From assembly GCF_000422285.1 (NCBI RefSeq), contig NZ_AULM01000005.1, forward strand, positions 1-64,000: DNA of 64,000 nucleotides. The letters are read 5' to 3'. The notes under the pieces were generated by a model. The model ran no database searches. It had not been told where the DNA came from and saw only the letters and a list, made by a program, of their open reading frames with translations. The translations under genes were made by a program, and so were the position numbers. This DNA is from Desulfatiglans anilini DSM 4660 (GTDB taxonomy: Bacteria; Desulfobacterota; DSM-4660; Desulfatiglandales; Desulfatiglandaceae). This document shows, piece by piece, positions 1-64,000 of this stretch; the first letter of the stretch is position 1; the number at the start of each line of letters is the position of its first letter.

Positions 1-200
1 AGATGCTGCTGGCCGCTCAGCATGGCCTCGATGCAGTTGGCCAGGTCTTTATAGTGTTCCGGTGAGAGGTCGACGGTTCCGAGGTTGAGTATCAAGCGCT
101 GTCTCGGTCCGTTCTTTGTCCGAACGTTTTCGACGAGATGCAAATACTCGTAGACCTTCTTGGAGTGGCGATTGGATTTACGTACCCGTTTAATATACAT
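1..200 (-). CDS. IS1634-type transposase, N-terminal fragment cut by window edge
   Basis: The minus strand from an ATG at 200 reads through the window start without a stop. It begins MYIKRVRKSNRHSKKV and continues with LHLVENVRT, PRQRLILNLG and LSPEHYKDLAN. This is the characteristic N-terminus of IS1634-family (IS4 group) DDE transposases, in which a short K/R-rich start precedes an RQR-x-NLG block. The catalytic DDE region would lie outside the window, so intactness cannot be judged. The 173 bp between this start and the next gene should hold one end of the element, but I could not define terminal repeats because the other end is not visible. The position beside a toxin-antitoxin-like pair and an orphan AbrB regulator marks this edge as accessory DNA. 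Confidence 0.8.
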   Translation of the reverse strand, partial: MYIKRVRKSNRHSKKVYEYLHLVENVRTKNGPRQRLILNLGTVDLSPEHYKDLANCIEAMLSGQQH

Positions 201-373
201 GCTCAGAGGCATACCACTTATAGAGCCGCCTGTAAAGCAGAAAATGCAGCGATGGGTCACTACAGACGCCAAAAACAAGGCCTGAATACTGAAAAATCAA
301 CTACTTATGTCTGTAGATAGGTTGATTTTAGGGCCAAAATAACCCCCAATCTGGGATTTTTGGCAAACTTGGG

Positions 374-736
374 TTAATTCCGGTAAGACCTGCGAAAGCG
401 GTGCCCAGCTGGTTCGACAACCACAAACGATCCTTCCAGTTCCTTGAAGCTGTACCGCTCCAGGACACGCTTCAACTCCTTACGCACGGAATCGATGGTG
501 GATGGGAGCACACGGAGATAGATGACGCCCGAACCAATGCTTTTTACAAAGACAAGGTGTCCAAAGTCTTTGTCCCTTGTTATGAGAACGGCCTGACGCT
601 CCATGGCCGTGCGCAAAATGACCTCGCCGGAGAGCCCCGAAAGTCCCAAATCATATACGTTTGCTACGTCATGGTTAAGTGATTTCAGGAAGCGTCCAGT
701 TACGGCGTAGACATCCTCATCAAGAAGAATTTTCAT
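374..736 (-). CDS. DUF5615 PIN-like toxin
   Basis: A 120-residue protein with the DUF5615 (PIN-like, VapC-related) layout. The N-terminal acidic strand MKILLDEDV carries D6 and D8, and the second acidic motif ITRDKDFG has D55 and D57. These acidic residues form the metal site in PIN-fold RNases. Proteins of this family are predicted toxins paired with DUF433 proteins. Here the start codon overlaps the stop of the DUF433 gene (ATGA), so the two are translationally coupled. Length is normal for the family. Nuclease activity is family inference only, and many members are uncharacterised. Confidence 0.8.
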   Translation of the reverse strand: MKILLDEDVYAVTGRFLKSLNHDVANVYDLGLSGLSGEVILRTAMERQAVLITRDKDFGHLVFVKSIGSGVIYLRVLPSTIDSVRKELKRVLERYSFKELEGSFVVVEPAGHRFRRSYRN

Positions 737-966
737 ATGGATGCTTCCTGCAAAAGCACTTTCTCAGAAGCCACCAGTTGCACGACATATCTGACACAAG
801 CCTTGATATCATCAATGGTCAGTTGTGGATAATAATCTTGAATAATCTTATCGAATGATATCCCTTCTTCTATAAGTTCCAATATATTCTGAACAGGTAT
901 CCTCGTTCCTGCTATACAAGGCTTCCCGAAATGAAAATTTGCGTCGACTGTAATTCGCTCCTTCAT
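733..966 (-). CDS. DUF433 antitoxin-like protein
   Basis: A 77-residue DUF433 protein. The diagnostic stretch HFGKPCIAGTRIPVQNILELI is followed by the helical segment around YPQLTIDDIKACVRYV, which matches the helix-turn-helix-like DUF433 fold. I chose the ATG at 966 over an in-frame ATG 30 bp upstream because GAGGTAA sits at good spacing before it. The last codon overlaps the start of the DUF5615 gene, the standard antitoxin-then-toxin order. By analogy with other type II modules it probably represses the pair's own promoter and neutralises the PIN-like partner. That is inference. Confidence 0.8.
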   Translation of the reverse strand: MKERITVDANFHFGKPCIAGTRIPVQNILELIEEGISFDKIIQDYYPQLTIDDIKACVRYVVQLVASEKVLLQEASI

Positions 967-1194
967 GATACTTACCTCTTTTTGAAGCCAAGGCAAAAAT
1001 GTTTTCAGCAGTAAAAATAACGTCCAATTTTGTTAATGAAATTATATCTGAGTTTATCAAATATTTATTATCAATTTATTGTAAATCAAAAGCATGCAGC
1101 TATCACCTCTTTATCGATTGATTTTAGAATACTTCAAAAATTAATTTTTTCCACCTAAAAGGTCGACTATGACCTTTACCAGCCTTATGGTTTC

Positions 1195-1425
1195 TCAAGT
1201 GCCCCATTCCGTCCTGGATTTTTGGACTTCCATGTTCGCATTTGCCCATTGGCCCGAGGCACACTGTTCCAGGGCGTCTACATGCGAAAAGGAAAGCTTG
1301 TCAATCACGACCGCGTCTTTGTCTTCTATGACAAGTAGAATATCACCGGGCCTCAACCCGAGGCGTCTGCCGAGTTCTACGGGTAAATCGGTTTGTAGAT
1401 TGTTGCTTACTTTTACAAGGCGCAC
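1195..1425 (-). CDS. AbrB/MazE-type (SpoVT-AbrB) DNA-binding protein, orphan
   Basis: A 76-residue protein starting with GTG, with AGGGGG seven bases upstream. The first ~45 residues are a SpoVT-AbrB swapped-hairpin domain: MRLVKVSNNLQ, then LPVELGRRLGLRPGDILLV and AVVIDKL. The C-terminal ~30 residues have no recognisable fold. Such proteins are usually antitoxins or transition-state regulators. No toxin gene follows on the same strand: 967-1194 contains only A+T-rich sequence without a credible open frame. A perfect 9+1+9 inverted repeat at 1456-1474 upstream is the obvious autoregulatory site. Confidence 0.7.
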   Translation of the reverse strand: MRLVKVSNNLQTDLPVELGRRLGLRPGDILLVIEDKDAVVIDKLSFSHVDALEQCASGQWANANMEVQKSRTEWGT

Positions 1426-1455
1426 GGTTGAACCCCCTGCAACGCATTTGCTACG

Positions 1456-1474
1456 TTATATAATCATTATATAA
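1456..1474 (-). promoter_or_regulatory. Perfect inverted repeat over the promoter of the AbrB-type gene
   Basis: TTATATAAT-C-ATTATATAA is a perfect 9-bp palindrome with a 1-bp centre, 31-49 bp upstream of the GTG at 1425. It includes a TATAAT-like -10 on the minus strand. A dimeric SpoVT-AbrB protein binding here would block its own transcription. The symmetry is seen directly; the operator role is inferred. Confidence 0.5.
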
Positions 1475-1543
1475 TAAAACTATTGGCAGGATAACGTCAA
1501 TCCAGTCACGCTCGCCTCTTCGGTGCGGTTCAGCGGTTTGTCT

Positions 1544-2908
1544 CTATTCGAGCCCGTATTTCTTGATCTTGAGGCCGAGCGTCTTGCGGTTGATGCCGAG
1601 GATCTCGGCGGCCTTGATCCTTTTTCCGCGGGTGAGGCGCAGGACGAAGGCGATGTACTTCTTTTCGAGTTCCTCGAGGGTAAAGGGCTCCTCCGAGAAC
1701 ATCTGAAACTCGCCCTGGCGCTGGGAGATGAAGGCGGGCAGGTCGCGTGCGCGGATGACCGGGGTGTCCTCCAGGATCAGGACCCGCTCGATGGTGTGCT
1801 CGAGTTCCCGGACGTTGCCGGGCCACCCGTACTCCTGAAGGATCTCCATCGCCTCGGAGGAGACCTCGGGGAGGGCGCGCTTCAGCTTGCGGCAGTACTT
1901 TTCGAGGAAGTGGTGGATCAGGAGCGGGATATCGTCGGTGCGCTCCCTGAGCGGCGGGAGCCTGAGCGGGACGACGCTCAGGCGGTAGAAGAGGTCTTCC
2001 CGGAAGGTCCCGGCGGCGACGCTTTCGGCCAGGTTCCGGTTGCTGGCCGAGAGGATCCGAATGTCGAGGCGCGTCTTTTTCTGATCCCCGACCTTCATGA
2101 ACTCGCGCTCCTGAATCACCCGGAGGAGCTTCGCCTGGATCTTGAGGCTCAGGTTGGAGACCTCGTCGAAGAAGAAGGTCCCGTGGTTGGCGAGTTCGAA
2201 GAGCCCGTGCTTGGTCTGGATGGCGCCGGTGAAGGATCCCTTGACGTGCCCGAAGAGCTCGCTTTCGAGCAGCGTCTCGACGAGGGACGAGCAGTCGACG
2301 GCTACGAACTCCTGGTCCTTCCGGAGGCTCTTAGCGTGGATCGCCTGCGCGACGAGCTCTTTGCCGGTCCCGCTCTCGCCCGTGATAAGAACCGTGCTGT
2401 CCGTCGGCGCTACGCGCAGGATCTTTTCGAAGATCTTCTTCATGGGACGGCTCTGCCCGATGATGAGGCTGTCCTTGGAGTCGATCTGGAGGCCCTTTTC
2501 CCCCAGCGCCCCGGCATGGCCCTGGTCGCCCTCCGGCGGCCAGACGATCTTTTTGAGGGCGGCGTCGAGGTCGTCCAGGCGGAAGGGCTTGACGAGGTAG
2601 TCGAGCGCCCCCAGCTTCATCGCGTGGACCGCGGTGTCGATCGTCGGGTATCCGGTAATCATGATGACGGGGAGTTCGGGATGGGCGGTGCGGATGCGCT
2701 TCAGGAGTTCGACCCCGTCCATGTCCGGCATGCGGATGTCGAGGAGTGCCAGGTCAAAATGCTCCCGGCCGAGCATCTGGAGTGCCTCCTCGGCCGCGCT
2801 GACAGCGACGGGCTCGAGTCCACGGCTCTGCAGCGCGCGGCTGATGCCACTCCGGACGACCGCCTCGTCGTCGACGAGGAGGACGCGGCGGATGGATTCA
2901 TAGGTCAT
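1544..2908 (-). CDS. NtrC-family sigma-54-dependent response regulator
   Basis: 454 residues with three domains. The receiver (about 8-120) has acceptor D57 in LALLDIRMPDMDG. The AAA+ sigma-54 activation domain (about 150-380) has Walker A GESGTGKE and the loop GSFTGA, a natural variant of GAFTGA. The Fis-type C-terminal helix-turn-helix ends [23 protein letters not shown]. It should activate sigma-54 promoters once phosphorylated. It is the last gene of the 6756-to-1544 operon, 87 bp after a receiver-kinase gene, so the two upstream kinases are the likely phosphodonors. The target is not evident: the only clear -24/-12 promoter in the window lies beside a different activator at 26022. Confidence 0.93.
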   Translation of the reverse strand: MTYESIRRVLLVDDEAVVRSGISRALQSRGLEPVAVSAAEEALQMLGREHFDLALLDIRMPDMDGVELLKRIRTAHPELPVIMITGYPTIDTAVHAMKLGALDYLVKPFRLDDLDAALKKIVWPPEGDQGHAGALGEKGLQIDSKDSLIIGQSRPMKKIFEKILRVAPTDSTVLITGESGTGKELVAQAIHAKSLRKDQEFVAVDCSSLVETLLESELFGHVKGSFTGAIQTKHGLFELANHGTFFFDEVSNLSLKIQAKLLRVIQEREFMKVGDQKKTRLDIRILSASNRNLAESVAAGTFREDLFYRLSVVPLRLPPLRERTDDIPLLIHHFLEKYCRKLKRALPEVSSEAMEILQEYGWPGNVRELEHTIERVLILEDTPVIRARDLPAFISQRQGEFQMFSEEPFTLEELEKKYIAFVLRLTRGKRIKAAEILGINRKTLGLKIKKYGLE

Positions 2909-2995
2909 CGGGCTTCCTTTTCTGGCTTCGATCCGGAAACACGGGTTGTCATTCAGGATTGCGGTAACCCAATGTTGTCGGCGCCCATGCGATCT

Positions 2996-4483
2996 TCAGG
3001 ACGCCAGAGCGGGCAGGAGGATCCGGAAGGTGGTGCCGCCCTCCGGGACGCTTTCGACATCGATGCTCCCGTGGTGCGCTTCGATCACGCCCTTCACGAT
3101 GGCGAGCCCCAGCCCGGTGCCCATGACCTGGCGCGTCCTGGGGTTCTTGACCCGGTAGAACTTGTCGAAGATCTTGGGCAGCTCCTCCGGCGCGATGCCG
3201 ATGCCCCGGTCCTGAACCTTGATTTCCACGTACTCCCCTTGACCCTCGGCGGTGATGGTCACCTCGCCCCCGTCGGGCGAGTAGTTGATCGCGTTGCTGA
3301 TGAGGTTCGTCATGACCTCGTCCATGTGCTTCGGATCGGCCGAGATGGGCGCCAGGTTCCGGGCGGTGAAGCGGATCGTCACGCCCTGTTCGCCGGCGCG
3401 AGGCTCCATCAGCGCGACCGTCTCCTCGATGATCTTCTGGAGGTCGGTCGGGACACGGGTCTGCACGTTGTGGGCGGACTCGATCTTGGCGATGTCCAGG
3501 AGGTCATTGATCAGGTCCAGCAGGCCGTCGATCTTCTTCATCCCCCGCGCGATGAAGTCCTTCTGCTTCGGGTCGAGCGGGCCGGCAAGCCCCTCCAGCA
3601 TGACGCTCTGCTGCTGCCGGATCGAGACGAGCGGACTGCGCAGCTCATGCGCCACCATGTGCACGAAATCCGTCTTCATCGCATCGAGCTGCTTGAAGGG
3701 CGTGATGTCTTCGAGCACCGTCACGGTCCCCACGACCCCGTCTTCGGGGCCGAGGGCCGGCGCGGAGATGGCCCGCAGAAACCGCCGCCCGGCCTGGATC
3801 TCCCGGGCGACCGTGGCATCCGGGGCGGACTCGCCCGACTGGATCTTCTTGAGCGTCCCGATCAGGTCCTCGTCCTGCAGGAAGGCCTTGACGGAGGCGG
3901 GGAAGGCCGTGTCGGGTCCGAGTTCCAGGAGCCGCATCAGCGCCGGGTTGTGAAGCACCACTTCGAGGTTCCGGTTGGTCACCATGATGCCGTTCGCCAG
4001 GCAGTTGATGATCGTCCGCAGCCGGCTCTTCTCGAGGCTCAGGTCGTAGAGGTTGCGGCTGTTCTCCTCCTGGAAGCGCTTCGCCTGCTGCTCGAGGCGC
4101 CGCTTTTCCGCGGCCCGGGCGATGGTCAGGAGGAAGGGGTCGATCTGGAACGGCTTCGTGATGAAGTCGTAGGCGCCCTTCTTCATGCAGTTCACGGCCG
4201 TGTCGACCGTGCCGTGGCCCGTGATGATGATGACCGGGATGTCGGCGTAGCGCTCTTTCAGGATCTCGAGCAGCGTCTCCCCGTCCATGACAGGCATCTT
4301 CAGGTCGAGCAGGATCACGTCGACGGGCTGTTTCTGCAGGATGTCGAGGGCGACCTGGCCGTTCTCCGCTCCGGTGACCGTGTAGCCGCGGGTCGAAAGC
4401 ACGCGGTTGCAGCCGTCCCGGATGGTCTTCTCGTCGTCTACCACCAGAATGTCGGGCTTGTCATCCGTCATCGTCCAGTCCAA
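2996..4483 (-). CDS. Receiver-PAS-histidine kinase hybrid
   Basis: 495 residues. The receiver comes first (about 10-125, acceptor D60 in ILLDLKMPVMDG). A PAS domain follows (about 155-262: GIMVTNRNLEVVLHNP, VTVLEDIT), then HisKA with H279 in MVAHELRSPL. The C-terminal HATPase has an N box around LISNAINYSPDGG, and motifs DRGIGIAPEELP and GTGLGLAIVKG. There is no membrane segment, so it is cytosolic. A kinase with an N-terminal receiver can take phosphate from an upstream kinase; here that would be the Rossmann-PAS kinase, whose 3' end it overlaps by 23 bp. ATG 4483 or ATG 4471 could be the start. It forms the middle of a probable relay ending in the NtrC-type regulator. Confidence 0.9.
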   Translation of the reverse strand: MDWTMTDDKPDILVVDDEKTIRDGCNRVLSTRGYTVTGAENGQVALDILQKQPVDVILLDLKMPVMDGETLLEILKERYADIPVIIITGHGTVDTAVNCMKKGAYDFITKPFQIDPFLLTIARAAEKRRLEQQAKRFQEENSRNLYDLSLEKSRLRTIINCLANGIMVTNRNLEVVLHNPALMRLLELGPDTAFPASVKAFLQDEDLIGTLKKIQSGESAPDATVAREIQAGRRFLRAISAPALGPEDGVVGTVTVLEDITPFKQLDAMKTDFVHMVAHELRSPLVSIRQQQSVMLEGLAGPLDPKQKDFIARGMKKIDGLLDLINDLLDIAKIESAHNVQTRVPTDLQKIIEETVALMEPRAGEQGVTIRFTARNLAPISADPKHMDEVMTNLISNAINYSPDGGEVTITAEGQGEYVEIKVQDRGIGIAPEELPKIFDKFYRVKNPRTRQVMGTGLGLAIVKGVIEAHHGSIDVESVPEGGTTFRILLPALAS

Positions 4484-6527
4484 TGAATACGGGTTTTTCC
4501 TCTTCCCTGCACGAGTAGTCGAGCGGGAGTTCGATCCTGAAGGTCGTGCCGCCTCCCGGCGGGCAGTCGAAGGAGATCTGGCCGCCGTGGAGTTTGATGA
4601 TGTTCTGGGAGATGCTCAGGCCGAGGCCCGTGCCTTTTCCCACGGGCTTCGTGCTGAAGAAGATGTCGAAGACCTTGTCGCGCAACTCCTCCGGGATGCC
4701 CGGCCCGCTGTCGGAGACCTCGATGATGAACCGGGACGCGCCCTCTTCGTAGCGCGCCTTGATCCCCAGGTGGCCCTTGTATTCCATGGCGTCGGCGGCG
4801 TTGATGAAGAGGTTGGTGAAGACCTGTTGGAGCTGCCCCATGTCGCCCAGCATATCGGGCATCTCGGGTTCGATCTCCTTCGAGACGCGGATGTTCTGGA
4901 AGGTCGCCTGGTGGACCAGGAGGTTCAGGGTCTTGGTGATGAGCTGATCGAGGCTGAAGGAGGCGACCTTGCCGACGGACTGACGGCTGAATTCGAGGAG
5001 TTCTGCGACGATGTGTTTGCAGCGCAGGGTCTGGTCGATGATCTCCTGGATGTCCTTCAGGTGTTCCTCGTGGTCCTGGAGCGCTTCCTTCAGCAGTTCG
5101 GCGTAGATGAGGATCCCGGAGAGCGGGTTGTTGATCTCATGGGCGACCCCGGCGGCCATCCGGCCGACCGAGGCGATGCGCTCGGACTGGACGAGGTGCA
5201 CATGGGCCTCCTCGAGGTCCCGGCGCATCTGAAGCACCTCGCGCATGTCGGTGAAGACGCCGACGCTGCCGATGTCCCTCCCTTCGATCGTAATGAGCGA
5301 GGCGGTCAGGGTGATCGGGATCTTCTCCCCGTCCTTCGCCGTGATCTGCATGCTCGTCGGATTGAGCTTCCCGGGCGGTCCGTAGAGGCCGCTCCGCATC
5401 TTCTTCATGTTCGCCCGCGCGACGTCCATGTCGTAAAAGTTGCTGAGATGGCCGTGGTTCATGATCTCCTCGGCCGAAAAGCCGGTCAGGCGCTCCATCC
5501 CCTCGTTGAAGATGAGGACGTTCCCCTTCGTGTCCACAACCACGATGCCGTCGACGGTGCTCTGGATGACGTTCTGCAGAAAGATGTTGCTCTTTTCGAC
5601 CTCCTTCTCGAGCCGGATGCGGTCCGTCACGTCCCGCGACGCCTCCAGAAGCTGCACGGTCTCGCCCTTTTCGTTCAGGATGGGGGAGACGGTCACCACC
5701 TCGTAGCGCGTCTCCCCGGTTTCGTCCTCGAACTCGTGGATCGTGCTGATGGTCTCCCCGGTCTTCTGCACCTCCTCGAGGTAGCACGCCCGCCCGCATT
5801 CCTTGCAGGGCTGGGTGAGCCCGTAACGCAGCTCGTAGCAGTGCTTGCCGAGGATGTCCTGGTAGTCGAGGCGGTTCTCGCGCAGGAAGGTCTTGTTGAC
5901 CGTGTGGATCGTCATGTCGGTGTTGACGACCATGATGCGGTAGGGGAGGGAGTCGAGGATGGTCTGGGTGTCCTGCACGGTGCCCGGCGTGCAGACTTCG
6001 TGCGGCTCCGCCGCGTGCTCCCGGATGAGCGGCTGGATCAGGAGGCTGGAGATCTTGCGGTCGATCAGCTGCACCCCTGCGGGTTTGCAAGCCGCAACGG
6101 CGGCCTCGGCCTCCGGCCGGTCCCCCGTCACCAGCAGCGCGTCCAGCCCCGGCCGTTCGCACAGGTCCTCGTAGCGCTCCGTCGTGTAGATCCCCATCGA
6201 CCGGGCAAGCTTCATGCCCGCCGCCTTCGGGTCGGGGTCGGCCACGCCGATCACCTTGACCGCCAGCCGCTGCCTGGGCCCCTCGTAAAGGCCTGTCAGG
6301 ATCTCGCAACTGCGCTCTCCGCCGCCCGCGAGCCCGACACGGAGCATCTCCGTCGAAGGCCCTCGGCCGCCGCCAGGTTTGGCCGGAGGGATGACGTGCT
6401 TGTGGGGATCGGGTTTCAAGGCATCGGGGTCTTTCTCCAGCATGTGGCAGGTTTCGTCCCGGGCGGCGCACCTCCGCTCGATGTAGAGGATCTTTCTCTG
6501 GAAGGGCATCTCAGGCAAGGCGGTCAC
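4461..6527 (-). CDS. Sensor histidine kinase with N-terminal Rossmann-like domain and Cys-rich PAS
   Basis: 688 residues, GTG start. Residues about 62-165 (LRVGLAGGGERSCEIL, VKVIGVADPDP, DLCERPGLDALLVTG) look like the nucleotide-binding half of a Gfo/Idh-type NAD(P) Rossmann fold without its catalytic partner. PAS 1 (about 190-300) carries four cysteines, C230, C241, C244 and C248, spaced as in PAS domains suspected of binding a metal or cluster. PAS 2 spans about 315-430. HisKA has H463 in AAGVAHEINNPLSG, followed by HATPase motifs DSGPGIPEELRD and GTGLGLSISQNI. No membrane span is seen. The layout suggests a cytosolic sensor of redox state or a nucleotide cofactor. The start overlaps the upstream small gene by 17 bp; ATG 6509 is the alternative. 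Confidence 0.9.
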   Translation of the reverse strand: MTALPEMPFQRKILYIERRCAARDETCHMLEKDPDALKPDPHKHVIPPAKPGGGRGPSTEMLRVGLAGGGERSCEILTGLYEGPRQRLAVKVIGVADPDPKAAGMKLARSMGIYTTERYEDLCERPGLDALLVTGDRPEAEAAVAACKPAGVQLIDRKISSLLIQPLIREHAAEPHEVCTPGTVQDTQTILDSLPYRIMVVNTDMTIHTVNKTFLRENRLDYQDILGKHCYELRYGLTQPCKECGRACYLEEVQKTGETISTIHEFEDETGETRYEVVTVSPILNEKGETVQLLEASRDVTDRIRLEKEVEKSNIFLQNVIQSTVDGIVVVDTKGNVLIFNEGMERLTGFSAEEIMNHGHLSNFYDMDVARANMKKMRSGLYGPPGKLNPTSMQITAKDGEKIPITLTASLITIEGRDIGSVGVFTDMREVLQMRRDLEEAHVHLVQSERIASVGRMAAGVAHEINNPLSGILIYAELLKEALQDHEEHLKDIQEIIDQTLRCKHIVAELLEFSRQSVGKVASFSLDQLITKTLNLLVHQATFQNIRVSKEIEPEMPDMLGDMGQLQQVFTNLFINAADAMEYKGHLGIKARYEEGASRFIIEVSDSGPGIPEELRDKVFDIFFSTKPVGKGTGLGLSISQNIIKLHGGQISFDCPPGGGTTFRIELPLDYSCREEEKPVFIGLDDDG

Positions 6528-6756
6528 GGACCTTCCGTTCGAGATCGCGGATGATCGCCTTCATTGGCGCTCCGGCCTGGACGGGTCCGGACTCGTTCCA
6601 ACCCTTTTCCAGGGCCTCCCGCTTCTTGTCCTGGAACTGCTCGAGGCTTGTCGAGAGGGCCTCCCAGGCAAACAATTTTTGAAGAATGTGCCGCTCCGGC
6701 GCCGAGAGGTCTTTGTCGGTGTCGAAGCTCTGGCCGCTCTGCGTGGTGAAGATCAT
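6511..6756 (-). CDS. Small hypothetical protein at head of the signalling operon
   Basis: 81 residues, start ATG, no strong ribosome-binding site. It is charged and helical (SAPERHILQKLFAWEALS, QFQDKKREALEKGWNESGP, IIRDLERKVRDRLA), with no membrane segment and no cysteines. It overlaps the start of the histidine kinase by 17 bp, so it is probably translated together with it. I do not recognise a family. Its position suggests an accessory to the two-component relay, but nothing in the sequence proves this. Confidence 0.6.
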   Translation of the reverse strand: MIFTTQSGQSFDTDKDLSAPERHILQKLFAWEALSTSLEQFQDKKREALEKGWNESGPVQAGAPMKAIIRDLERKVRDRLA

Positions 6757-7345
6757 GGGGTGCGCGTTTCCGGAAGAAAGTTCGGATCGAGAATGCTCCG
6801 GCTATTATCGGGAATATCGATCGGAATTCAAGGAAAAAAGATCCGCAGGCCTTTTGCGGAGCGGACGCTTTGCCCATTGCATGCGGAACCGGGTTGGGGT
6901 AAGAATGATGCTCATCGACGGAAACAGACTCATTCTGATATCATAGAATTTTGCGACGGGCATGGTTTGCCGGCTGCCATCCTTTCGGGATGGTCTCCGA
7001 AGCCGCTGCGAAGTGCGAGCATCGAGTCCGTCCCCTCGGGGATCACTCATATCAGGTGGTTGATATTCGCTATGTTCCGGGATTGAATCCGCCCCCTCGG
7101 GAATCACTCCTGGTGCTGTTACAGGCTGTGGGAGTTCCCTCCGATTTCTTCGCGATCGACCCCGGTGCTTCCCCAGCCTGCGGCGATAGAATCCGACCTC
7201 TTGGGCAATGGCCCCCGGTTTGTCTGACGTGCATGGCCTCGACAGGCCTCGCTCCCGGAGCCCGAGCCCTGCCAGGCGGCCTTGCCGGCCTCCACGTTCA
7301 GCTGAACCGAGCACAAGGCTCCCTGCGGCCCATTGGAAAGATTGC
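6757..7345. other. Intergenic region with degenerate direct repeats
   Basis: 589 bp between divergent genes. Three imperfect copies of a ~27-bp unit occur at 7021-7047, 7083-7110 and 7187-7213. Their shared core is roughly GA-TCCG-CC-CTCGGG-ATCACTC, and the third is weakest. No credible gene was found. The promoters of the divergent signalling operon and cyclase must lie here, but I could not assign -10/-35 boxes. Confidence 0.4.
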
Positions 7346-8968
7346 ATGATGGTTGCAGACAACCCGCATAAAGGAAACCCGCTGCCGAATCATGTGCCCG
7401 GGCGGACGCCGCTGGATTCGCTCCCGATGCTCGGCCTCTACCTCCGCAACCTCGGCGCCAACCTGCTTGGGTTCGGGATTGTCCTGGGTCTGAATCTCCT
7501 GACGCCGCTCGGCTATTTTCGGGATCAGACAAGACTCTTCCTGATCGAGGGTGGCTGGATCCGGCTGCTCGTCTGGGAAGCGGCGATCATGCTCTTCGGG
7601 GCCGGCCTCCAGTACCTGCTTCAGCGGCCGCTCTCGGCTTATGCCTCCTGTCTCCGAAAAGGTGACAGCCCGCCTCCGGCCATGCGTGAGCGGGCGGAAA
7701 GGCGCGCCATCAACCTGCCCTTCGTTATCGCCCTGGCCAATTTCGGGATGTGGGTGGCTATCCCGGCGCTCCTCGTGACGGGCATGTGGCTCTGGTTCGA
7801 CACCCGCACCGAGTCGGCGATCTTCGGTTACTTCCGCTCGGTGATGGTGGGGATGATCACGGCCACGGCCTCCTTCTTCCTGCTCGAAGACTACCTCCGC
7901 CGCGGGATCCTTGCGGCCTTGTTTCCGGAGGGGAGGCTCGCGGCCGTCCAGGGGACCATCAAACTCCCGATCCTCAGACGCATCCGTTTTCTCTACAGCG
8001 CCGGCACCCTCATCCCCATGATCATGCTGGTGGGAACCCTCTACCTGAGTCTGAAAGGCGCGGGGCATCTGCCCCCCGCCGCCCGCGAGGTGGCGCAGGA
8101 GATCCTCATCTTCTGCTTTTTCGTCTGTACGGTCTTCGCCCTCTTCGCCCTCCGCCTCAATTTTCTGGTCGGGCGATCGATTTCAAAACCGCTGACCGGG
8201 ATGATGCGGGTGATTCGAAGCGTGCGGCAGGGGGATTTCACCAAGCGCATCCGCGTCGTGTCGAACGACGAGATCGGGATCCTCGGGGATGCCGGAAACG
8301 CCATGATCGCAGGCCTCGCCGAACGGGAGCAGATCCGCGAGACCTTCGGCCTCTACGTCAGCCCCGAGATCCGCGACGAGATCCTCTCCGGCCGAATCCC
8401 CCTCGAGGGCGAGCGCCGGATCGGGACGCTGCTTTTCAGCGATCTCCGCGACTTCACCGCGTATGTGGAACACCATTCCCCCGAGGAGGTGATCCGGAGC
8501 CTCCGCGCTTACTTCACCGAGATGGGGGCGGCCGTCCGCGCCCACAACGGCCTCGTCCTCCAGTACGTTGGCGACGAGCAGGAGGCGGTCTTCGGCGTCC
8601 CCGTCTATTGCGAAGACCACGCCGACAGGGCGATCCTGGCCGCGCTCGAGATGCGCCGCCGCCTGGCTTCCCTGAACGAAGAGCGCGTCCGCGCCGGCCT
8701 CGTTCCCTTCCGTCACGGCATCGGCATCCACACCGGGGAGGTCCTGACCGGAAACACCGGCAGCGAATCCCGCCGCTCCTACGCCCTGATCGGCGACACC
8801 GTCAACATCGCCTCCCGCGTCCAGGACCTCACCAAGACCCTCAAATGCGACATCCTCGTCAGCGAAGATACCGTCTCGTGCCTGCGGAGCACATTTCCCC
8901 TCACCGCTGAACCGCCGCAGACCCTGAAAGGCCACACTCGGACGCTGGTCGTTTACAAAGTCGGGTGA
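7346..8968 (+). CDS. Membrane class III adenylate/guanylate cyclase with HAMP domain
   Basis: 540 residues from ATG 7346, with GGAAAG upstream; an in-frame extension further 5' is compositionally unlike coding sequence. About six membrane spans fall in residues 38-275. A HAMP domain (about 272-325, GRSISKPLTGMMRVI) and a class III cyclase domain (about 355-530) follow. The metal-binding Asp pair is present as D366 in LFSDLRDFT and D410 in VGDEQEAVFG. The transition-state residues are N487 and R491 in GDTVNIASRVQ. It should convert ATP (less likely GTP) to the cyclic nucleotide in response to a membrane signal. It converges on the nucleotidyltransferase gene 42 bp downstream and is transcribed alone. 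Confidence 0.92.
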   Translation: MMVADNPHKGNPLPNHVPGRTPLDSLPMLGLYLRNLGANLLGFGIVLGLNLLTPLGYFRDQTRLFLIEGGWIRLLVWEAAIMLFGAGLQYLLQRPLSAYASCLRKGDSPPPAMRERAERRAINLPFVIALANFGMWVAIPALLVTGMWLWFDTRTESAIFGYFRSVMVGMITATASFFLLEDYLRRGILAALFPEGRLAAVQGTIKLPILRRIRFLYSAGTLIPMIMLVGTLYLSLKGAGHLPPAAREVAQEILIFCFFVCTVFALFALRLNFLVGRSISKPLTGMMRVIRSVRQGDFTKRIRVVSNDEIGILGDAGNAMIAGLAEREQIRETFGLYVSPEIRDEILSGRIPLEGERRIGTLLFSDLRDFTAYVEHHSPEEVIRSLRAYFTEMGAAVRAHNGLVLQYVGDEQEAVFGVPVYCEDHADRAILAALEMRRRLASLNEERVRAGLVPFRHGIGIHTGEVLTGNTGSESRRSYALIGDTVNIASRVQDLTKTLKCDILVSEDTVSCLRSTFPLTAEPPQTLKGHTRTLVVYKVG

Positions 8969-9010
8969 TGCGGGATGTGTCGGGGGGAGGGGGATCGTCC
9001 CGGCTGGGGA

Positions 9011-10267
9011 TCAGATCTTCTGGAGGAAGCCATCGATCAGCTGTTTTCTCTTCGCCAGATGGAGGAGTTCGGGATCGCCCTGCTTAATCTTGCGGAAGGT
9101 GCGGCCGTGGCGGCGCAGCACATCGAGCAGCCGGCGCGGGTAATAAACGTAGATTTTCCATGAGCCGCGGCAGGCCGGATAGAGCACCGCCATAGTCCGT
9201 TTGGGCAAAAAGACTCTGTTCAAGAGGATCCCGAGCTTTCCGCCCAAGCGCTCGTATAGGATGAGGTCCGCAAAGGGTTTCGGTATCGTCGAGGCGATCC
9301 TGCTGTTGGTGAACACCTGTGAGACCGCAGCGTTTAGAATATCCGCCGTGATGTCCGCCGGCTTCAATCGGGCCGTGATCCCGCCCGGCACGGGGGCGTC
9401 CACCAGTTTCTTCGCGAGCAGCAGGGCCATGTAGACGCCGCGGCCCCAACCCCATCGCTCGGAGCGTTCCAAAACGGCGTCCCAATCGAAGCGGTCGCCG
9501 CACCAGAGCAGCAGTTCGGCGATGTCGCAGGAGGGGCGAAGCCCGAAGGCGAACTGGTGATGATAGGAGGTGTGGAGACAGAGGTGGAGGAGCATGTCTT
9601 CGGGGCAGAATGCCAGAACATTCGTCCCCTGCAGCTTCACCGGAAGGGCCCGTTTCCACAGCTCATCGGGGTCGATCCTGTACCGCCTGTTGGAGTGGGT
9701 TACGTTCCAGTGGATTTCAAAACCGGCCTCGCCTTCCTTGATGAGGCGGGGGAGATGAAGGTGGATTTCTTCGGCATCCTCCTGGTTGACATCCACCCTG
9801 GGGGCATAGCCCAGTTCGCCGGCCAGTTCGGCGATGCGTTGGACATGCTGCGGCCGGGCCAGCAGATCGATGTCGTTCATCTCCCGGAGTCCGATGTCAC
9901 GGTACACCGCGTCAGCCAGGAACATCCCCTTGAGGACGATGACGGGAATATCCTCCCGCTCCAGCAGCCTCGCCAAACGCCGAAGCGCTCCGTAGGCTCG
10001 CAAGTTCCGGAGGGTCGTATCCAGACAGGCTTGCCGGAGGCTTGACCTGCATGCATCCGGTAAATGATGACTCAGCCCTTTTTCCCGCAATCGGTAATAG
10101 AGGAGGGGGCTGATCCGCATGATCTTCGCGAGTGCGAGAAGCCGGTCCCAATCGGACGGGCCGAGAAGGGCCGTCGCCGCCGGCTCCGGAACCGCAGGAT
10201 TCCTGTTGAGGAGTTCCAGCAGCAACCGCTCCGTTTCGTTCAACCATGCGAAGGGATCGATCATCAC
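9011..10267 (-). CDS. Nucleotidyltransferase-family protein (PF14907 type), lasso-peptide tailoring candidate
   Basis: 418 residues. The nucleotidyltransferase signature appears as VIVLKGMFLADAVY followed by REMNDIDLLARP, with K113-G114 and the metal-binding pair D132/D134. The rest is helical, as in this family. Proteins of this type recur in RiPP clusters. In the pseudomycoidin lasso pathway such an enzyme further modifies the phosphorylated peptide, reported as hexose addition to the phosphate. Here it is the last gene of the minus-strand B2-exporter-nucleotidyltransferase operon. With an HprK-like kinase in the same cluster, action on a phospho-Ser tail is the best guess. Substrate and donor are unproven. 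Confidence 0.82.
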   Translation of the reverse strand: MMIDPFAWLNETERLLLELLNRNPAVPEPAATALLGPSDWDRLLALAKIMRISPLLYYRLREKGLSHHLPDACRSSLRQACLDTTLRNLRAYGALRRLARLLEREDIPVIVLKGMFLADAVYRDIGLREMNDIDLLARPQHVQRIAELAGELGYAPRVDVNQEDAEEIHLHLPRLIKEGEAGFEIHWNVTHSNRRYRIDPDELWKRALPVKLQGTNVLAFCPEDMLLHLCLHTSYHHQFAFGLRPSCDIAELLLWCGDRFDWDAVLERSERWGWGRGVYMALLLAKKLVDAPVPGGITARLKPADITADILNAAVSQVFTNSRIASTIPKPFADLILYERLGGKLGILLNRVFLPKRTMAVLYPACRGSWKIYVYYPRRLLDVLRRHGRTFRKIKQGDPELLHLAKRKQLIDGFLQKI

Positions 10268-10286
10268 TTTGCGGCAATTTCCTCTT

Positions 10287-12122
10287 TCAGGATGGTTCGG
10301 TGGATTCAGCCAGCGCCGCGTCCCTGTCCGTCTGCCGGCGCCACGAAGCGGCGTAGCGCCCGTTCATCGACAGGAGCTCGTCGTGGGTGCCTTCCTCGAT
10401 GATGCAGCCGCTGTGCATAACATAAATCCGGTCGGCCCGCAAGGCCGTCGTGAATCGGTGCGTGATGATGAGGGCCGTCCTGCCGGCGGCCAGGCGGCGG
10501 AAGCGGCTCAGCCAGTCCGTCTCCGCCCAGGAGTCCATGGCGCTCGTGGGCTCGTCCAGGATGATGAGGGAGGCCCGGCGCAGGAAGGCTCGGGCGAGGG
10601 CAAGGCGCTGCCATTCCCCCACGCTCAGTTCGGCTCCGCCGAACCACTTGCCGAGGAGGGTCCGGTAACCGAGGGGCAGCCGATGAACGAAGGCTTCGGC
10701 CCCGGCGGCCCGGGCCGCCCCTTCGATTTCGCCCATGCCCGGCGCGGCGGCGAGGTCGCCAAAGGCGATGTTGTCCCCGATCGTCTCATGATATCTCACC
10801 GGTTCTTGGAAAAGCACCGTGATCCGCCGGCGCAGCTCCGGGAGATTCAGATCGCGCAGGTCCAGGCCGTCCAGCAGAATGCGGCCCGCGTCCGGGTCGT
10901 AGAAGCGGCAGAGGAGCTTGATGAGGGTGCTCTTTCCCGCCCCGTTTTCGCCCACCAGGGCGGCGATCCGCCCCTTGGGAATGAGGAGGCTGAAATCGGC
11001 CAAGGCTGGATGCGGGCTCCCCGGATACCGGAAAGAGACGTTTACGATCGAGACCTCGCAGCCGCTGCCTTCGGGCAGAGTCGAGGGCCTTTCCGGATCC
11101 TGGATCTGTGGCATCAGTTCCAGGTATTCGAAAAGGTTTTCGAGGAACATCATGTTGCGGTAAATCTCCCCGGCGTTGGAAAGCAAGTCCCGCATCATGC
11201 GCTGCCCTTGTGAGAAGGCCAGATAGAAGAGGGTCAGTTCTCCCAGCGTAACGGTCCCTCGGCTCGCTTTCCAGGACATCCAGGCGAGCCCTCCGGCGAG
11301 GGCCGCGAGACCGAAGACGCTGGCCCCGATTCTGCCGACAGCCTCCTTTTTGGCCAGATCGCCCCGTTCGCGGCGCAGGCCCTCCCTCAATCGCCGGAAG
11401 GCATCGCGAAAGGGGATCCCCAGGCCGAAGAGACGCAGTTCCGGCGCAGCGTTGCGCTCCGTGATCATCCAGTCGTAATAACGGCAGCGGCGCTCCGCTG
11501 CGGTATTGCGAACCCGCCAGGCATGGAAGCGCAGGGTGTTGCGAAAGACGACGAAGAGCGCCGGAAGAGTGCTCACGAAGAGGATTAGGGGCAGCCAGGG
11601 ACCGAAGCGCAGAAGAACCAGGCACATGGCGGCCAGGGTAACGCCGTTTTGCAGAAAAGCGCCGATGTTTTCGAGCATGGCCGCGGGCCGGCTTACGGCG
11701 TCGATCCGGGCGCGATGGAGACGATCGTAGTAATCGGGGGAGTCGTAGAAGGCGATATCGAGGGCGAGGGCCTTTTCGTGAATGCGTCCGTGGATGTGGT
11801 CCTGAACCTGTTCGGATTGAACGGTGCGCATCCAGCCGGTGATGCCTCGCAGCGCCTCGCCTGCCAGAAGCGTCAAGACCGTCAACCCCACGAGGAGCAG
11901 AAAGGGCGAAAGGGCCGTCCAGGAATATTCCTTCCCGAGAATGGCCACCAGACCATCGACGACGGCCCGCGTCAGATAGACCGTGGCCACCGGGAGAAGC
12001 CCCTGCAAAAGGATCAGGGCCAGCCAGGCCATGGCCCAGACACCCGCGGCGGCCCAAACCAGCCGCAGCGCCCGCGGGAGATAGGGAAGCTGCTTCAGCG
12101 CCTTGTCGAGCTTAGCCTTCAT
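10287..12122 (-). CDS. Lasso-peptide exporter, ABC transporter with fused permease (D protein)
   Basis: 611 residues from ATG 12122, which overlaps the B2 gene by 11 bp; an in-frame upstream ATG would run deep into B2 and is rejected. The permease half (about 20-330) has about six membrane spans. The nucleotide-binding half has Walker A GENGAGKST (391-399), signature LSVGEWQRLAL (from 499), Walker B LIILDEPTSAMD (D523) and H-loop TALIITHRF. A single-chain exporter without a C39 peptidase domain is the normal D component of lasso clusters, conferring export and self-protection. It is translated coupled to B2 and lies 20 bp ahead of the nucleotidyltransferase gene. Confidence 0.9.
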   Translation of the reverse strand: MKAKLDKALKQLPYLPRALRLVWAAAGVWAMAWLALILLQGLLPVATVYLTRAVVDGLVAILGKEYSWTALSPFLLLVGLTVLTLLAGEALRGITGWMRTVQSEQVQDHIHGRIHEKALALDIAFYDSPDYYDRLHRARIDAVSRPAAMLENIGAFLQNGVTLAAMCLVLLRFGPWLPLILFVSTLPALFVVFRNTLRFHAWRVRNTAAERRCRYYDWMITERNAAPELRLFGLGIPFRDAFRRLREGLRRERGDLAKKEAVGRIGASVFGLAALAGGLAWMSWKASRGTVTLGELTLFYLAFSQGQRMMRDLLSNAGEIYRNMMFLENLFEYLELMPQIQDPERPSTLPEGSGCEVSIVNVSFRYPGSPHPALADFSLLIPKGRIAALVGENGAGKSTLIKLLCRFYDPDAGRILLDGLDLRDLNLPELRRRITVLFQEPVRYHETIGDNIAFGDLAAAPGMGEIEGAARAAGAEAFVHRLPLGYRTLLGKWFGGAELSVGEWQRLALARAFLRRASLIILDEPTSAMDSWAETDWLSRFRRLAAGRTALIITHRFTTALRADRIYVMHSGCIIEEGTHDELLSMNGRYAASWRRQTDRDAALAESTEPS

Positions 12123-12576
12123 CGGGACAGTCCCCAAAGGTCGAGACGACGCTGAAACGGTCCGCTCCCTCTCGGCCCGTGACGATGACATCGCCGCAGC
12201 GAAGCCATGCATGGGCGCACAATCGGGCGTTTTCATCCTTGGCCACCCCCAGGTACAGGGTGGTGGGCATACTGCGCCTCCGCAGCATGGCCTTTCCGGC
12301 TACCGCCTGAACCAGGCACTGGCACTCCCAGGGAAGGTTCCGGGCCGCGCGCTGGACCGCACGGGTGACGGCCATGGCCTTGGCAGCCTCGGAAAGGTCC
12401 AGGTTCGCGGCGGTCGTTTCATGCCGGTAGGTGCCCAGATAAGGGGCCAGCCGGCGAAAAGGCAGCAGCAGGACAGCCAGACGCGCCAGGCCGAGCCAGA
12501 AGGCCGCCTCCAGAAGGAGCCCGCGGCCCGTGGGCATGCGGATGAACCGGACGATCCGCCGCACGAAAAGCCTCAT
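12112..12576 (-). CDS. Lasso peptide B2 leader peptidase (transglutaminase-like)
   Basis: 154 residues of the lasso B2 family (Transglut_core3). The N-terminal half contains a hydrophobic helix. The catalytic half has C87 in CQCLVQAVAG, H122 in LCAHAWLRCG and a candidate acid D129, the Cys-His-Asp triad of B2 proteases. It should remove the leader after Thr(-2), working with the separate PqqD-like recognition protein at 15018. GGAGG lies eleven bases upstream of the ATG. It is the first gene of the minus-strand operon and is divergent from the precursor operon, each with its own promoter in 12577-13268. Confidence 0.92.
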   Translation of the reverse strand: MRLFVRRIVRFIRMPTGRGLLLEAAFWLGLARLAVLLLPFRRLAPYLGTYRHETTAANLDLSEAAKAMAVTRAVQRAARNLPWECQCLVQAVAGKAMLRRRSMPTTLYLGVAKDENARLCAHAWLRCGDVIVTGREGADRFSVVSTFGDCPDEG

Positions 12577-12636
12577 CGAGCTGAAGTCCTCCCTTCCTCT
12601 ATAACCATACGAACCGCCGCCGGTGACTTGCGCTAT

Positions 12637-12666
12637 ATCATATCATCCAACATATTTGTATATCAA
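12637..12666 (-). promoter_or_regulatory. Candidate sigma-70 promoter of the B2-exporter operon
   Basis: On the minus strand TTGATA (12661-12666) and TATGAT (12637-12642) are separated by 18 bp, about 60 bp upstream of the B2 start. Both boxes match the consensus at five of six positions. Surrounding DNA is A+T-rich relative to the genes. Confidence 0.5.
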
Positions 12667-12725
12667 AATGAACGGTGGAGCTACGGTCCAAGGATGCGAG
12701 GAAAGGATTTTATCAGGGAATTCTA

Positions 12726-12753
12726 TTGACACACACAGTGGGTCAAATATAAA
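12726..12753 (+). promoter_or_regulatory. Strong candidate sigma-70 promoter of the precursor operon
   Basis: TTGACA (12726-12731) and TATAAA (12748-12753) are 16 bp apart on the plus strand. The -35 is a perfect consensus match and the -10 has five of six positions. It points toward the cupin gene about 515 bp downstream. Confidence 0.6.
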
Positions 12754-13268
12754 ATTTCCGCGCTGGTCATATGCTTTTCCCAACTGATATTACTCCCTTG
12801 AGCTACGGCAAGAAAAGCGTGTAGAAGCACCTTTTTCGACGGAATCTTTCCTGGCAGACTCCGTCATGCTGTGTGAAGAGACTCTTTTCGGCAAAACGTG
12901 CTGCCCATACCGTTAAGTGGAAAATGCACCGTTTGAAAGAGTATTGAAGATCAGCTTATTCAAAGAGACCGCGACAGGCGCTGATTGTTAAATGCTCTAT
13001 CGACTGATTGAAGGGAAGGCTTCACGAGAAAGAGTGTTTTTGCCGGGAATCTTAGAAGGAGCCGTCTGTTGATGGTCGCACCCTTTGGCGCCAGGTTCAT
13101 TTTGGCCCTGATTGCCATCGTTTTAAGAAAGGCTTATTTCGCCGAGGCGCCGTTCTCGAAAGAAACTTGTTCGACTGCTGAGTATTTCTCCATCGATCAT
13201 AGGCGCACAAGGCTTGTATCCACCAATATTTTTTTGTGGAGCGGAGTGACTAACCAAGGTATTCGACC

Positions 13269-14045
13269 ATGCATGGAGAATCCACGGTTTTTTCGACGAA
13301 TAAGCGCGCGATGACCCAACCTGTTCCGGATTTCGTGATCCGGGGTGTTCCCCGGCAGGAGGACATCAACCTCGTGACCGGGTGGCACAGACAGGGACTG
13401 TTTTACGGGCCCACGTCCATCCTGGACGAAGTCTATGTCCACGCCGGCTTCCTTGCCGGCTTTTTCTCCCCCCATCCGCCGCATTGCCACGAACACGAAG
13501 AACTGCACATCGCGCTGTCGGATCATGTCGAGATTTTGAGCCGTGATGCCGGTTCCGGGGTCGAGAAGTCGGTGCTGGCAGACAAGGGTGCCCTGCTGTA
13601 TCTTGACGCCAGAGTTGCCCACACGATGCGGAACAGGGCTGCCGATCCTGTCGACTATTTCCACGTCAGGTGGAAAAACACGTCCAGGACCTTTTCTTCG
13701 GGGATAAGAAAGGCTTTCGAGTATTCACCGCGCAAAGGGAGCAGAGGGTTCAAGCGGACCACGGGCGAAGGCACCGAGACCGTTGAGATCTATTCCGGGC
13801 CGACGCGTTACTTGCCGGGTTTGAGGGTGCTGTTTACCAAGGTTCTCGCCGGAGGCAGGATCCCCTTGCATCATCACCCGCACGAGGTGATCTTTCTGTT
13901 CCTGAGCGGCTCCGTCGAGATCCTCGGGAAAAGGATGGATGCCCCCGGTTTTGCGTTCACAGGCAGGCAAATGCCTCACTATGTCTTCAATCACGGACCG
14001 GCGCCCGCCGAATATTACGCACTCGAGCTGCATCCGGAGGCATGA
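13269..14045 (+). CDS. Two-domain cupin protein of the lasso cluster
   Basis: 258 residues with two cupin barrels. The first (about 65-135) has the His-rich metal motif HPPHCHEHEELHIAL and the second motif GALLYLDARVAHTM. The second (about 190-250) has IPLHHHPHEVIFLFLSG and later GRQMPHYVFNHG. The His/Glu ligands suggest a mononuclear metal in each. AAGG nine bases before ATG 13269 supports that start; ATG 13311 is the alternative. It opens the plus-strand operon and ends 7 bp before the kinase start. Bicupins can be oxygenases, isomerases or sensors. A tailoring or regulatory role in the lasso pathway is inferred only from position. Confidence 0.75.
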   Translation: MHGESTVFSTNKRAMTQPVPDFVIRGVPRQEDINLVTGWHRQGLFYGPTSILDEVYVHAGFLAGFFSPHPPHCHEHEELHIALSDHVEILSRDAGSGVEKSVLADKGALLYLDARVAHTMRNRAADPVDYFHVRWKNTSRTFSSGIRKAFEYSPRKGSRGFKRTTGEGTETVEIYSGPTRYLPGLRVLFTKVLAGGRIPLHHHPHEVIFLFLSGSVEILGKRMDAPGFAFTGRQMPHYVFNHGPAPAEYYALELHPEA

Positions 14046-14052
14046 CGCTTTG

Positions 14053-15003
14053 GTGGGAGGCCACAGCCACGCCCTTTCGCCCGAAAAGGGCATTTTTTCC
14101 GAAACAGAGCACGTCTACAAGGCCTACGGCCTCGAGTTTTTGTCCCAGGTCCGCGTGCCTCATTTTCCGGAGGCCGTCCATTCCGGGGACCCGGACGTGC
14201 GCATTAGACACGGGGAAATTTTCGGCCCTGGATACACGCCCCCGGCATCGATCCAGATCGATGCTTCGCCCGGACGGCTCCTGTTGCGCGGGGCGAGGAG
14301 CGCCACGATCCTGGTCACGGGCGGGAACTCGATGACGATCGAGCCGCTCCCGAACGGAAACGCCGCAACCATCATGCAGATCCTTCTCGGGTGGGGGTTG
14401 GGGGGCCTGTTCCACCAAAGGAACCTGCTCCCCCTGCACGGCAGCGCCCTTTGCAGGAACGAGAATTGCTTCGTCCTCTGCTCCCCCTCCGGCGGGGGCA
14501 AATCCACTCTGACGGCGTCATTCCTCAACCGGGGTTTTTCGTTTCTCGATGACAATATCGCGCTGGCGGATTTCGAGGACGGCAAGGCATACATCGCATC
14601 GGGGTCCCCGGAGCTCCGTTTGTGGGAGCATGCAATGCCGGTGCTCGACTTCGAACATGAGACGGCGGGGCGCATAAGGCCCGATATGGACAAGATCTCG
14701 ATTATCGCTCGAGGGAACTTCAGAAGGGAAAAGGCCCGCCTCCGAAAAATTTTCGTGCTGAAGAGGGGCGACGGAGCGGAGGTTTCTTTCATTGACCTCA
14801 CAGGCGCTGCGAAATTCCAGACATTGCTGGAGAGTGTTTTTTTTGTTAGAATTACAAATTATTGTAAAAGCAATAGAGGATTGTTCCGGCTTGTATGCCG
14901 CCTTGCTGAAAAGGCGCCGGTTACGGAAATCAGGCTTCCCGCTAGACTGCCGCCGCCCGATGACCTCTGCGATATCATTCTCGGTGCTCGTGTGCTGCAG
15001 TGA
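14053..15003 (+). CDS. HprK-like kinase, probable lasso peptide kinase
   Basis: 316 residues from GTG 14053 (TTG 14050 also possible; GGAGG at 14036-14040). The P-loop CSPSGGGKST has K150 and S151, and the acidic pair is D166/D167 in FLDDNIAL, as in HPr Ser kinase/phosphorylase. The N-terminal HPr-domain part of true HprK is replaced by an unrelated ~110-residue region. HprK homologues in lasso clusters phosphorylate the C-terminal Ser of the precursor (paeninodin, pseudomycoidin). The precursor here ends in Tyr-Ser, which fits. It sits between the cupin and PqqD genes; its stop lies within 15 bp of the PqqD start. Confidence 0.85.
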   Translation: MGGHSHALSPEKGIFSETEHVYKAYGLEFLSQVRVPHFPEAVHSGDPDVRIRHGEIFGPGYTPPASIQIDASPGRLLLRGARSATILVTGGNSMTIEPLPNGNAATIMQILLGWGLGGLFHQRNLLPLHGSALCRNENCFVLCSPSGGGKSTLTASFLNRGFSFLDDNIALADFEDGKAYIASGSPELRLWEHAMPVLDFEHETAGRIRPDMDKISIIARGNFRREKARLRKIFVLKRGDGAEVSFIDLTGAAKFQTLLESVFFVRITNYCKSNRGLFRLVCRLAEKAPVTEIRLPARLPPPDDLCDIILGARVLQ

Positions 15004-15017
15004 TGGAGGACAACGCT

Positions 15018-15299
15018 ATGAAAGAAATGACGCTTGACACGGTTGTCAAGCGAAACGAAGATATATTCATGGGCAGCATCGACAACGAGACGGTTGCGAT
15101 GAGCATTCAGAACGGCAAGTATTACCAGATGAACGAGACCGCTTCCCGCATTCTTGGTCTGCTCGACCAGGAGCGCTCCATCAGTGAACTGTGCGAGATC
15201 ATGCAGGGATCATACAGGGTCGAGGCTCCTGTTTGCAGGGGGGACGTTCTTGACTTCGTCGAACGGATGGCGGAATTGGGGTTGATAGAAACGATATAG
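15018..15299 (+). CDS. PqqD-like RiPP recognition protein (lasso B1)
   Basis: 93 residues from ATG 15018, preceded by GGAGGA at 7 bp; in-frame upstream starts lack a site. It shows the PqqD pattern: VVKRNEDIFMGSID, then YYQMNETASRILGLLD, then SISELCEIM and a final winged-helix segment VERMAELGLIETI. PqqD proteins (RiPP recognition elements) bind the leader and deliver it to the protease and cyclase. In lasso systems the split B1 pairs with B2, found here on the opposite strand. It lies 112 bp before the precursor gene, which appears to have its own promoter. Confidence 0.9.
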   Translation: MKEMTLDTVVKRNEDIFMGSIDNETVAMSIQNGKYYQMNETASRILGLLDQERSISELCEIMQGSYRVEAPVCRGDVLDFVERMAELGLIETI

Positions 15300-15347
15300 C
15301 CGGCGCGTCTTTTTAATGGGTGGATGGGGCCGGTATCCTGGTAACGC

Positions 15348-15376
15348 TTGACAGGGGTCTGTATTTCGTATTAGAG
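15348..15376 (+). promoter_or_regulatory. Candidate promoter immediately upstream of the precursor gene
   Basis: A perfect -35 TTGACA (15348-15353) is followed by weaker -10 choices: TATTAG after 15 bp or TTAGAG after 17 bp. It lies about 40 bp before the precursor ATG. A private promoter would let the substrate be made in excess over its enzymes. Confidence 0.4.
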
Positions 15377-15411
15377 TCCAATCGACAAAAACAACCGGGA
15401 AGGGGGCGAGC

Positions 15412-15558
15412 ATGGAAAGGAAAACGGATTTACAGGAAAAGGGCGCCGGTGACTTGCGGCGGGAGTGGCAAAAGCCTTCGGTGGAGGAACTGGACATCAA
15501 TGCGATGACTTTGGCAGGCACGACCGGGGACGGATCCGACAACCAATCCTATAGCTGA
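15412..15558 (+). CDS. Lasso peptide precursor (A); predicted core AGTTGDGSDNQSYS
   Basis: 48 codons with AGGGGG five bases before the ATG. The leader (residues 1-34) is charged and carries W19-Q-K-P22, equivalent to the YxxP recognition motif. T33 is at -2 to the cut, as in nearly all lasso leaders. Cleavage after L34 gives a 14-residue core beginning A35-G36. D43 is core position 9, the right place for a 9-membered Ala1-Asp9 macrolactam like that of paeninodin. The remaining tail is Asn-Gln-Ser-Tyr-Ser. The terminal Ser suits phosphorylation by the HprK-like kinase, and internal Thr/Ser could take sugar. The gene lies between B1 and the glycosyltransferase on the same strand. Confidence 0.9.
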   Translation: MERKTDLQEKGAGDLRREWQKPSVEELDINAMTLAGTTGDGSDNQSYS

Positions 15559-15598
15559 GGTTGTTGCAGATCGTACGCAGCCGATCCTTGCGATTGGA

Positions 15599-15718
15599 TT
15601 GAAGGAAACGATCCGGGATCCTGAAATGCTTGCGGAATTACTGGCTAAGAAAGTATTTTTCTCCGCCGGCCTGTTGAGGTCTTCGCAGCAGGTCCGCACT
15701 TTCAACAGCGCCGGATGA
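15599..15718 (+). CDS. Possible small coupled ORF between precursor and glycosyltransferase
   Basis: A 39-codon frame (TTG 15599, or 30 codons from ATG 15626) ends in a TGA that overlaps the glycosyltransferase ATG (ATGA). It would encode a helical, basic peptide including MLAELLAKKVFFSAGLL. No good ribosome-binding site precedes either start, but the glycosyltransferase also lacks one, so coupling would make sense. I do not recognise the product and it may not be translated. Confidence 0.25.
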   Translation: MKETIRDPEMLAELLAKKVFFSAGLLRSSQQVRTFNSAG

Positions 15719-16881
15719 CAAGCATCGCCCTGGCGAACGAAATGGGTGGAGGATGGGGCCATCTGCTCACCCTCCGGACGATAGCCGAAGCGTTCTTGCA
15801 GCGAAAGTGCAGGATCACCTTGCTGTGCCGCGAGGCCGAGAAGGCTCGATGCGCCTTTTCGGGGATGGACGTCGCCGTTGAGCAATCCCCGGCGTGGCCA
15901 CCTCGCTTCACGGGCTTTTCCCTGAACTTCGCCCAGAGTCTCTGGCGGAATGGGTATCGGGACGACGAGGCCTTCGACGCGCATTTCGCCTGGTGGTCGG
16001 GCAGGTTCAGGGCTCTGAAGCCGGCCTTCGTCCTGACGGATTTCGCCCCCACCGCCCTTTTGTGTGCCCTGGCCCTTGGCCTCGCGCGGGGGGCGGTCGG
16101 CACGGGTTTCACCCTTCCTCCTCCAACCACGCCCACCCCCTTTTTGCACCCATGGCTCGAGGTCTCAGACGAGGCCCTCCAGCAAGCCGACGACAGAGTC
16201 CTCTGTGCCATCAGGCGCCGTGTGCCTGCTCTCCGCTCGGTGGCCGGGATCTTCGATGGGGCCGCCCGGTTTCTTTGCGTGTTTCCCGAGATGGACCATT
16301 TCGAGATCCGGTCCTCGGAAAGATATCTCGGTCCTGTCTTCGGGCCGAACTTCCGCCATGAACCTCCACGTCAGGACGGGGCCGGGCCCCGCGTCTTCGT
16401 TTATCTGAGTGCGGCGAACCGGTGTCTGAGCGACATCCTGGGCTATCTCAAGACCCTCGGTTTTCCCGCAATCGGGCACATCAGAGATCTTCCTGAATGC
16501 CAGAGAAAGGCGTTCGAGTCGCCGACACTGCGGTTGAGCGGCCCCCTCATGAACCTGGACCGGGCCGCTGCCGAATGCGACATCGCGGTGACGCAGGGGG
16601 GGCTTCACACAACCGCCCGGATGCTTTTGGCCGGAGCGCGCCTCCTGATCTGCCCGGAGCAGCTCGAGCAGACGCTCCTGGCTTACCGGCTGAACCAAAG
16701 GGGGCTCTGTGAATTCGTGAGCTGCTTCAGCGAGCCGAAAACAGTCGAACAGAGATTCGATCTCGCGGCTTCTTCGAAGCGTCTTGGAAAGAACGCCGGA
16801 GCATTCGCCGCCAAGCATGCCGGGTATCATTCAGCGGATACGGTGAGGGAGATCGTCGATACATGTCTTCGAGCGGTATAG
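15715..16881 (+). CDS. GT-B fold glycosyltransferase (UGT/MurG-like) of the lasso cluster
   Basis: 388 residues. The N-terminal Rossmann half starts SIALANEMGGGWGHLLTL, the usual GT-B acceptor-side glycine loop. The C-terminal half has the nucleotide-sugar motif CDIAVTQGGLHTTARMLLAG followed by LLICPEQLEQTLLAYRL, equivalent to the donor site of UGT/MurG enzymes (GG, then P-x4-Q). It should transfer a sugar from an NDP-sugar. Position after the precursor and before the two radical SAM genes (19-bp overlap) implies that the lasso peptide or a modified intermediate is the acceptor. Ser/Thr of the core or the phosphorylated tail are candidates. Acceptor and sugar are unknown. Confidence 0.8.
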   Translation: MTSIALANEMGGGWGHLLTLRTIAEAFLQRKCRITLLCREAEKARCAFSGMDVAVEQSPAWPPRFTGFSLNFAQSLWRNGYRDDEAFDAHFAWWSGRFRALKPAFVLTDFAPTALLCALALGLARGAVGTGFTLPPPTTPTPFLHPWLEVSDEALQQADDRVLCAIRRRVPALRSVAGIFDGAARFLCVFPEMDHFEIRSSERYLGPVFGPNFRHEPPRQDGAGPRVFVYLSAANRCLSDILGYLKTLGFPAIGHIRDLPECQRKAFESPTLRLSGPLMNLDRAAAECDIAVTQGGLHTTARMLLAGARLLICPEQLEQTLLAYRLNQRGLCEFVSCFSEPKTVEQRFDLAASSKRLGKNAGAFAAKHAGYHSADTVREIVDTCLRAV

Positions 16882-17903
16882 AAAAAGGGGACAGGATAAG
16901 CGCCGACTGCCTGACGGTCTATCCGGCGGAGGCCAGGCTCGACCTCTCCAGCCTGTGCCAGCTCCGCTGCGTGCTTTGCCCCGTGATGTCGAGAGGAGGG
17001 CGGCCTTTTATAGGCCGCGGCGTGATGCCGCTCGCCGACTTTGTCGAGTTCGTCGAGAGCAACCCCCGGATCCGGCTCATCGAACTCGGAAACTCGGGGG
17101 AGGTCTTTCTCAATCCCGATCTCCCCGCTATTCTGAGATACGCTGCGGAAAAAGGCGTTGCGACCCGCATCGCTGAGGGAGCGAACCTCAATGACGCCTC
17201 TGACGAAGCCCTCGAGGCGGTTGTCCGCTGCAAAGTAAGGTTTTTGAGGGTGGCTGTGGACGGGGCGACACAGGCGACCTACCGTTTATACCGCGTCGGC
17301 GGGGAACTCAGGAAGGTCCTGGGGAATATCCAAAAGATCAACGCCTACAAGAATCGATACAACACCAGACTGCCGCACCTGATCCTGCAGTTCATCACCT
17401 TCCCGCACAATGAACATGAAATGAAGAAGATGGCATTCATCGCCCGGGCGATGGACATGACCCTTGAATTGAAAATCAACGTCTTCCACGGATACCCCCC
17501 TCTGTCCAATCCAGGGGCGCTGACCGATCTGCTCGGGTATTGCGACAGGGAATCCTATCAGAGAAAGACGGGGAAGCCGTATATGAGGGAGATTTGTCTT
17601 CAGCTCTGGAGATCCCCGCAGGTCAACTGGGATGGAAGGCTTCTCGGGTGCAGCGGCAACAAGAGCGTTGCGTACGCCGACTACGCCCTCGGCAAAGCGT
17701 TTGCGAGGGAAGTCAATAACCCGCACATCCAATATGCCAGGAGAATGCTCATGGGGATCGCGCCCCAGCGGGACGACATCCCGTGCTCGGTCTGCGAACT
17801 CTACGCCGATTACCGGAGATACGGCCAATGGTTCACGCCCCGGGAGATCAGGGCCTCGATGGAACGCTGGCGGGAACAGGTGCCCGAGAATGAAGTGCTA
17901 TGA
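16863..17903 (+). CDS. Radical SAM/SPASM protein 1 of the lasso cluster
   Basis: 346 residues. The radical SAM cluster motif is C32-x3-C36-x2-C39 in LCQLRCVLCP. A TIM-barrel core follows (IRLIELGNSGEVFLNPDLP, FLRVAVDG). The C-terminal SPASM-like part carries cysteines in REICLQLW, VNWDGRLLGC and DIPCSVC, likely ligands of an auxiliary cluster. Radical SAM/SPASM enzymes often modify RiPPs, but close relatives also occur in polysaccharide loci. It overlaps the glycosyltransferase by 19 bp and the next radical SAM gene by 14 bp, so the three form one translational unit. The reaction on the peptide cannot be deduced. Confidence 0.85.
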   Translation: MSSSGIEKGDRISADCLTVYPAEARLDLSSLCQLRCVLCPVMSRGGRPFIGRGVMPLADFVEFVESNPRIRLIELGNSGEVFLNPDLPAILRYAAEKGVATRIAEGANLNDASDEALEAVVRCKVRFLRVAVDGATQATYRLYRVGGELRKVLGNIQKINAYKNRYNTRLPHLILQFITFPHNEHEMKKMAFIARAMDMTLELKINVFHGYPPLSNPGALTDLLGYCDRESYQRKTGKPYMREICLQLWRSPQVNWDGRLLGCSGNKSVAYADYALGKAFAREVNNPHIQYARRMLMGIAPQRDDIPCSVCELYADYRRYGQWFTPREIRASMERWREQVPENEVL

Positions 17904-18888
17904 CCTCTTGAAGGTCGACCCGGTGAAGGCGCGGCTCGATGTATCGACCGTGTGCCAGCTCAGGTGTCTTTTGTGCCCAACCGACGAGAACAACGGCCGG
18001 GCCTTTCTCAAGAGCGGCACCATGCCCCCCTCGAGATTCACCCGTTTTCTCGATTATAACCCGCAGATCAAATGGGTCGAGCTGGCGAGCTCCGGCGAGG
18101 CTTTCCTGAATCCCGATCTGCCGGAGATTCTGAAAAGCGCGCATGAACGGGGAGTGGCAACGAACCTCGGGGGAGGGGTCAACCTGAACGACGCCTCCGA
18201 GGAGGCCCTCGAGGCGCTTGTCAGGTACCAGACGGTCCGCGTCCGGGTTTCGGTCGACGGCGTCACCGAGGAGACCTACCGCAGATACCGCATCGGCGGA
18301 AGCCTCGGGAAGGTGTTGACCAATATCAGAAAAATCAACCATTTCAAGCAGAAATACCGCTCCCCGTTCCCGGAGCTGCTGCTCCAGTTCATCCTTTTCG
18401 GGCACAATGAGCACGAGTTGGAAAAGGTCTTCGTGCTGGGCAAGATGTTGGACATGAATGTCTTTATCAAACTGAACAGATGTCCGGATCAGCTTCCCGT
18501 GAGGGACAGGGAGAAGATCCGCAATCTGATGGGGTATGCCGACAGGGGGGAATTCATCGAGGCCGTGGGGATCCAGTATTGCCGGGATCTGTGTCTTGGC
18601 CTCTGGAAGGCCCCCCAGATCAACTGGGACGGACGGCTTTTGGGATGCGGATCCAACACGAGAATGGCCTTTGCCGAAGATGTCCTCGACGGAACGTTTC
18701 TGCAGGAGATAAACAATGAGCGGATGACCTACGCGAGAAGAATGCTCCTGGGAAAAGCGCCGCCCTGCGACGACATTCCGTGCTCGGGCTGCGCCTTCTA
18801 CAAACAGATCTCGGAGCACAAGCTCTGGTATACTCCGGAAGAGATCGGCGCCGTTGCATCAAAACATGGGGTCTGCTACGAGCCGTGA
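17890..18888 (+). CDS. Radical SAM/SPASM protein 2, tandem paralogue
   Basis: 332 residues from ATG 17890; a longer in-frame extension would lie inside the upstream gene and is rejected. Motif C22-x3-C26-x2-C29 in VCQLRCLLCP, then WVELASSGEAFLNPDLP. The C-terminal cysteines fall in QYCRDLCLGLW, INWDGRLLGC and DIPCSGC. It is plainly a duplicate of the preceding gene: the two align over their whole length with matching motifs and diverge in the mid region. Two paralogues may form a heterodimer or modify different residues. Its stop is 24 bp from the convergent cyclase gene. Confidence 0.85.
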   Translation: MKCYDLLKVDPVKARLDVSTVCQLRCLLCPTDENNGRAFLKSGTMPPSRFTRFLDYNPQIKWVELASSGEAFLNPDLPEILKSAHERGVATNLGGGVNLNDASEEALEALVRYQTVRVRVSVDGVTEETYRRYRIGGSLGKVLTNIRKINHFKQKYRSPFPELLLQFILFGHNEHELEKVFVLGKMLDMNVFIKLNRCPDQLPVRDREKIRNLMGYADRGEFIEAVGIQYCRDLCLGLWKAPQINWDGRLLGCGSNTRMAFAEDVLDGTFLQEINNERMTYARRMLLGKAPPCDDIPCSGCAFYKQISEHKLWYTPEEIGAVASKHGVCYEP

Positions 18889-18912
18889 GGCCCTGAAAAG
18901 CCTGTCATCCGG

Positions 18913-20859
18913 TCATCCCCGGTCCGTCAAGCCCGTGACGAAACGCCCCGCCATCACGCCCCTGAGAAGAAGGAACGCCGACCTCTGGGAGGCCTGCGCA
19001 GCCGCGCCCCCGGCCTGGAGACTCCGCCAGGCGGCCCGCAGCGCGTTGACATCCAGATAGGCTCCCACTGCATCGTGGGAAGCTAGGGCGGCCAGTTCCC
19101 CTTCCATTTCCTCCCGGTGATCCAGAAGACGCAGGGGCACGTCCGCCGCCTGCCTGCCCCGGACGGTGTTTTCGATCAGCTCCTGCGAAAGAATGCCCCT
19201 CATGGAGCGCCGCAGGAGCATCCGCTCCCCGCCGTCCCGGCTGTACTGGTCGTCCGGTATGCCGAGACAGAAGGTGATGAGCCGGACATCAGCCGTCGGG
19301 TCCCGGACCTCCATTCTGAAAGCGGCCCCCCACTGGTGATGGATATAGCCTGCCGGGGCGTTCATCATGATGGTTTGCCGCCGTTCCCATTCGGGGTCCC
19401 TGGGGCGCGCAAACAAAGGGTTGTGGTTTTCTGCCTTCATCGTCTCGCGCAGCCCCATGCGCCGGGCGAACTCCGGGTGGATTGCGCCGTATCGGCTCCA
19501 GGGTGCTTGCCAGGGGTGGACCACCTGCCGGCAGCGGTACCACAGGGGCCCCAGGATGGGCCCCAGCAGATGGCTGCGGATCGCCCGGTACCAGGAAAAG
19601 CCTCTTGCCTTTTTGTATTCCCTCAGCGCGCGCATGCCCTCGTCCGAGCGGCCCTGGAGCAGAAGAAAAAGGATGCGGTGGCTCCCGCCGCTCCAGGAAA
19701 CCCCTCCGTTTCCCATCTGCCCCGTGAGGAGCACCCTGATCCCCATCCGCTGGGCCTCCTCGTGTATGGATCGAATCCAGAACAGGTTTGTCGCCGCATG
19801 GAGGGGGTGGCCGCAGATGCGAAGCCCGGCCCGGACGCCCGCAAGCGGGGAGACGCCCTCGGCCCGGATGGATATGTGCTGGATGTTCTCATATTTTTCG
19901 GCCAGAGTGTGGGCGAGGGACCATTCGTCAGCCAGGGCGCCGGGGACTAGATGGGCCGCCGGATGGAGCGGAACCGATGTGAAGCTTGGAAGGGTCCGGC
20001 GGTCCGCCTCGAGCATCTCCGCAGCGAGGGCCGTCACGGAGCTCGAGTCCAGGCCTGCGCTCAACTGGGACCCGACGGGCCGATCGCTCCGGAGCCGCAC
20101 CCGCACGGCCCGACGGAAAAGCTCCAGAAATCCCTCGCTGTACGCCTTGTCCGAAGTTAAACGGAAGGTGGGGGCGTCCTCGATGCGCCAGTAGGTTCGA
20201 ACCTTCAGAGCATGCGGTGTCACGGACATCTGGTGGGCGGGCGGGAGCAGGCGGATGTCTTCCCAATAGGTCCGTGAACGATCGGCCTCCTGCCCCGGGA
20301 AGACCGTCAGGTACCGGGCAAGACGCCATTCGTCCAGTTTCCATTCAAACCGGCGCAGGGCCAGTATGGCTTGCGCGGTCGAGGCGAAGGCGAAAAAGGG
20401 CGGCCTGTGGAAATAGAAAAGCCCCGTGTTGCCCAGGTGGTCCCGGGCCAGAAAAAGCCGCCGCTCCCGCCCATTCCAGGCGGCAAACGACCAGTCGCCG
20501 AAAAGGCGCCCCGGCGCTTCCTCCCCCCAGAGAACGAAGGCCATGGCGGTGAGATGCCCGTCGCCGAGCGTGGCCCGCTCGTTCGCAGGGATATGAAGAT
20601 CGCGGCAGAGTTCGCGCCGGTTGTCCAACCGCGCGGCAGCCGTGACAAGAATCCCAGCAACGGGCTCCTCCCACGGCATACGTTCGTGCCGGGCCTCCGG
20701 AGCTACGGAGAGCCGGGCATGCCCCAGCAGCGCCTCCCCCAGGCAGCGGCTGGTGACGCCGTCAGGCCCCCAGGCCGCCATGGCTTCGGCCATGGCACGG
20801 AAATTTTCCTGTGGGATAGGTCTGCCGTCAAAAGAAACCAATCCAAAAATACCGCTCAT
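18913..20859 (-). CDS. Lasso cyclase, asparagine-synthetase-like (C)
   Basis: 648 residues in two halves. The N-terminal Ntn-hydrolase-type domain starts MSGIFGLVSFDG, with Ser in place of the catalytic Cys2 of glutamine-hydrolysing AsnB, as expected when no ammonia is needed. The C-terminal ATP-pyrophosphatase domain has the PP-loop SAGLDSSS (267-274). In lasso pathways this protein adenylates the acceptor Asp/Glu side chain and closes the macrolactam with the core N-terminus, here Asp9 and Ala1. It is transcribed alone, convergent with the precursor operon. I found no precursor gene upstream of it. Confidence 0.9.
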   Translation of the reverse strand: MSGIFGLVSFDGRPIPQENFRAMAEAMAAWGPDGVTSRCLGEALLGHARLSVAPEARHERMPWEEPVAGILVTAAARLDNRRELCRDLHIPANERATLGDGHLTAMAFVLWGEEAPGRLFGDWSFAAWNGRERRLFLARDHLGNTGLFYFHRPPFFAFASTAQAILALRRFEWKLDEWRLARYLTVFPGQEADRSRTYWEDIRLLPPAHQMSVTPHALKVRTYWRIEDAPTFRLTSDKAYSEGFLELFRRAVRVRLRSDRPVGSQLSAGLDSSSVTALAAEMLEADRRTLPSFTSVPLHPAAHLVPGALADEWSLAHTLAEKYENIQHISIRAEGVSPLAGVRAGLRICGHPLHAATNLFWIRSIHEEAQRMGIRVLLTGQMGNGGVSWSGGSHRILFLLLQGRSDEGMRALREYKKARGFSWYRAIRSHLLGPILGPLWYRCRQVVHPWQAPWSRYGAIHPEFARRMGLRETMKAENHNPLFARPRDPEWERRQTIMMNAPAGYIHHQWGAAFRMEVRDPTADVRLITFCLGIPDDQYSRDGGERMLLRRSMRGILSQELIENTVRGRQAADVPLRLLDHREEMEGELAALASHDAVGAYLDVNALRAAWRSLQAGGAAAQASQRSAFLLLRGVMAGRFVTGLTDRG

Positions 20860-21516
20860 AGGCCCCCATCAGCGAGACCGCAAACATCGCCTCCCGCATT
20901 TAGGATCTGACCAATACGCTCGAATGCTGCATCGGCCTCAGCTAAGACACCCTATGGTGCTTTCAGCATTCTTTCTTCCTGGCTCCGCAGCAGTGCCACT
21001 CGCTCAAGGGCCGTTTCCGGATGGCGACGGTTGGCCGGCTGGATGGAGGTTTTATCCATTTCGCTATGTGCCCTGGAGCCTGGTTGCGGACGCAGGCTGA
21101 AAACGTGACTCAATCCCGGGCAGTTTATAAAATAATCCTCTTACCCTTACAGATTCCAGTTTTTCAGATGGAATTTGAGAGATCATCAGTACGAAGCCCT
21201 TTTCTGCTCTGTTGCCCAATATACCAAAAACCGGCTGAGGAATAAATCTTTCCAGAACACGCCTCAAGCAGCGTATCCTCTTTATTGGGGCGGGTTTGCC
21301 GTGTCGTCTGTTCGAACCTGAACGATGACATACTTTTGTGGGTACAGATGAAAATTTCTCACTCTGTCTCTTACCCTCATCAGGGGGAATCAATCAAAAC
21401 AGTTGCATTTCAATGGAATACGTTTAAAATTATGAACAGTAGTCGATGTGCGGTTTTTCGCAACGTCTTTCCATTTTTCGGCACAGCAATTGTTTTTGAT
21501 CCATACGCATTCGTTT
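20860..21516. other. A+T-rich intergenic region upstream of the cyclase and a repeat element
   Basis: 657 bp with no credible gene on either strand, becoming markedly A+T-rich after about 21100. A 35-codon minus-strand frame from 21058 has no family signature and no ribosome-binding site. TTTCCGGATGG at 21014-21024 equals the outer 11 bp of the terminal repeat of the element that starts at 21517, perhaps a relic end. Confidence 0.4.
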
Positions 21517-21735
21517 CCATCCGGAAATGGTCTTTTTGACCAATCTCGGTGTCAATTGCGCGCTTGGTTGTGCGGCGACCTGCAGGCCGCCTACGCGCAA
21601 CCGCTTGATTTCCTTGATATTGGCCAAACCGGGAGCCGCCGCGAAGGGGTGTGACTGAGCGCGCGAAGCGTGTGAAGAAAAATCTTCATTTTCGGATTGT
21701 AAAGGGGCTTGTACCGGGACATCATTTCCGGATGG
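21517..21735. repeat. Short terminal-inverted-repeat element, copy 1
   Basis: 219 bp bounded by perfect 13-bp inverted repeats, CCATCCGGAAATG at the left and CATTTCCGGATGG at the right. The interior matches 58247-58517 in several blocks, including TGATTTCCTTGATATTGGCC, GACTGAGC and GTGTGAAGAAAAATC. There is no coding capacity for a transposase, so it looks like a MITE-like or other non-autonomous dispersed repeat. It sits just upstream of the pseudopilin operon. Confidence 0.75.
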
Positions 21736-21801
21736 ACACGCGCATTAGTTGACCCGGTTTTTTTCTGCCGGAGGGCCTTCGCTCACGGCTCTAGAGACAA
21801 C

Positions 21802-22356
21802 ATGAAGAAATCCATCATTCGTCTGCTGCGGACAGTCTCGGCTTTCCCGACTGGATCAGGCGCTGAAGCAGGGCAGGGATCTCTGATCCGCGCGCATACG
21901 GCGGGCGGGTTTACCATCGTGGAGATGATAGCGGTGCTGGTCATCCTGGGGGTGCTGGCATCGGTCGCGGTGGCCCGCATGATGACGGATGACGGAGCGG
22001 AAGTCCGCAGGGCGGCCGAAACACTCAAGATGCACCTGCGGCAGGCCCAGTTCCGGGCCATGTATTCTGACACGAGCTGGGGTGTCCATTCGAACGGCGG
22101 CAGCTACTGGCTATTCGAGGGTCCCAACACCTCCAATCGAGTCATGTTCCTCGGGGAGGGTTCCGATACGGTTACGCTTCCCTCCGGAGTGAGCTGCGGT
22201 TCGTTTACGGTCTCCTTCGACGACTGGGGCGTCCCTTACAACGGGGCGAGCCCCCAGAGCGGAAACGAACTGTCTTCAGCCAAGACGATCCAGATTGCCT
22301 GCTGCTCCAAGACCATATCCATCACGATCACCCCCAACACCGGATTCATCGAATGA
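21802..22356 (+). CDS. Type IV pilin-like/GspH-type pseudopilin
   Basis: 184 residues from ATG 21802. The class III leader is long (36 residues), ending GG-FTIVE with cleavage predicted after G36 and the conserved Glu at +5 (E41). The hydrophobic helix MIAVLVILGVLASVAV follows, and the periplasmic part is ~130 residues. Size and shape fit the minor pseudopilin GspH/FimT type. It is the first of four coupled genes: its stop overlaps the next ATG (ATGA). It probably primes assembly of the fibre whose machinery is encoded at 27480-35192. Confidence 0.82.
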   Translation: MKKSIIRLLRTVSAFPTGSGAEAGQGSLIRAHTAGGFTIVEMIAVLVILGVLASVAVARMMTDDGAEVRRAAETLKMHLRQAQFRAMYSDTSWGVHSNGGSYWLFEGPNTSNRVMFLGEGSDTVTLPSGVSCGSFTVSFDDWGVPYNGASPQSGNELSSAKTIQIACCSKTISITITPNTGFIE

Positions 22357-22715
22357 AAAGCGGAGTCCGTTCGTCCGGCTTCACCCTGGTGGAAGTGATT
22401 GCGACCCTGGTCATCATGGCCCTGGGAGGGGTCGCGGTGTTCACTTTTCTCCACGGCGCCGTTACCCGCAGCTCCGAGCCCGTCGCAATGGCTCAGGACC
22501 TTGCCTCCGCGATGGACACGATGGAGGAGATCACCGCCCTGTATCATGATTACAGGAAGGGAGACCTATCGTGGCAGGCTTTTAAAACGGATCTGGGCGA
22601 TTACCCTGTGACCACAGCGGATAAGGAAGATGCCATGGGAAATCCGGGTTTCGAAATTGTAATGGTGACGGTGAATACGGGCTGCCAATCCTTGTCCACC
22701 TTCTTTTCGGAATGA
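22353..22715 (+). CDS. Minor pseudopilin, GspI/PilV-like
   Basis: 120 residues with a 9-residue leader ending SSG-FTLVE and Glu at +5 (E14). The helix VIATLVIMALGGVAVF follows. The short periplasmic domain has one cysteine near the C-terminus. It is translationally coupled to the preceding pseudopilin and lies 3 bp before the next one. Order and size correspond to the GspI position of type II secretion and the equivalent minor pilins of MSHA-like pili. Confidence 0.8.
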   Translation: MKSGVRSSGFTLVEVIATLVIMALGGVAVFTFLHGAVTRSSEPVAMAQDLASAMDTMEEITALYHDYRKGDLSWQAFKTDLGDYPVTTADKEDAMGNPGFEIVMVTVNTGCQSLSTFFSE

Positions 22716-22718
22716 GAC

Positions 22719-23192
22719 ATGGTGAAACGAGACCGTGAACGACATCCGGACAAGAAGGGCGGCTTCACCTTGGTGGAAGTGATCGCGGTTCTTCTGATTG
22801 TGGGCATCCTCGTCGGTACCGGGGGCTGGGCCGTGGTCCAGGGTGTGCAGGGTTTCCTGATGGCGCGCGACAGCGCGGTTTTGACGCAAAAGGCGCAGTT
22901 GGCCCTGACGAGACTTACCAACGAGTTTCGAATTTGTTACGACTGCTTTGGGAATGCCGGCGGCATCTCCTTGCCTTTCACCTTCAATACCAGCCGGGGT
23001 GGGCGGACGCTCGATCTTTCGGGTGGCCGCCTCACGATCGATGGGGATGACCTGATTGACGAAGTCAGCGCCTTCGCCTTGGCCTATGACGACTTGGGGC
23101 GGATTCGCATCCAACTGAGTTTGACCCACCAGCAAGGGGGTGTTTCGATCCCCTTTGAGACGTGGGTCTTCCCGCGCAATATCTACAATTGA
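22719..23192 (+). CDS. Minor pseudopilin, GspJ/PilW-like
   Basis: 157 residues with a 15-residue leader ending KKGG-FTLVE, Glu at +5 and helix VIAVLLIVGILVGTGGW. The periplasmic part contains paired cysteines (RICYDCFG) that could form a disulfide. It is third in the four-gene pseudopilin set, with 12 bp to the next gene. Minor pilins of this class cap or initiate the pilus. Confidence 0.8.
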   Translation: MVKRDRERHPDKKGGFTLVEVIAVLLIVGILVGTGGWAVVQGVQGFLMARDSAVLTQKAQLALTRLTNEFRICYDCFGNAGGISLPFTFNTSRGGRTLDLSGGRLTIDGDDLIDEVSAFALAYDDLGRIRIQLSLTHQQGGVSIPFETWVFPRNIYN

Positions 23193-23204
23193 GAGAGAGC
23201 GCTC

Positions 23205-24911
23205 ATGAGAAATTTCCTGAGACCGGCGAGCGACGCATTCCTTCTTCGACATATCGTTGATTTTCACGGTGGTGTCCTGATCGCCGCCGTGGTGGCTATC
23301 CTTTTGGTTGGTGTGCTGGGTGCCGGGGTTGTGTCTATGGTCGGCACCTCGAGCCAGGAAGAGGTCCGTGCCAACCACGGGGAGCGCGCCTTTCTTCTGG
23401 CGGAATCAGGATTCAGATACGCGGAATCAGTTTACAAAAGCAAGTTACAAAGTCAAGGCAAGGCCTCCGCAAAAACCGCCTTGCTCGCATTGCACAATCA
23501 AACGAAGTCCGCTCCGGGAGGCGGTACATTCAACCTGCAAGTAATAGAACACGTATACGGCAGTTCTGCAGTTGCTGACGGCTCCCAGACAATCTATGAA
23601 CACAAAGACATTGTGCTCAATCCCGGCTTCAACCTAACGCCCTACAACGGTGTCTTTCTCCACAACGAATCCTGGTATCGCTATCGTGAGTTCGATAAAC
23701 CTAATAATACTTTAAAGGATGTTATCCAGGCAAAGGCGGGAGCTGTGTTCCCGATCGTTCTGGATGATAATCAGAACATTGACTACTTCTATAGTGATAC
23801 CATCGAGATCCTTTCTACTGGTGTGTTTCCAGATTCTGACATAATGAAAGTTTCACGGAGGGTAGCCTACTGGTGGCCATTGCAGAGCGCTGGTGGCGGA
23901 GGCGGTGAGGAACTTGGACCTTTCAGCGGTGGTCCAGATGTCTGGGAGGATTTCGATGATGGAACCACCTCTTTCTACGACGATCAAAATGATATGCTGG
24001 GATCTTTCGAAATTTATGATGGATCAATGAATGTTTCAGCGGTTCAGAATGATTCTCAGGCGGCTTTTTTGACGATATACAATACTTCTAATGTGAACAT
24101 GAATTCGGACTACGAGCTTCAAGCGAAAGTCAAAGTGGCAGATGGTTCTATACACATGGCTGGGATTACATTCCGTAAGCAGGTAGTGAATGTAACCCCT
24201 TCCCAGCGCAAAAGTTACGGTTTGTCGTTTCTTCGTGGAGGAGGAGATAAAAAAGACGGTATACCGGATCTTAAAATCAATGACACTGGCAAATTATACC
24301 TTGTTCTATGGGAGGCTCCCAAAAATGCGCCTCCTGCAGGGAAAACCGATGTAATTGCATACAAGGAAATTAAATCAGACTATGTATTCAATAATGGGGT
24401 ACTTGCAGACTGGTCGACACTACTCGTCCGGATCAGGCAGGAAGAGAATTGCAATTTGATTACTGCTTTTTACACGGATGCATCGGGGAGTTCGACAACC
24501 GGTGGAGATACAGAACCGCGGAACAAGGTCAGGAAAAGAAGTCCAAGAGATGGAATTACGCCATCGAAAGGGCAGAAATACCTACCCTGGCCACCAAACG
24601 ACATCACCAACTGGACACCCTATGTCGACTATCTGACTCTGGTAACCTGGGACTGGGTGAATCCGGACAAAGCTGTTCTCATAAACGATAAGTACGACCC
24701 ATATGTCAGCAATAAAAACAAATATGGGAATATTGTGATCAAGACACCTGAAGATGAGCTGACGTTTACAAAACCAGCTTATGAGTTGGGGTTGCACGCC
24801 TTTGGTATAACTAAATACATCACTGACGTTTCATTCGATGATTTTGCGTTCAGGCTAGCCGAACCAGAAAATGGCCCGGATGTCTACATTCCACCTATTG
24901 TGCTTCAATAA
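23205..24911 (+). CDS. PilX/GspK-like large minor pilin with putative beta-sandwich domain
   Basis: 568 residues. An N-terminal hydrophobic helix (about 23-47, GVLIAAVVAILLVGVLGAGVV) is followed by the PilX-type segment RAFLLAESGFRYAES. There is no GFxxxE prepilin site. The large C-terminal region (about 230-560) contains strands like a concanavalin/LamG-type sandwich (MAGITFRKQ, YGLSFLRGG), suggesting an adhesive tip. From about 23600 onward the DNA is clearly A+T-richer than neighbouring genes, so the domain may have been acquired separately. It ends 124 bp from the convergent major pilin gene, with a hairpin between. Confidence 0.72.
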   Translation: MRNFLRPASDAFLLRHIVDFHGGVLIAAVVAILLVGVLGAGVVSMVGTSSQEEVRANHGERAFLLAESGFRYAESVYKSKLQSQGKASAKTALLALHNQTKSAPGGGTFNLQVIEHVYGSSAVADGSQTIYEHKDIVLNPGFNLTPYNGVFLHNESWYRYREFDKPNNTLKDVIQAKAGAVFPIVLDDNQNIDYFYSDTIEILSTGVFPDSDIMKVSRRVAYWWPLQSAGGGGGEELGPFSGGPDVWEDFDDGTTSFYDDQNDMLGSFEIYDGSMNVSAVQNDSQAAFLTIYNTSNVNMNSDYELQAKVKVADGSIHMAGITFRKQVVNVTPSQRKSYGLSFLRGGGDKKDGIPDLKINDTGKLYLVLWEAPKNAPPAGKTDVIAYKEIKSDYVFNNGVLADWSTLLVRIRQEENCNLITAFYTDASGSSTTGGDTEPRNKVRKRSPRDGITPSKGQKYLPWPPNDITNWTPYVDYLTLVTWDWVNPDKAVLINDKYDPYVSNKNKYGNIVIKTPEDELTFTKPAYELGLHAFGITKYITDVSFDDFAFRLAEPENGPDVYIPPIVLQ

Positions 24912-24955
24912 ATCCATAGTATAATTGGGGATAATAAATTTTTCACTTAAGCGAA

Positions 24956-24994
24956 TTGGGGTCTGGAAAGTTGTTATACTTTTCCAAACCCCAA
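24956..24994. terminator. Hairpin between convergent pilin genes
   Basis: TTGGGGTCTGGAAAGT pairs with ACTTTTCCAAACCCCAA around a short loop, an almost perfect ~15-bp stem between the stops at 24911 and 25035. A run of A/T follows on the minus strand, but there is no clean U-tract on either side. It probably separates transcripts from both directions. Confidence 0.55.
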
Positions 24995-25034
24995 CGCAAG
25001 ATGCGATACTGATATTAAAAACCTGGGGATGCGC

Positions 25035-25424
25035 TTATGGTGCGGTCCAGGTTCCTGTTATCGTTGGAGCTGATCCGCCTGAGTAAGTTACGGTAACAGC
25101 GGATGTTCCTCCAGAAGAAGGCCAAGTGGCTCCTACGCATGCAATGCTGTCGATGGTATCCCCTTCTATAGTAATATCAGCACAGGCAGCCGCTGGACCT
25201 GCTGGAGCCCCTGTTTTGCCAAGCTGGCTTGCAGCCCAGCCGAGAGAGAGTGCCGAGTACGCTGCGGCAAGGCCTGACTCTGCAACTTTATCAGCTGCTT
25301 CTTCCTGCAAACCGTAATACCGTGGGATCGCTACTGCAGCCAGAATTCCTATGATGATTAGCACAGCAATAATCTCTATCAGCGTAAAGCCTCCCTGAGA
25401 TTTTCTAATGTCTTTTGCCTCCAT
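25035..25424 (-). CDS. Type IV major pilin
   Basis: 129 residues. The leader of 12 residues ends SQGG-FTLIE, with Glu at +5 (E17) and helix IIAVLIIIGILAAVAIPRYY, the classical type IVa pilin start. The mature pilin is short (~117 residues), with two cysteines (AACADI, IACVG) that may form the C-terminal loop. AGGAG lies before the ATG. A -24/-12 promoter is at 25684-25699 and a sigma-54 activator gene lies upstream, so expression is probably sigma-54 dependent. It is the likely structural subunit of the machine encoded at 27480-35192. Confidence 0.88.
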   Translation of the reverse strand: MEAKDIRKSQGGFTLIEIIAVLIIIGILAAVAIPRYYGLQEEAADKVAESGLAAAYSALSLGWAASQLGKTGAPAGPAAACADITIEGDTIDSIACVGATWPSSGGTSAVTVTYSGGSAPTITGTWTAP

Positions 25425-25683
25425 TTTTTTCTCCTTTCGCTATAAGATTATTAAGGTGATTTGGTTTAGATCATTTGTATCGAATAATTTGAGCGGTTTG
25501 CCGATATTAAAGCTAAGAACCTCCTTTCTATGTGGAGTCAACCATATCTCTTGTTAATATTTCTATCCAAGATGGGCTTCGACGAAAATGTCGTTAAATT
25601 TCCAGTATCCGCTATCCGGTAAACAAACTCTTTATTTTTAAAGGTATGAGAACATCTCCAACAAACCGCCAAGATAGCATCTA

Positions 25684-25699
25684 TGCAACGAGTATGCCA
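25684..25699 (-). promoter_or_regulatory. Sigma-54 (-24/-12) promoter for the major pilin
   Basis: On the minus strand the site reads TGGCATACTCGTTGCA. This has the invariant GG and GC exactly 10 bp apart and matches TGGCAYR-N4-TTGCA. Predicted transcription starts near 25671, about 245 bp before the pilin ATG, with only pilin downstream. Confidence 0.75.
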
Positions 25700-25728
25700 T
25701 TTGTTTGTTTAATAGGAGAATCTTTTCA

Positions 25729-25890
25729 ATGATAAGGTACGATCTTCATTTAACAGGTAAAACCCTAGCAGGAAAAGGGATGTTAAATTTACGTTTCTAC
25801 TGTCTAGAAACATCTTGCTTATATGCGAAGAATGCTTTGATCCAACGAAAAACGTTGTACGATCTACATTTTATGAAGATGTCTGATTGA
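25729..25890 (+). CDS. Doubtful 53-residue ORF
   Basis: ATG 25729 is preceded by AGGAG at about 8 bp. The product (MIRYDLHLTGKTLAGKG...) has no family signature. The frame contains two near-copies of GTACGATCTNCATTT about 120 bp apart, suggesting repeat-derived sequence. It overlaps nothing, but it lies antisense to the pilin promoter region. Probably not a gene. Confidence 0.15.
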   Translation: MIRYDLHLTGKTLAGKGMLNLRFYCLETSCLYAKNALIQRKTLYDLHFMKMSD

Positions 25891-26021
25891 TTTGTACAGA
25901 GCTTTTCCATAAAAAAAATGCAAAGGCTATTCCTCCGAGTTCGTTTCATCGAAAAATGGTGATAGCTTGACCTTTTTCAGGAAATATTGACAAACGTGAG
26001 CCGCGCAATCTAAGGAAATTT

Positions 26022-27326
26022 TTAAATTTCGGCCTTGATTGCAGCCACATCGATTCCGTATTTCTTCACCCTGTGCCACAGGCTCCTTTGGTTGATGCCG
26101 AGGATTTCCGCCGCGCGTGCCTGGACGCCTCCAGTAGAGTAGAGGGCGTCGATGATCAGGTTTCGCTCGATCTCAGCGAGCTTTTGGTTGAGCGTGGCAT
26201 CCGGCGGCAGGTGGTCGAGCGGGCCGCCGGCCTGTTGGACCAATTCTGGCGGGAGGTGCTGCGGTTCGATCGGAGCACCTCCCGCCAGAAGGGCGGCACG
26301 CTCGAGGACATTCTGGAGTTCGCGGATGTTGCCCGGCCAGTGGTGGGCCGTCAGGGCGCGAAGGGCCGCCGGGGTCAGGGCGCCTGCGGGCGGCGTCAGG
26401 TTGTTCAGAAAATGGTCGGCCAGGAGGCGGATATCTTCTTTCCGGTGCCGCAAGGGCGGCAGGTTGAGATCGAAGACGTGAATGCGGTGATAGAGATCTT
26501 CGCGGAATGCGCCCTTCTGCACCATTTTGGATAGATCCTTGTTGGTGGCAGCCAGGATGCGGACATCGACCTGAACGGTTTGGTTGCCGCCGACGCGCTC
26601 GAAGGTCCGCTCCTGGAGGACGCGCAGGATCTTGGCCTGGGTGGCGGGGGGCATGTCGCCGATCTCGTCCAGAAAGAGCACGCCGCCTTGGGCGGCCTCG
26701 AACTTGCCGGTTTTGCGGCTTGTGGCGCCGGTGAAGGCGCCTTTTTCATGCCCGAAGAGCTCGCTCTCGAGGAGCCCTTCGGGGATGGCTGCGCAGTTCA
26801 CCGTGACGAAAGGGCCTTTGGAGCGAGGGCTCAAGCGGTGGATGGCCGAAGCCACCAGCTCCTTTCCCGTGCCGCTTTCGCCATGGATCAGGACGGTCGT
26901 GTCCGCCGGGGCCACCAGCGCGGCCTGTCGGAGGGCGGTGCGCAGGGCGCGGCTCGAGCCGATGATCTCGGGGAAAAGGCGGGCGGCTTCTTCGGTGTCG
27001 AGCGCGCCGGTCATCTGCTGGATGGCCTCTTCGAAGCAGTCGAGTTCATCCTTCTCGGAGATTACCTCGCGTTTTGGCTTAGGGTCGGCAGCAGGCGGGC
27101 TCGCTTCCCGGAGGGCCCGTTTGATGGGTTTCAAAAAGAGACGCACGATCATGATCCCTGCAAAGGCGGCGAACCCGACGCTCGAGAGGAGGGAGGCTAA
27201 AAGGGCTGGGAGGGAATAGGGGAGTTGCTTCTGCCCAACATGAAACCCGACGAGGAAGGCCAGGAAGGCCATGCCTCCCACGATAAACGGAATGAGGACC
27301 TGAAGGCTGAATCGGTATTGCTTCAT
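26022..27326 (-). CDS. Membrane-tethered sigma-54 activator without receiver domain
   Basis: 434 residues. Two hydrophobic segments (about 8-27 and 38-62) anchor the N-terminus. A ~60-residue linker leads into the AAA+ domain (about 120-345), which has Walker A GESGTGKE, a canonical GAFTGA loop and Walker [13 protein letters not shown] Fis-type helix-turn-helix ends [26 protein letters not shown]. With no receiver or cytosolic sensor, the signal must come through the membrane part or a partner. It lies directly upstream of the sigma-54 promoter of the pilin, which is its most likely target. Tethered activators of this kind are uncommon compared with PilR. Confidence 0.88.
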
Positions 27327-27479
27327 AGGAATCGACAGGATCGGTCCGGGTCTGGCGAACCGGCCCTCTTCATCTTCCGCATCCGTCCTGGGGCTTCAAT
27401 GCCCGAATGGAGGTGCAGGAGCACGTTTCATTAACGTCAAAGTGAGCGCAAGCCCCGGAGGGATGCGATGGGTGCCGCT

Positions 27480-28706
27480 CTAAAATTTCGCCTGGACCTT
27501 GACCATGTCCCACATGGGAACGAAGATCGCCAGCGCGAAGAACAGGACCACCGCCGCCAGGCCCACGGTCAGGATGGGGCCGATGGCGTCGGTCAGGCGC
27601 TTCATGGCGAAATCCACCTCGTCGTCGTAGTGGACGGAGACCTCGCGGAGCATCTCGTCCAGTCGTCCGCTTTCCTCGCCCACGGCCACCATGTTGATCA
27701 CCATGGGGGTGAAGTAGCGGGCCTGCTTCAAGGGGCCCGCGATCCCTTTCCCCTGTTCCATGCTCTCCTGGATGCGCCGGAACTCGCGGGAGATCACGGC
27801 GTTGCCGATCGTGCCCGAGAGGATGCGCATGGATTCGAGCACACGGATGCCGCTTGCCTGCAGGATCGCGAAGATGCTCGCGAAGCGCGACATGGCGCTC
27901 TTGATGAAGAGGGGCCCGACAAGCACCATGTTGATCAGAATGAGGTCTCGGACGTACCGGCCTGCCTCGGTGCGGAGGGCCAGAGCCAGAAAGACGAGAA
28001 GGGCTGCCAGCCCTCCCAGAAGACAAGGCCAGTAGCTCGAGATTGCTTGATAGAGGATTATGCAGATCCGGGTGGGGAGCGGGATCTCCACACCCGCGTT
28101 GATGAAGATGTTGATGAACTTCGGCACCACGAAGGTCAGGAGGACGAAGAAGGCGATGAAGAGGAAGGTCATGACGATGATCGGGTACTGGAGGGCGGCC
28201 CGGATGTCCGATTTGACCTTGTGCTCGTGTTCCACGATGTAGATCAGCCGGTTGAAGACCTCCGGGAGGTCGCCGCTCGACTCGCCGGCGCGCACCATGG
28301 CGACATAAAGGGGGGAGAAGATCCGCGGATGGGCTTGAAAGGCCTCGAAGAGGCTTTTCCCCCGTTCGATGTCGGCGGCGAGGGCGTTGATGACTCCTTT
28401 TAGGCGCTTGTTCTCGGTCTGGCTTTCGAGGATCTGAAGCGTGCGGACGACGGGGACGCCGGCCCGGAGGAGGGTTCGAAGCTGCTTGGTGAAGAGGATC
28501 AGGTCGAGGGTCTTGACGGATCGGAGCCGGTCGAGGAGGCCGATGCCGTTTGCGGCCGGGGCCGCACCCGGCAGTTCGCGGATGCGGTCCGGTATCAGGT
28601 CGCGGTCGAGGAGCATGGTGGCGGCCTGCTCCCGGTGTTCGGCCTCGAGCCGGCCGGAGCGCTTGTGGCCGCTCACGTCGATCGCTGTGTATCGGAAGGT
28701 CGGCAT
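27480..28706 (-). CDS. GspF/PilC-family inner-membrane platform protein
   Basis: 408 residues with two GspF repeats (about 70-190 and 275-395) and three membrane spans. Typical motifs are FTKQLRTLLRAGVPVVRTL in the first repeat and ARYFTPMVINMVAVGEESG in the second. The protein forms the rotor-like platform driven by the assembly ATPase encoded 6 bp upstream. Length is standard. It is the last gene of the minus-strand type IV pilus operon. Confidence 0.92.
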   Translation of the reverse strand: MPTFRYTAIDVSGHKRSGRLEAEHREQAATMLLDRDLIPDRIRELPGAAPAANGIGLLDRLRSVKTLDLILFTKQLRTLLRAGVPVVRTLQILESQTENKRLKGVINALAADIERGKSLFEAFQAHPRIFSPLYVAMVRAGESSGDLPEVFNRLIYIVEHEHKVKSDIRAALQYPIIVMTFLFIAFFVLLTFVVPKFINIFINAGVEIPLPTRICIILYQAISSYWPCLLGGLAALLVFLALALRTEAGRYVRDLILINMVLVGPLFIKSAMSRFASIFAILQASGIRVLESMRILSGTIGNAVISREFRRIQESMEQGKGIAGPLKQARYFTPMVINMVAVGEESGRLDEMLREVSVHYDDEVDFAMKRLTDAIGPILTVGLAAVVLFFALAIFVPMWDMVKVQAKF

Positions 28707-28712
28707 ACGTCC

Positions 28713-30431
28713 TTAAACCATGACGGCCGAGGCCGCCTCCTCCAGGGTGGTGATTCCGCGGACGACCTTGTCCATGGCATCCTCTTTGAGGGTGCGCAGC
28801 ACGCCCGCCTCCCGCGCCGCGCGGGTGATCTCCTGGGCGGAGCGCCGCTGAAGGATCATGCCCTGGACCATCTCGTCGTTTACGAGGACCTCGAAGACCC
28901 CTGTACGGCCTCGATACCCTGTGTACATGCAGTTCAGGCAGCCGCGCCCTCGCTGGAAGTCCGCGTCTTTCACATCGGTCAGGCCCCACTGCGCGAGGGC
29001 CTCCGGCGGGGGCTGGTAGGATTCCCTGCAGTCGGGGCAGACCTTGCGCACCAGGCGCTGGGCGAAGGAAACGAGCATCACCGAGGCGGTCAGGAAGGGT
29101 TCGATCCCCATGTCCAGGAAGCGCGTGACGGCGCCTGCGGCGTCATTGGTGTGGACCGTGCTGAGGACCCTGTGTCCGGTCAGGGCCGCCTGGACGGCAA
29201 TGGTGGCGGTTTCCGAGTCGCGGATCTCGCCGACCATGATGACATCCGGGTCCTGCCGGAGGACGGCGCGCAGGCCGCTCGCGAAGGTCATGCCCGCCTG
29301 GCGGTTCAACTGGGTCTGACGGACCTTCTCCAGCCGGTATTCAACCGGGTCTTCCAGGGTGATGATGTTGATGTCGGGCTGGTTGAGCTCTTTCAAAATG
29401 GCGTAGAGGCTGGTGGTCTTCCCGCTGCCCGTCGGGCCGGTGCTGAGGATCATGCCGTAGGGTTTGCGGATCATGGCCGCGATCTTTTCCTGGTCGAAGG
29501 GGGCCATGCCGAGGGCCTTCAGGGAATAGACCCCTGTGGACATGTCGAGGAGCCTAAGCACCACGTTTTCGCCGTAGATGGTCGGGATGACGGAGGCGCG
29601 GATATTGACCTCCCGGTCGTGCATGCGCACGGTGAACCGGCCGTCCTGGGGGATGCGGGAAACCGCGATGTCCATGCCCGCAAGGATCTTGATGCGGGAG
29701 GCCAGAGGCAGAAACAGCGACTTGGGAGGGGCGGGGACCTCGTGCAGCTTTCCGTCCAGGCGGAAGCGGATCTGGATATACTCCTTCTCAGGGCTGATGT
29801 GCACGTCGCTCGCCCGTTCGCGGATGGCCTGGGAGAGGATCGAGTTGACGAGGCGCACGACGGGCGCCTCCTCCGCCATGTCCTGCAGGGAACTCAGCTG
29901 AAGATCCTGCATGCTCCGCGGGGGCGCGGCCTCCAGAGATTCTCCGGCCTCTTCGGGTTTGTTCTGTTCGATGCTCTCGAGGATTCCGCCGATGTCGGAA
30001 AAGGCCCCGTAGAGGTTGTTGAAGATCTGATTGAACTCCTGCTCGCTGCTGAGCACGGGCTCGACCTCGAGGTTGGTGTAGACCTCTATGGCGTCCTGGG
30101 CGACGACATCCAGGGGGTCCGTGACGGCGCAGTAGAGGATCCGCCCGTTCCGCTGGAGGGGAAGGACCTGGTAGCGGGAGGCCGTTTCCTTCGGGAGGAT
30201 GCGGGAAAGGCTCGGATCGATCGGGAAGCGCGTCGGCGTGTATTTTTCCAGCCGCAGCTGCCGGGCGAGAAGCTCGATCAGCACGGGCTCGGAGACCAGG
30301 CCCTCGCGGACGAGGTACTGGCCGAGCTTGAGGCTGCCGCGCTTCTTATCCGCCAGGGCCTTCTCGACCAGTTCCTCGGTCAGGATCCCGGCCTCGACCA
30401 GCATTTCTCCCAGACGCTTGCGTTCCCTCAC
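28713..30431 (-). CDS. PilB/MshE/GspE-type assembly ATPase with tandem MshEN repeats
   Basis: 572 residues from a GTG at 30431 that overlaps the secretin stop (GTGA). Residues 6-29 (RLGEMLVEAGILTEELVEKAL) and 35-58 (KLGQYLVREGLVSEPVLIELL) are two MshEN-type repeats, which bind c-di-GMP in MshE. The ATPase has Walker A GPTGSGKTT (332-340), the Walker B region MVGEIRDSETA, the His box STVHTND and a zinc tetracysteine (VCPDC, GCLNC). It powers pilin polymerisation. I see no PilT retraction ATPase in the window. Regulation by c-di-GMP is inferred from the repeats. Confidence 0.92.
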   Translation of the reverse strand: MRERKRLGEMLVEAGILTEELVEKALADKKRGSLKLGQYLVREGLVSEPVLIELLARQLRLEKYTPTRFPIDPSLSRILPKETASRYQVLPLQRNGRILYCAVTDPLDVVAQDAIEVYTNLEVEPVLSSEQEFNQIFNNLYGAFSDIGGILESIEQNKPEEAGESLEAAPPRSMQDLQLSSLQDMAEEAPVVRLVNSILSQAIRERASDVHISPEKEYIQIRFRLDGKLHEVPAPPKSLFLPLASRIKILAGMDIAVSRIPQDGRFTVRMHDREVNIRASVIPTIYGENVVLRLLDMSTGVYSLKALGMAPFDQEKIAAMIRKPYGMILSTGPTGSGKTTSLYAILKELNQPDINIITLEDPVEYRLEKVRQTQLNRQAGMTFASGLRAVLRQDPDVIMVGEIRDSETATIAVQAALTGHRVLSTVHTNDAAGAVTRFLDMGIEPFLTASVMLVSFAQRLVRKVCPDCRESYQPPPEALAQWGLTDVKDADFQRGRGCLNCMYTGYRGRTGVFEVLVNDEMVQGMILQRRSAQEITRAAREAGVLRTLKEDAMDKVVRGITTLEEAASAVMV

Positions 30432-32146
30432 TTGGACCTCGCTTGGGCTTCCCCGGATGGGATGCTCCCGGACGGCGGAGCGGCCGCCGCGCTGAGAGAC
30501 GGCCGCACAGGGAGGATGCGGGGGGTGATGAAGATCAGGACATCCTCCATCTTGTTTTGTTTTCCCGTGTGGCCGAACAGCCAGGTCAACCCCTTGATGT
30601 TTTGCAGGTAGGGGATTCCGTCGCTGGTGTCCTGGTCGGTCTGCTTCGAGAGTCCTCCAATGACGGTCGTTTGACCGCTCTCGAGGATGAGGTTGGTTTC
30701 GGCCCGCTTGGTGAGGATGGTGGGGTTCCCGAGGACCGTGCGGGTGAAGTCGAGCTCGTCCTTGGTGGTGACGATGTTCAGGCGGATCGTGTCCCCCTCG
30801 ATCACGCGCGGTGTGACCAGGAGGCGCAGGGCGGCGGTCTTCCACTCGATCGAGATGTCTTTGTCGAGTCCGGTGCCGGTGATGGACTGATAAGGCACCT
30901 CGGCCCCGCTCTCGATGAGCGCGGGCTGGTTGTCCATCGTGGTGATGGAGGGGCGCGAGAGGATGTTGAGCTTCCCGTCGGTCTCGAGGGCGGAGAGCTC
31001 CACATCGAGGACGTACTTTCCGAACTTCTCGTAGAGGTAACCGAGCGTGAAGCCCGAAGGAAAATCGTCAGGCCCGAAATCCGCCGGGAAGTTGTTGGAT
31101 ATGCCGGTGGTGGGGTCCACCCCCTCGGAAAGGGTTTTGTCGAAGACCCCACTGGTGTTGGAGCCGGGGGTGATCCAGTAGTTGCCCGCCCGATAGAGCC
31201 CGCCCCACTGGATGCCCAGTTCGCGGGCGACCTCCCGGGTGGTCTCGACGATGTGGGCCTCGATCAGGATCTGGGGAGGCGGACTGTCGAGTTCACATAT
31301 GAGCGCGAGGACTTTTTCCGCGTCGTGAGCCAGGGCGTGGACCAGCACGGAGTTGGTCTGCTCGTCGAAGAGGATGTTTCCGATGGGTTCTCCTTCCTGG
31401 TTTCTGCTCAGGAGGGCCTCGAGGTTTTCCTTGAACGTCTTGTCAATGTCCGGCTCCCGCTCCTCTTCGATGGTGCGTTTCTTGGAATCGCCGCTCGTGT
31501 CCTGGTCGGTGATCTTGCGGCGGGTGAAGCTGTAGTAGCGGAGCGGCACGATGCGGGTCACCATCGGCTCGAGGGTCTGGAGATCGCGGCGGGCGGCCTG
31601 CATCTTGAGGTCCGTCTCGAGCTGGTGGAGCTCGTTTTCCTTGTCCTGGGCCGATACGACCCGGATGATGTCATTTTCCCATTTCCAGCCCAACCCATGC
31701 GTGGCAAGGATGCCGGTGAAGACCTGACTCCAGGGGGTGTTCTCGACATTGATGCTGATTTCGCCCTTGACGCTTTCACTCAGCATGATGTTTTGCCCGG
31801 CGGCGCGGGCGAGGGCTCGCAGCACGGCCGGCACGGAGGCGTTGTGCATCCGGAGGCTGACCTTCTGGGTGGGAAAGGGCTTTTGATAGGTTCGGGCTTT
31901 AGGCTGCGGCTGCGGCTGAATCGGGGGAAGGGCTTCCGGCTTGGATGCCGGGGGGGCGGGCAGGGCCTGGCTGCGGGCCTGGTTCGTTTCGGCCATCTCC
32001 TTCCACTTCCGGTATTCAGCGTCGAGCGGGGAGGGCGGGGTCACCGCCTTCTCGCCGCATCCAGCGGCAAACAGAATCAGGATCAACCCAGCGGTGAGGC
32101 GGGCCAAGGGGCGTATCAACCGCAACGAATCGCGTAGGTTCGACAT
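30428..32146 (-). CDS. Outer-membrane secretin (MshL/PilQ-like lipoprotein)
   Basis: 572 residues from ATG 32146, the start best spaced from GAGG. The signal ends in a lipobox (LILFAAGC). A Pro-rich linker is followed by a secretin N-terminal domain (SVPAVLRALARAAGQNIMLS) and a C-terminal secretin core with PALIESGAEVPYQS and the closing motif TVIGGLSKQ. It forms the outer-membrane pore of the pilus. The short layout and single N-domain resemble MshL more than PilQ. It is coupled to the ATPase gene through a GTGA overlap. Confidence 0.9.
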   Translation of the reverse strand: MSNLRDSLRLIRPLARLTAGLILILFAAGCGEKAVTPPSPLDAEYRKWKEMAETNQARSQALPAPPASKPEALPPIQPQPQPKARTYQKPFPTQKVSLRMHNASVPAVLRALARAAGQNIMLSESVKGEISINVENTPWSQVFTGILATHGLGWKWENDIIRVVSAQDKENELHQLETDLKMQAARRDLQTLEPMVTRIVPLRYYSFTRRKITDQDTSGDSKKRTIEEEREPDIDKTFKENLEALLSRNQEGEPIGNILFDEQTNSVLVHALAHDAEKVLALICELDSPPPQILIEAHIVETTREVARELGIQWGGLYRAGNYWITPGSNTSGVFDKTLSEGVDPTTGISNNFPADFGPDDFPSGFTLGYLYEKFGKYVLDVELSALETDGKLNILSRPSITTMDNQPALIESGAEVPYQSITGTGLDKDISIEWKTAALRLLVTPRVIEGDTIRLNIVTTKDELDFTRTVLGNPTILTKRAETNLILESGQTTVIGGLSKQTDQDTSDGIPYLQNIKGLTWLFGHTGKQNKMEDVLIFITPRILPVRPSLSAAAAPPSGSIPSGEAQARSK

Positions 32147-32213
32147 GTGTTTCATCCTCTCCTGATCGATGCCGGGAACAAACCTCGAAGGTGGCTGGAA
32201 CGCCGGGCTGTTT

Positions 32214-32726
32214 CTATTCTTCCAGCTGAAGCACGAAGCGCTGGCCGTCTGTTTTCCGAACCAGAACGACGCTGGTTCGGTGGATTTCCTCGAGCCTGTA
32301 GTCACCCGGATCGATCCATTCACCCTTTTGGTATTCGAAGTCATCGATGATCGCCAGGTGCGTGTCCCCGAATTCCACAAAACCCGAATACATGAGCCCC
32401 AAGTCCTCCGCACTTTCCGAACCCCCTGTTTCTTCCTTGTGGAGGAAGGTCTGCAGGGCATAGTCCTGGTCCCAGAATGGGTCCGGCGCCCATTCGAGGG
32501 TGGCGGTTTTGGCGATCTGTTGGACCTTCTCCTGTTCGGGGCTCTTGCGAAGGTTTTTGGCCATATCTGCGACGAACGCGTTCAGGTCGACGTTCGCCTC
32601 AGCCGGGGGCGGACCCTTCAGGGAGGCGGCCTTCCCGCCGGCGAAAAAAATCTCATAGGCGCCGTAGGCGAGCACGAGCGCCATGATGATCACGAGGGTT
32701 ATCTCCCGTTTGGCCAATTGAATCAC
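32214..32726 (-). CDS. PilP-like pilotin/inner-membrane-secretin linker
   Basis: 170 residues from GTG 32726, overlapping the PilO stop (GTGA). One N-terminal membrane helix (ITLVIIMALVLAYGAYEIFF) is followed by a Pro-rich segment. The C-terminal beta domain reads YSGFVEFGDTHLAIIDDFEYQKGEW, YRLEEIHRTSVVLV, as in PilP/MshK-type proteins that contact the secretin. A lipobox is absent, unlike classical PilP. Position between PilO and secretin fits the order M-N-O-P-Q. Confidence 0.75.
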   Translation of the reverse strand: MIQLAKREITLVIIMALVLAYGAYEIFFAGGKAASLKGPPPAEANVDLNAFVADMAKNLRKSPEQEKVQQIAKTATLEWAPDPFWDQDYALQTFLHKEETGGSESAEDLGLMYSGFVEFGDTHLAIIDDFEYQKGEWIDPGDYRLEEIHRTSVVLVRKTDGQRFVLQLEE

Positions 32727-33274
32727 CCCTCCACTGTCTGGGTCTTTGTCAGGATGACCAGGGTCAGGTCGAAGAGCTTCTCTTTGCCGGCCGAGAGAAT
32801 TTGCAGCTGTTCGATCTTTTCGACGCAGCCCAGGGCATAAATCTGGATCAGAAAATCCCGCAGATTCGACCAGCCGCCCAGAAACCGAAGGCTCAGAGGC
32901 ATCCGCTCCCCTGTGCCGGGGCTGCCCGGTTCGGGGCGGATGGTCTGCATCTCCATTCCGTGTCCGCGGGCGATGGCATCGATCTGCACCATGAGGTCCT
33001 CCAACTCCTCCAATGCGAGCGGAGAAGGCTCCGGGAGAGGGAAAGGCGGGTCGCCGATTTCCCGCAGTTCCTTCAACAGGTTTTGAAAGAGGGGGCCGAG
33101 CGTGTTTTGTTCGGCGATTTCCGCTTCCAGTCCCACAATGTGCGCTTCCGCTTTGCGCAACGCCTGATGAGAAGGGTAGACGGCCAGGAGAAACAACAAG
33201 GCCACCCCCGCACCGCACAGGATGAGATAGCGGATGCTCTGTCCGGGTATCAGGTCAAAGGCTTTTCGGTCCAT
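32723..33274 (-). CDS. pilO: PilO-like alignment-complex protein
   Basis: 183 residues. A short cytosolic tail and one membrane helix (YLILCGAGVALLFLLAV) lead into a coiled segment (ALRKAEAHIVGLEAEIAEQ). A ferredoxin-like periplasmic domain ends PLSLRFLGGWSNLRDFLIQI, the usual PilO motif. It pairs with the PilN half of the upstream fusion protein to form the inner-membrane alignment complex. It overlaps that gene by 20 bp and PilP by 4 bp. Confidence 0.82.
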   Translation of the reverse strand: MDRKAFDLIPGQSIRYLILCGAGVALLFLLAVYPSHQALRKAEAHIVGLEAEIAEQNTLGPLFQNLLKELREIGDPPFPLPEPSPLALEELEDLMVQIDAIARGHGMEMQTIRPEPGSPGTGERMPLSLRFLGGWSNLRDFLIQIYALGCVEKIEQLQILSAGKEKLFDLTLVILTKTQTVEG

Positions 33275-35192
33275 AGACGGTCATCCGCATCACAAAATGG
33301 GTTTGCTCCGCCCCGCTGTCCACGAAACGGCGGGTCTGCTTTTCGACAACGGCGTTCCCGAAGAGGGGCGATGTTTCGAGCGCCGCCAGGTAGGCGCTCA
33401 GACGGATATCGAGGCTACGTTCCTCCCCGGACAGGATGCCCTCGATGACGGCGATCTTGACCACCGGAGAAGGATCCTGGGCCGGACCCTTCTTGGGATC
33501 GGGGGGCGCGGCCTTGTCCGGGGGGTTCTCGTCCGAGTAGCTGAACCGGACCAGTTGGATGTGCCCGGGTGTCTTGGCTGCGATTTCCTGCAGGATGGAC
33601 AGGAGGGCATAGCGTTCCGAGAAATCGAGGAGTTGTTTGCGCTCTGCCTGGACCTTTTGCGCCAGATCGAGCAGGATGGCCCGGTTCACCCGCGGTGTGC
33701 GCCGGTTCAGCTCGGTCTCGAGGCGGGCGATTTCTGAATGCCGCTGTTCGACCACATGCTCCTGCCAGAACAGGAGGCCAAGCCCCAGGGCGACAACAGC
33801 CAAAAAGACAGCGAAAATGGCCCGGTTGAGAAGGCTGATCCGGGCGGTTTTCTCTCTGTCGAGCTGCGTCTCGAAAAGATTCGGGGTTTTCTGGGTCGGC
33901 ATGGCGACAGCCAGAACGGAACTCGAACGACCGAATGCCCCGGGATCGGATGGGGGCGGCGTGCGCCATGCCAACGCGCCTTGGAGGCGGTCCGGGTCGA
34001 TAGGCTCGACCGGGATTCCAAGGTGCTCCTGGATGGTTCTCAGGAGGGGTTCGTAATGGGTGATCTCTCCGACGGTAAAGACCTTTTCCACCCGGTGGGT
34101 GCCGGTGCTCTGCGCAAAATGGCTGAAGCTCAGTTCGGCCTGGCGCACCAGGCGCTCGATGGGGGGGGTGACGATCTTCAGGATGTCCCCCGCCCCGAAG
34201 GGTGCCTCCGCGGGACCGGATTCATGAGCATAGGGGGATGGGGTCAGCAGGGAAAGCATTCTCCGGCCGTGAGTGCTGCCGAACTCCAAGGCCTCTTCTC
34301 CCAGGGTGAGGCTGTCCTTGTCCCGCTCGAGGGAGAGGCGCGGGGCCGCAGTCCCCTCCTGGATGCCGCTTGCCATCAAGGCTTCGAAGAAGCTTTGCAT
34401 GCCGGTCCGGACCGAGCGGGTGAAGACCAGTCGCTGGTTGGAAAAGATGCTGATGCAGGAGCCTGTCTCCCCGACATGCAGCAGGCCGAGGAGGCCGCTG
34501 GCCTCTTCGCCCGGCATGATCTGGATCATGTTCTGGAGGGCGAAGGGAGGCAGGGTCACCCCCTCCAGCGGGAACCCGGCGCGTGAAAAGCGGGCCTTGA
34601 GGCCGTTGACTTCGCTCCGGGGCAGCGTGTAGGCGAGGACCTCGGTCTTCGGAATGCCTCCTTCCGCTGTTTGGCCGAGGATCTCGTAATCGAAGAGGGT
34701 TTCGCGGTCATCGAAGCTTACGACCTTCCGCAGGCCCCAATAAACGGCCTGGGTCAGCCGTCTGCGGGTCAGACGCGGCACCTGCAGACGGCGGATGTCG
34801 CAGGTGCTGGGTTCAAGAAGGGCCCAAATGGACACCCGCCGCTCGCTGCCGCAGAAGGCGTTCAAAGTCTCCCGCAGCAGGCGCTGGACGGCGGTGCCGG
34901 TCGGATCTTTCGCCCTGGTTTCGAGCGCTGTCTCGAGATAGTCGAGGACCTCCCACGAGCCGGGGATGCCGCTCTTGAGCTTGCGGAGCTTAAAGAGCCG
35001 CAGGTGGGTGTGCGTCATCTCGACGCCGACGAAGAGCCGCTTTTTGGCGGGCAGAAGGCCCTTGAGGAGTGAGGAAGGGCGGGGGCGCTCAGACGGCTTG
35101 CCGTCATAAGAGGGACCCTGGCTGGTATCCGTTTCCGTGCGGGCAGAGGTTGGCTCTGCCTGGGGGGACAACGGGGTGTCTTTGCCTCGCAA
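33255..35192 (-). CDS. PilM-PilN fusion protein
   Basis: 645 residues with a TTG start, GGAGG 5 bp upstream. Residues about 50-385 are a PilM actin-like domain (LFVGVEMTHTHLRLFKL, RRLTQAVYWGLRKVV, GLLHVGETGSCISIFSNQ). The rest is PilN: a membrane helix near 440-462 (AIFAVFLAVVALGLGLLFW), coiled coil and a ferredoxin-like periplasmic domain. In most systems PilM and PilN are separate and bind through the PilN N-terminal peptide, so here the contact is covalent. A ~45-residue low-complexity N-terminal tail is also unusual. First gene of the operon running to 27480. Confidence 0.85.
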   Translation of the reverse strand: MRGKDTPLSPQAEPTSARTETDTSQGPSYDGKPSERPRPSSLLKGLLPAKKRLFVGVEMTHTHLRLFKLRKLKSGIPGSWEVLDYLETALETRAKDPTGTAVQRLLRETLNAFCGSERRVSIWALLEPSTCDIRRLQVPRLTRRRLTQAVYWGLRKVVSFDDRETLFDYEILGQTAEGGIPKTEVLAYTLPRSEVNGLKARFSRAGFPLEGVTLPPFALQNMIQIMPGEEASGLLGLLHVGETGSCISIFSNQRLVFTRSVRTGMQSFFEALMASGIQEGTAAPRLSLERDKDSLTLGEEALEFGSTHGRRMLSLLTPSPYAHESGPAEAPFGAGDILKIVTPPIERLVRQAELSFSHFAQSTGTHRVEKVFTVGEITHYEPLLRTIQEHLGIPVEPIDPDRLQGALAWRTPPPSDPGAFGRSSSVLAVAMPTQKTPNLFETQLDREKTARISLLNRAIFAVFLAVVALGLGLLFWQEHVVEQRHSEIARLETELNRRTPRVNRAILLDLAQKVQAERKQLLDFSERYALLSILQEIAAKTPGHIQLVRFSYSDENPPDKAAPPDPKKGPAQDPSPVVKIAVIEGILSGEERSLDIRLSAYLAALETSPLFGNAVVEKQTRRFVDSGAEQTHFVMRMTVYGPKSL

Positions 35193-35450
35193 AAGGACCT
35201 CCGGATGGTTTCGCTTGTAAGTATTAGACTTGAACGTGCAGACAAGAGCGAAGCCATACTAGAGAAATCTGGGGATTATGTAAAGTGAAAAACCTCGTTG
35301 ATATGCCTTTCTGCGAAAAAAAGCGGTATTCTGTCCTACACCGGTCGATGTGTTCAAGATTCTTGTTATGGGTTCTTCAGTCTGGTGCAGATAAATGATG
35401 AAAGGGGGTGGGACTTTCGGGATGAACTCTAAACGTTTTGAACGGAAAAG

Positions 35451-36458
35451 TTATTTCTCGATATTTGAACGAGATTCATAATCATTCGTTTGCCGTAGTT
35501 TGAGGCCCGCGCGTGCCTTGGCAAGATTTTCGCTCGCAGTGACATAGAATGTTGTGCTCGCTTCGATGGCCCGTTCGAAGGCATGCATGGCCCTTTCATA
35601 ATCACCCTTCTCAAGGTGAACGCAGCCGAGATTATTCCAGGCCTGGGCTTCGCCACCGGCCTTTTTGAAGGCCTGGAGGGCCTCCTCCTCGTTTCCCGCC
35701 CTTGCCAATGCCACGCCGAGGTTGTTGTAAACCCGGTCATGGGCATACCCGTTTTCTATCGCCGCATAAAAGCAAAGGACGGCCTTGTCGAGAAGCCCCG
35801 TCCGCAGGTAGGACACCCCCAGGTTGTTGTAGGTGGATCCTTCGCCGGGTTGCAGGCCAATGGCCTTCTCGTAGAAGGCGACCGCTTCGGGAAACCGTTT
35901 TTGCCGGTCGCGAAGGAGTCCCAAGTAAGCGTATGCCTTCCAGCGTTCGGTGTCGATTTCGACGGCCTTCTCCAGATGCCCTTCGGCCTCGGCGTATCTT
36001 CCCGTACGGTACAGGGCCTGCCCCATCCCCTCTTGGGCCGGGGCGTGCTCGGGGTCGAATCGGAGGACCTTTTGAAACTCCTTCAGGGCCTCCTCGTCGT
36101 TCCCCGCCAGGAGAAAAGCGAGGCCCTTCTTGTAAAGCAGCCGCGGGTTCGATCCATCGGATGCAAGAGCCTTTTCATATTGAAGGAAGGCCAGATAGAA
36201 ATCCCCTTGCGCGATATGGGCGTCGCCCAAACGTTCATAATCCGCCGGGGTGAGATCTGGCAGGACCGGTTCGGAGCGGTCGACGACAGCGGATGCAGCC
36301 CGGCTGCGTGCCATGAGCTCCGACCGGAAATCCTGCTTCCGCGTGCCGCAACCGGCCAGGATGACGGCCGCCGCAACAGCGAGCGACACGGCACAGGCCA
36401 CCCGGAATCGGCGGGATCGAGTCGGCACAGCGGATGTTCTGAGGGTTTCTTGCGTCAT
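35451..36458 (-). CDS. tadD: TadD-like TPR lipoprotein
   Basis: 335 residues with a signal peptide ending in a lipobox (AAAVILAGC) and about six tetratricopeptide repeats from residue 75 on. Examples are ADYERLGDAHIAQGDFYLAF, APAQEGMGQALYRTGRYAEA and STYNNLGVSYLRTGLLDKAV. In Tad loci such a TPR lipoprotein (TadD) helps assemble the secretin. It is the last gene of the Flp operon, 4 bp after TadC. Confidence 0.82.
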   Translation of the reverse strand: MTQETLRTSAVPTRSRRFRVACAVSLAVAAAVILAGCGTRKQDFRSELMARSRAASAVVDRSEPVLPDLTPADYERLGDAHIAQGDFYLAFLQYEKALASDGSNPRLLYKKGLAFLLAGNDEEALKEFQKVLRFDPEHAPAQEGMGQALYRTGRYAEAEGHLEKAVEIDTERWKAYAYLGLLRDRQKRFPEAVAFYEKAIGLQPGEGSTYNNLGVSYLRTGLLDKAVLCFYAAIENGYAHDRVYNNLGVALARAGNEEEALQAFKKAGGEAQAWNNLGCVHLEKGDYERAMHAFERAIEASTTFYVTASENLAKARAGLKLRQTNDYESRSNIEK

Positions 36459-36462
36459 CGCC

Positions 36463-37440
36463 TCATCGGTTCAGAAATATTTCAAAGACACGGATCATGG
36501 CCGGGGCGGCCAGAACCACGAAAAGCGCCGGGAAAATGAACAGGATGCAGGGAATCGTCAGCTTTACCGAAAGCTTGCCGGCGATCTCCTCGGCCTTCTG
36601 AAAGCGTTTGCTGCGAAACGAATCGGAAAAGACGCGCAGGCTCCGGCTGACGCTGGTGCCGAACTGTTCAGTCTGGTTCAGAACTGTAACGAGGCTTTCG
36701 ACATCGTCGAGGCCTGTTCTCACGGCGAGGGATTTGAGGGCTTCTTTGCGGGATTTTCCCGCCCGCATCTCGAGTGTGACGAGGGTCAGTTCTTTGCTCA
36801 GCTCGGGATGGGCCAGCTTGAGTTCCTGGGCCACGTGGCCGATCGCGGCGTTCAGTCCCATGCCGGCCTCCACACAGATGACCAGCAGATCGATGGCGTC
36901 CGGAAGCCCTTTGAAGATGGTGGTTCTCCGCTTGGAGAAACGGTTCTGGACCCAGAGGTTGGGAAGGTAGAAGCCTCCGAAGGCGAGTGCAAGGCCGATA
37001 TAGAGGGTGAGCATAGGGCTCATCATTTTGAAGAGGAGCAGGCGCGCCAAAAGGAAGAGGAGGGGCGCGCCGATGCCGAGCAGGGTTTTCGCCCCCCAGA
37101 AGGAGGCGAGCACGTGCTCACCGTAAAGGCCTGCGCGGGCGAACATGATCCTGGAGGCGGAGGCATCCACGGATTTATCCGATGCGGCCTTGCTTCCGAG
37201 CGTCTTCAAGAAAGTCAAAAAGGGGTTTGCTTTGGGCTCCCGCTTTTCGGCCGGGGCATCGGGGACGGGCTCGGGGATGATTTCCAACTCCCTGATCTTG
37301 CGAATCAGCCTCTGCCGCCGCTGCCGATTCCGCGCGGAGTGATACGAAAGGCTGAGCAGGACGATAGTCACCAGAAACGCGAAGAGCGCAAGCATGATCG
37401 GGGGCTGGAACAAACGTGAAATCTGTTGGAAGATTTCCAC
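36463..37440 (-). CDS. tadC: Flp pilus assembly protein TadC
   Basis: 325 residues with one GspF domain (about 165-290, PDAIDLLVICVEAGMGLNAAIGHVA) and membrane helices at both ends. TadC and TadB together form the split inner-membrane platform of Tad systems. It follows TadB by 3 bp. The central insertion around residues 60-90 (EPVPDAPAEKREPKANPF) is cytosolic linker. Confidence 0.88.
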   Translation of the reverse strand: MEIFQQISRLFQPPIMLALFAFLVTIVLLSLSYHSARNRQRRQRLIRKIRELEIIPEPVPDAPAEKREPKANPFLTFLKTLGSKAASDKSVDASASRIMFARAGLYGEHVLASFWGAKTLLGIGAPLLFLLARLLLFKMMSPMLTLYIGLALAFGGFYLPNLWVQNRFSKRRTTIFKGLPDAIDLLVICVEAGMGLNAAIGHVAQELKLAHPELSKELTLVTLEMRAGKSRKEALKSLAVRTGLDDVESLVTVLNQTEQFGTSVSRSLRVFSDSFRSKRFQKAEEIAGKLSVKLTIPCILFIFPALFVVLAAPAMIRVFEIFLNR

Positions 37441-37443
37441 CGG

Positions 37444-38436
37444 CTACACCTCGATCCTGATCATTCGGCGGATGACAAGGATGCCCAGGAACATCATGAA
37501 AACCGCGATGCCGAGAAAGAGTTTCCCCAAAGGCTCGGTCAGAAGGATGTCGATATAGCCGGGGTTGATGAAAAACAGTGCGACGGCCACCAGGCAGGGA
37601 ATGGCGACCAGCACCATGGCCGTGGTCTTCCCTTCGGCCGAGATGGCGCGCACCTTGCCGCGGAATTTAAATCTCTGCCGGATGATGTCCGCAAGGTTCT
37701 CCATGACCTCCGCCAGATTTCCCCCGGTCTCGCGCTGGAGGATTACAACGGTCACGAAAAGGGACAGGTCGGGGTTGTCTACCCGCGCGGCCAGATTCTT
37801 CAATGCCTGTGTCACGCTCGGCCCGAAATTGATCTCATCGAGGGTCTGATCGAATTCGGGCCCCAGAGGATCATTGAATTCGTCGGCCACGATCTTCATG
37901 CCGCCGGTCAACGCGTGTCCGGCCCTGAGCGAGCGGGCAATCAGGTCCAGGGCATCCGGCAGCTGGCGTTCGAACTTGGCTATCTGCTGCTTGTGCCTGA
38001 ACTTCAAATAGTAAAAAGGTGCGGCGGCCGCAAGCAAGGCGGTCAGCAAGCGTACGGCCGGATGGGTGAAAAGCAATTTTCCGAAAAGGAAGGTCGTCAT
38101 GAAAAGAAGCAGGGACAACAGAACGAAAAAACCAGGGGGGTAGGAGGCCCTTGCCTGAACGATCATCCGGTCGAGCTTCCGGATGCCGGGCATGACGGCG
38201 AGTATCTTGTCCAGCAGGGGGACGCTGCTCAGCGCCCTGTTGCGCTCGATGTCGACGGTTTCCCTTCTTTGCTCGTAGGTCGAAAGGGCCTTGACCCTTT
38301 TTTTGGTCTTGACGGCATAGGGGTTCCTGAGCGTCCTGAACGTATACAAGAGGAGCTCGAGAACGACCACCGTAACGAGGAAGATGAGAATGCCGACAGC
38401 CAGAAGCTTCACGGGTGCGCTTATCCCCTCAGACAT
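37444..38436 (-). CDS. tadB: Flp pilus assembly protein TadB
   Basis: 330 residues with an N-terminal membrane helix, two central helices and a GspF domain (PDALDLIARSLRAGHALTGGMKIVADEF, VTVVILQRETGGNLAEVMENLA). It is the partner of TadC and contacts the ATPase TadA. Its first codons overlap the end of the TadA gene by 8 bp. Length and layout are normal. Confidence 0.9.
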   Translation of the reverse strand: MSEGISAPVKLLAVGILIFLVTVVVLELLLYTFRTLRNPYAVKTKKRVKALSTYEQRRETVDIERNRALSSVPLLDKILAVMPGIRKLDRMIVQARASYPPGFFVLLSLLLFMTTFLFGKLLFTHPAVRLLTALLAAAAPFYYLKFRHKQQIAKFERQLPDALDLIARSLRAGHALTGGMKIVADEFNDPLGPEFDQTLDEINFGPSVTQALKNLAARVDNPDLSLFVTVVILQRETGGNLAEVMENLADIIRQRFKFRGKVRAISAEGKTTAMVLVAIPCLVAVALFFINPGYIDILLTEPLGKLFLGIAVFMMFLGILVIRRMIRIEV

Positions 38437-39763
38437 CCAGAATGTTGGAGGGATCGAAGAGATTCGGAGGCACTTTGACCCCTGCCACGGTGAACTTTTC
38501 CATGAAATGCGGCCTGATGCCGCTGAATTGGAACCGGCCTTTCACCCTGCCGTTCTCTCCGATGCCGGTTTGCCTGAAGGTGACGATCTCCTGCGTCGTG
38601 ATGACGCTCCCTTCCATGCCGGAGAGCTCGATCAGGCTCATCATCTTTCTCGTCCCGTCCGAAAGCCTGGCGATGTGCACGATGATGTCGATAGCGCTGC
38701 TGATGTATTTCTTGATCGACTGGCTCGGGATATCGAAATTGGCCATGGAGACCATGGTCTCGAGGCGCAGGAGGGCGTCCCGGGCCGAGTTCGCATGAAT
38801 GGTGGTGATGGAACCGTCATGCCCCGTGTTCATCGCCTGCAGCATATCGAGGGCCTCCCCGCCGCGAACCTCACCGAGCACGATCCGGTCGGGTCTCATC
38901 CGGAGGCAGTTTCTGACGAGATCCCTCTGGGTGACCTCGCCTTTGCCTTCGATGTTCGGCGGCCGGGTTTCGAGCCGGACGATGTGGACCTGTTTCAGCT
39001 GCAGTTCCGCTGCATCCTCGATGGTGATGATGCGCTCCCCTTCAGGGATGAAGCGGGAGAGGATGTTCAGGAAGGTCGTTTTTCCGCTGCCGGTTCCGCC
39101 GGCGATCAATATGTTGTGCCGGGTCTGCACGAGGCCCCTCAGAATGTCCGAGATCGTCTCCGGCACAGTCTTGAAGCGGATCAGATCCTCTATCTCCAGG
39201 GGCGTGACAGAGAACCGCCTGATGGAGAGGATGGGGCCCTCCAGGGCCAAGGGCGGGATGATGACGTTTACCCGCGAGCCGTCGGCGAGCCGTGCGTCCA
39301 CCATGGGATTGGATTCGTCCACCCGCCGCCCGACGGCGGAGACGATCTTGTCGATGATGCGCATAAGGTGCTGATTGTCTTTGAAACGGGCGTTGGTGGG
39401 CTCGAGCTTCCCGAACCGCTCGACGTAGACCTGGTTGTAGGCATTGACCAGGATATCCGAGACGGTCGGGTCCTTCAGCATGGGTTCGAGCAGACCCAGC
39501 CCCAAAACCTCGTCCTCGAGCTCGGACAGGACCTTTTCCCTTTCCGTCAGATTGAGGGGAAGCTCGGAGTTTTCCTTCAGGATCTTCTCGAGCAGACTTC
39601 GGATCCTGGATCGGAGCGTTTCAGGGTCCAGACGGTCGAACACCGAGAAATCAAGGGTGTCCAAAAGGCGATCATGGACCTTCGACCGGAAGTTGAAATA
39701 CTCATCCGGCAGCTGTTTGGGACTCGAGGGTTGTTGGGTGGCGGGTCGGGCATTGAATCGCAT
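38429..39763 (-). CDS. tadA: Flp pilus ATPase TadA/CpaF
   Basis: 444 residues of the secretion ATPase superfamily, CpaF branch. The N-terminal helical region (about 20-130) precedes the ATPase core with Walker A GGTGSGKTTFLN, RIITIEDAAEL, the Walker B-type MRPDRIVLGEVRGGE and the His box GSITTIHANS. In Tad systems a single bifunctional ATPase both extends and retracts. It follows TadZ by 16 bp. Confidence 0.93.
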   Translation of the reverse strand: MRFNARPATQQPSSPKQLPDEYFNFRSKVHDRLLDTLDFSVFDRLDPETLRSRIRSLLEKILKENSELPLNLTEREKVLSELEDEVLGLGLLEPMLKDPTVSDILVNAYNQVYVERFGKLEPTNARFKDNQHLMRIIDKIVSAVGRRVDESNPMVDARLADGSRVNVIIPPLALEGPILSIRRFSVTPLEIEDLIRFKTVPETISDILRGLVQTRHNILIAGGTGSGKTTFLNILSRFIPEGERIITIEDAAELQLKQVHIVRLETRPPNIEGKGEVTQRDLVRNCLRMRPDRIVLGEVRGGEALDMLQAMNTGHDGSITTIHANSARDALLRLETMVSMANFDIPSQSIKKYISSAIDIIVHIARLSDGTRKMMSLIELSGMEGSVITTQEIVTFRQTGIGENGRVKGRFQFSGIRPHFMEKFTVAGVKVPPNLFDPSNILDV

Positions 39764-39779
39764 ATCAGGTGTTCACTCC

Positions 39780-40940
39780 TTAACGCTTGAGGAATCTCAG
39801 AAACTGTCTGCCCTTTGAGGCTTTTTGCCTGTCCGGAGGGATGAGGGTATCCGTCAAGCGCTTCAAGGCATTCGATATCTCTGCTTTAGGGGCGAGATCG
39901 ATCAAAGGTTTCCCCAGGTTGATGGCGGTCATCGTTGTGTAATAGTCATTTGGAAGAACGAAGAAAAAATCTTGGCCGATAGCCTCCTCGGCATCCTTCA
40001 AAGCGATGTCCGATTTCTTCAGGCATCGGTTTGCGATGACGTTAATGTGCTCTTTCGGATATCCGAGTTCCTTGTAGGAATGCAGCAATTTCCTTGTGTT
40101 GGCAAGGCACGGCAGGCTCAGAATGCAAAGGAGCAGTAAATGGTCCGCCATCTCGAGGATGGCGAGAGAGGTCTCATCCGTGGAGTGACCGGTATCGACG
40201 ACGATAAATCTGTAAATTTCCTTGAGCAGCATGAGGATATGTCGAGCGATCTCAGGTGTCGCCCTCTCATTACCGCTTAACGAATGGGGCGAAGCGAGAA
40301 CATCGAGACCCGATGAATGCTTGGTCATGACGCTGGCAAGAAACGTATTGTCGAGCCGGTCTATATTCCGTGAGATTTCTCCCCAGTGATATTTTGGATG
40401 AATATCCAAAAAAACCGGTATCTCTCCGGAAACGAAGTTCATGTCGACCAGAACCACGCTCGGGCGTGATTTTCTTTTTGCCAGGTTGACGGCCAGGTTG
40501 ACGGCTGCCGTCGTGGTCCCCACCCCGCCTTTGCTCCCGGTTACGTGAAGGATCTTGCAGCTTTGCTCATCGTCCACGCCGGAGGTCGAAGGCGTATGCC
40601 TCAGCCTGAACCCTTCGAGCGCGTGCTTTACCTCCTCGACTGGAATGGGTTGGGGGAAGAATTCCTTCACCCCGAGCCGCATGGCGCGTCTCAGCAGACC
40701 GGGATCGACTTTGTCGGAAGTGAGAAAAATCTCCCCTACAGCCTTCTTCTCGAGGAGCGATTCGATCAATGCGAACTGCGCTTCGACCTTATCTCCCAGT
40801 TCCAGGATCAAGAGATCGGGCCGCCGTTTGTCCGTGGGATTCAGAATGTCGAATCCCTCTGTAAATCTGATTATCTCTTTGAAGGTTTCCGTGTTTGTGT
40901 TATCGGTTGACAAACTGACCAAGATGGTGTCTTTGGGCAT
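39780..40940 (-). CDS. tadZ: TadZ/CpaE, MinD-like localisation ATPase
   Basis: 386 residues from ATG 40940, with AGGAG five bases upstream. The N-terminal ~125 residues are a receiver-like fold lacking a clear phosphoacceptor motif. The MinD/ParA domain follows with the deviant Walker A GSKGGVGTTTAAVNLA and motif VVLVDMNF. TadZ/CpaE places the Tad machine, often at a pole, and recruits TadA. It belongs to the Flp operon between TadG and TadA. Confidence 0.88.
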   Translation of the reverse strand: MPKDTILVSLSTDNTNTETFKEIIRFTEGFDILNPTDKRRPDLLILELGDKVEAQFALIESLLEKKAVGEIFLTSDKVDPGLLRRAMRLGVKEFFPQPIPVEEVKHALEGFRLRHTPSTSGVDDEQSCKILHVTGSKGGVGTTTAAVNLAVNLAKRKSRPSVVLVDMNFVSGEIPVFLDIHPKYHWGEISRNIDRLDNTFLASVMTKHSSGLDVLASPHSLSGNERATPEIARHILMLLKEIYRFIVVDTGHSTDETSLAILEMADHLLLLCILSLPCLANTRKLLHSYKELGYPKEHINVIANRCLKKSDIALKDAEEAIGQDFFFVLPNDYYTTMTAINLGKPLIDLAPKAEISNALKRLTDTLIPPDRQKASKGRQFLRFLKR

Positions 40941-41008
40941 CAAAGCTCCTATGCCTGCAATATATATAATCTGTGAAATCTGTTTGATCTATCAATAAAA
41001 GCAATCTG

Positions 41009-42331
41009 CTACTGCACCAGGACCGGATGTTTCGCCAGAATGCCGAAATTGTTCATGGATGAGTTTCCAGTCGGCTTATGCGGGCTACAATCAGGGATGA
41101 AGTATATGGTGTTTTTCATGAAATCAGCCGGCGTATTATTGCTGTAAACTGAATTCAGGCGAAAATGTTTGGCGAAGGAGATCCAACATGCCTCTCTTCC
41201 TTCGGCAGTGCCGAGATCGATCGAATTTCCGTCGGCGTCCATGAGGCAATCCGCCGCCTGGCTCCAATCCGAAATACCCATTTCCGGGAGGCCTTCCATC
41301 TCCACAGGGATATCGTTAAACTTTGATACGGAGGCGTTGTCTTTCGCCCATACGATATGAAGCGTCAGCACCCCCACCAAACCCAATCTCCCGCTTGGAT
41401 TGCGGCTGTCTCCGCAGTCGATGACGGGCAGCGTCACCTTCCAGGGTGTGGTTTTGTTCGTGATCTTTTCCCAGCAGTAAACCAGATCGTCATATAATGG
41501 CTGCACGGCCCCGCCGGTGGTTGAAAGCCCCAAGTTGAAGAAGATCGGATCCGTGTTTCCGCCTTCACAAACGGGGCGGTCGATAAAGGGGAGGATATCG
41601 TTCGTATTGGCCCCTCCGTCCTGGTCCAGGTTCGCCCATGCCGCGGTATTGAAGGTATCCGCGTTGTTGCCGCTGTTGGTGGTGCGTCCGTAATCGCATG
41701 TGTACTTTCCGTGGACGCTTTGATCGTGCGTGATGGCCTGTGCGCAGAGGGTGAAGGGCAGATCCACGTCATATGGCTCTATGGAGCCGGCGAACCCGAT
41801 CCATGCAACCGCAGTGGCCTCCAGAGCGAACCCTTCATAGCCGAAGATCCGCGCGAAAAAGGCCGTCACAGGGGTGCTCTCCCGCTTCACAGCCACTCGA
41901 ACCGCATTGATAAAGTCCGTGTTTTCGGCCAACTGCTCATCGCTGACATCCCAGAGTTCGGTCGGCAATGTGGAGGCGTTCTCCACAAAGGTGTGGCTGA
42001 TCCAGTTCCAGTGTCCTCGCTGGATGTCGCCGGTGTTGGAAGCATAATCCTCTCCGGTCTCGATTGCAACCCCCTGGCTCAGATGGGCGATCGCCGTTTC
42101 ATAGGCGGTCTCGTTGGCCCCGGGATTGACAGCCGAACCGTCCTCGAGGTAAAGGACCTGCGCGCCGGCCAGGGCGGCGGCATCGGCGGCATTCTGAAGC
42201 TCGTTCTTGGCCGCCAGCAGATTGGCGATGTCGATGGCCAGGGCGGCGAACCCGATCAGGATAACGATAGAGAAGGCGGTCAGGATGGCGACCGCACCCT
42301 TCTGGTCCCTCAGCATGGCGGGCAAAAACAT
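41009..42331 (-). CDS. TadG-like pseudopilin/membrane-anchored Tad protein
   Basis: 440 residues. The N-terminus is the TadG/TadE-like Flp motif: DQKGAVAILTAFSIVILIGFAALAIDIANLLAAKNELQNAADAAALAGA. The ~380-residue remainder is predicted periplasmic, with several cysteines but no von Willebrand domain that I can identify, unlike many TadG proteins. It may interact with the pilus or cell wall. It lies 27 bp after TadE. Confidence 0.8.
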   Translation of the reverse strand: MFLPAMLRDQKGAVAILTAFSIVILIGFAALAIDIANLLAAKNELQNAADAAALAGAQVLYLEDGSAVNPGANETAYETAIAHLSQGVAIETGEDYASNTGDIQRGHWNWISHTFVENASTLPTELWDVSDEQLAENTDFINAVRVAVKRESTPVTAFFARIFGYEGFALEATAVAWIGFAGSIEPYDVDLPFTLCAQAITHDQSVHGKYTCDYGRTTNSGNNADTFNTAAWANLDQDGGANTNDILPFIDRPVCEGGNTDPIFFNLGLSTTGGAVQPLYDDLVYCWEKITNKTTPWKVTLPVIDCGDSRNPSGRLGLVGVLTLHIVWAKDNASVSKFNDIPVEMEGLPEMGISDWSQAADCLMDADGNSIDLGTAEGREACWISFAKHFRLNSVYSNNTPADFMKNTIYFIPDCSPHKPTGNSSMNNFGILAKHPVLVQ

Positions 42332-42358
42332 CTCATCGCTCCTCTGCTTCTGGAGTCA

Positions 42359-42841
42359 TCAGCTCGAAACGCTGTCCTGGTTCTCTTTGCGCATGACACT
42401 CGTGGCGCTGAGCGTGATCGAGCCGTCCAAGGTCCCGGAGAAAAAGGCTGTGAGGAAATCCGGCAAAATAAGAAAGGTGTAGGGGTACTGGATGGTGACC
42501 TGGATATGCTTGTGTCCGTTCAAATCCACGGAGGGATCGACGTCAACGGTGGCGGTGCTGCCGGCGCAGCCAAGGGAAATGAGGTTGTCCAGGATATACT
42601 GATCGATGATTCCCTCTATGTAATCCTGAGTGGGGTCTTCCTCGCGGTAGAGACTCCCCGCGCGGGCGCCTTCACGACTGGCGTTGGTGATCATCGCCTT
42701 GTCGTAGAGGAGGATGCTGAACTCGATGATCCCGATCAGGATGAGGAGCAGGAGAGGCAGGATGATCGCGAATTCTATGGCGGCCACGCCACGCACATCC
42801 TTCATGCCTGTCGGAAAGCGAATAGGGGATGATGATTTCAT
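42359..42841 (-). CDS. tadE: TadE-like minor pseudopilin
   Basis: 160 residues from ATG 42841; ATG 42805 is also possible. The Flp-type prepilin motif is RG-VAAIEFAIILPLLLLILIGIIEF, followed by the TadE signature ITNASREGARAGSLY. The C-terminal half holds an adhesin-like beta region and two amphipathic segments. TadE is processed by the A24 peptidase (TadV here) and is needed for Flp assembly. Confidence 0.85.
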   Translation of the reverse strand: MKSSSPIRFPTGMKDVRGVAAIEFAIILPLLLLILIGIIEFSILLYDKAMITNASREGARAGSLYREEDPTQDYIEGIIDQYILDNLISLGCAGSTATVDVDPSVDLNGHKHIQVTIQYPYTFLILPDFLTAFFSGTLDGSITLSATSVMRKENQDSVSS

Positions 42842-42909
42842 AGCAGCCTGTTCCCCGTGCGCAGTCCCGTCCAAAATACGTTCCAATTCCCCGCCTGCTT
42901 TATGCGGGC

Positions 42910-43215
42910 CTACATGCCGGAGGACCCGAAGCTGATGCTGTAAACCGGCCTGGGCGCCGCCTTTTCAAAACTCTTGTGATATTTGTTCATGATGCTGCCG
43001 GCCGTCTGGCCATCGATCGCTTCGACCGGTCGAGCACGCTCTTCCGATTCTACGGGATGGATGATCTGGCTGTCCCTGACGGTTTCAAAGGATTGCCCCC
43101 AACGGGCATCGAGCGGCATTTCCTTTTTGACGAACATCTCCTTGCAGGCGCAGCCAATCTGCAGGCTGAGAAGAAACGCCGCCAATTGCAGCCATATCAC
43201 ATGTCTGGTCACCAC
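42910..43215 (-). CDS. Small Tad-locus lipoprotein
   Basis: 101 residues from GTG 43215 (GTG 43212 also possible), chosen to give a short lipoprotein signal ending LLSLQIGC. The mature part contains DARWGQSFETVRDSQIIHP and AIDGQTAGSIMNKYHKSFE, a pattern I associate with small lipoproteins found next to the secretin gene in many Tad loci. Its function is not known. It may be a secretin pilotin. Confidence 0.7.
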   Translation of the reverse strand: MVTRHVIWLQLAAFLLSLQIGCACKEMFVKKEMPLDARWGQSFETVRDSQIIHPVESEERARPVEAIDGQTAGSIMNKYHKSFEKAAPRPVYSISFGSSGM

Positions 43216-43312
43216 GTCGCTCTCCCTTGCGAGGCTGTTGGCGATGTTGCGATCCAATGGAGCGCCTCACGAAAACCGCTTCGTGTTCGAGCTTCATTTT
43301 CGGATGAAAGTT

Positions 43313-44767
43313 CTAGTTAGATTCCGGCAGGCTGTAGCCAAATGGCCCCTCCACTTCGCCGTGAATCGTCGGCATGCGCTTGTCTCCGCGCCCCTCGATC
43401 AAGCCTTCCAGGAAGAATTCCTTGTAACTCGGCTCTGTGAAATGCTCCCCCGGCAAAACCACATCCTTCGGCTCGAGGGGCTTAACGAGGTGAGGCGTTG
43501 CGATGATCACGAGCTCCGTCTCGCTCTTCTGAAAGGAGCTGCTCCTGAACAGTGCACCGAGGATCGGGATGTTGCCGAGAAGCGGGTATTTCTGAACATC
43601 TTCCTTGATGGTTTCCTGAAGCAGGCCGGCGATGGCGAAGCTCTGGCCGTCGCCAAGTTCAATGACGGTGGCGGCCTTCCGAGTGCTCAGACCCGGGATG
43701 ACGTAGCCTTCCAGGCGCAGGGCGAAGCTGAAGTCGAGTTCGGAAACCTCCGGTTCGACCTGGATGCTGATCTTGTCCTCGTTCAAAACCGTGGGGGTGA
43801 AGACGAGTCTCACACCGAATTCCTTGAACTCGATGGTGGTTTCCCCGAACCCGCCTGAAATGGGGATGGGGTATTCCCCTCCAGCCAGAAAGGAGGCGGT
43901 CTGCCCGCTCTGGGTGATCAGGGTGGGCTTGGCGAGGATCTTTACCAGGCCGTCCTGGTTGAGCGCGTCGATGAAGCCGGTCCAGGTGACGTTGCCGGTC
44001 GTGAAGCGGAAGAGGGCGTCCACAGCGGAGCTGTAAGCCAGCCCCAGTGGACCAGCCCCCAAGACCGCATCAGTTGGCTTGACCACCTGGCTGAGTCCTC
44101 CGAGCGTCGTGATCCCGAAATTGCCGCCCCTGGTGACCGCAGTGATGTTAATCCCCAGCCGGTTGGCGATGGTGCGCTTCATCTCGGCTATCCGCACTTC
44201 CAGCATGACCTGGTGGATTCCGCCCACTTGCACCAGGTTGATGATTTTCCCTCTGGTGTCGTCAGCGTTTTTCGGCGTGAAGGCCTCGGCGAGAGACAAT
44301 GCGTGGGAGAGCTTTGCGGTGCTCGAAACCCTTCCCAAAAGGGTGATGGAATCGCTCGTAGCGATCACTTGCAGATCCTTTTCTTCGGGGAAAACCTCGT
44401 GCAGCTTCTCTTTGAGGCGCGACACGTCGTAGACGACTTCGATGTCGCGCACGGTAAAGCGCTTATCGTCATGCCAGATAATCAGGTTCGTGATCCCGGC
44501 GGATTTTCCGGTCAGATAGATCTGATGGGGCGAAACGACCACATATTGGAGGACGGCCGGGTCGGGCTCCGATATCCGCGTGATAGGCCTGGGCGTTTCG
44601 AAGATCATCGAACGGCCGGAAACGAGGGTCAATTTTTCGGCCTCGGACAGAGAACCCTGCGCTCTTGCGTTTCCATCGATTGTTATCAGTACAGTCAGGA
44701 AGGGGAGCAGGATTGCTGCAAGAGCGATGGCAGGCAAACCCGGTCGAACGCGAAAATGAGCCGTCAT
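43313..44767 (-). CDS. rcpA: Flp pilus secretin RcpA/CpaC
   Basis: 484 residues with a signal peptide (LPAIALAAILLPFLTVLITI). The N-terminal domain of the BON/secretin type reads RSMIFETPRPITRISEPDPAVLQY. The secretin core has QTASFLAGGEYPIPI, GVRLVFTPTVL and the terminal block FAIAGLLQETIKEDVQKYP. It forms the outer-membrane channel of the Flp pilus, a second secretin distinct from the MshL-like one at 30428. It is 9 bp after RcpC. Confidence 0.92.
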   Translation of the reverse strand: MTAHFRVRPGLPAIALAAILLPFLTVLITIDGNARAQGSLSEAEKLTLVSGRSMIFETPRPITRISEPDPAVLQYVVVSPHQIYLTGKSAGITNLIIWHDDKRFTVRDIEVVYDVSRLKEKLHEVFPEEKDLQVIATSDSITLLGRVSSTAKLSHALSLAEAFTPKNADDTRGKIINLVQVGGIHQVMLEVRIAEMKRTIANRLGINITAVTRGGNFGITTLGGLSQVVKPTDAVLGAGPLGLAYSSAVDALFRFTTGNVTWTGFIDALNQDGLVKILAKPTLITQSGQTASFLAGGEYPIPISGGFGETTIEFKEFGVRLVFTPTVLNEDKISIQVEPEVSELDFSFALRLEGYVIPGLSTRKAATVIELGDGQSFAIAGLLQETIKEDVQKYPLLGNIPILGALFRSSSFQKSETELVIIATPHLVKPLEPKDVVLPGEHFTEPSYKEFFLEGLIEGRGDKRMPTIHGEVEGPFGYSLPESN

Positions 44768-44776
44768 GGGTTTTCC

Positions 44777-45643
44777 TCAATTGCCGGTGAAGGGAATACT
44801 CAACGTGGACACCTGCCCGTTCCGTATGACCTCTATCGTGTGCTGCCGCGGCAGCCGCTCGAAGGTGACCGCCGGCGCCGGCTCCGGCTCGGATACGGCC
44901 TGAGGGGCCGTGTAGGAGGCAAGAGTCCCTGAGATATCGGCGCCTTGGGTGAAGACGATATCCTGGTCCATCAGATTTTTCAAGGCGAATTGGAGCACGC
45001 CCTGTGTGGCGGCAAGGCTCAATTTTTCCCCCTCTTCCGCCGTTACCTCCAGGGTGTAAACGTCCACCGGGTTGGGTTTCCCTTCGGCGTCTTCGACCAT
45101 CGTCGAACCGGTGGCAAGGACCGGAATGTTTTGAAGCACGACCTTGGTAACGTCCTTATCCTGGTCCCTCTCGGGGTCTTCGAGTGTAGCGAGGACGTCC
45201 ACGCGGCTGCCCGGGGTGATGAACCCGGCCAGTCCCATGACCTTATCCCCGCGGACGGCGACGGCCCGTTTTCCGGGCGTTACAACCGCCGCCACTCCCC
45301 CAGTCTTGACATCGATGGGGGCGAGGCGCGACTCCGTGACAGGTTCCTGTTCCTTGAACGAGGTGATGGTCACCCGGCCTTCAAGGAGTTGAGGGTCGGA
45401 AAAATAACCCTTGGGCACGCTTTCTTTCAGATATTTGACCGTCTTCAGCATCTCGGGCTTAAGCCTGGTTCCCCATGGAATATCACCCAAGGCTGCCACA
45501 ACCGGAACCGCCTCGGTCGGTTGGACCACAGTTACCTGTGTTGATGCACCCTGAACGCGCAGCCAGCGATACAGGTAGAGACTCACCACTCCTGCAATGA
45601 TCAGCGCCAGCAAAAAAGGAATGACCGCTTTCCACCTTCCCAT
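44777..45643 (-). CDS. rcpC: RcpC/CpaB, SAF-domain Flp assembly protein
   Basis: 288 residues. One N-terminal membrane helix (VIPFLLALIIAGVVSLYLY) is followed by a SAF domain (PVVAALGDIPWGTRLKPEM, VTITSFKEQEPVTESRL) and a beta-rich RcpC domain (LAGFITPGSRVDVLATL). Members stabilise the secretin and may bind peptidoglycan. It follows the prepilin peptidase after an 84-bp gap that carries a perfect hairpin. Confidence 0.9.
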   Translation of the reverse strand: MGRWKAVIPFLLALIIAGVVSLYLYRWLRVQGASTQVTVVQPTEAVPVVAALGDIPWGTRLKPEMLKTVKYLKESVPKGYFSDPQLLEGRVTITSFKEQEPVTESRLAPIDVKTGGVAAVVTPGKRAVAVRGDKVMGLAGFITPGSRVDVLATLEDPERDQDKDVTKVVLQNIPVLATGSTMVEDAEGKPNPVDVYTLEVTAEEGEKLSLAATQGVLQFALKNLMDQDIVFTQGADISGTLASYTAPQAVSEPEPAPAVTFERLPRQHTIEVIRNGQVSTLSIPFTGN

Positions 45644-45688
45644 CTCGGACCTCTCAAAAACCTGTCGAAAAAAAGTGCGGGGAAGTCA

Positions 45689-45706
45689 GCAGCCCGTTCG
45701 GGCTGC
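45689..45706. other. Perfect 8-bp hairpin between tadV and rcpC
   Basis: GCAGCCCG-TT-CGGGCTGC is a perfect palindrome in the 84-bp gap of the operon. On the minus strand a T-run precedes rather than follows it, so it is not a standard terminator. It more likely stabilises or processes mRNA. Confidence 0.45.
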
Positions 45707-45727
45707 CAAAAAAACGGAGGAGGGTGA

Positions 45728-46288
45728 TCACCATGAGATCAGACGGTAGCCCGTGACTTCGGACAGCATAAAAATAAAAGTCCCCGCTGCAATCGCAATC
45801 CCGTAAAACAGCTTGGGTTTCGGTGCGTTGCTTGGGGATTGAGCGGAGCTGAACTGCCGGGTGTAAAAAAAAGTTTTGAGTGTCGTCGCATAGCTTGGAA
45901 GGGCTTTTCGGGCATAATCTCGTTTGACGGCCAGGAGAATAACGGCGTAAATCCCACCGCAAACAGCTGTAAACAGAGTTACCAGGACGACGCTCTTTGC
46001 GCCGAGTACCGCTCCGATCGCACCCAGAAGTTTGGTGTCACCCGCCCCCATGACACCCATTAGGTAGGGCAAGAGAAACAGACCAATTCCGGCACCCAAT
46101 CCACCGACGCTGAAAAGCAGTCCATCTAACCCATTAATTATAAAGTGAAAAGACAACCCCGCAACCATGGTTCCAAATGTAATGAGATTGGGCACTTTAT
46201 GAATTCGGTAATCATAGATGGCAGCAATTAGCAAAATTACAGTCATACACAAGTGAATTATTATGGGAGAATTTGCTAAGTGGTCCAT
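45728..46288 (-). CDS. tadV: TadV/CpaA A24 prepilin peptidase
   Basis: 186 residues with about six membrane helices. The two catalytic aspartates of A24 aspartyl peptidases are visible: one in IYDYRIHKVPN and one in GVMGAGDTKLLG. This short form lacks the N-methylase domain of PilD and cleaves Flp-type prepilins. It follows the flp gene, separated by a strong hairpin. No PilD for the type IV pilins is present in the window, so their peptidase is encoded elsewhere. Confidence 0.9.
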   Translation of the reverse strand: MDHLANSPIIIHLCMTVILLIAAIYDYRIHKVPNLITFGTMVAGLSFHFIINGLDGLLFSVGGLGAGIGLFLLPYLMGVMGAGDTKLLGAIGAVLGAKSVVLVTLFTAVCGGIYAVILLAVKRDYARKALPSYATTLKTFFYTRQFSSAQSPSNAPKPKLFYGIAIAAGTFIFMLSEVTGYRLISW

Positions 46289-46363
46289 AAGATACTTCGA
46301 AAGAATGGATAGATATGCCTATATCTGTAATAAAAGGATAAGGTGTAAAATGCGATCACTAAA

Positions 46364-46398
46364 TCACCAGACCCTCGATATGGTCAAAGGTCTGGTGA
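46364..46398 (-). terminator. Strong intercistronic hairpin after flp
   Basis: TCACCAGACC pairs perfectly with GGTCTGGTGA around a 15-base loop, 20 bp past the flp stop and 76 bp before tadV. Only a weak U-rich stretch follows (TTTAG). Partial termination or 3'-end protection here would make pilin mRNA much more abundant than mRNA for the assembly genes. Confidence 0.6.
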
Positions 46399-46417
46399 CT
46401 TTCAGATTTTAAATGTC

Positions 46418-46588
46418 CTAACCTGCGGTGTCAAGTGCAGTGGAAACATCGCCGAATATGCCAGTTAAACTGTCACCTAGTGCTCCTAAAGCAACAATTA
46501 TACCAACCGCTACCAATGCCGCGATCAAGCCGTACTCGATAGCCGTCACACCCTCTTCATCCTTCAAGAAACTCCATAATCTCGACAT
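46418..46588 (-). CDS. flp: Flp-family major pilin
   Basis: 56 residues from ATG 46588, with GGAGG seven bases upstream. The leader ends DEEG-VTAIEYGL, the Flp processing site with Glu at +5 and Tyr at +6, followed by IAALVAVGIIVALGALG. The mature pilin is about 43 residues, normal for Flp. It heads the Tad operon and has a long leader with a probable c-di-GMP riboswitch at 47079-47146 and a promoter at 47186-47213. Confidence 0.93.
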   Translation of the reverse strand: MSRLWSFLKDEEGVTAIEYGLIAALVAVGIIVALGALGDSLTGIFGDVSTALDTAG

Positions 46589-47078
46589 GTGCAGTCCTCC
46601 TCTCCCCTTGGAAGTCATGTGGTGCTCCAAAAATTAAACCCGAACCGAAAAAGCCTTCCTCCTTGGACCAACCGAGTTTCCGTGTCACTGTTTTTTAGGT
46701 TTATCCACCCCCTTCCAATAAATAAGTGGCCAAAACTTTCGCGCAGAGTCCGCCTCCTTGGCAGGTGTTCATCAAAGCGCTGCAGGATCGATTCGTTATG
46801 CCAGGCATGCCTTTAGCCACTCCTGTAGGGTGTGTCTCGAGCAAGGATACGAGCCAGCGCTTCAAAAAACCGAGGAGCACCCTGAGAAAGCAACTTGAGC
46901 TCATTCTCAGTGGAGGCTGAATGTTCCCGCGAATAGGGGAGGGAAAAGTAGAGGAGGAATCAGGTAAGCAATCACTCCTTTGCTCGGATGGCATGGGATA
47001 CCATCGAAGACCAGCACAGCCCGGAGTTCAGGCCATACAAAGAAGCAACTCCATCACCTGTCTCGACACTCACTAAAG
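46589..47078 (-). other. Long 5' leader of the flp transcript
   Basis: About 490 bases between the candidate riboswitch and flp. It contains a hairpin at 46882-46910 (CTGAGAA/TTCTCAG) followed 12 bases later by six U on the minus strand (46864-46869), a possible expression platform. A minus-strand open frame 46701-46994 has odd composition and no start signals, and I do not call it a gene. The rest shows no recognisable feature. Confidence 0.4.
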
Positions 47079-47146
47079 GCAACCCGGCTGTCTCGGAGAG
47101 ACCCTAGGCTTTCCGTCCCCACCTCGCGATGGCTTAGGCTTTTTCT
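47079..47146 (-). ncRNA. Candidate GEMM-I (c-di-GMP class I) riboswitch upstream of flp
   Basis: Read on the minus strand, CCATC-GCGA-GGTGG forms a 5-bp stem with a GNRA tetraloop (47120-47133). Next comes GGACGGAAAGCC (47108-47119), one base off the GEMM-I consensus GGACGCAAAGCC. A second hairpin GTCTC-TCC-GAGAC leads into AGCCGGGTTGCC. That order (tetraloop stem, GGACGCAAAGCC, receptor hairpin, GCCGGGTTGCC) is the GEMM-I pattern common in Desulfobacterota. It begins about 32 bases downstream of the predicted transcription start. Binding c-di-GMP or cGAMP would switch flp/Tad expression; the direction cannot be read from sequence. Confidence 0.72.
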
Positions 47147-47185
47147 ATAGCTGAGTCGACTTTTCTAGATAAGATGTTATGCAGA

Positions 47186-47213
47186 GTATAAAAGGACAGC
47201 CCTTATTGTCAAG
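47186..47213 (-). promoter_or_regulatory. Sigma-70 promoter for the riboswitch-flp transcript
   Basis: On the minus strand TTGACA (47208-47213) and TATACT (47186-47191) are 16 bp apart, a near-consensus promoter. Transcription would start near 47178, just ahead of the riboswitch. Confidence 0.65.
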
Positions 47214-47605
47214 TAAAAAAATGGTTTAGGGGGGAATCCTGCAGGAAATGTGAGAAAAATTCCTGCAAAGGGAACAGCTGGAGGCGTGGATGGCCCGACT
47301 TTCTGATTTGCGGTCAGCCCGATTTTGTCTGTCCAAAACAAGCGCTCGCTTGGAGGCGGCCTGAAGGCGGCGCGTAGCGAGAGGTGGACATTGACGCCGA
47401 GAATGGCAAAAAGAGGATTGCCGGCCCGATTTGAGGGCGGTGATGCCTTGTGTATAGTCCTTGCGTGGATTTTCGGGGTATGATAATTATAATAAATTTA
47501 TTTTGCAGACAAAGCGAGGGGTGCACGTGGCTTTCAGGAAGGACGAGTTCCGTTCGAGATACGATTCCCATCGCGTTCTCTTGCGGGGCATGGAGGCGTA
47601 AGGGG
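47214..47605. other. Intergenic region upstream of phoH
   Basis: About 390 bp between the divergent flp promoter and phoH. An A+T-rich stretch near 47475-47500 (TGATAATTATAAT) with TTGCGT upstream could be the phoH promoter. An in-frame extension of phoH through this region is rejected because it lacks the residue pattern of the family and a ribosome-binding site. Nothing else recognised. Confidence 0.35.
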
Positions 47606-48634
47606 TTGGCCAAAGGGTCGAACGGGAGTTCTGCTCCGCCTGAGGTGCGGAAGAAGATCGTCTTTCCCGAACAGGAATTCTTCCAGAGCCTGGTCGGGGA
47701 GAAGAACCGCAACCTGCAGCTTTTGGAAACGAAGCTCGGGGTGGCGGCCCATGTCCGTGGGAACAGCGTCCTGCTGGAGGGCGGGGACTGGGAGGTGGAG
47801 CTTGCCGAGACGACGCTGCGCCAGCTCTACGAACTGATCAAGGTGCGCTACCCTGTTTATACGAATGACGTAGACTACGCGGTGCGGATCCTTCGGGCGG
47901 ACCCGAAGGCGGACATCAAGAAAGTCTTCCGCGACGAGGTCTACATCCCATCGAGCAAAAAACTCATCACGCCGAAGACGATCCACCAGAAGGCCTACAT
48001 GGATGCGATCCGGCGCTACGACATGGTCTTCGGGATCGGCCCCGCAGGGACCGGTAAGACCTACCTGGCCATGGCCATGGCGATCTCCTTCCTGTTGAAA
48101 AAATCGGTCAAACGGGTGGTGCTGGCCCGGCCTGCGGTCGAGGCGGGGGAGCGCCTGGGGTTTCTGCCGGGTGACCTGGCGGAGAAGGTCAACCCCTATC
48201 TCCGGCCCCTTTACGATGCCCTGCACGACATGATGGATTTCGAGAGCGCCTCGCGGCTCCTGCAGCAGGGCGTGATCGAGGTGGCCCCGCTTGCCTTCAT
48301 GCGGGGCAGGACATTGAACGACTCGTTTGTGATCCTCGACGAGGCCCAGAACGCGACCCCCGAGCAGATGAAGATGTTCCTGACGCGGCTCGGGTTCAGC
48401 TCGAAGGCCGTGATCACGGGGGATGTCACCCAGACGGACCTTCCCGAGGGGAAGATCTCGGGCCTGGTGCAGGCCCGGAGGATCCTCGAGGGGATCAGCG
48501 GAATTTGTTTCATCGAGTTTTCGCGCGAAGACGTGATCCGGCACCCATTGGTGCAGGAGATCATCGACGCCTATGAGCGGACCGAGAGCGGAAAGGCTCC
48601 GGCCGGCAATGGGCCCAGCCCGGAGGCGGCATGA
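47606..48634 (+). CDS. phoH: PhoH-family ATPase (YbeZ)
   Basis: 342 residues from TTG 47606, with GGAGG nine bases upstream. This gives the usual ~320-350-residue length. The N-terminal region (about 35-110) is KH/PIN-like. The PhoH core has Walker [12 protein letters not shown] (144-154) and Walker [17 protein letters not shown]. It is a predicted RNA-associated NTPase that works with YbeY, encoded two genes downstream, in rRNA processing and ribosome quality control. Its last codons overlap the HD-hydrolase ATG. The start is the least certain part. Confidence 0.88.
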
Positions 48635-51213
48635 AGATTCTGAACTTGCGGACCGGAAAAGACGCGGCGGCGAAACAGCGCAGCAAACCCCCGGCCAGGC
48701 GGCGCGAGAAGCCCTCAGGGGCGAGGTGGCTGCCTCGGTTTTTCAAGGACCCCGAATCGCAGCGCTGGATGATCCTGATCGGACTCAGCTGCGTGGTGGC
48801 GCTCTTGATCTACCCGAGCGGCTTCAGCAGGACGGTGGAATACAAGGTCGGGGACGTGGCGGAGCGGGATGTCAAGGCCTCACGGGACTTCCTGGTGGAA
48901 AACGAGCTCCTGACCGCGAAGAACCGTCAGGAGGCGGAGAAGGCGGTATTGTCGGTCTACGACTTCGACCGGAGCGGCGGGAACCTGGTCCAGCGGGTGA
49001 ATGAGGCGTTTCGGGTCGGGCGGGAATACGTAGCGGCTGTGAAGGCCGTGGCCGAAGCCCGGAAAAAGGCCGAAGAGGAGGCGGCTGCAGGGGAGGCGGA
49101 GAAGACCCCGCCGGCAGAGCCGGAGTCGGAGGTCTTGAACGAGGCCGCTGTGCGCGACGGCTTTTTCGAACTCCTCGAGCTCCCCGTGGACGAGGCGGTT
49201 TTCAGGACCTTGATGGCGGCCGGGTTTCCGGAAGAGGCCGAGAAGTGGGTGGTGGAACTCGTCCGCCCGGTGATTGAGAGGGGGGTCGTGAGCAACAAGT
49301 CGATGCTCATGAGCCAGAGCGAGAAGGGAATCCTCCTGCACGACATCCAGAGCGGGAAGGAGACCGAGGTCAGCGACCTCACGACCTTCTACAGCCTCGA
49401 GAGCGCGCGGCAGACCATCCTGTCGCGGCGGGACGAGCTGCGCAAGGCGATGCTGCCGAGCGCCTTGGTCAACCTGTGCCTCGATATGGCCGCCGCGGTC
49501 GTCAAACCGAATCTCACCTTCAACAAACGGGAGACGGAGATGCGGGTCGACGAGGCGCGCAAGACCGTCAAGCCCTTCTACTATGTCGTGAAGAAGGGTG
49601 AGATGCTGGTGCGCGAAGGGGAGCGGGTGACGGAGGAGCATGTCCGCAAGCTGGCGGAGCAGAACAAGCGGCTGAGCCGGGAAGGCGGGCTGGGGAGGAT
49701 ACCGGCGATCGCGCTCCTCTTCATGCTGCTTCTATCGGGCATGTACATGACAGGGCTGATACGGCGGAAGATTCCGACGAGCGAGACGCGGGACCTGCTC
49801 TTCAACGCCCTGGTCATCCTGACGGTGTTTCTCCTGCTGCTCGCCGCCGACATCGTGTCGCAGGAGGTCGCGCGGGGGTTCCACTTCTTCAGCCCGCGGG
49901 CCCTGCTCTACGCCGCCCCGGTGGCGAGCGGCGCGATGCTGGTCTCCGTCTTCATGGGCATGCGGGTGGCGGCGAGTTTTTCCGTGGTGGCGGCCGTGCT
50001 GGCATCGATGGCGGTCGGGGGGCAGGCGGCGTTTTTCATCTATTTCTTCGTGAGCGCGCTCGTCGGGGCCTACGGCGTCACGCACTGCCGGGAGCGCGGC
50101 GTCTTGATCCGGAGCGGTCTCAAGGTGAGCCTGGTCAATGTGCTCATGGCAGGGGCCATCGAGGCCATCGTCGGGAATTTCTACTCGGTCGAGAGCCTTA
50201 TTGCGGCTGCGGCGGCCTTTGTAGGCGGGGTTTTGGCCGGGGTCGTGACGACCGGACTGCTGCCGTTGATCGAGATGTCCTTCGGGTATACGACCGACAT
50301 CAAGCTCCTGGAGCTGTCGAACCTGGACCAACCGCTCCTGAAGGAACTGATGGTGCAGGCGCCCGGCACGTATCATCACAGCGTGATCGTGAGCAACATG
50401 GTCGAGGCCGCGGCGCCGGCGGTCGGGGCGAACCCGCTCCTGGCGAAGGTCGCCGCGTATTACCACGACATCGGCAAGGCCCGCAAGCCGCTCTATTTCA
50501 TCGAGAATCAGATGGGCTGCGAGAACCGGCACGAACGGCTGGCGCCATCCATGAGCGCCCTCATCCTCATCTCGCACGTCAAGGACGGGGTGGATCTGGC
50601 GAGGCGCTACAAGCTCGGCAAAGAGATCACCGACATCATCATGCAGCACCACGGGACGAGCCTGATCCATTTCTTCTTCGAGAAGGCCAAGGAGCAGGCC
50701 GAGAAGAAGGGCCTGAAGGCGCAGCAGGTGAAGGAAGAGGACTTCCGCTACCCGGGCCCGAGGCCGCAGACCAAGGAGGCCGGCCTCGTGATGCTGGCGG
50801 ACATCGTGGAGGCGGCGTCCAAGACGCTGGTGGATCCGACAGGCGCCAGGATCCAGGGCCTGGTCCAGAAGATGATCAACAAGGCCTTTTCCGACGGGCA
50901 GCTCGACGAATGCGAGCTGACGCTGAAGGATCTGCACGAGATCGCGAAGAGCTTCAACAAGACCCTGAGCGGGATCTTCCACCATCGGATCGAGTATCCG
51001 GATGCCGCGAAGGCCGCGCCGCAGCGGCTGCGGGAGAAGGCGGCCCAAAGCGCCGAGGCCTCCGAGCGGCGGTCGGTGCCGATGGAGCGGGCGGCCGACG
51101 GAAAGTGGGCGGTGAATGGACATACAGATACAGTTCCGGAGGCGGATCAGAGACCTCGGCGTCCGGAAGATCAGAAGGAAACTGGAGAGAGCCTTAAGCG
51201 TCTTGGGCTCTGA
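48631..51213 (+). CDS. 7TM-HD phosphohydrolase (PgpH/YqfF family)
   Basis: 860 residues. One N-terminal helix (WMILIGLSCVVALLIYPSG) is followed by a ~310-residue extracytoplasmic 7TMR-HDED domain. That domain holds a Glu/Ala-rich insertion near residues 142-170. Seven membrane helices (about 355-590) precede a cytosolic HD domain with H612-D613 in AAYYHDIGKA. Firmicute PgpH degrades c-di-AMP; the Desulfobacterota substrate is not established. The last 32 codons overlap the start of ybeY by 98 bp in another frame. It sits conserved between phoH and ybeY. Confidence 0.92.
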   Translation: MKILNLRTGKDAAAKQRSKPPARRREKPSGARWLPRFFKDPESQRWMILIGLSCVVALLIYPSGFSRTVEYKVGDVAERDVKASRDFLVENELLTAKNRQEAEKAVLSVYDFDRSGGNLVQRVNEAFRVGREYVAAVKAVAEARKKAEEEAAAGEAEKTPPAEPESEVLNEAAVRDGFFELLELPVDEAVFRTLMAAGFPEEAEKWVVELVRPVIERGVVSNKSMLMSQSEKGILLHDIQSGKETEVSDLTTFYSLESARQTILSRRDELRKAMLPSALVNLCLDMAAAVVKPNLTFNKRETEMRVDEARKTVKPFYYVVKKGEMLVREGERVTEEHVRKLAEQNKRLSREGGLGRIPAIALLFMLLLSGMYMTGLIRRKIPTSETRDLLFNALVILTVFLLLLAADIVSQEVARGFHFFSPRALLYAAPVASGAMLVSVFMGMRVAASFSVVAAVLASMAVGGQAAFFIYFFVSALVGAYGVTHCRERGVLIRSGLKVSLVNVLMAGAIEAIVGNFYSVESLIAAAAAFVGGVLAGVVTTGLLPLIEMSFGYTTDIKLLELSNLDQPLLKELMVQAPGTYHHSVIVSNMVEAAAPAVGANPLLAKVAAYYHDIGKARKPLYFIENQMGCENRHERLAPSMSALILISHVKDGVDLARRYKLGKEITDIIMQHHGTSLIHFFFEKAKEQAEKKGLKAQQVKEEDFRYPGPRPQTKEAGLVMLADIVEAASKTLVDPTGARIQGLVQKMINKAFSDGQLDECELTLKDLHEIAKSFNKTLSGIFHHRIEYPDAAKAAPQRLREKAAQSAEASERRSVPMERAADGKWAVNGHTDTVPEADQRPRRPEDQKETGESLKRLGL

Positions 51214-51556
51214 GGCGAAGGAACTGAGCGTGCTGTTCGTGGACGACGCCGAGATGGCGGAGTTGAACGAGCGCTATCGCAGCCGGAGCGGCCCGACGAA
51301 TGTGCTCTCCTTCCCCATGGGAGGCGACCCTTTGGAGCCCGAGACCGTGATGCTCGGGGACGTGGTGATCTCGGTCGACACGGCGCGAAGGGAGGCCCGA
51401 GCGGCGGGTGAGAACCTGGAGGAGGCCGTGGACCGGCTGCTTGTCCACGGACTGCTTCACCTCCTGGGTTATGACCACGAACGGGGGGAGGCGGAGGCGT
51501 CGGCGATGGAGCGCGAAGAACGAAGCGTGCTTGCACGCATGCGAGAGGAAGCGTAA
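51116..51556 (+). CDS. ybeY: Endoribonuclease YbeY
   Basis: 146 residues. The metal site is the classical H-x3-H-x5-H motif [21 protein letters not shown]. The substrate-loop motif reads [18 protein letters not shown]. YbeY is a zinc endoribonuclease for 16S rRNA 3' maturation and 70S quality control. The chosen start gives the usual N-terminus ([15 protein letters not shown]) and therefore a 98-bp overlap with the upstream gene. The stop overlaps the pdxJ start by one base. Confidence 0.93.
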
Positions 51557-52275
51557 TGGCGAGATTGGCAGTGAATGTGGATCATGTGGCGACGGTGCGG
51601 CAGGCGCGCGGAGGGCGGGAGCCGGATCCGGTCGCGGCCGCCGTGATGGCGGAGCTCGCGGGGGCGGAGGGGATCATCTGCCACCTGAGGGAAGACCGCC
51701 GGCACCTGCAGGACCGGGATCTGAGGGTCCTTCGCGAGGTGGTGCAGACCCGGCTCAACATGGAGATGGCGGCGACCGACGAGATGATCCGGATCGCGGG
51801 GGAAGTCAAGCCCGACCTCGTGACCCTGGTCCCGGAAAAGCGCCAGGAACTGACGACGGAGGGCGGACTCGACGTCTACGGGAGCAGGGAACGGTTCAAG
51901 GATGTGGTCCAACGGATGCACGGGGCGGGGATCCAGGTGAGCTTTTTCGTCGACCCCGATACGCGGCAGATCGAAAGCGCCGCCGAGTGCGGGGGGGACA
52001 TTGTCGAAATCCACACCGGCGCCTACGCGGAGGCCGCTACGGAGGCTGCGGCGCGGGGGCAGCTGGCGACGATCGCCACAGCCGTCAACGTGAGTTCACA
52101 GCTCGGTCTGCGCGTGAGCGCGGGGCACGGTTTGAACTACATCAACGTCAAGCGCTTCCACCGCATCCCCTTGATCGAGGAGTACAGCATCGGGCACACG
52201 ATCGTCGCGCGGGCGGTGCTGGTCGGTTTCGAGCGGGCCGTGCGCGAGATGCTCGAGCTCGTCCGGAATTTTTAG
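51556..52275 (+). CDS. pdxJ: Pyridoxine 5'-phosphate synthase PdxJ
   Basis: 239 residues, standard length. Family motifs are [42 protein letters not shown] and [20 protein letters not shown]. It condenses 1-deoxyxylulose 5-phosphate with 3-amino-2-oxopropyl phosphate, the last ring-forming step of the DXP-dependent vitamin B6 pathway. Cytosolic. The pdxJ-acpS order that follows is widespread. Confidence 0.95.
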
Positions 52276-52291
52276 CGGGACCGGCGCAGAA

Positions 52292-53209
52292 ATGATCTAC
52301 GGGATCGGCGTCGACCTGGTCCACATCAGGCGGATCGAGAAGGCGCTCGAACGGTGGGGGGAGCGTTTCACGCATCGGGTCTTCACCGCGGGGGAACGGA
52401 CGCGCTGTTCGCGGCGCCCGCGGCCGGCGGCGGCCTTTGCCCTCTATTTCGCGGCGAAGGAGGCCTTCTCGAAGGCGATCGGCCTCGGGATGCGCCAGGG
52501 GGTGCGTTGGGCGGACATCGAGGTGGTCCATGACCGCCGGGGGAAACCAGGGCTGCGCCTGGCGGGTGCGTCGGCGGCGCACTGCCGGCGGGAGGGGGTC
52601 GCTTCGGCCTATTTGAGCCTGTCGGATGACGGGGCCTATGGGATCGCGATGGTGGTGCTGGAAAAGGCTTGCGGAGAGGCCGCGGGCGGGGGAAATTTGG
52701 ACCTCGTGAGAGCGGGATTCGGCGGGGGATCCGCCGGGAGCAGAGAGGGGAGGAGACCCATGTTGATCGCCAGCGATATCATGACCACCGATGTGGTGAC
52801 GGTGAAAAAGGAGACGCCGCTCAAGGAACTGGCCACGATTCTGTATCAGCGGCACATCAATGGTGTTCCGGTTGTGGACGACGATGGGAGGCTTATCGGG
52901 ATCATCTGCGAGAGCGATCTCATCCGCAAGGACCGCAAGCTCCACATTCCGACGGTCTTCACGCTCCTCGACGGGCTGATCTTCCTCGAGCGGCCGAAGA
53001 AGATGGAAGAAGAGATCAAGCGGCTCGGGGCGAGCGTCGTCGAGGACCTTTACAGCCGGGACGTGATCACGGTCGAGGAGCGTACGCCGATCGACGAGAT
53101 CGCGACCATCATGAGCGAGAAGAAGGCCTACACGATCCCCGTGATGGACGGGGAGCGGATCGTGGGCATCATCGGCAAGGCGGATCTCATCAGGACGCTT
53201 GTAGGGTGA
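52292..53209 (+). CDS. acpS: Holo-ACP synthase AcpS, in frame with a CBS-pair protein
   Basis: One uninterrupted frame of 305 residues. Residues 1-125 are AcpS: GIGVDLVHIRRIE with metal-binding D8, and YFAAKEAFSKAIGLG with the second ligand Glu. It transfers 4'-phosphopantetheine from CoA to acyl carrier protein. After a Gly-rich spacer (about 128-155), residues 157-305 are two CBS domains (DIMTTDVVTVKKETPLKEL, DLYSRDVITVEERTPIDEI). GGAGGAG stands 5 bases before an in-frame ATG at 52760, so the CBS protein is probably also made, or mainly made, as a separate polypeptide. The stop overlaps the tsaE start (GTGA). Confidence 0.88.
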   Translation: MIYGIGVDLVHIRRIEKALERWGERFTHRVFTAGERTRCSRRPRPAAAFALYFAAKEAFSKAIGLGMRQGVRWADIEVVHDRRGKPGLRLAGASAAHCRREGVASAYLSLSDDGAYGIAMVVLEKACGEAAGGGNLDLVRAGFGGGSAGSREGRRPMLIASDIMTTDVVTVKKETPLKELATILYQRHINGVPVVDDDGRLIGIICESDLIRKDRKLHIPTVFTLLDGLIFLERPKKMEEEIKRLGASVVEDLYSRDVITVEERTPIDEIATIMSEKKAYTIPVMDGERIVGIIGKADLIRTLVG

Positions 53210-53688
53210 GCCCCGATCGTGTTATATACCGTGCGGCCTCGGAGCGCGATACGATCGCCTTCGGACGCCGGCTCGGGAGGCTGCTCGAACCGGGGGACGT
53301 GCTGGTGCTGAGCGGGGATCTCGGGGTGGGGAAGACCTGCTTTGCGAAGGGCCTGGCCCAGGGGCTGGATGTCCCGGCCGGGCAGGTGATCACGAGCCCC
53401 TCGTTCGCGCTCGTCAACGAGTACGAGGGCCGGTGCCCCTTCTTCCACATGGATGTCTATCGGCTCGAGCGTGTGGAAGAGATCGTCGCGGCCGGGCTGG
53501 AAGAGTATCTTTATCAGGGAGGGGTGACGGCGATCGAGTGGGGTGAACGGTGCCCCGAGATCCTCCCTGAAGGGCATCTGCTCGTGAGGCTGAGCATCCT
53601 CGGGGATCTGTCCCGGGAGATCGTCATGGAAGGGTCCGCCGGGCGGGCCCTTATCCTATTGGAAGGCGTGAATCAATTGCTGGGTTGA
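53206..53688 (+). CDS. tsaE: tRNA t6A-synthesis ATPase TsaE
   Basis: 160 residues from GTG 53206, coupled to the CBS stop. Walker A is GDLGVGKT (37-44). Family motifs are VITSPSFALVNEYEG, FFHMDVYRL and AIEWGERCPE. TsaE is the ATPase that resets the TsaB-TsaD complex in threonylcarbamoyladenosine (t6A) modification of tRNA. TsaD is encoded nearby at 55819; TsaB is not in the window. Confidence 0.92.
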   Translation: MSPDRVIYRAASERDTIAFGRRLGRLLEPGDVLVLSGDLGVGKTCFAKGLAQGLDVPAGQVITSPSFALVNEYEGRCPFFHMDVYRLERVEEIVAAGLEEYLYQGGVTAIEWGERCPEILPEGHLLVRLSILGDLSREIVMEGSAGRALILLEGVNQLLG

Positions 53689-53697
53689 GGTTGACGA

Positions 53698-54915
53698 ATG
53701 GCACTAGTGGTACAGAAGTTCGGAGGAACGTCGGTCGGCAGCATCGAGAAGATCCGGAACGTCGCGCGGAGGGTCATCGACACGTTCAAAGAGGGGAACC
53801 GGATGGTGGTGGTCCTGTCGGCCATGGCGGGGCAGACGGACGGGTTGATCAAGCTGGCGAAGGAGATGACGCCCGATCCCGACCCGCGGGAACTGGACGT
53901 CCTGATGGCGACGGGCGAGCAGGTGAGCGTGGCGCTCTTTTCGATGGCGGTGAAGGACATGGGCTACGATGCCTGTTCCCTGCTGGGATTCCAGGTGGCC
54001 ATCCACACGAGCGACCTTTACGGTAAGGCGCGGATCCATGAGATCGACCACGAGCGGATCACGCACGAGCTTTCGGCGAACCGGATCGTGACCGTGGCGG
54101 GCTTTCAGGGGTTGGACGAAGCAGGAAACATCACCACGCTCGGGCGCGGCGGATCCGACACGACGGCGGTGGCACTGGCGGCGGCGCTCAATGCCGATGT
54201 CTGCGAGATCTTCACCGATGTGGAAGGGGTGTACACCACTGATCCGCACGTCTGCCCCCAGGCGCGGAAGATGGACTCGATCTCGTACGAAGAGATGCTC
54301 GAGATGGCGAGCCTCGGGGCCAAGGTGCTGGAGATACGTTCGGTGGAGTTTGCCAAAAAATTCAACGTGCCCATCCATGTGAGGTCCACGTTCAGCAACG
54401 AAAGGGGTACGATGGTGATCGGTGAAACGAAGGACATGGAGAAGGTGGCGGTTTCGAGCATCGCCTACAACAAGAACGAGGCCCGTGTGACGATCCGGCG
54501 CGTGCCGGACCACCCCGGGATCGCGTCGCAGATCTTCGACTCCGTTTTTAAGGCGGGGATCGTGGTCGATATGATCGTCCAGAACACAAGCGAGGACGGC
54601 TACACGGATCTGACCTTCACGGTGCCGAAGCCGGACTTCATGAAGACCATGAAGCTCGTGAGCCAGGTGGCGGAGAAGATCGGCGCCGAGAAGGTTCTCG
54701 GCGACGAGAACATCGCCAAGGTGTCCATCATCGGCGTCGGGATGCGGAGCCACGCGGGCGTCGCCAAGAAGATGTTCGAGACCCTGGCGGCGGAAAACAT
54801 CAATATCATCATGATCAGCACCTCCGAGATCAAGGTCTCGTGTGTGATCGAGGAGAAGTACACGGAGCTGGCGGTGCGTGTCCTGCATGAGGCGTTTGGT
54901 CTCGAGAATCCCTAG
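53698..54915 (+). CDS. lysC: Aspartate kinase LysC
   Basis: 405 residues, typical of the alpha-type/monofunctional aspartokinase. The kinase motif [14 protein letters not shown] is at the N-terminus. Catalytic-domain motifs [15 protein letters not shown] and [15 protein letters not shown] follow, then two ACT regulatory domains (about 265-400). It phosphorylates aspartate, the first step toward lysine, threonine and methionine, and is normally feedback-inhibited through ACT. Its 3' end overlaps the next ORF. Confidence 0.95.
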
Positions 54916-55825
54916 AGACGACCACCGTCTGGTGCGCGGCGGTCTGCTGCTCCTACTGCTGCTTTTGATTCCCCAGGCCCTGGCGGCGTTGTTGGATTCC
55001 GCTTCACCCCCCATTTTCAGGGGTGAGGCGGTTTTTGTTGAGGTCGTGCAGGCGGGGGGCGAAGCGTCGGTCTTCGCCTTCGAGCGGGAGCCGCGGCTCT
55101 CGGAGTTGACGGCCAGGCTCGCAACGGAGGGAAGAGCGGGTTCTGCCCGGGCCGGTGGGGAGAGGCTCCTACGCTCCGGAGATCGGGTGGAGTTCTGGGA
55201 AGGGGGCCCAGCGGCTGTGGTCATGCCTCAGGGGATGTCCGCGTTTTTCAAATGGACTCTCCGGATCCCCATCGAACTGAACCGGGTGGACCTGGAAGGG
55301 TTGACGGTCCTGCCGGGAATCGGCCCCAGGCTGGCCGGGCGGATTGTGGCGGAAAGGGAACGGCGCGGCGGGTTCAAGTCGCTCGAGGAGCTGATGCTGG
55401 TCGAAGGGATCGGGCCGGTGACATGGTCGAGAATCCGGCCCTATCTGACCCTCGAGGATTCCCGTCCTTTGGCTCGGGGCCCACTGCACCGATCGAGCCG
55501 CTTCGATCCGGCGGCGGTGTGCCCGCCGAGTGATCCCGGGCTCTATCATTGCGGGAGGGGGCGGCACGCGCCGGTCGAAATCCGGCTGCACGCTGAACAG
55601 GCCGAGCTTTATCCACGTGCAGATTCGAAGGCTGGACGTGGAGCGGCTCGGCTGGATCGCGTCTCCTCTGTTCAAATGTGCAAAGGTCCATTGAACCGGT
55701 CGATTCTGCCGCGTCGACAGGCCCTGCCGGAAATGCCGCCGGCGGATGGTTTCAGAGGAAAAGGCATCCGGCCCGGCTGGGTTCGATCAGAGGCGGCCGC
55801 AATGCGGAAGAGGACGTTTTGCTGA
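54887..55825 (+). CDS. ComEA-like helix-hairpin-helix protein with anomalous C-terminal tail
   Basis: About 312 residues from ATG 54887; GTG 54932 is also possible. An N-terminal hydrophobic signal ([17 protein letters not shown]) precedes a ~100-residue SLBB-like segment. The helix-hairpin-helix pair then reads [19 protein letters not shown] and [19 protein letters not shown], as in ComEA DNA-binding proteins. Beyond about residue 205 the frame runs ~110 residues through Arg/Pro-rich sequence with no family pattern, up to and overlapping tsaD. That suggests a frameshift or loss of the original stop. It may bind DNA at the cell surface. Confidence 0.6.
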
Positions 55826-56868
55826 TTCTGGGCATCGATACATCGTGTGATGACACCTCCGCCGGCCTGCTGCGGGACGGGCGCGAAGTGCTCGCCAACG
55901 TGGTGCACTCGCAGATCGCGCTGCATCACCGGCACGGCGGCGTCGTCCCGGAGCTGGCCTCGCGGGAGCACTTGAGGAACCTGATCCCCGTGGTCGAAGA
56001 GGCCCTGAAGGCCGGGGAGGCGGACTTCAGGGATCTCGATGCGATCGCCGTAACGCAGGGGCCGGGGCTTGTCGGAAGCCTGCTGGTCGGGCTCTACTAT
56101 GCCAAGGCGCTGGCTTTTTCGCTCGAGATACCCCTCATCGCGGTCAACCACCTCGAGGCCCATCTGCTTTCGATCTTCCTGGAGCCCGAGACGCCGCCCT
56201 TTCCCTATGCGGCACTGACGGTCTCGGGCGGGCACACGCAGCTCTACCACGTGCGGGGCTACGGGGATTATACGCTCTTGGGGCAGACGGTGGACGACGC
56301 GGCCGGGGAGGCCTTCGACAAGGTGGCCAAGATCTTCGGGCTCGGGTACCCCGGCGGGCGGGTGATCGAGGCCCTCGCCCGGAGCGGAGATGCGGGGGCG
56401 ATCCGTTTTCCGAGGGCCTGGATGGGGAAAGAGTCGCTGGATTTCAGCTTCAGCGGCCTCAAGACGGCCGTCCTGCTTCAGCACCGGAGTTGGGCCGAGG
56501 CGCCCGAGGCGGAGCGGGCCTGCTCCCTGGCGGACATGGCCGCCGCTTTCCAGGAGGCGGTGGTGGACGTCCTCGTCCAGAAGACATTGGCGGCCGTCGA
56601 AAGAATGGGTGTCTCAGCCGCGGCGGTCGCGGGGGGCGTCGCCTGCAACGGCCGTCTGCGGGGGCGCATGAGCGCTGCCGCACAGGAGAGAGGAATCTCG
56701 GTCTTTTATCCCCGTCCGGCCTATTGTACAGACAATGGGGCGATGATCGCCCTGACCGGGTACCACCGTTTCCTGAAGGGTGAAACGGCGGGTCTCGACG
56801 TGGATGCGCGCTCCAAGTTTCCGATGGATGACCTTCCGGGGGGGCGGCGTGGTGAACTGCAGGGGTAA
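55819..56868 (+). CDS. tsaD: tRNA threonylcarbamoyltransferase TsaD
   Basis: 349 residues from TTG 55819, with GGAAGAGG five bases upstream, giving the normal ~340 length; an in-frame ATG further upstream adds low-quality sequence. Motifs are [16 protein letters not shown], the metal-binding NHLEAHLLS, SGGHTQLY and VAGGVACNGRLR. It transfers the threonylcarbamoyl group to A37 of ANN-decoding tRNAs together with TsaB and TsaE. Confidence 0.94.
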   Translation: MLILGIDTSCDDTSAGLLRDGREVLANVVHSQIALHHRHGGVVPELASREHLRNLIPVVEEALKAGEADFRDLDAIAVTQGPGLVGSLLVGLYYAKALAFSLEIPLIAVNHLEAHLLSIFLEPETPPFPYAALTVSGGHTQLYHVRGYGDYTLLGQTVDDAAGEAFDKVAKIFGLGYPGGRVIEALARSGDAGAIRFPRAWMGKESLDFSFSGLKTAVLLQHRSWAEAPEAERACSLADMAAAFQEAVVDVLVQKTLAAVERMGVSAAAVAGGVACNGRLRGRMSAAAQERGISVFYPRPAYCTDNGAMIALTGYHRFLKGETAGLDVDARSKFPMDDLPGGRRGELQG

Positions 56869-56883
56869 GGAGTTGGGTGTGAG

Positions 56884-57402
56884 GTGAAGCTCAGCCGGCG
56901 AATCCGCTACTGGTATTGGCGCGTCACCCGCCTGCGCGGAACTCCGCACGAACTGGCGCTCGGCCTGACCGTCGGCGTCTTTGCCGGCTGCATGCCGATC
57001 CTGCCTTTTCAAACGGCACTGGCGATTGCGCTGGCCATCCCGCTGCGCGCGAGCAAGATCACCGCGCTTCTCGGGACGTGGGTGAGCAACCCCCTGAACT
57101 GGTGGTTACTCTACCTTTACAGCCACAAGCTGGGGGCCTTCGTGCTCGGCATCCCGAACGGCAACGGGGTGTTTCGTTCCATCCTGGGGATGATCCAGAG
57201 GGGCGAGGAGCCGATGGACATCGCCATGCAGATCCTCGGCGCGGGCGGAGAAACGGTGGCGGCCTTTCTCCTTGGGGGGGTCATGATCGGGACGGTGTTC
57301 GCCTTGCCCGCGTACGTGATTTCCGTGCGGCTCTTCGGTTTTTTCCAAGAGGTGCGGCGGCGCCGGCGTGAGAAGCGGGCCGCGCGCAGAAGGAGCACAT
57401 GA
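56884..57402 (+). CDS. DUF2062 membrane protein
   Basis: 172 residues from GTG 56884. The DUF2062 pattern is GTPHELALGLTVGVFAGCMPILPFQT, followed by WVSNPLNWWLLYLYSHKLG, with about three membrane helices and a basic C-terminus. Function is unknown for the family. It is coupled to rsmA through an ATGA overlap, which suggests co-expression only. Confidence 0.85.
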   Translation: MKLSRRIRYWYWRVTRLRGTPHELALGLTVGVFAGCMPILPFQTALAIALAIPLRASKITALLGTWVSNPLNWWLLYLYSHKLGAFVLGIPNGNGVFRSILGMIQRGEEPMDIAMQILGAGGETVAAFLLGGVMIGTVFALPAYVISVRLFGFFQEVRRRRREKRAARRRST

Positions 57403-58244
57403 GGGCTGAAGGGGATTTCAGGGCACGCAAGAGCCTCGGACAAAACTTCCTGATCCACGAAGGAGTCGTGAACCGGATCGTCGCGGCAGCGGCGCTTCAG
57501 CCCGGTGAACCCGTCCTCGAGATCGGGCCGGGGCGGGGGGCGCTGACACGGCTGCTGGCGCGATCGGCCGAGCGCGTGGTGGCGGTCGAGAAGGATCCAT
57601 GGCTGGTGGGCTACCTCGGGGGGAAACTCGGCGCCTGGGGGCTGAGGCATGTCAGGCTGGTGCAGGCGGATATCCTCCGGTGGGATTTCGGGGAACTCGA
57701 CGCCGGCCGGGGCCCCCGATTCGTGGTGTTGGGCAATATCCCGTACAACATCTCTTCACCGTTGATCGAAACGCTGCTCCGGAACCGGGGCCTTTTCAGC
57801 CGCGCGATCCTGATGCTGCAGCAGGAGATGGCCGCCAGGCTGACCGCCGCCCCCGGCGGGAAGACCTATGGCGCCATGACGGTCCTTGTCCGGTACGCGA
57901 CCAGCGTCACGCACGTCATGGAGGTATCGCGGGAGGCGTTCCGGCCGCGGCCGAAGGTCGATTCGACGGTGGTCCGGTTCGATTTCGAGGCTGCTTATCC
58001 GAGGCGGGCCCGTGACGAGGCCGTCTTCCGGCGGGTCGTGAAGGGGGCCTTCGGCCACCGTCGCAAGACCCTGATGAACGCCCTCCTCCGCATGCCGGAC
58101 CCTTGGCCCGGAGAGGCGCTCGAGGCGGCGTTCGAGCGGTGCGGCATCGACGCCCGCAGGCGGGCCGAAACCCTCGGCATGGAGGACTTTCTGTGCTTGG
58201 GCGATGCCCTGGCGTTGACAAATAGCAACACGGGTGATACCTAG
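57399..58244 (+). CDS. rsmA: 16S rRNA dimethyladenosine transferase RsmA (KsgA)
   Basis: 281 residues, normal length. SAM-binding motif LEIGPGRGALTRLL, catalytic motif VLGNIPYNISSPLI (NxxY type), and the C-terminal domain with FGHRRKTLMNALL. It dimethylates the two adjacent adenosines in helix 45 near the 16S 3' end, complementing the YbeY function encoded in the same operon. It is the last gene before a repeat element. Confidence 0.95.
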   Translation: MRAEGDFRARKSLGQNFLIHEGVVNRIVAAAALQPGEPVLEIGPGRGALTRLLARSAERVVAVEKDPWLVGYLGGKLGAWGLRHVRLVQADILRWDFGELDAGRGPRFVVLGNIPYNISSPLIETLLRNRGLFSRAILMLQQEMAARLTAAPGGKTYGAMTVLVRYATSVTHVMEVSREAFRPRPKVDSTVVRFDFEAAYPRRARDEAVFRRVVKGAFGHRRKTLMNALLRMPDPWPGEALEAAFERCGIDARRRAETLGMEDFLCLGDALALTNSNTGDT

Positions 58245-58246
58245 AT

Positions 58247-58517
58247 CCATCCGGAAATGGTCTTTTTGGCCCATCTCGGCGTCAACCTGCACGTTTGCTT
58301 GTGCGGCGCCCACCAGGTCTCCGCCGCACAAACCCTTGATTTCCTTGATATTGGCCAGACCGGGACCCGCCGCGTACCGGGGGGACTGAGCACCCGAAAG
58401 GTGTGAAGAAACCGGGACCCGCCCCGCAGGGGTGGGACTGAGCACGTGCAGCGTGTGAAGAAAAATCCTCATTTCCGGATTGGAAACGGGGTTCTACCGC
58501 GAAATCACCCCCGGATG
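58247..58517. repeat. Short terminal-inverted-repeat element, copy 2, with internal duplication
   Basis: Starts CCATCCGGAAATGG like copy 1 at 21517. The right end is degenerate (CCCCCGGATG). Interior blocks TGATTTCCTTGATATTGGCC, GACTGAGC and GTGTGAAGAAAAATC are shared. It is ~50 bp longer because a 52-bp unit is repeated in tandem at 58359-58410 and 58411-58462. It fills almost all of the rsmA-panC gap (58245-58610). Confidence 0.75.
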
Positions 58518-58610
58518 AATACTACCTGGATGGTTTTCGTCCGATGACCTGTTGAAAACTTCCATCCCGGAGGGCTCTGACCGCCGGGAGGCGGTGAAAG
58601 GGGTCCCTGT

Positions 58611-59462
58611 ATGGAGATCATCGAATCGGTCCAGGAGATGCAGGAGAAGGCCGAGGCCCTGCGGATGGCGGGGTACACCATCGGCCTCGTGCCCACGATG
58701 GGGTTCCTGCACGAGGGGCACCTCGAACTGATGCGCGTTGCAAAAAAACTCGCGACCCATGCGGTTGTCAGCATCTTCGTGAACCCTTCGCAGTTCGGGC
58801 CGAACGAGGATTTCGAACGCTATCCGCGCGACCGGGAAGGCGATCTCGCGAAGGCCGAGTCGGTCGGGGTGGATGTCGTCTTCCTGCCGACGGCGCAGGA
58901 GATGTATCCCGCCGGCTTTCAGACACGGGTGCAGGTCCTGGAAGTGACCCAGCACCTGTGCGGGCTTTCGAGGCCGACCCACTTCGACGGCGTGGCGACG
59001 GTGGTCACGAAGCTCTTCCATATCACCCGGCCGCACATCGCCGTCTTCGGCCAGAAGGATTTTCAGCAGCTGACGGTGATCAGCCGCATGACGGCGGACC
59101 TCGATATGGGCATCGAGATCGTGGGCGTGCCGATCGTCCGGGAGGCGGACGGGCTCGCCATGAGTTCGCGAAACAAATACCTCGGCGCCGAGGAGCGGAT
59201 CGTCGCCCGGTGCCTCAAAAAGGGGCTCGAGCTGGCGCAGGACCTGGTGCGCGCGGGTGAGCGGGATGCCGCCGCCATCCGGCGGACGGTGGAGGCGCTG
59301 ATCTCCGGCCAGCCGTTTACCCGGATCGACTACATCAGCCTGGCGGACCCCGAGACCCTGGAAGAGGTGGCCGTGCTCCAGCGGGACGCCTTGATGGCGC
59401 TCGCGGTATTCGTAGGCAGCACCCGGCTGATCGACAATGCCGTGTTGGAGGTCCGGGCCTGA
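58611..59462 (+). CDS. panC: Pantothenate synthetase PanC
   Basis: 283 residues, standard length. Adenylation motifs PTMGFLHEGHLELM (HxGH), VSIFVNPSQFGPNEDFERYPR, FHITRPHIAVFGQKDFQQ and GLAMSSRN are all present. It joins pantoate and beta-alanine with ATP, the last step to pantothenate and hence CoA. The preceding 94 bp follow the repeat element and should hold the promoter, but I could not assign boxes. Confidence 0.95.
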   Translation: MEIIESVQEMQEKAEALRMAGYTIGLVPTMGFLHEGHLELMRVAKKLATHAVVSIFVNPSQFGPNEDFERYPRDREGDLAKAESVGVDVVFLPTAQEMYPAGFQTRVQVLEVTQHLCGLSRPTHFDGVATVVTKLFHITRPHIAVFGQKDFQQLTVISRMTADLDMGIEIVGVPIVREADGLAMSSRNKYLGAEERIVARCLKKGLELAQDLVRAGERDAAAIRRTVEALISGQPFTRIDYISLADPETLEEVAVLQRDALMALAVFVGSTRLIDNAVLEVRA

Positions 59463-59514
59463 GCCCGGATGCGGCGACAAGGCCGCCAACCCAATGACAA
59501 TGAAGGAGTGAGCG

Positions 59515-60678
59515 ATGAAAGCAACGAATTTTCTCTTCACCTCGGAGTCGGTCACCGAGGGCCATCCCGACAAGATCGCCGATCAGATCTCCGATCACAT
59601 ATTGGACGAGTTCATGCTGCTCGACCCGAAATCCCGGGTCGCCTGCGAAACCCTGGTCACGACCGGCATGGCCATGATCGCCGGGGAGATCACGAGTTCC
59701 GCCTATGTGGATTTTCCCGAGGTGGTGCGCTCCACCATCAAGGACATCGGTTACAACAACTCCTCCATGGGGTTCGACTGGGAGACCTGCGCCGTGCTCT
59801 CGAGCATCGACAAGCAGTCTCCCGACATCGCGATCGGTGTGAACGGGACCGGTTTGTTCAAGGAGCAGGGCGCCGGCGACCAGGGGCTCATGTTCGGCTA
59901 TGCCTGCACCGACACCGATGTCCTGATGCCGATGCCCATCTACCTGGCGCACCGCCTCACGCGGCGCCTCGCCCATGTGCGCAAATCGGGCCAGCTCCCG
60001 TGGCTGCGCCCCGACGGGAAGAGCCAGGTGACGGTGCACTACGTGGACGGGAAGCCTCACCGGGTGCACACCGTCGTCATCGCGGCCCAGCACGAGCCCG
60101 ACGTGGATTATGACACCCTGAGGGAGGCCATCATCGAAAAGGTGATCGAAGAGGTGATCCCGGCCGAACTCCTCGACAGCGAGACGCAGTACTTCATCAA
60201 CACCACCGGGCGTTTCGTCGTTGGCGGCCCGCTGGGCGACTGCGGGCTCACCGGGCGGAAGATCATCATGGACACCTACGGCGGCTTCGGCTACCACGGC
60301 GGCGGCGCCTTCTCCGGGAAGGATCCCTCGAAGGTCGACCGCAGCGCCTCCTACATGTGCCGGTACGTGGCCAAGAACATCGTCGCTGCCGGTCTGGCGA
60401 CGACCTGCGAGATGCAGGTCGCCTACACCATCGGCCGCGCCGAGCCCGTTTCGGTGATGGTGGGGGCATACAGCACGGGCGTTGTGCCGAGCGCGGAGCT
60501 GACCGAGATCGTCAGGAAGACCGTGGATCTTCGTCCGGCGGCGATCATCGAACGCCTGGACCTGCTGCGGCCCATCTACCGGAAGACCTCCAATTACGGG
60601 CACTTCGGCCGGGAGCTGCCGGAGTTTTCCTGGGAGAAGACGGACCTCGTGGAGGATCTGAAGCGCGCGGTGAAGTGA
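59515..60678 (+). CDS. metK: S-adenosylmethionine synthetase MetK
   Basis: 387 residues. Motifs [28 protein letters not shown] and [17 protein letters not shown] mark a standard MetK. It makes SAM from methionine and ATP. AGGAG lies upstream of the ATG. Together with ahcY downstream it covers SAM formation and S-adenosylhomocysteine removal. SAM demand is high here given the two radical SAM enzymes, though no direct link is implied. Confidence 0.96.
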
Positions 60679-60853
60679 GGCCTTCGCGGCGAATGCCGTG
60701 ACGCCGCCCTTTCTTTGCCGGTTTTCCGGTACGAAGGCATGCGCTCGCGCGGCCGGATCAGGGAGGCGAACGGCGTTGCGGGAAGAGGCCGATGCGGCTT
60801 TCGAGCGGTGAGAAGCGTCGGGTTCTGTTCGGGGCCGAGCGCTGGAATGGTAT

Positions 60854-60892
60854 CCATCCGCAAATGATTTCGCGGTAGGACATCATTTCCCG
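60854..60892. repeat. Possible collapsed copy of the inverted-repeat element
   Basis: CCATCCGCAAATGATT followed after a few bases by GTAGGACATCATTTCCCGG looks like the two ends of the 21517 element brought together, with the interior deleted. One mismatch in the left end and one in the right. It lies in the 276-bp metK-ahcY gap, which shows nothing else recognisable. Confidence 0.4.
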
Positions 60893-60948
60893 GCGAAGCA
60901 GGGCAGCGTCCCTGCGGCTTGACGCACAACAAGAGACAGGAAGGATAA

Positions 60949-62280
<1,332 letters not shown>

Positions 62281-62294
62281 GATCAGTCCGGCAT

Positions 62295-64000
62295 ATGACG
62301 GTCAAACGGCTACTGCTCTGGGTGCCGCTGGCACTCATGCTCTTTCTGGTGCAGGCCTATTTCTGGGTGCCGAGCTATGAGGAGCAGACCCGGGGGAACC
62401 CGGAGCGGCTGGAGTCGTTCATCACGGGGTCCATCGGGGATGCGAGTATCCTCAACCCCATTCTCTCTGCGGATTCCGCGAGCAGTGAGATCAATGCGCT
62501 CGTCTTCGAGGGGCTGCTCGACCGCGATGAGGAGCTGCGGCTGCGGGGCCGTCTGGCCGAGTCCTGGGAGATCCGGGAGGAGGCGTGGTTCTACCTGAAT
62601 CCGGCCGCCTCGGAGACGGGGGGAGCGGACGGCGCCGAGGTGGTCGCGCGCCTCATCAAGGCCCGCGGGGGATTGCTGGACCTACCGCCTGAAGTGGCGG
62701 AATCCCTCGCCCATATCCAGGGCGTGGAGGTCTTGCCGGCCCGGACCTTTACCGAAACCCGCAAGGTGCGCCAGGGGTCCGGTGAGGGCGAGGAGACCGG
62801 GATCGAACTGACCGTCCATGCGCCGGAAAGGATTTGGTTGAGCCTCGACCGCGTCGATCCGGAGATCTTCGACCGGCTTCGGACGGTGCTGGGAGAAGAG
62901 GTTCTCGCCCCGTTCCAGAGCGCGGGTCTCGTGCAGGCCTCCGCGCCGATCGAGGAGGCGCTCCTTGTCCGGCTCGCGGAGGAGCTGCTGCCGCAGACCG
63001 AGCACAACCCCATCGTCACCTTCCGCCTCCGCCCCGGGGTGCGCTTCCACGACGGACACCCCGTCACCGCCAGGGATGTCCGCTTCACCTACGATGCCAT
63101 CATGGACCCCCGGAATCTCTCGCCGCGCGTCTCCGACTACGAACCGGTGAAGTCGGTCGAGGTCCCGGACCCGCTGACGGTCCGGATCGTTTACAAGCGC
63201 CTGTATTCTCCGGCCCTGGCGAGCTGGGGCATGGGCATCCTCCCCGAACACCTCTTGAATGCGGAGGCGCTGAAGCGCGAAGCCGCCGAGCGGGGGATGG
63301 ACCCCGAGGCGTTTTCCATGCGCCAGAGCCGCTTCAACCGCCGGCCCGTCGGATGCGGACCGTTCGTCTTCAAGGAGTGGCTCTCCGATCAGCACATCGA
63401 GCTGACACGCTTCGAGGATTACTGGGAGGGCGCCCCCAACTACCGTCGCTATGTCTACCGGGTGATCCCGGACCTTCTGACCCAGGAGATGGAGTTCTAT
63501 GCCGGGACGGTGGACAACTACGCGGTGCAGCCGCACCAGGTCGAAAGGTTGTCCCGGGATCCGCGCTTCCAGAGCTTTTCCGGGGTGAGCTTCGGGTACA
63601 CCTATATCGCCTACAACCTGCGCCGCGAGCCGTTCAATGACGCGCGCGTCCGCCGGGCGCTCGGGATGGCGATCGATGTCGAGAAGATCATCCGCTTTGT
63701 GCTTTACGGGCAGGGCGAGCGCATCACCGGCCCTTTCGTGAAGCAGACCGACTTTTACGACCACTCGATCGAGCCGCTTCCTTACGACCCGGAAGCGGCG
63801 CTTGCGCTGCTGGCGGAGGCCGGATGGCGCCGGGGTCCGGAGGGCTGGCTCGAGAAGGACGGACGCCGGCTCCAGTTCACGCTCATCACGAACGGCGGCA
63901 ACGACACGCGGAAGGCCATCCTGGCCATTGCGCAGGACGCCTGGAAGCAGATCGGGATCGACGTGCGGACCGACATCCTGGAGTGGTCGGTTTTTATCGA
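62295..64000 (+). CDS. Extracellular solute-binding protein (SBP_bac_5, peptide/nickel type), 3' truncated by window
   Basis: 568 codons are visible with no stop. An N-terminal signal anchor (LLLWVPLALMLFLVQAYFW) is followed by GSIGDASILNPILSADSAS, NALVFEGLLDRDEELRLRGRLAESW and, much later, FRLRPGVRFHDGHPVTARDVRFTYDA. The DppA/OppA order continues with FNDARVRRALGMAID. Between the WE motif and FRLRPG lies a ~140-residue insertion (about 97-236) that splits a normally continuous stretch. It binds an oligopeptide or similar ligand for an ABC importer presumably encoded beyond the window. Confidence 0.88.
   Translation, partial: MTVKRLLLWVPLALMLFLVQAYFWVPSYEEQTRGNPERLESFITGSIGDASILNPILSADSASSEINALVFEGLLDRDEELRLRGRLAESWEIREEAWFYLNPAASETGGADGAEVVARLIKARGGLLDLPPEVAESLAHIQGVEVLPARTFTETRKVRQGSGEGEETGIELTVHAPERIWLSLDRVDPEIFDRLRTVLGEEVLAPFQSAGLVQASAPIEEALLVRLAEELLPQTEHNPIVTFRLRPGVRFHDGHPVTARDVRFTYDAIMDPRNLSPRVSDYEPVKSVEVPDPLTVRIVYKRLYSPALASWGMGILPEHLLNAEALKREAAERGMDPEAFSMRQSRFNRRPVGCGPFVFKEWLSDQHIELTRFEDYWEGAPNYRRYVYRVIPDLLTQEMEFYAGTVDNYAVQPHQVERLSRDPRFQSFSGVSFGYTYIAYNLRREPFNDARVRRALGMAIDVEKIIRFVLYGQGERITGPFVKQTDFYDHSIEPLPYDPEAALALLAEAGWRRGPEGWLEKDGRRLQFTLITNGGNDTRKAILAIAQDAWKQIGIDVRTDILEWSVFI

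Follow-up and report, generated by a model that had tools for sequence, protein, structure and literature searches.

The gene at 15412-15558 (+) of the window, by which we mean the whole 64,000-nucleotide stretch of Desulfatiglans anilini DSM 4660 DNA analyzed here, very likely codes for a minimal-tailed lasso precursor of the paeninodin type, whose product would carry a ring closed between A1 and D9 and a phosphorylated and probably hexosylated Ser14, and would be exported by the transporter D. Its most notable traits are the very short, Ser-ended tail, which recurs in related clusters, and the glycosyltransferase/twin radical-SAM cassette that accompanies it.

The 48-aa product, read directly from the window as MERKTDLQEKGAGDLRREWQKPSVEELDINAMTLAGTTGDGSDNQSYS, is preceded immediately 5' of its ATG by AAGGGGGCGAGC, which holds a Shine-Dalgarno-like AAGGGGG. 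It comprises a leader (residues 1-34) with a WxxP motif (W19-Q-K-P22) and T33 at position -2, followed by a 14-residue core, AGTTGDGSDNQSYS (AGTTGDGSD-NQSYS), in which A35 is core residue 1. D9 (D43) is the sole acidic residue at core positions 7-9 (the core has one further acid, D6), and the predicted A1-D9 ring of nine residues leaves a tail, NQSYS, of five. The C-terminal residue is Ser, and Cys is absent. The original prediction had described a 48-codon gene with a ribosome-binding-type stretch, W19 and P22, Thr33 at -2, and Asp at core position 9, all of which can be read in the sequence; the YxxP it cited as the lasso leader motif applies here with W in place of Y, as is normal for paeninodin-like precursors, among which WxxP is nearly invariant (PMC13381572). 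The precursor scores 32.5 bits (E 5e-8) against the NCBIfam model NF033524 (lasso_PadeA_fam), above the cut-off of 27, and this is the only match of the model in the 4.67-Mb genome (E 7e-7). Shuffled 64-kb sequences contain on average 0.33 precursor-shaped patterns with a ribosome-binding site, and the window contains two; the second match is an unrelated-looking frame at 32214-32318 (-), and the pattern scan found no other plausible precursor in the 64 kb. A promoter-like match from a consensus scan, TTGACA-18-TAGAGT (15348-15377, +), lies 34 bases upstream of the precursor start and is suggestive only, with 2.4 expected by chance in the scanned region, and folding of the sequence 3' of the gene gave no distinctive terminator-like hairpin (z -1.95).

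Homologues of B1, B2, C, and D around the precursor, also part of the original prediction, are confirmed by NCBIfam and Pfam. B1 (15018-15299, +) is a discrete PqqD-type RRE predicted to bind the leader; it matches the PqqD Pfam family, scores 63 bits against lasso_PqqD_Bac (under the cut-off of 80), and in the structural database matches the lasso RRE TbiB1 (5v1u, E 3e-8) and the lasso PqqD chaperone in 9x90 (E 1e-6). The transglutaminase-like leader peptidase B2 (12112-12576, -) reaches 102.6 bits against NF033537 (lasso_biosyn_B2; cut-off 33), with Cys87 and His122 conserved in the alignment. C (18913-20859, -) is a lasso macrolactam cyclase of the asparagine-synthase type that scores 359 bits against lass_lactam_cya, under the cut-off of 525, and is closest, at 61-62%, to the cyclases of three related clusters (L073-L075). 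D (10287-12236, -) is an MsbA-like ABC exporter (Pfam ABC_tran; MsbA family), 53-62% identical to D of several related lasso clusters; its listed start overlaps B2, and the true start may be further downstream. The plus-strand run reads cupin, kinase, B1, precursor, glycosyltransferase, radical SAM 1, and radical SAM 2; C converges on it from the minus strand, and B2, D, and a nucleotidyltransferase (12576 down to 9011) diverge from it on the opposite side. The original prediction had left out the cupin, kinase, nucleotidyltransferase, glycosyltransferase, and radical SAM genes of this cluster. A run of prepilin-like genes with N-terminal GFTLVE-type motifs lies downstream of the cyclase, at 21709-24911.

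Upstream of B1 stands an HPr-kinase-like gene (14053-15003, +; the frame is open from 13939 and the start is inferred) with an intact Walker A motif, SGGGKST. Its product scores 49.5 bits against HprK_rel_A, well under the family cut-off of 200, and had no match when queried against the PDB. HPr-kinase homologues of lasso clusters act on linear precursors, which they phosphorylate at the C-terminal Ser, and fail to modify the threaded peptide (PMC8498205). The nucleotidyltransferase (9011-10267, -; PF14907, NTP_transf_5, E 8e-68) is a PsmN-type candidate for sugar addition to phosphoserine; PsmN itself attaches a single hexose or two to phospho-Ser (PMC9266682). The kinase and nucleotidyltransferase recall the pseudomycoidin (psm) cluster of Bacillus, in which the two phosphorylate and glycosylate the terminal Ser; the window differs in its glycosyltransferase/radical SAM cassette, none being noted for psm in the literature searched.

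Judged by every sequence-testable feature, the window precursor is of the paeninodin type: we found the NF033524 match, WxxP with Thr at -2, an acid at core positions 7-9, discrete B1, B2, and C, and a kinase homologue together with a C-terminal Ser. The likeness to the paeninodin family (PadeA, NF033524) extends to the core Asp9 and the split B1/B2. The paeninodin core has 23 residues, in contrast to the 14, with a tail of five, in the window, whose cluster has in addition a glycosyltransferase, a cupin, and a pair of radical SAM genes. The window gene order also departs from the C-A-K-B1-B2-D given for paeninodin (PMC5067487).

From these components we infer a pathway that would run from phosphorylation through leader removal by B1/B2 and ring closure by C to export. 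The HPr-kinase-like enzyme would act on the precursor while it is still linear and phosphorylate its last residue, Ser14; the nucleotidyltransferase would attach one or more hexoses to this phosphate, so that Ser14 is probably glycosylated. B1 would bind the WQKP leader and B2 would cleave after L34, with Thr33 at -2; C would then link the A1 amino group to the D9 side chain, giving the nine-residue ring and the NQSYS tail, and D would export the product.

The decisive evidence comes from comparison with L076, a cluster in a metagenome-assembled genome of an uncultured Desulfobacteraceae that shows the order kinase-B1-precursor-glycosyltransferase-radical SAM-radical SAM, as in the window. Identities to the window are 49% for the cyclase, 34% for the kinase (which adjoins B1 in L076), 38% for B1, 50% for the nucleotidyltransferase, and 48-50% for the two radical SAM proteins. 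Its precursor, MEKEFSMKEKDERCDWIPPSVTDWDIESETNSCCNNGTTDGSVYS, sits in the homologous slot with a W-to-T spacing of 14, equal to that of the window, and its core, SCCNNGTTD-GSVYS, has 14 residues, D9, and a five-residue tail ending in Tyr-Ser. The original prediction had named a conserved precursor at another site, with none here, as the finding that would count against it; the analysis found the opposite, since L076 has its precursor at the corresponding site. Its reading of the gene as a lasso precursor with an A1-D9 ring and a five-residue tail gains support at the sequence level, D9 being the sole acceptor at positions 7-9 and L076 sharing the 14-residue, D9, xxxYS layout. With a counterpart gene in this position in a related bacterium, so short a tail appears to be a genuine trait that the two have in common.

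We surveyed tail lengths in 40 clusters, including the window, taking one core per cluster (usually the shortest-tailed where there were several), with precursor calls that were partly hand-curated and in a few cases had non-ATG starts. The predicted ring size was 8 or 9 throughout, and eight clusters have a five-residue tail (the window, L076, L077, L085, L110, L116, L117, and L128). Thus the original view that so short a tail is unusual holds against the characterized lassos known to us, but the tail is not unique. Ser is the last residue of all 16 tails with at most six residues and of 9 of the 24 longer ones (Fisher p 4e-5, with relatedness ignored). The cyclase tree places the window in a clade of short-tailed clusters: its smallest well-supported sets are one with L073-L075 (support 99) and one of 12 rows (support 100), where 7 of the 8 labelled tails have at most six residues; seven changes on the tree are needed for short tails and five for terminal Ser. 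Among five independent pairs, short tail and terminal Ser never went in opposite directions, pairs too few for significance (sign test, median p 0.25). The association of tail length with terminal Ser is not independent of phylogeny.

To our knowledge, the shortest known lasso peptides have tails of about seven residues or longer, and for this reason five residues may not hold a thread. The xanthomonins, among the shortest characterized lassos at 14-16 residues, have a seven-residue ring and a tail of at least seven; they resemble the window peptide in being very short, with a ring of seven residues against the nine predicted here, and we know of no kinase associated with them. A 2014 survey gave 16-23 residues as the usual lasso size and recorded HPr kinase and sulfotransferase genes in lasso clusters of anaerobes (PMC4289311). 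A sulfotransferase gene (PF00685) lies between kinase and B1 in two of the clusters that we collected (L054:10323-11282 and L063:10744-11604), and the window cluster has none.

A threaded form of the window peptide would have a loop of about three residues (N10-S12), which leaves Tyr13 and Ser14 level with the ring or beneath it, and Tyr13 with the modified Ser14 might then serve as the lower stopper. A bulky phospho-hexosyl Ser in that role would explain, as a hypothesis, why all the shortest tails end in Ser. Such a peptide would make the lower limit of lasso size concrete, as a five-residue tail in a nine-residue ring, and raises the question of whether a modified terminal Ser can stand in place of a bulky plug. 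The broader proposal, a group of minimal lassos of 13-14 residues with five-residue tails, a phospho-glycosylated Ser as stopper, and in some members further tailoring by the glycosyltransferase and the radical SAM pair, is a speculative one that we think improbable as a whole. The tail itself also suits an unthreaded, branched-cyclic (lariat) peptide in which the A1-D9 ring forms and five residues are too short to stay threaded: NQSYS is short and polar with a single bulky residue, Tyr13, and GGGFS, GVSLS, and similar tails are much alike. We consider this possible but the less likely outcome, since B1, B2, C, and D are all of the normal lasso type and the repeated appearance of short Ser-ended tails among distant clusters points to a functional fold.

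Two further readings of the precursor have very little to recommend them. The 48 codons are few and many relatives have longer cores, so a truncation or mis-called gene, with the real precursor elsewhere, could be imagined; we find this highly improbable, for the genome holds one family match, no other plausible precursor is present in the window, and the reading is largely refuted by L076, where the corresponding slot holds a homologue with a core of equal length, to which the eight five-residue tails among 40 clusters and the uniform Ser ending of the 16 short tails add. The kinase, nucleotidyltransferase, and MsbA-like exporter are likewise common to clusters for linear polyphosphorylated peptides (LPPs; PMC13381572), as is a discrete RRE, but LPP precursors have a YxxP leader, a SipW-type peptidase, and a linear product made with no cyclase, whereas the window has WxxP, B2, and C; an LPP precursor here is scarcely credible, and the paeninodin-type lasso reading is the one that we retain.

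Downstream of the precursor, a UGT-like glycosyltransferase (15715-16881, +; profile match to UGT YjiC, E 7e-5) is 33-35% identical to the glycosyltransferase in the same slot of L076. It is followed by radical SAM protein 1 (16863-17903, +; PF04055), which has a CxxxCxxC motif and a C-terminal Cys set and is 46-48% identical to its homologues in L076 and in a further cluster, L101, and by its paralogue, radical SAM protein 2 (17893-18888, +; PF04055, 42 bits; 48-50% to protein 1). A two-domain cupin (13269-14045, +; Cupin_2, E 4e-9) opens the plus-strand run, and in L101 a cupin 25% alike adjoins the radical SAM genes. A radical SAM query found no match in the PDB, a plasmid search with the protein returned weak matches only, and AlphaFold modelled radical SAM 1 poorly (pLDDT 57). 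A homologue of the window glycosyltransferase also occurs at L141:9528-10718 in a genome of the same family, with no lasso genes found nearby.

The glycosyltransferase and the radical SAM pair may tailor the peptide further, in which case a lasso scaffold would be subject to both kinds of chemistry. Thioether chemistry of the sactipeptide type on the window core is unlikely because that core has no Cys to act as donor; the L076 core has two. The cassette might instead be a separate one, devoted perhaps to a surface glycan, and only adjoin the lasso cluster. Homologues do occur without lasso genes (the glycosyltransferase in G022, outside any lasso cluster, and the radical SAM protein of G085 in L065), and in the literature searched we found neither radical SAM tailoring of lasso peptides nor a report of a glycosyltransferase/twin radical-SAM cassette for them. 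Against this, in L076 as in the window the precursor is followed by a glycosyltransferase gene and a radical SAM pair, a position partly conserved in L101, where the radical SAM genes lie on one contig with cyclase and kinase, and the three window genes overlap end to start. We regard a separate cassette as a minority reading that deserves some weight and prefer, tentatively, a role in tailoring the lasso peptide.

Scans of 85 genomes of the order and 395 of the phylum with NF033524 matched nothing besides the window because the model misses relatives: none of the 10 relative precursors scanned passes its cut-off, and the short-tailed group is therefore probably under-counted in genome mining and missed by standard annotation. 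B2 exceeds its cut-off in 25 of 390 phylum genomes, and two of these B2-positive clusters, L054 and L063, have WxxP precursors with cores of 15-16 residues. A scan of genome contigs with a single cyclase sequence gave no match, and an alignment-based scan with three cyclases gave 66 loci from GTDB genomes. The W and P of WxxP are invariant in 14 aligned precursors; a precursor was looked for in L074, L078, and L101 and none was found.

Several other precursors differ from that of the window. In a Smithella metagenome-assembled genome (L080:4950-5912), the core AGLGGESGGDGDTGYS has no Asp or Glu at positions 7-9 (E6, D10, and D12 only), which would fit either a ring of 10 residues or a displaced cleavage site. 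The gene at L106:9450-9584, WHKPSVMRIDIKKTLEMEEST, has a lasso-like leader but only about six residues beyond the Thr, and it lacks a ring acceptor; B2, D, and the nucleotidyltransferase of its cluster are 48-60% like those of the window. A second group of WxxP precursors (L087, L089, L090, L091, L094, L097, and L107) has SLDT immediately ahead of the core and, in most members, GSxxDG within the ring, with tails of 7 to 10 residues that do not end in Ser and a kinase homologue in most of the clusters.
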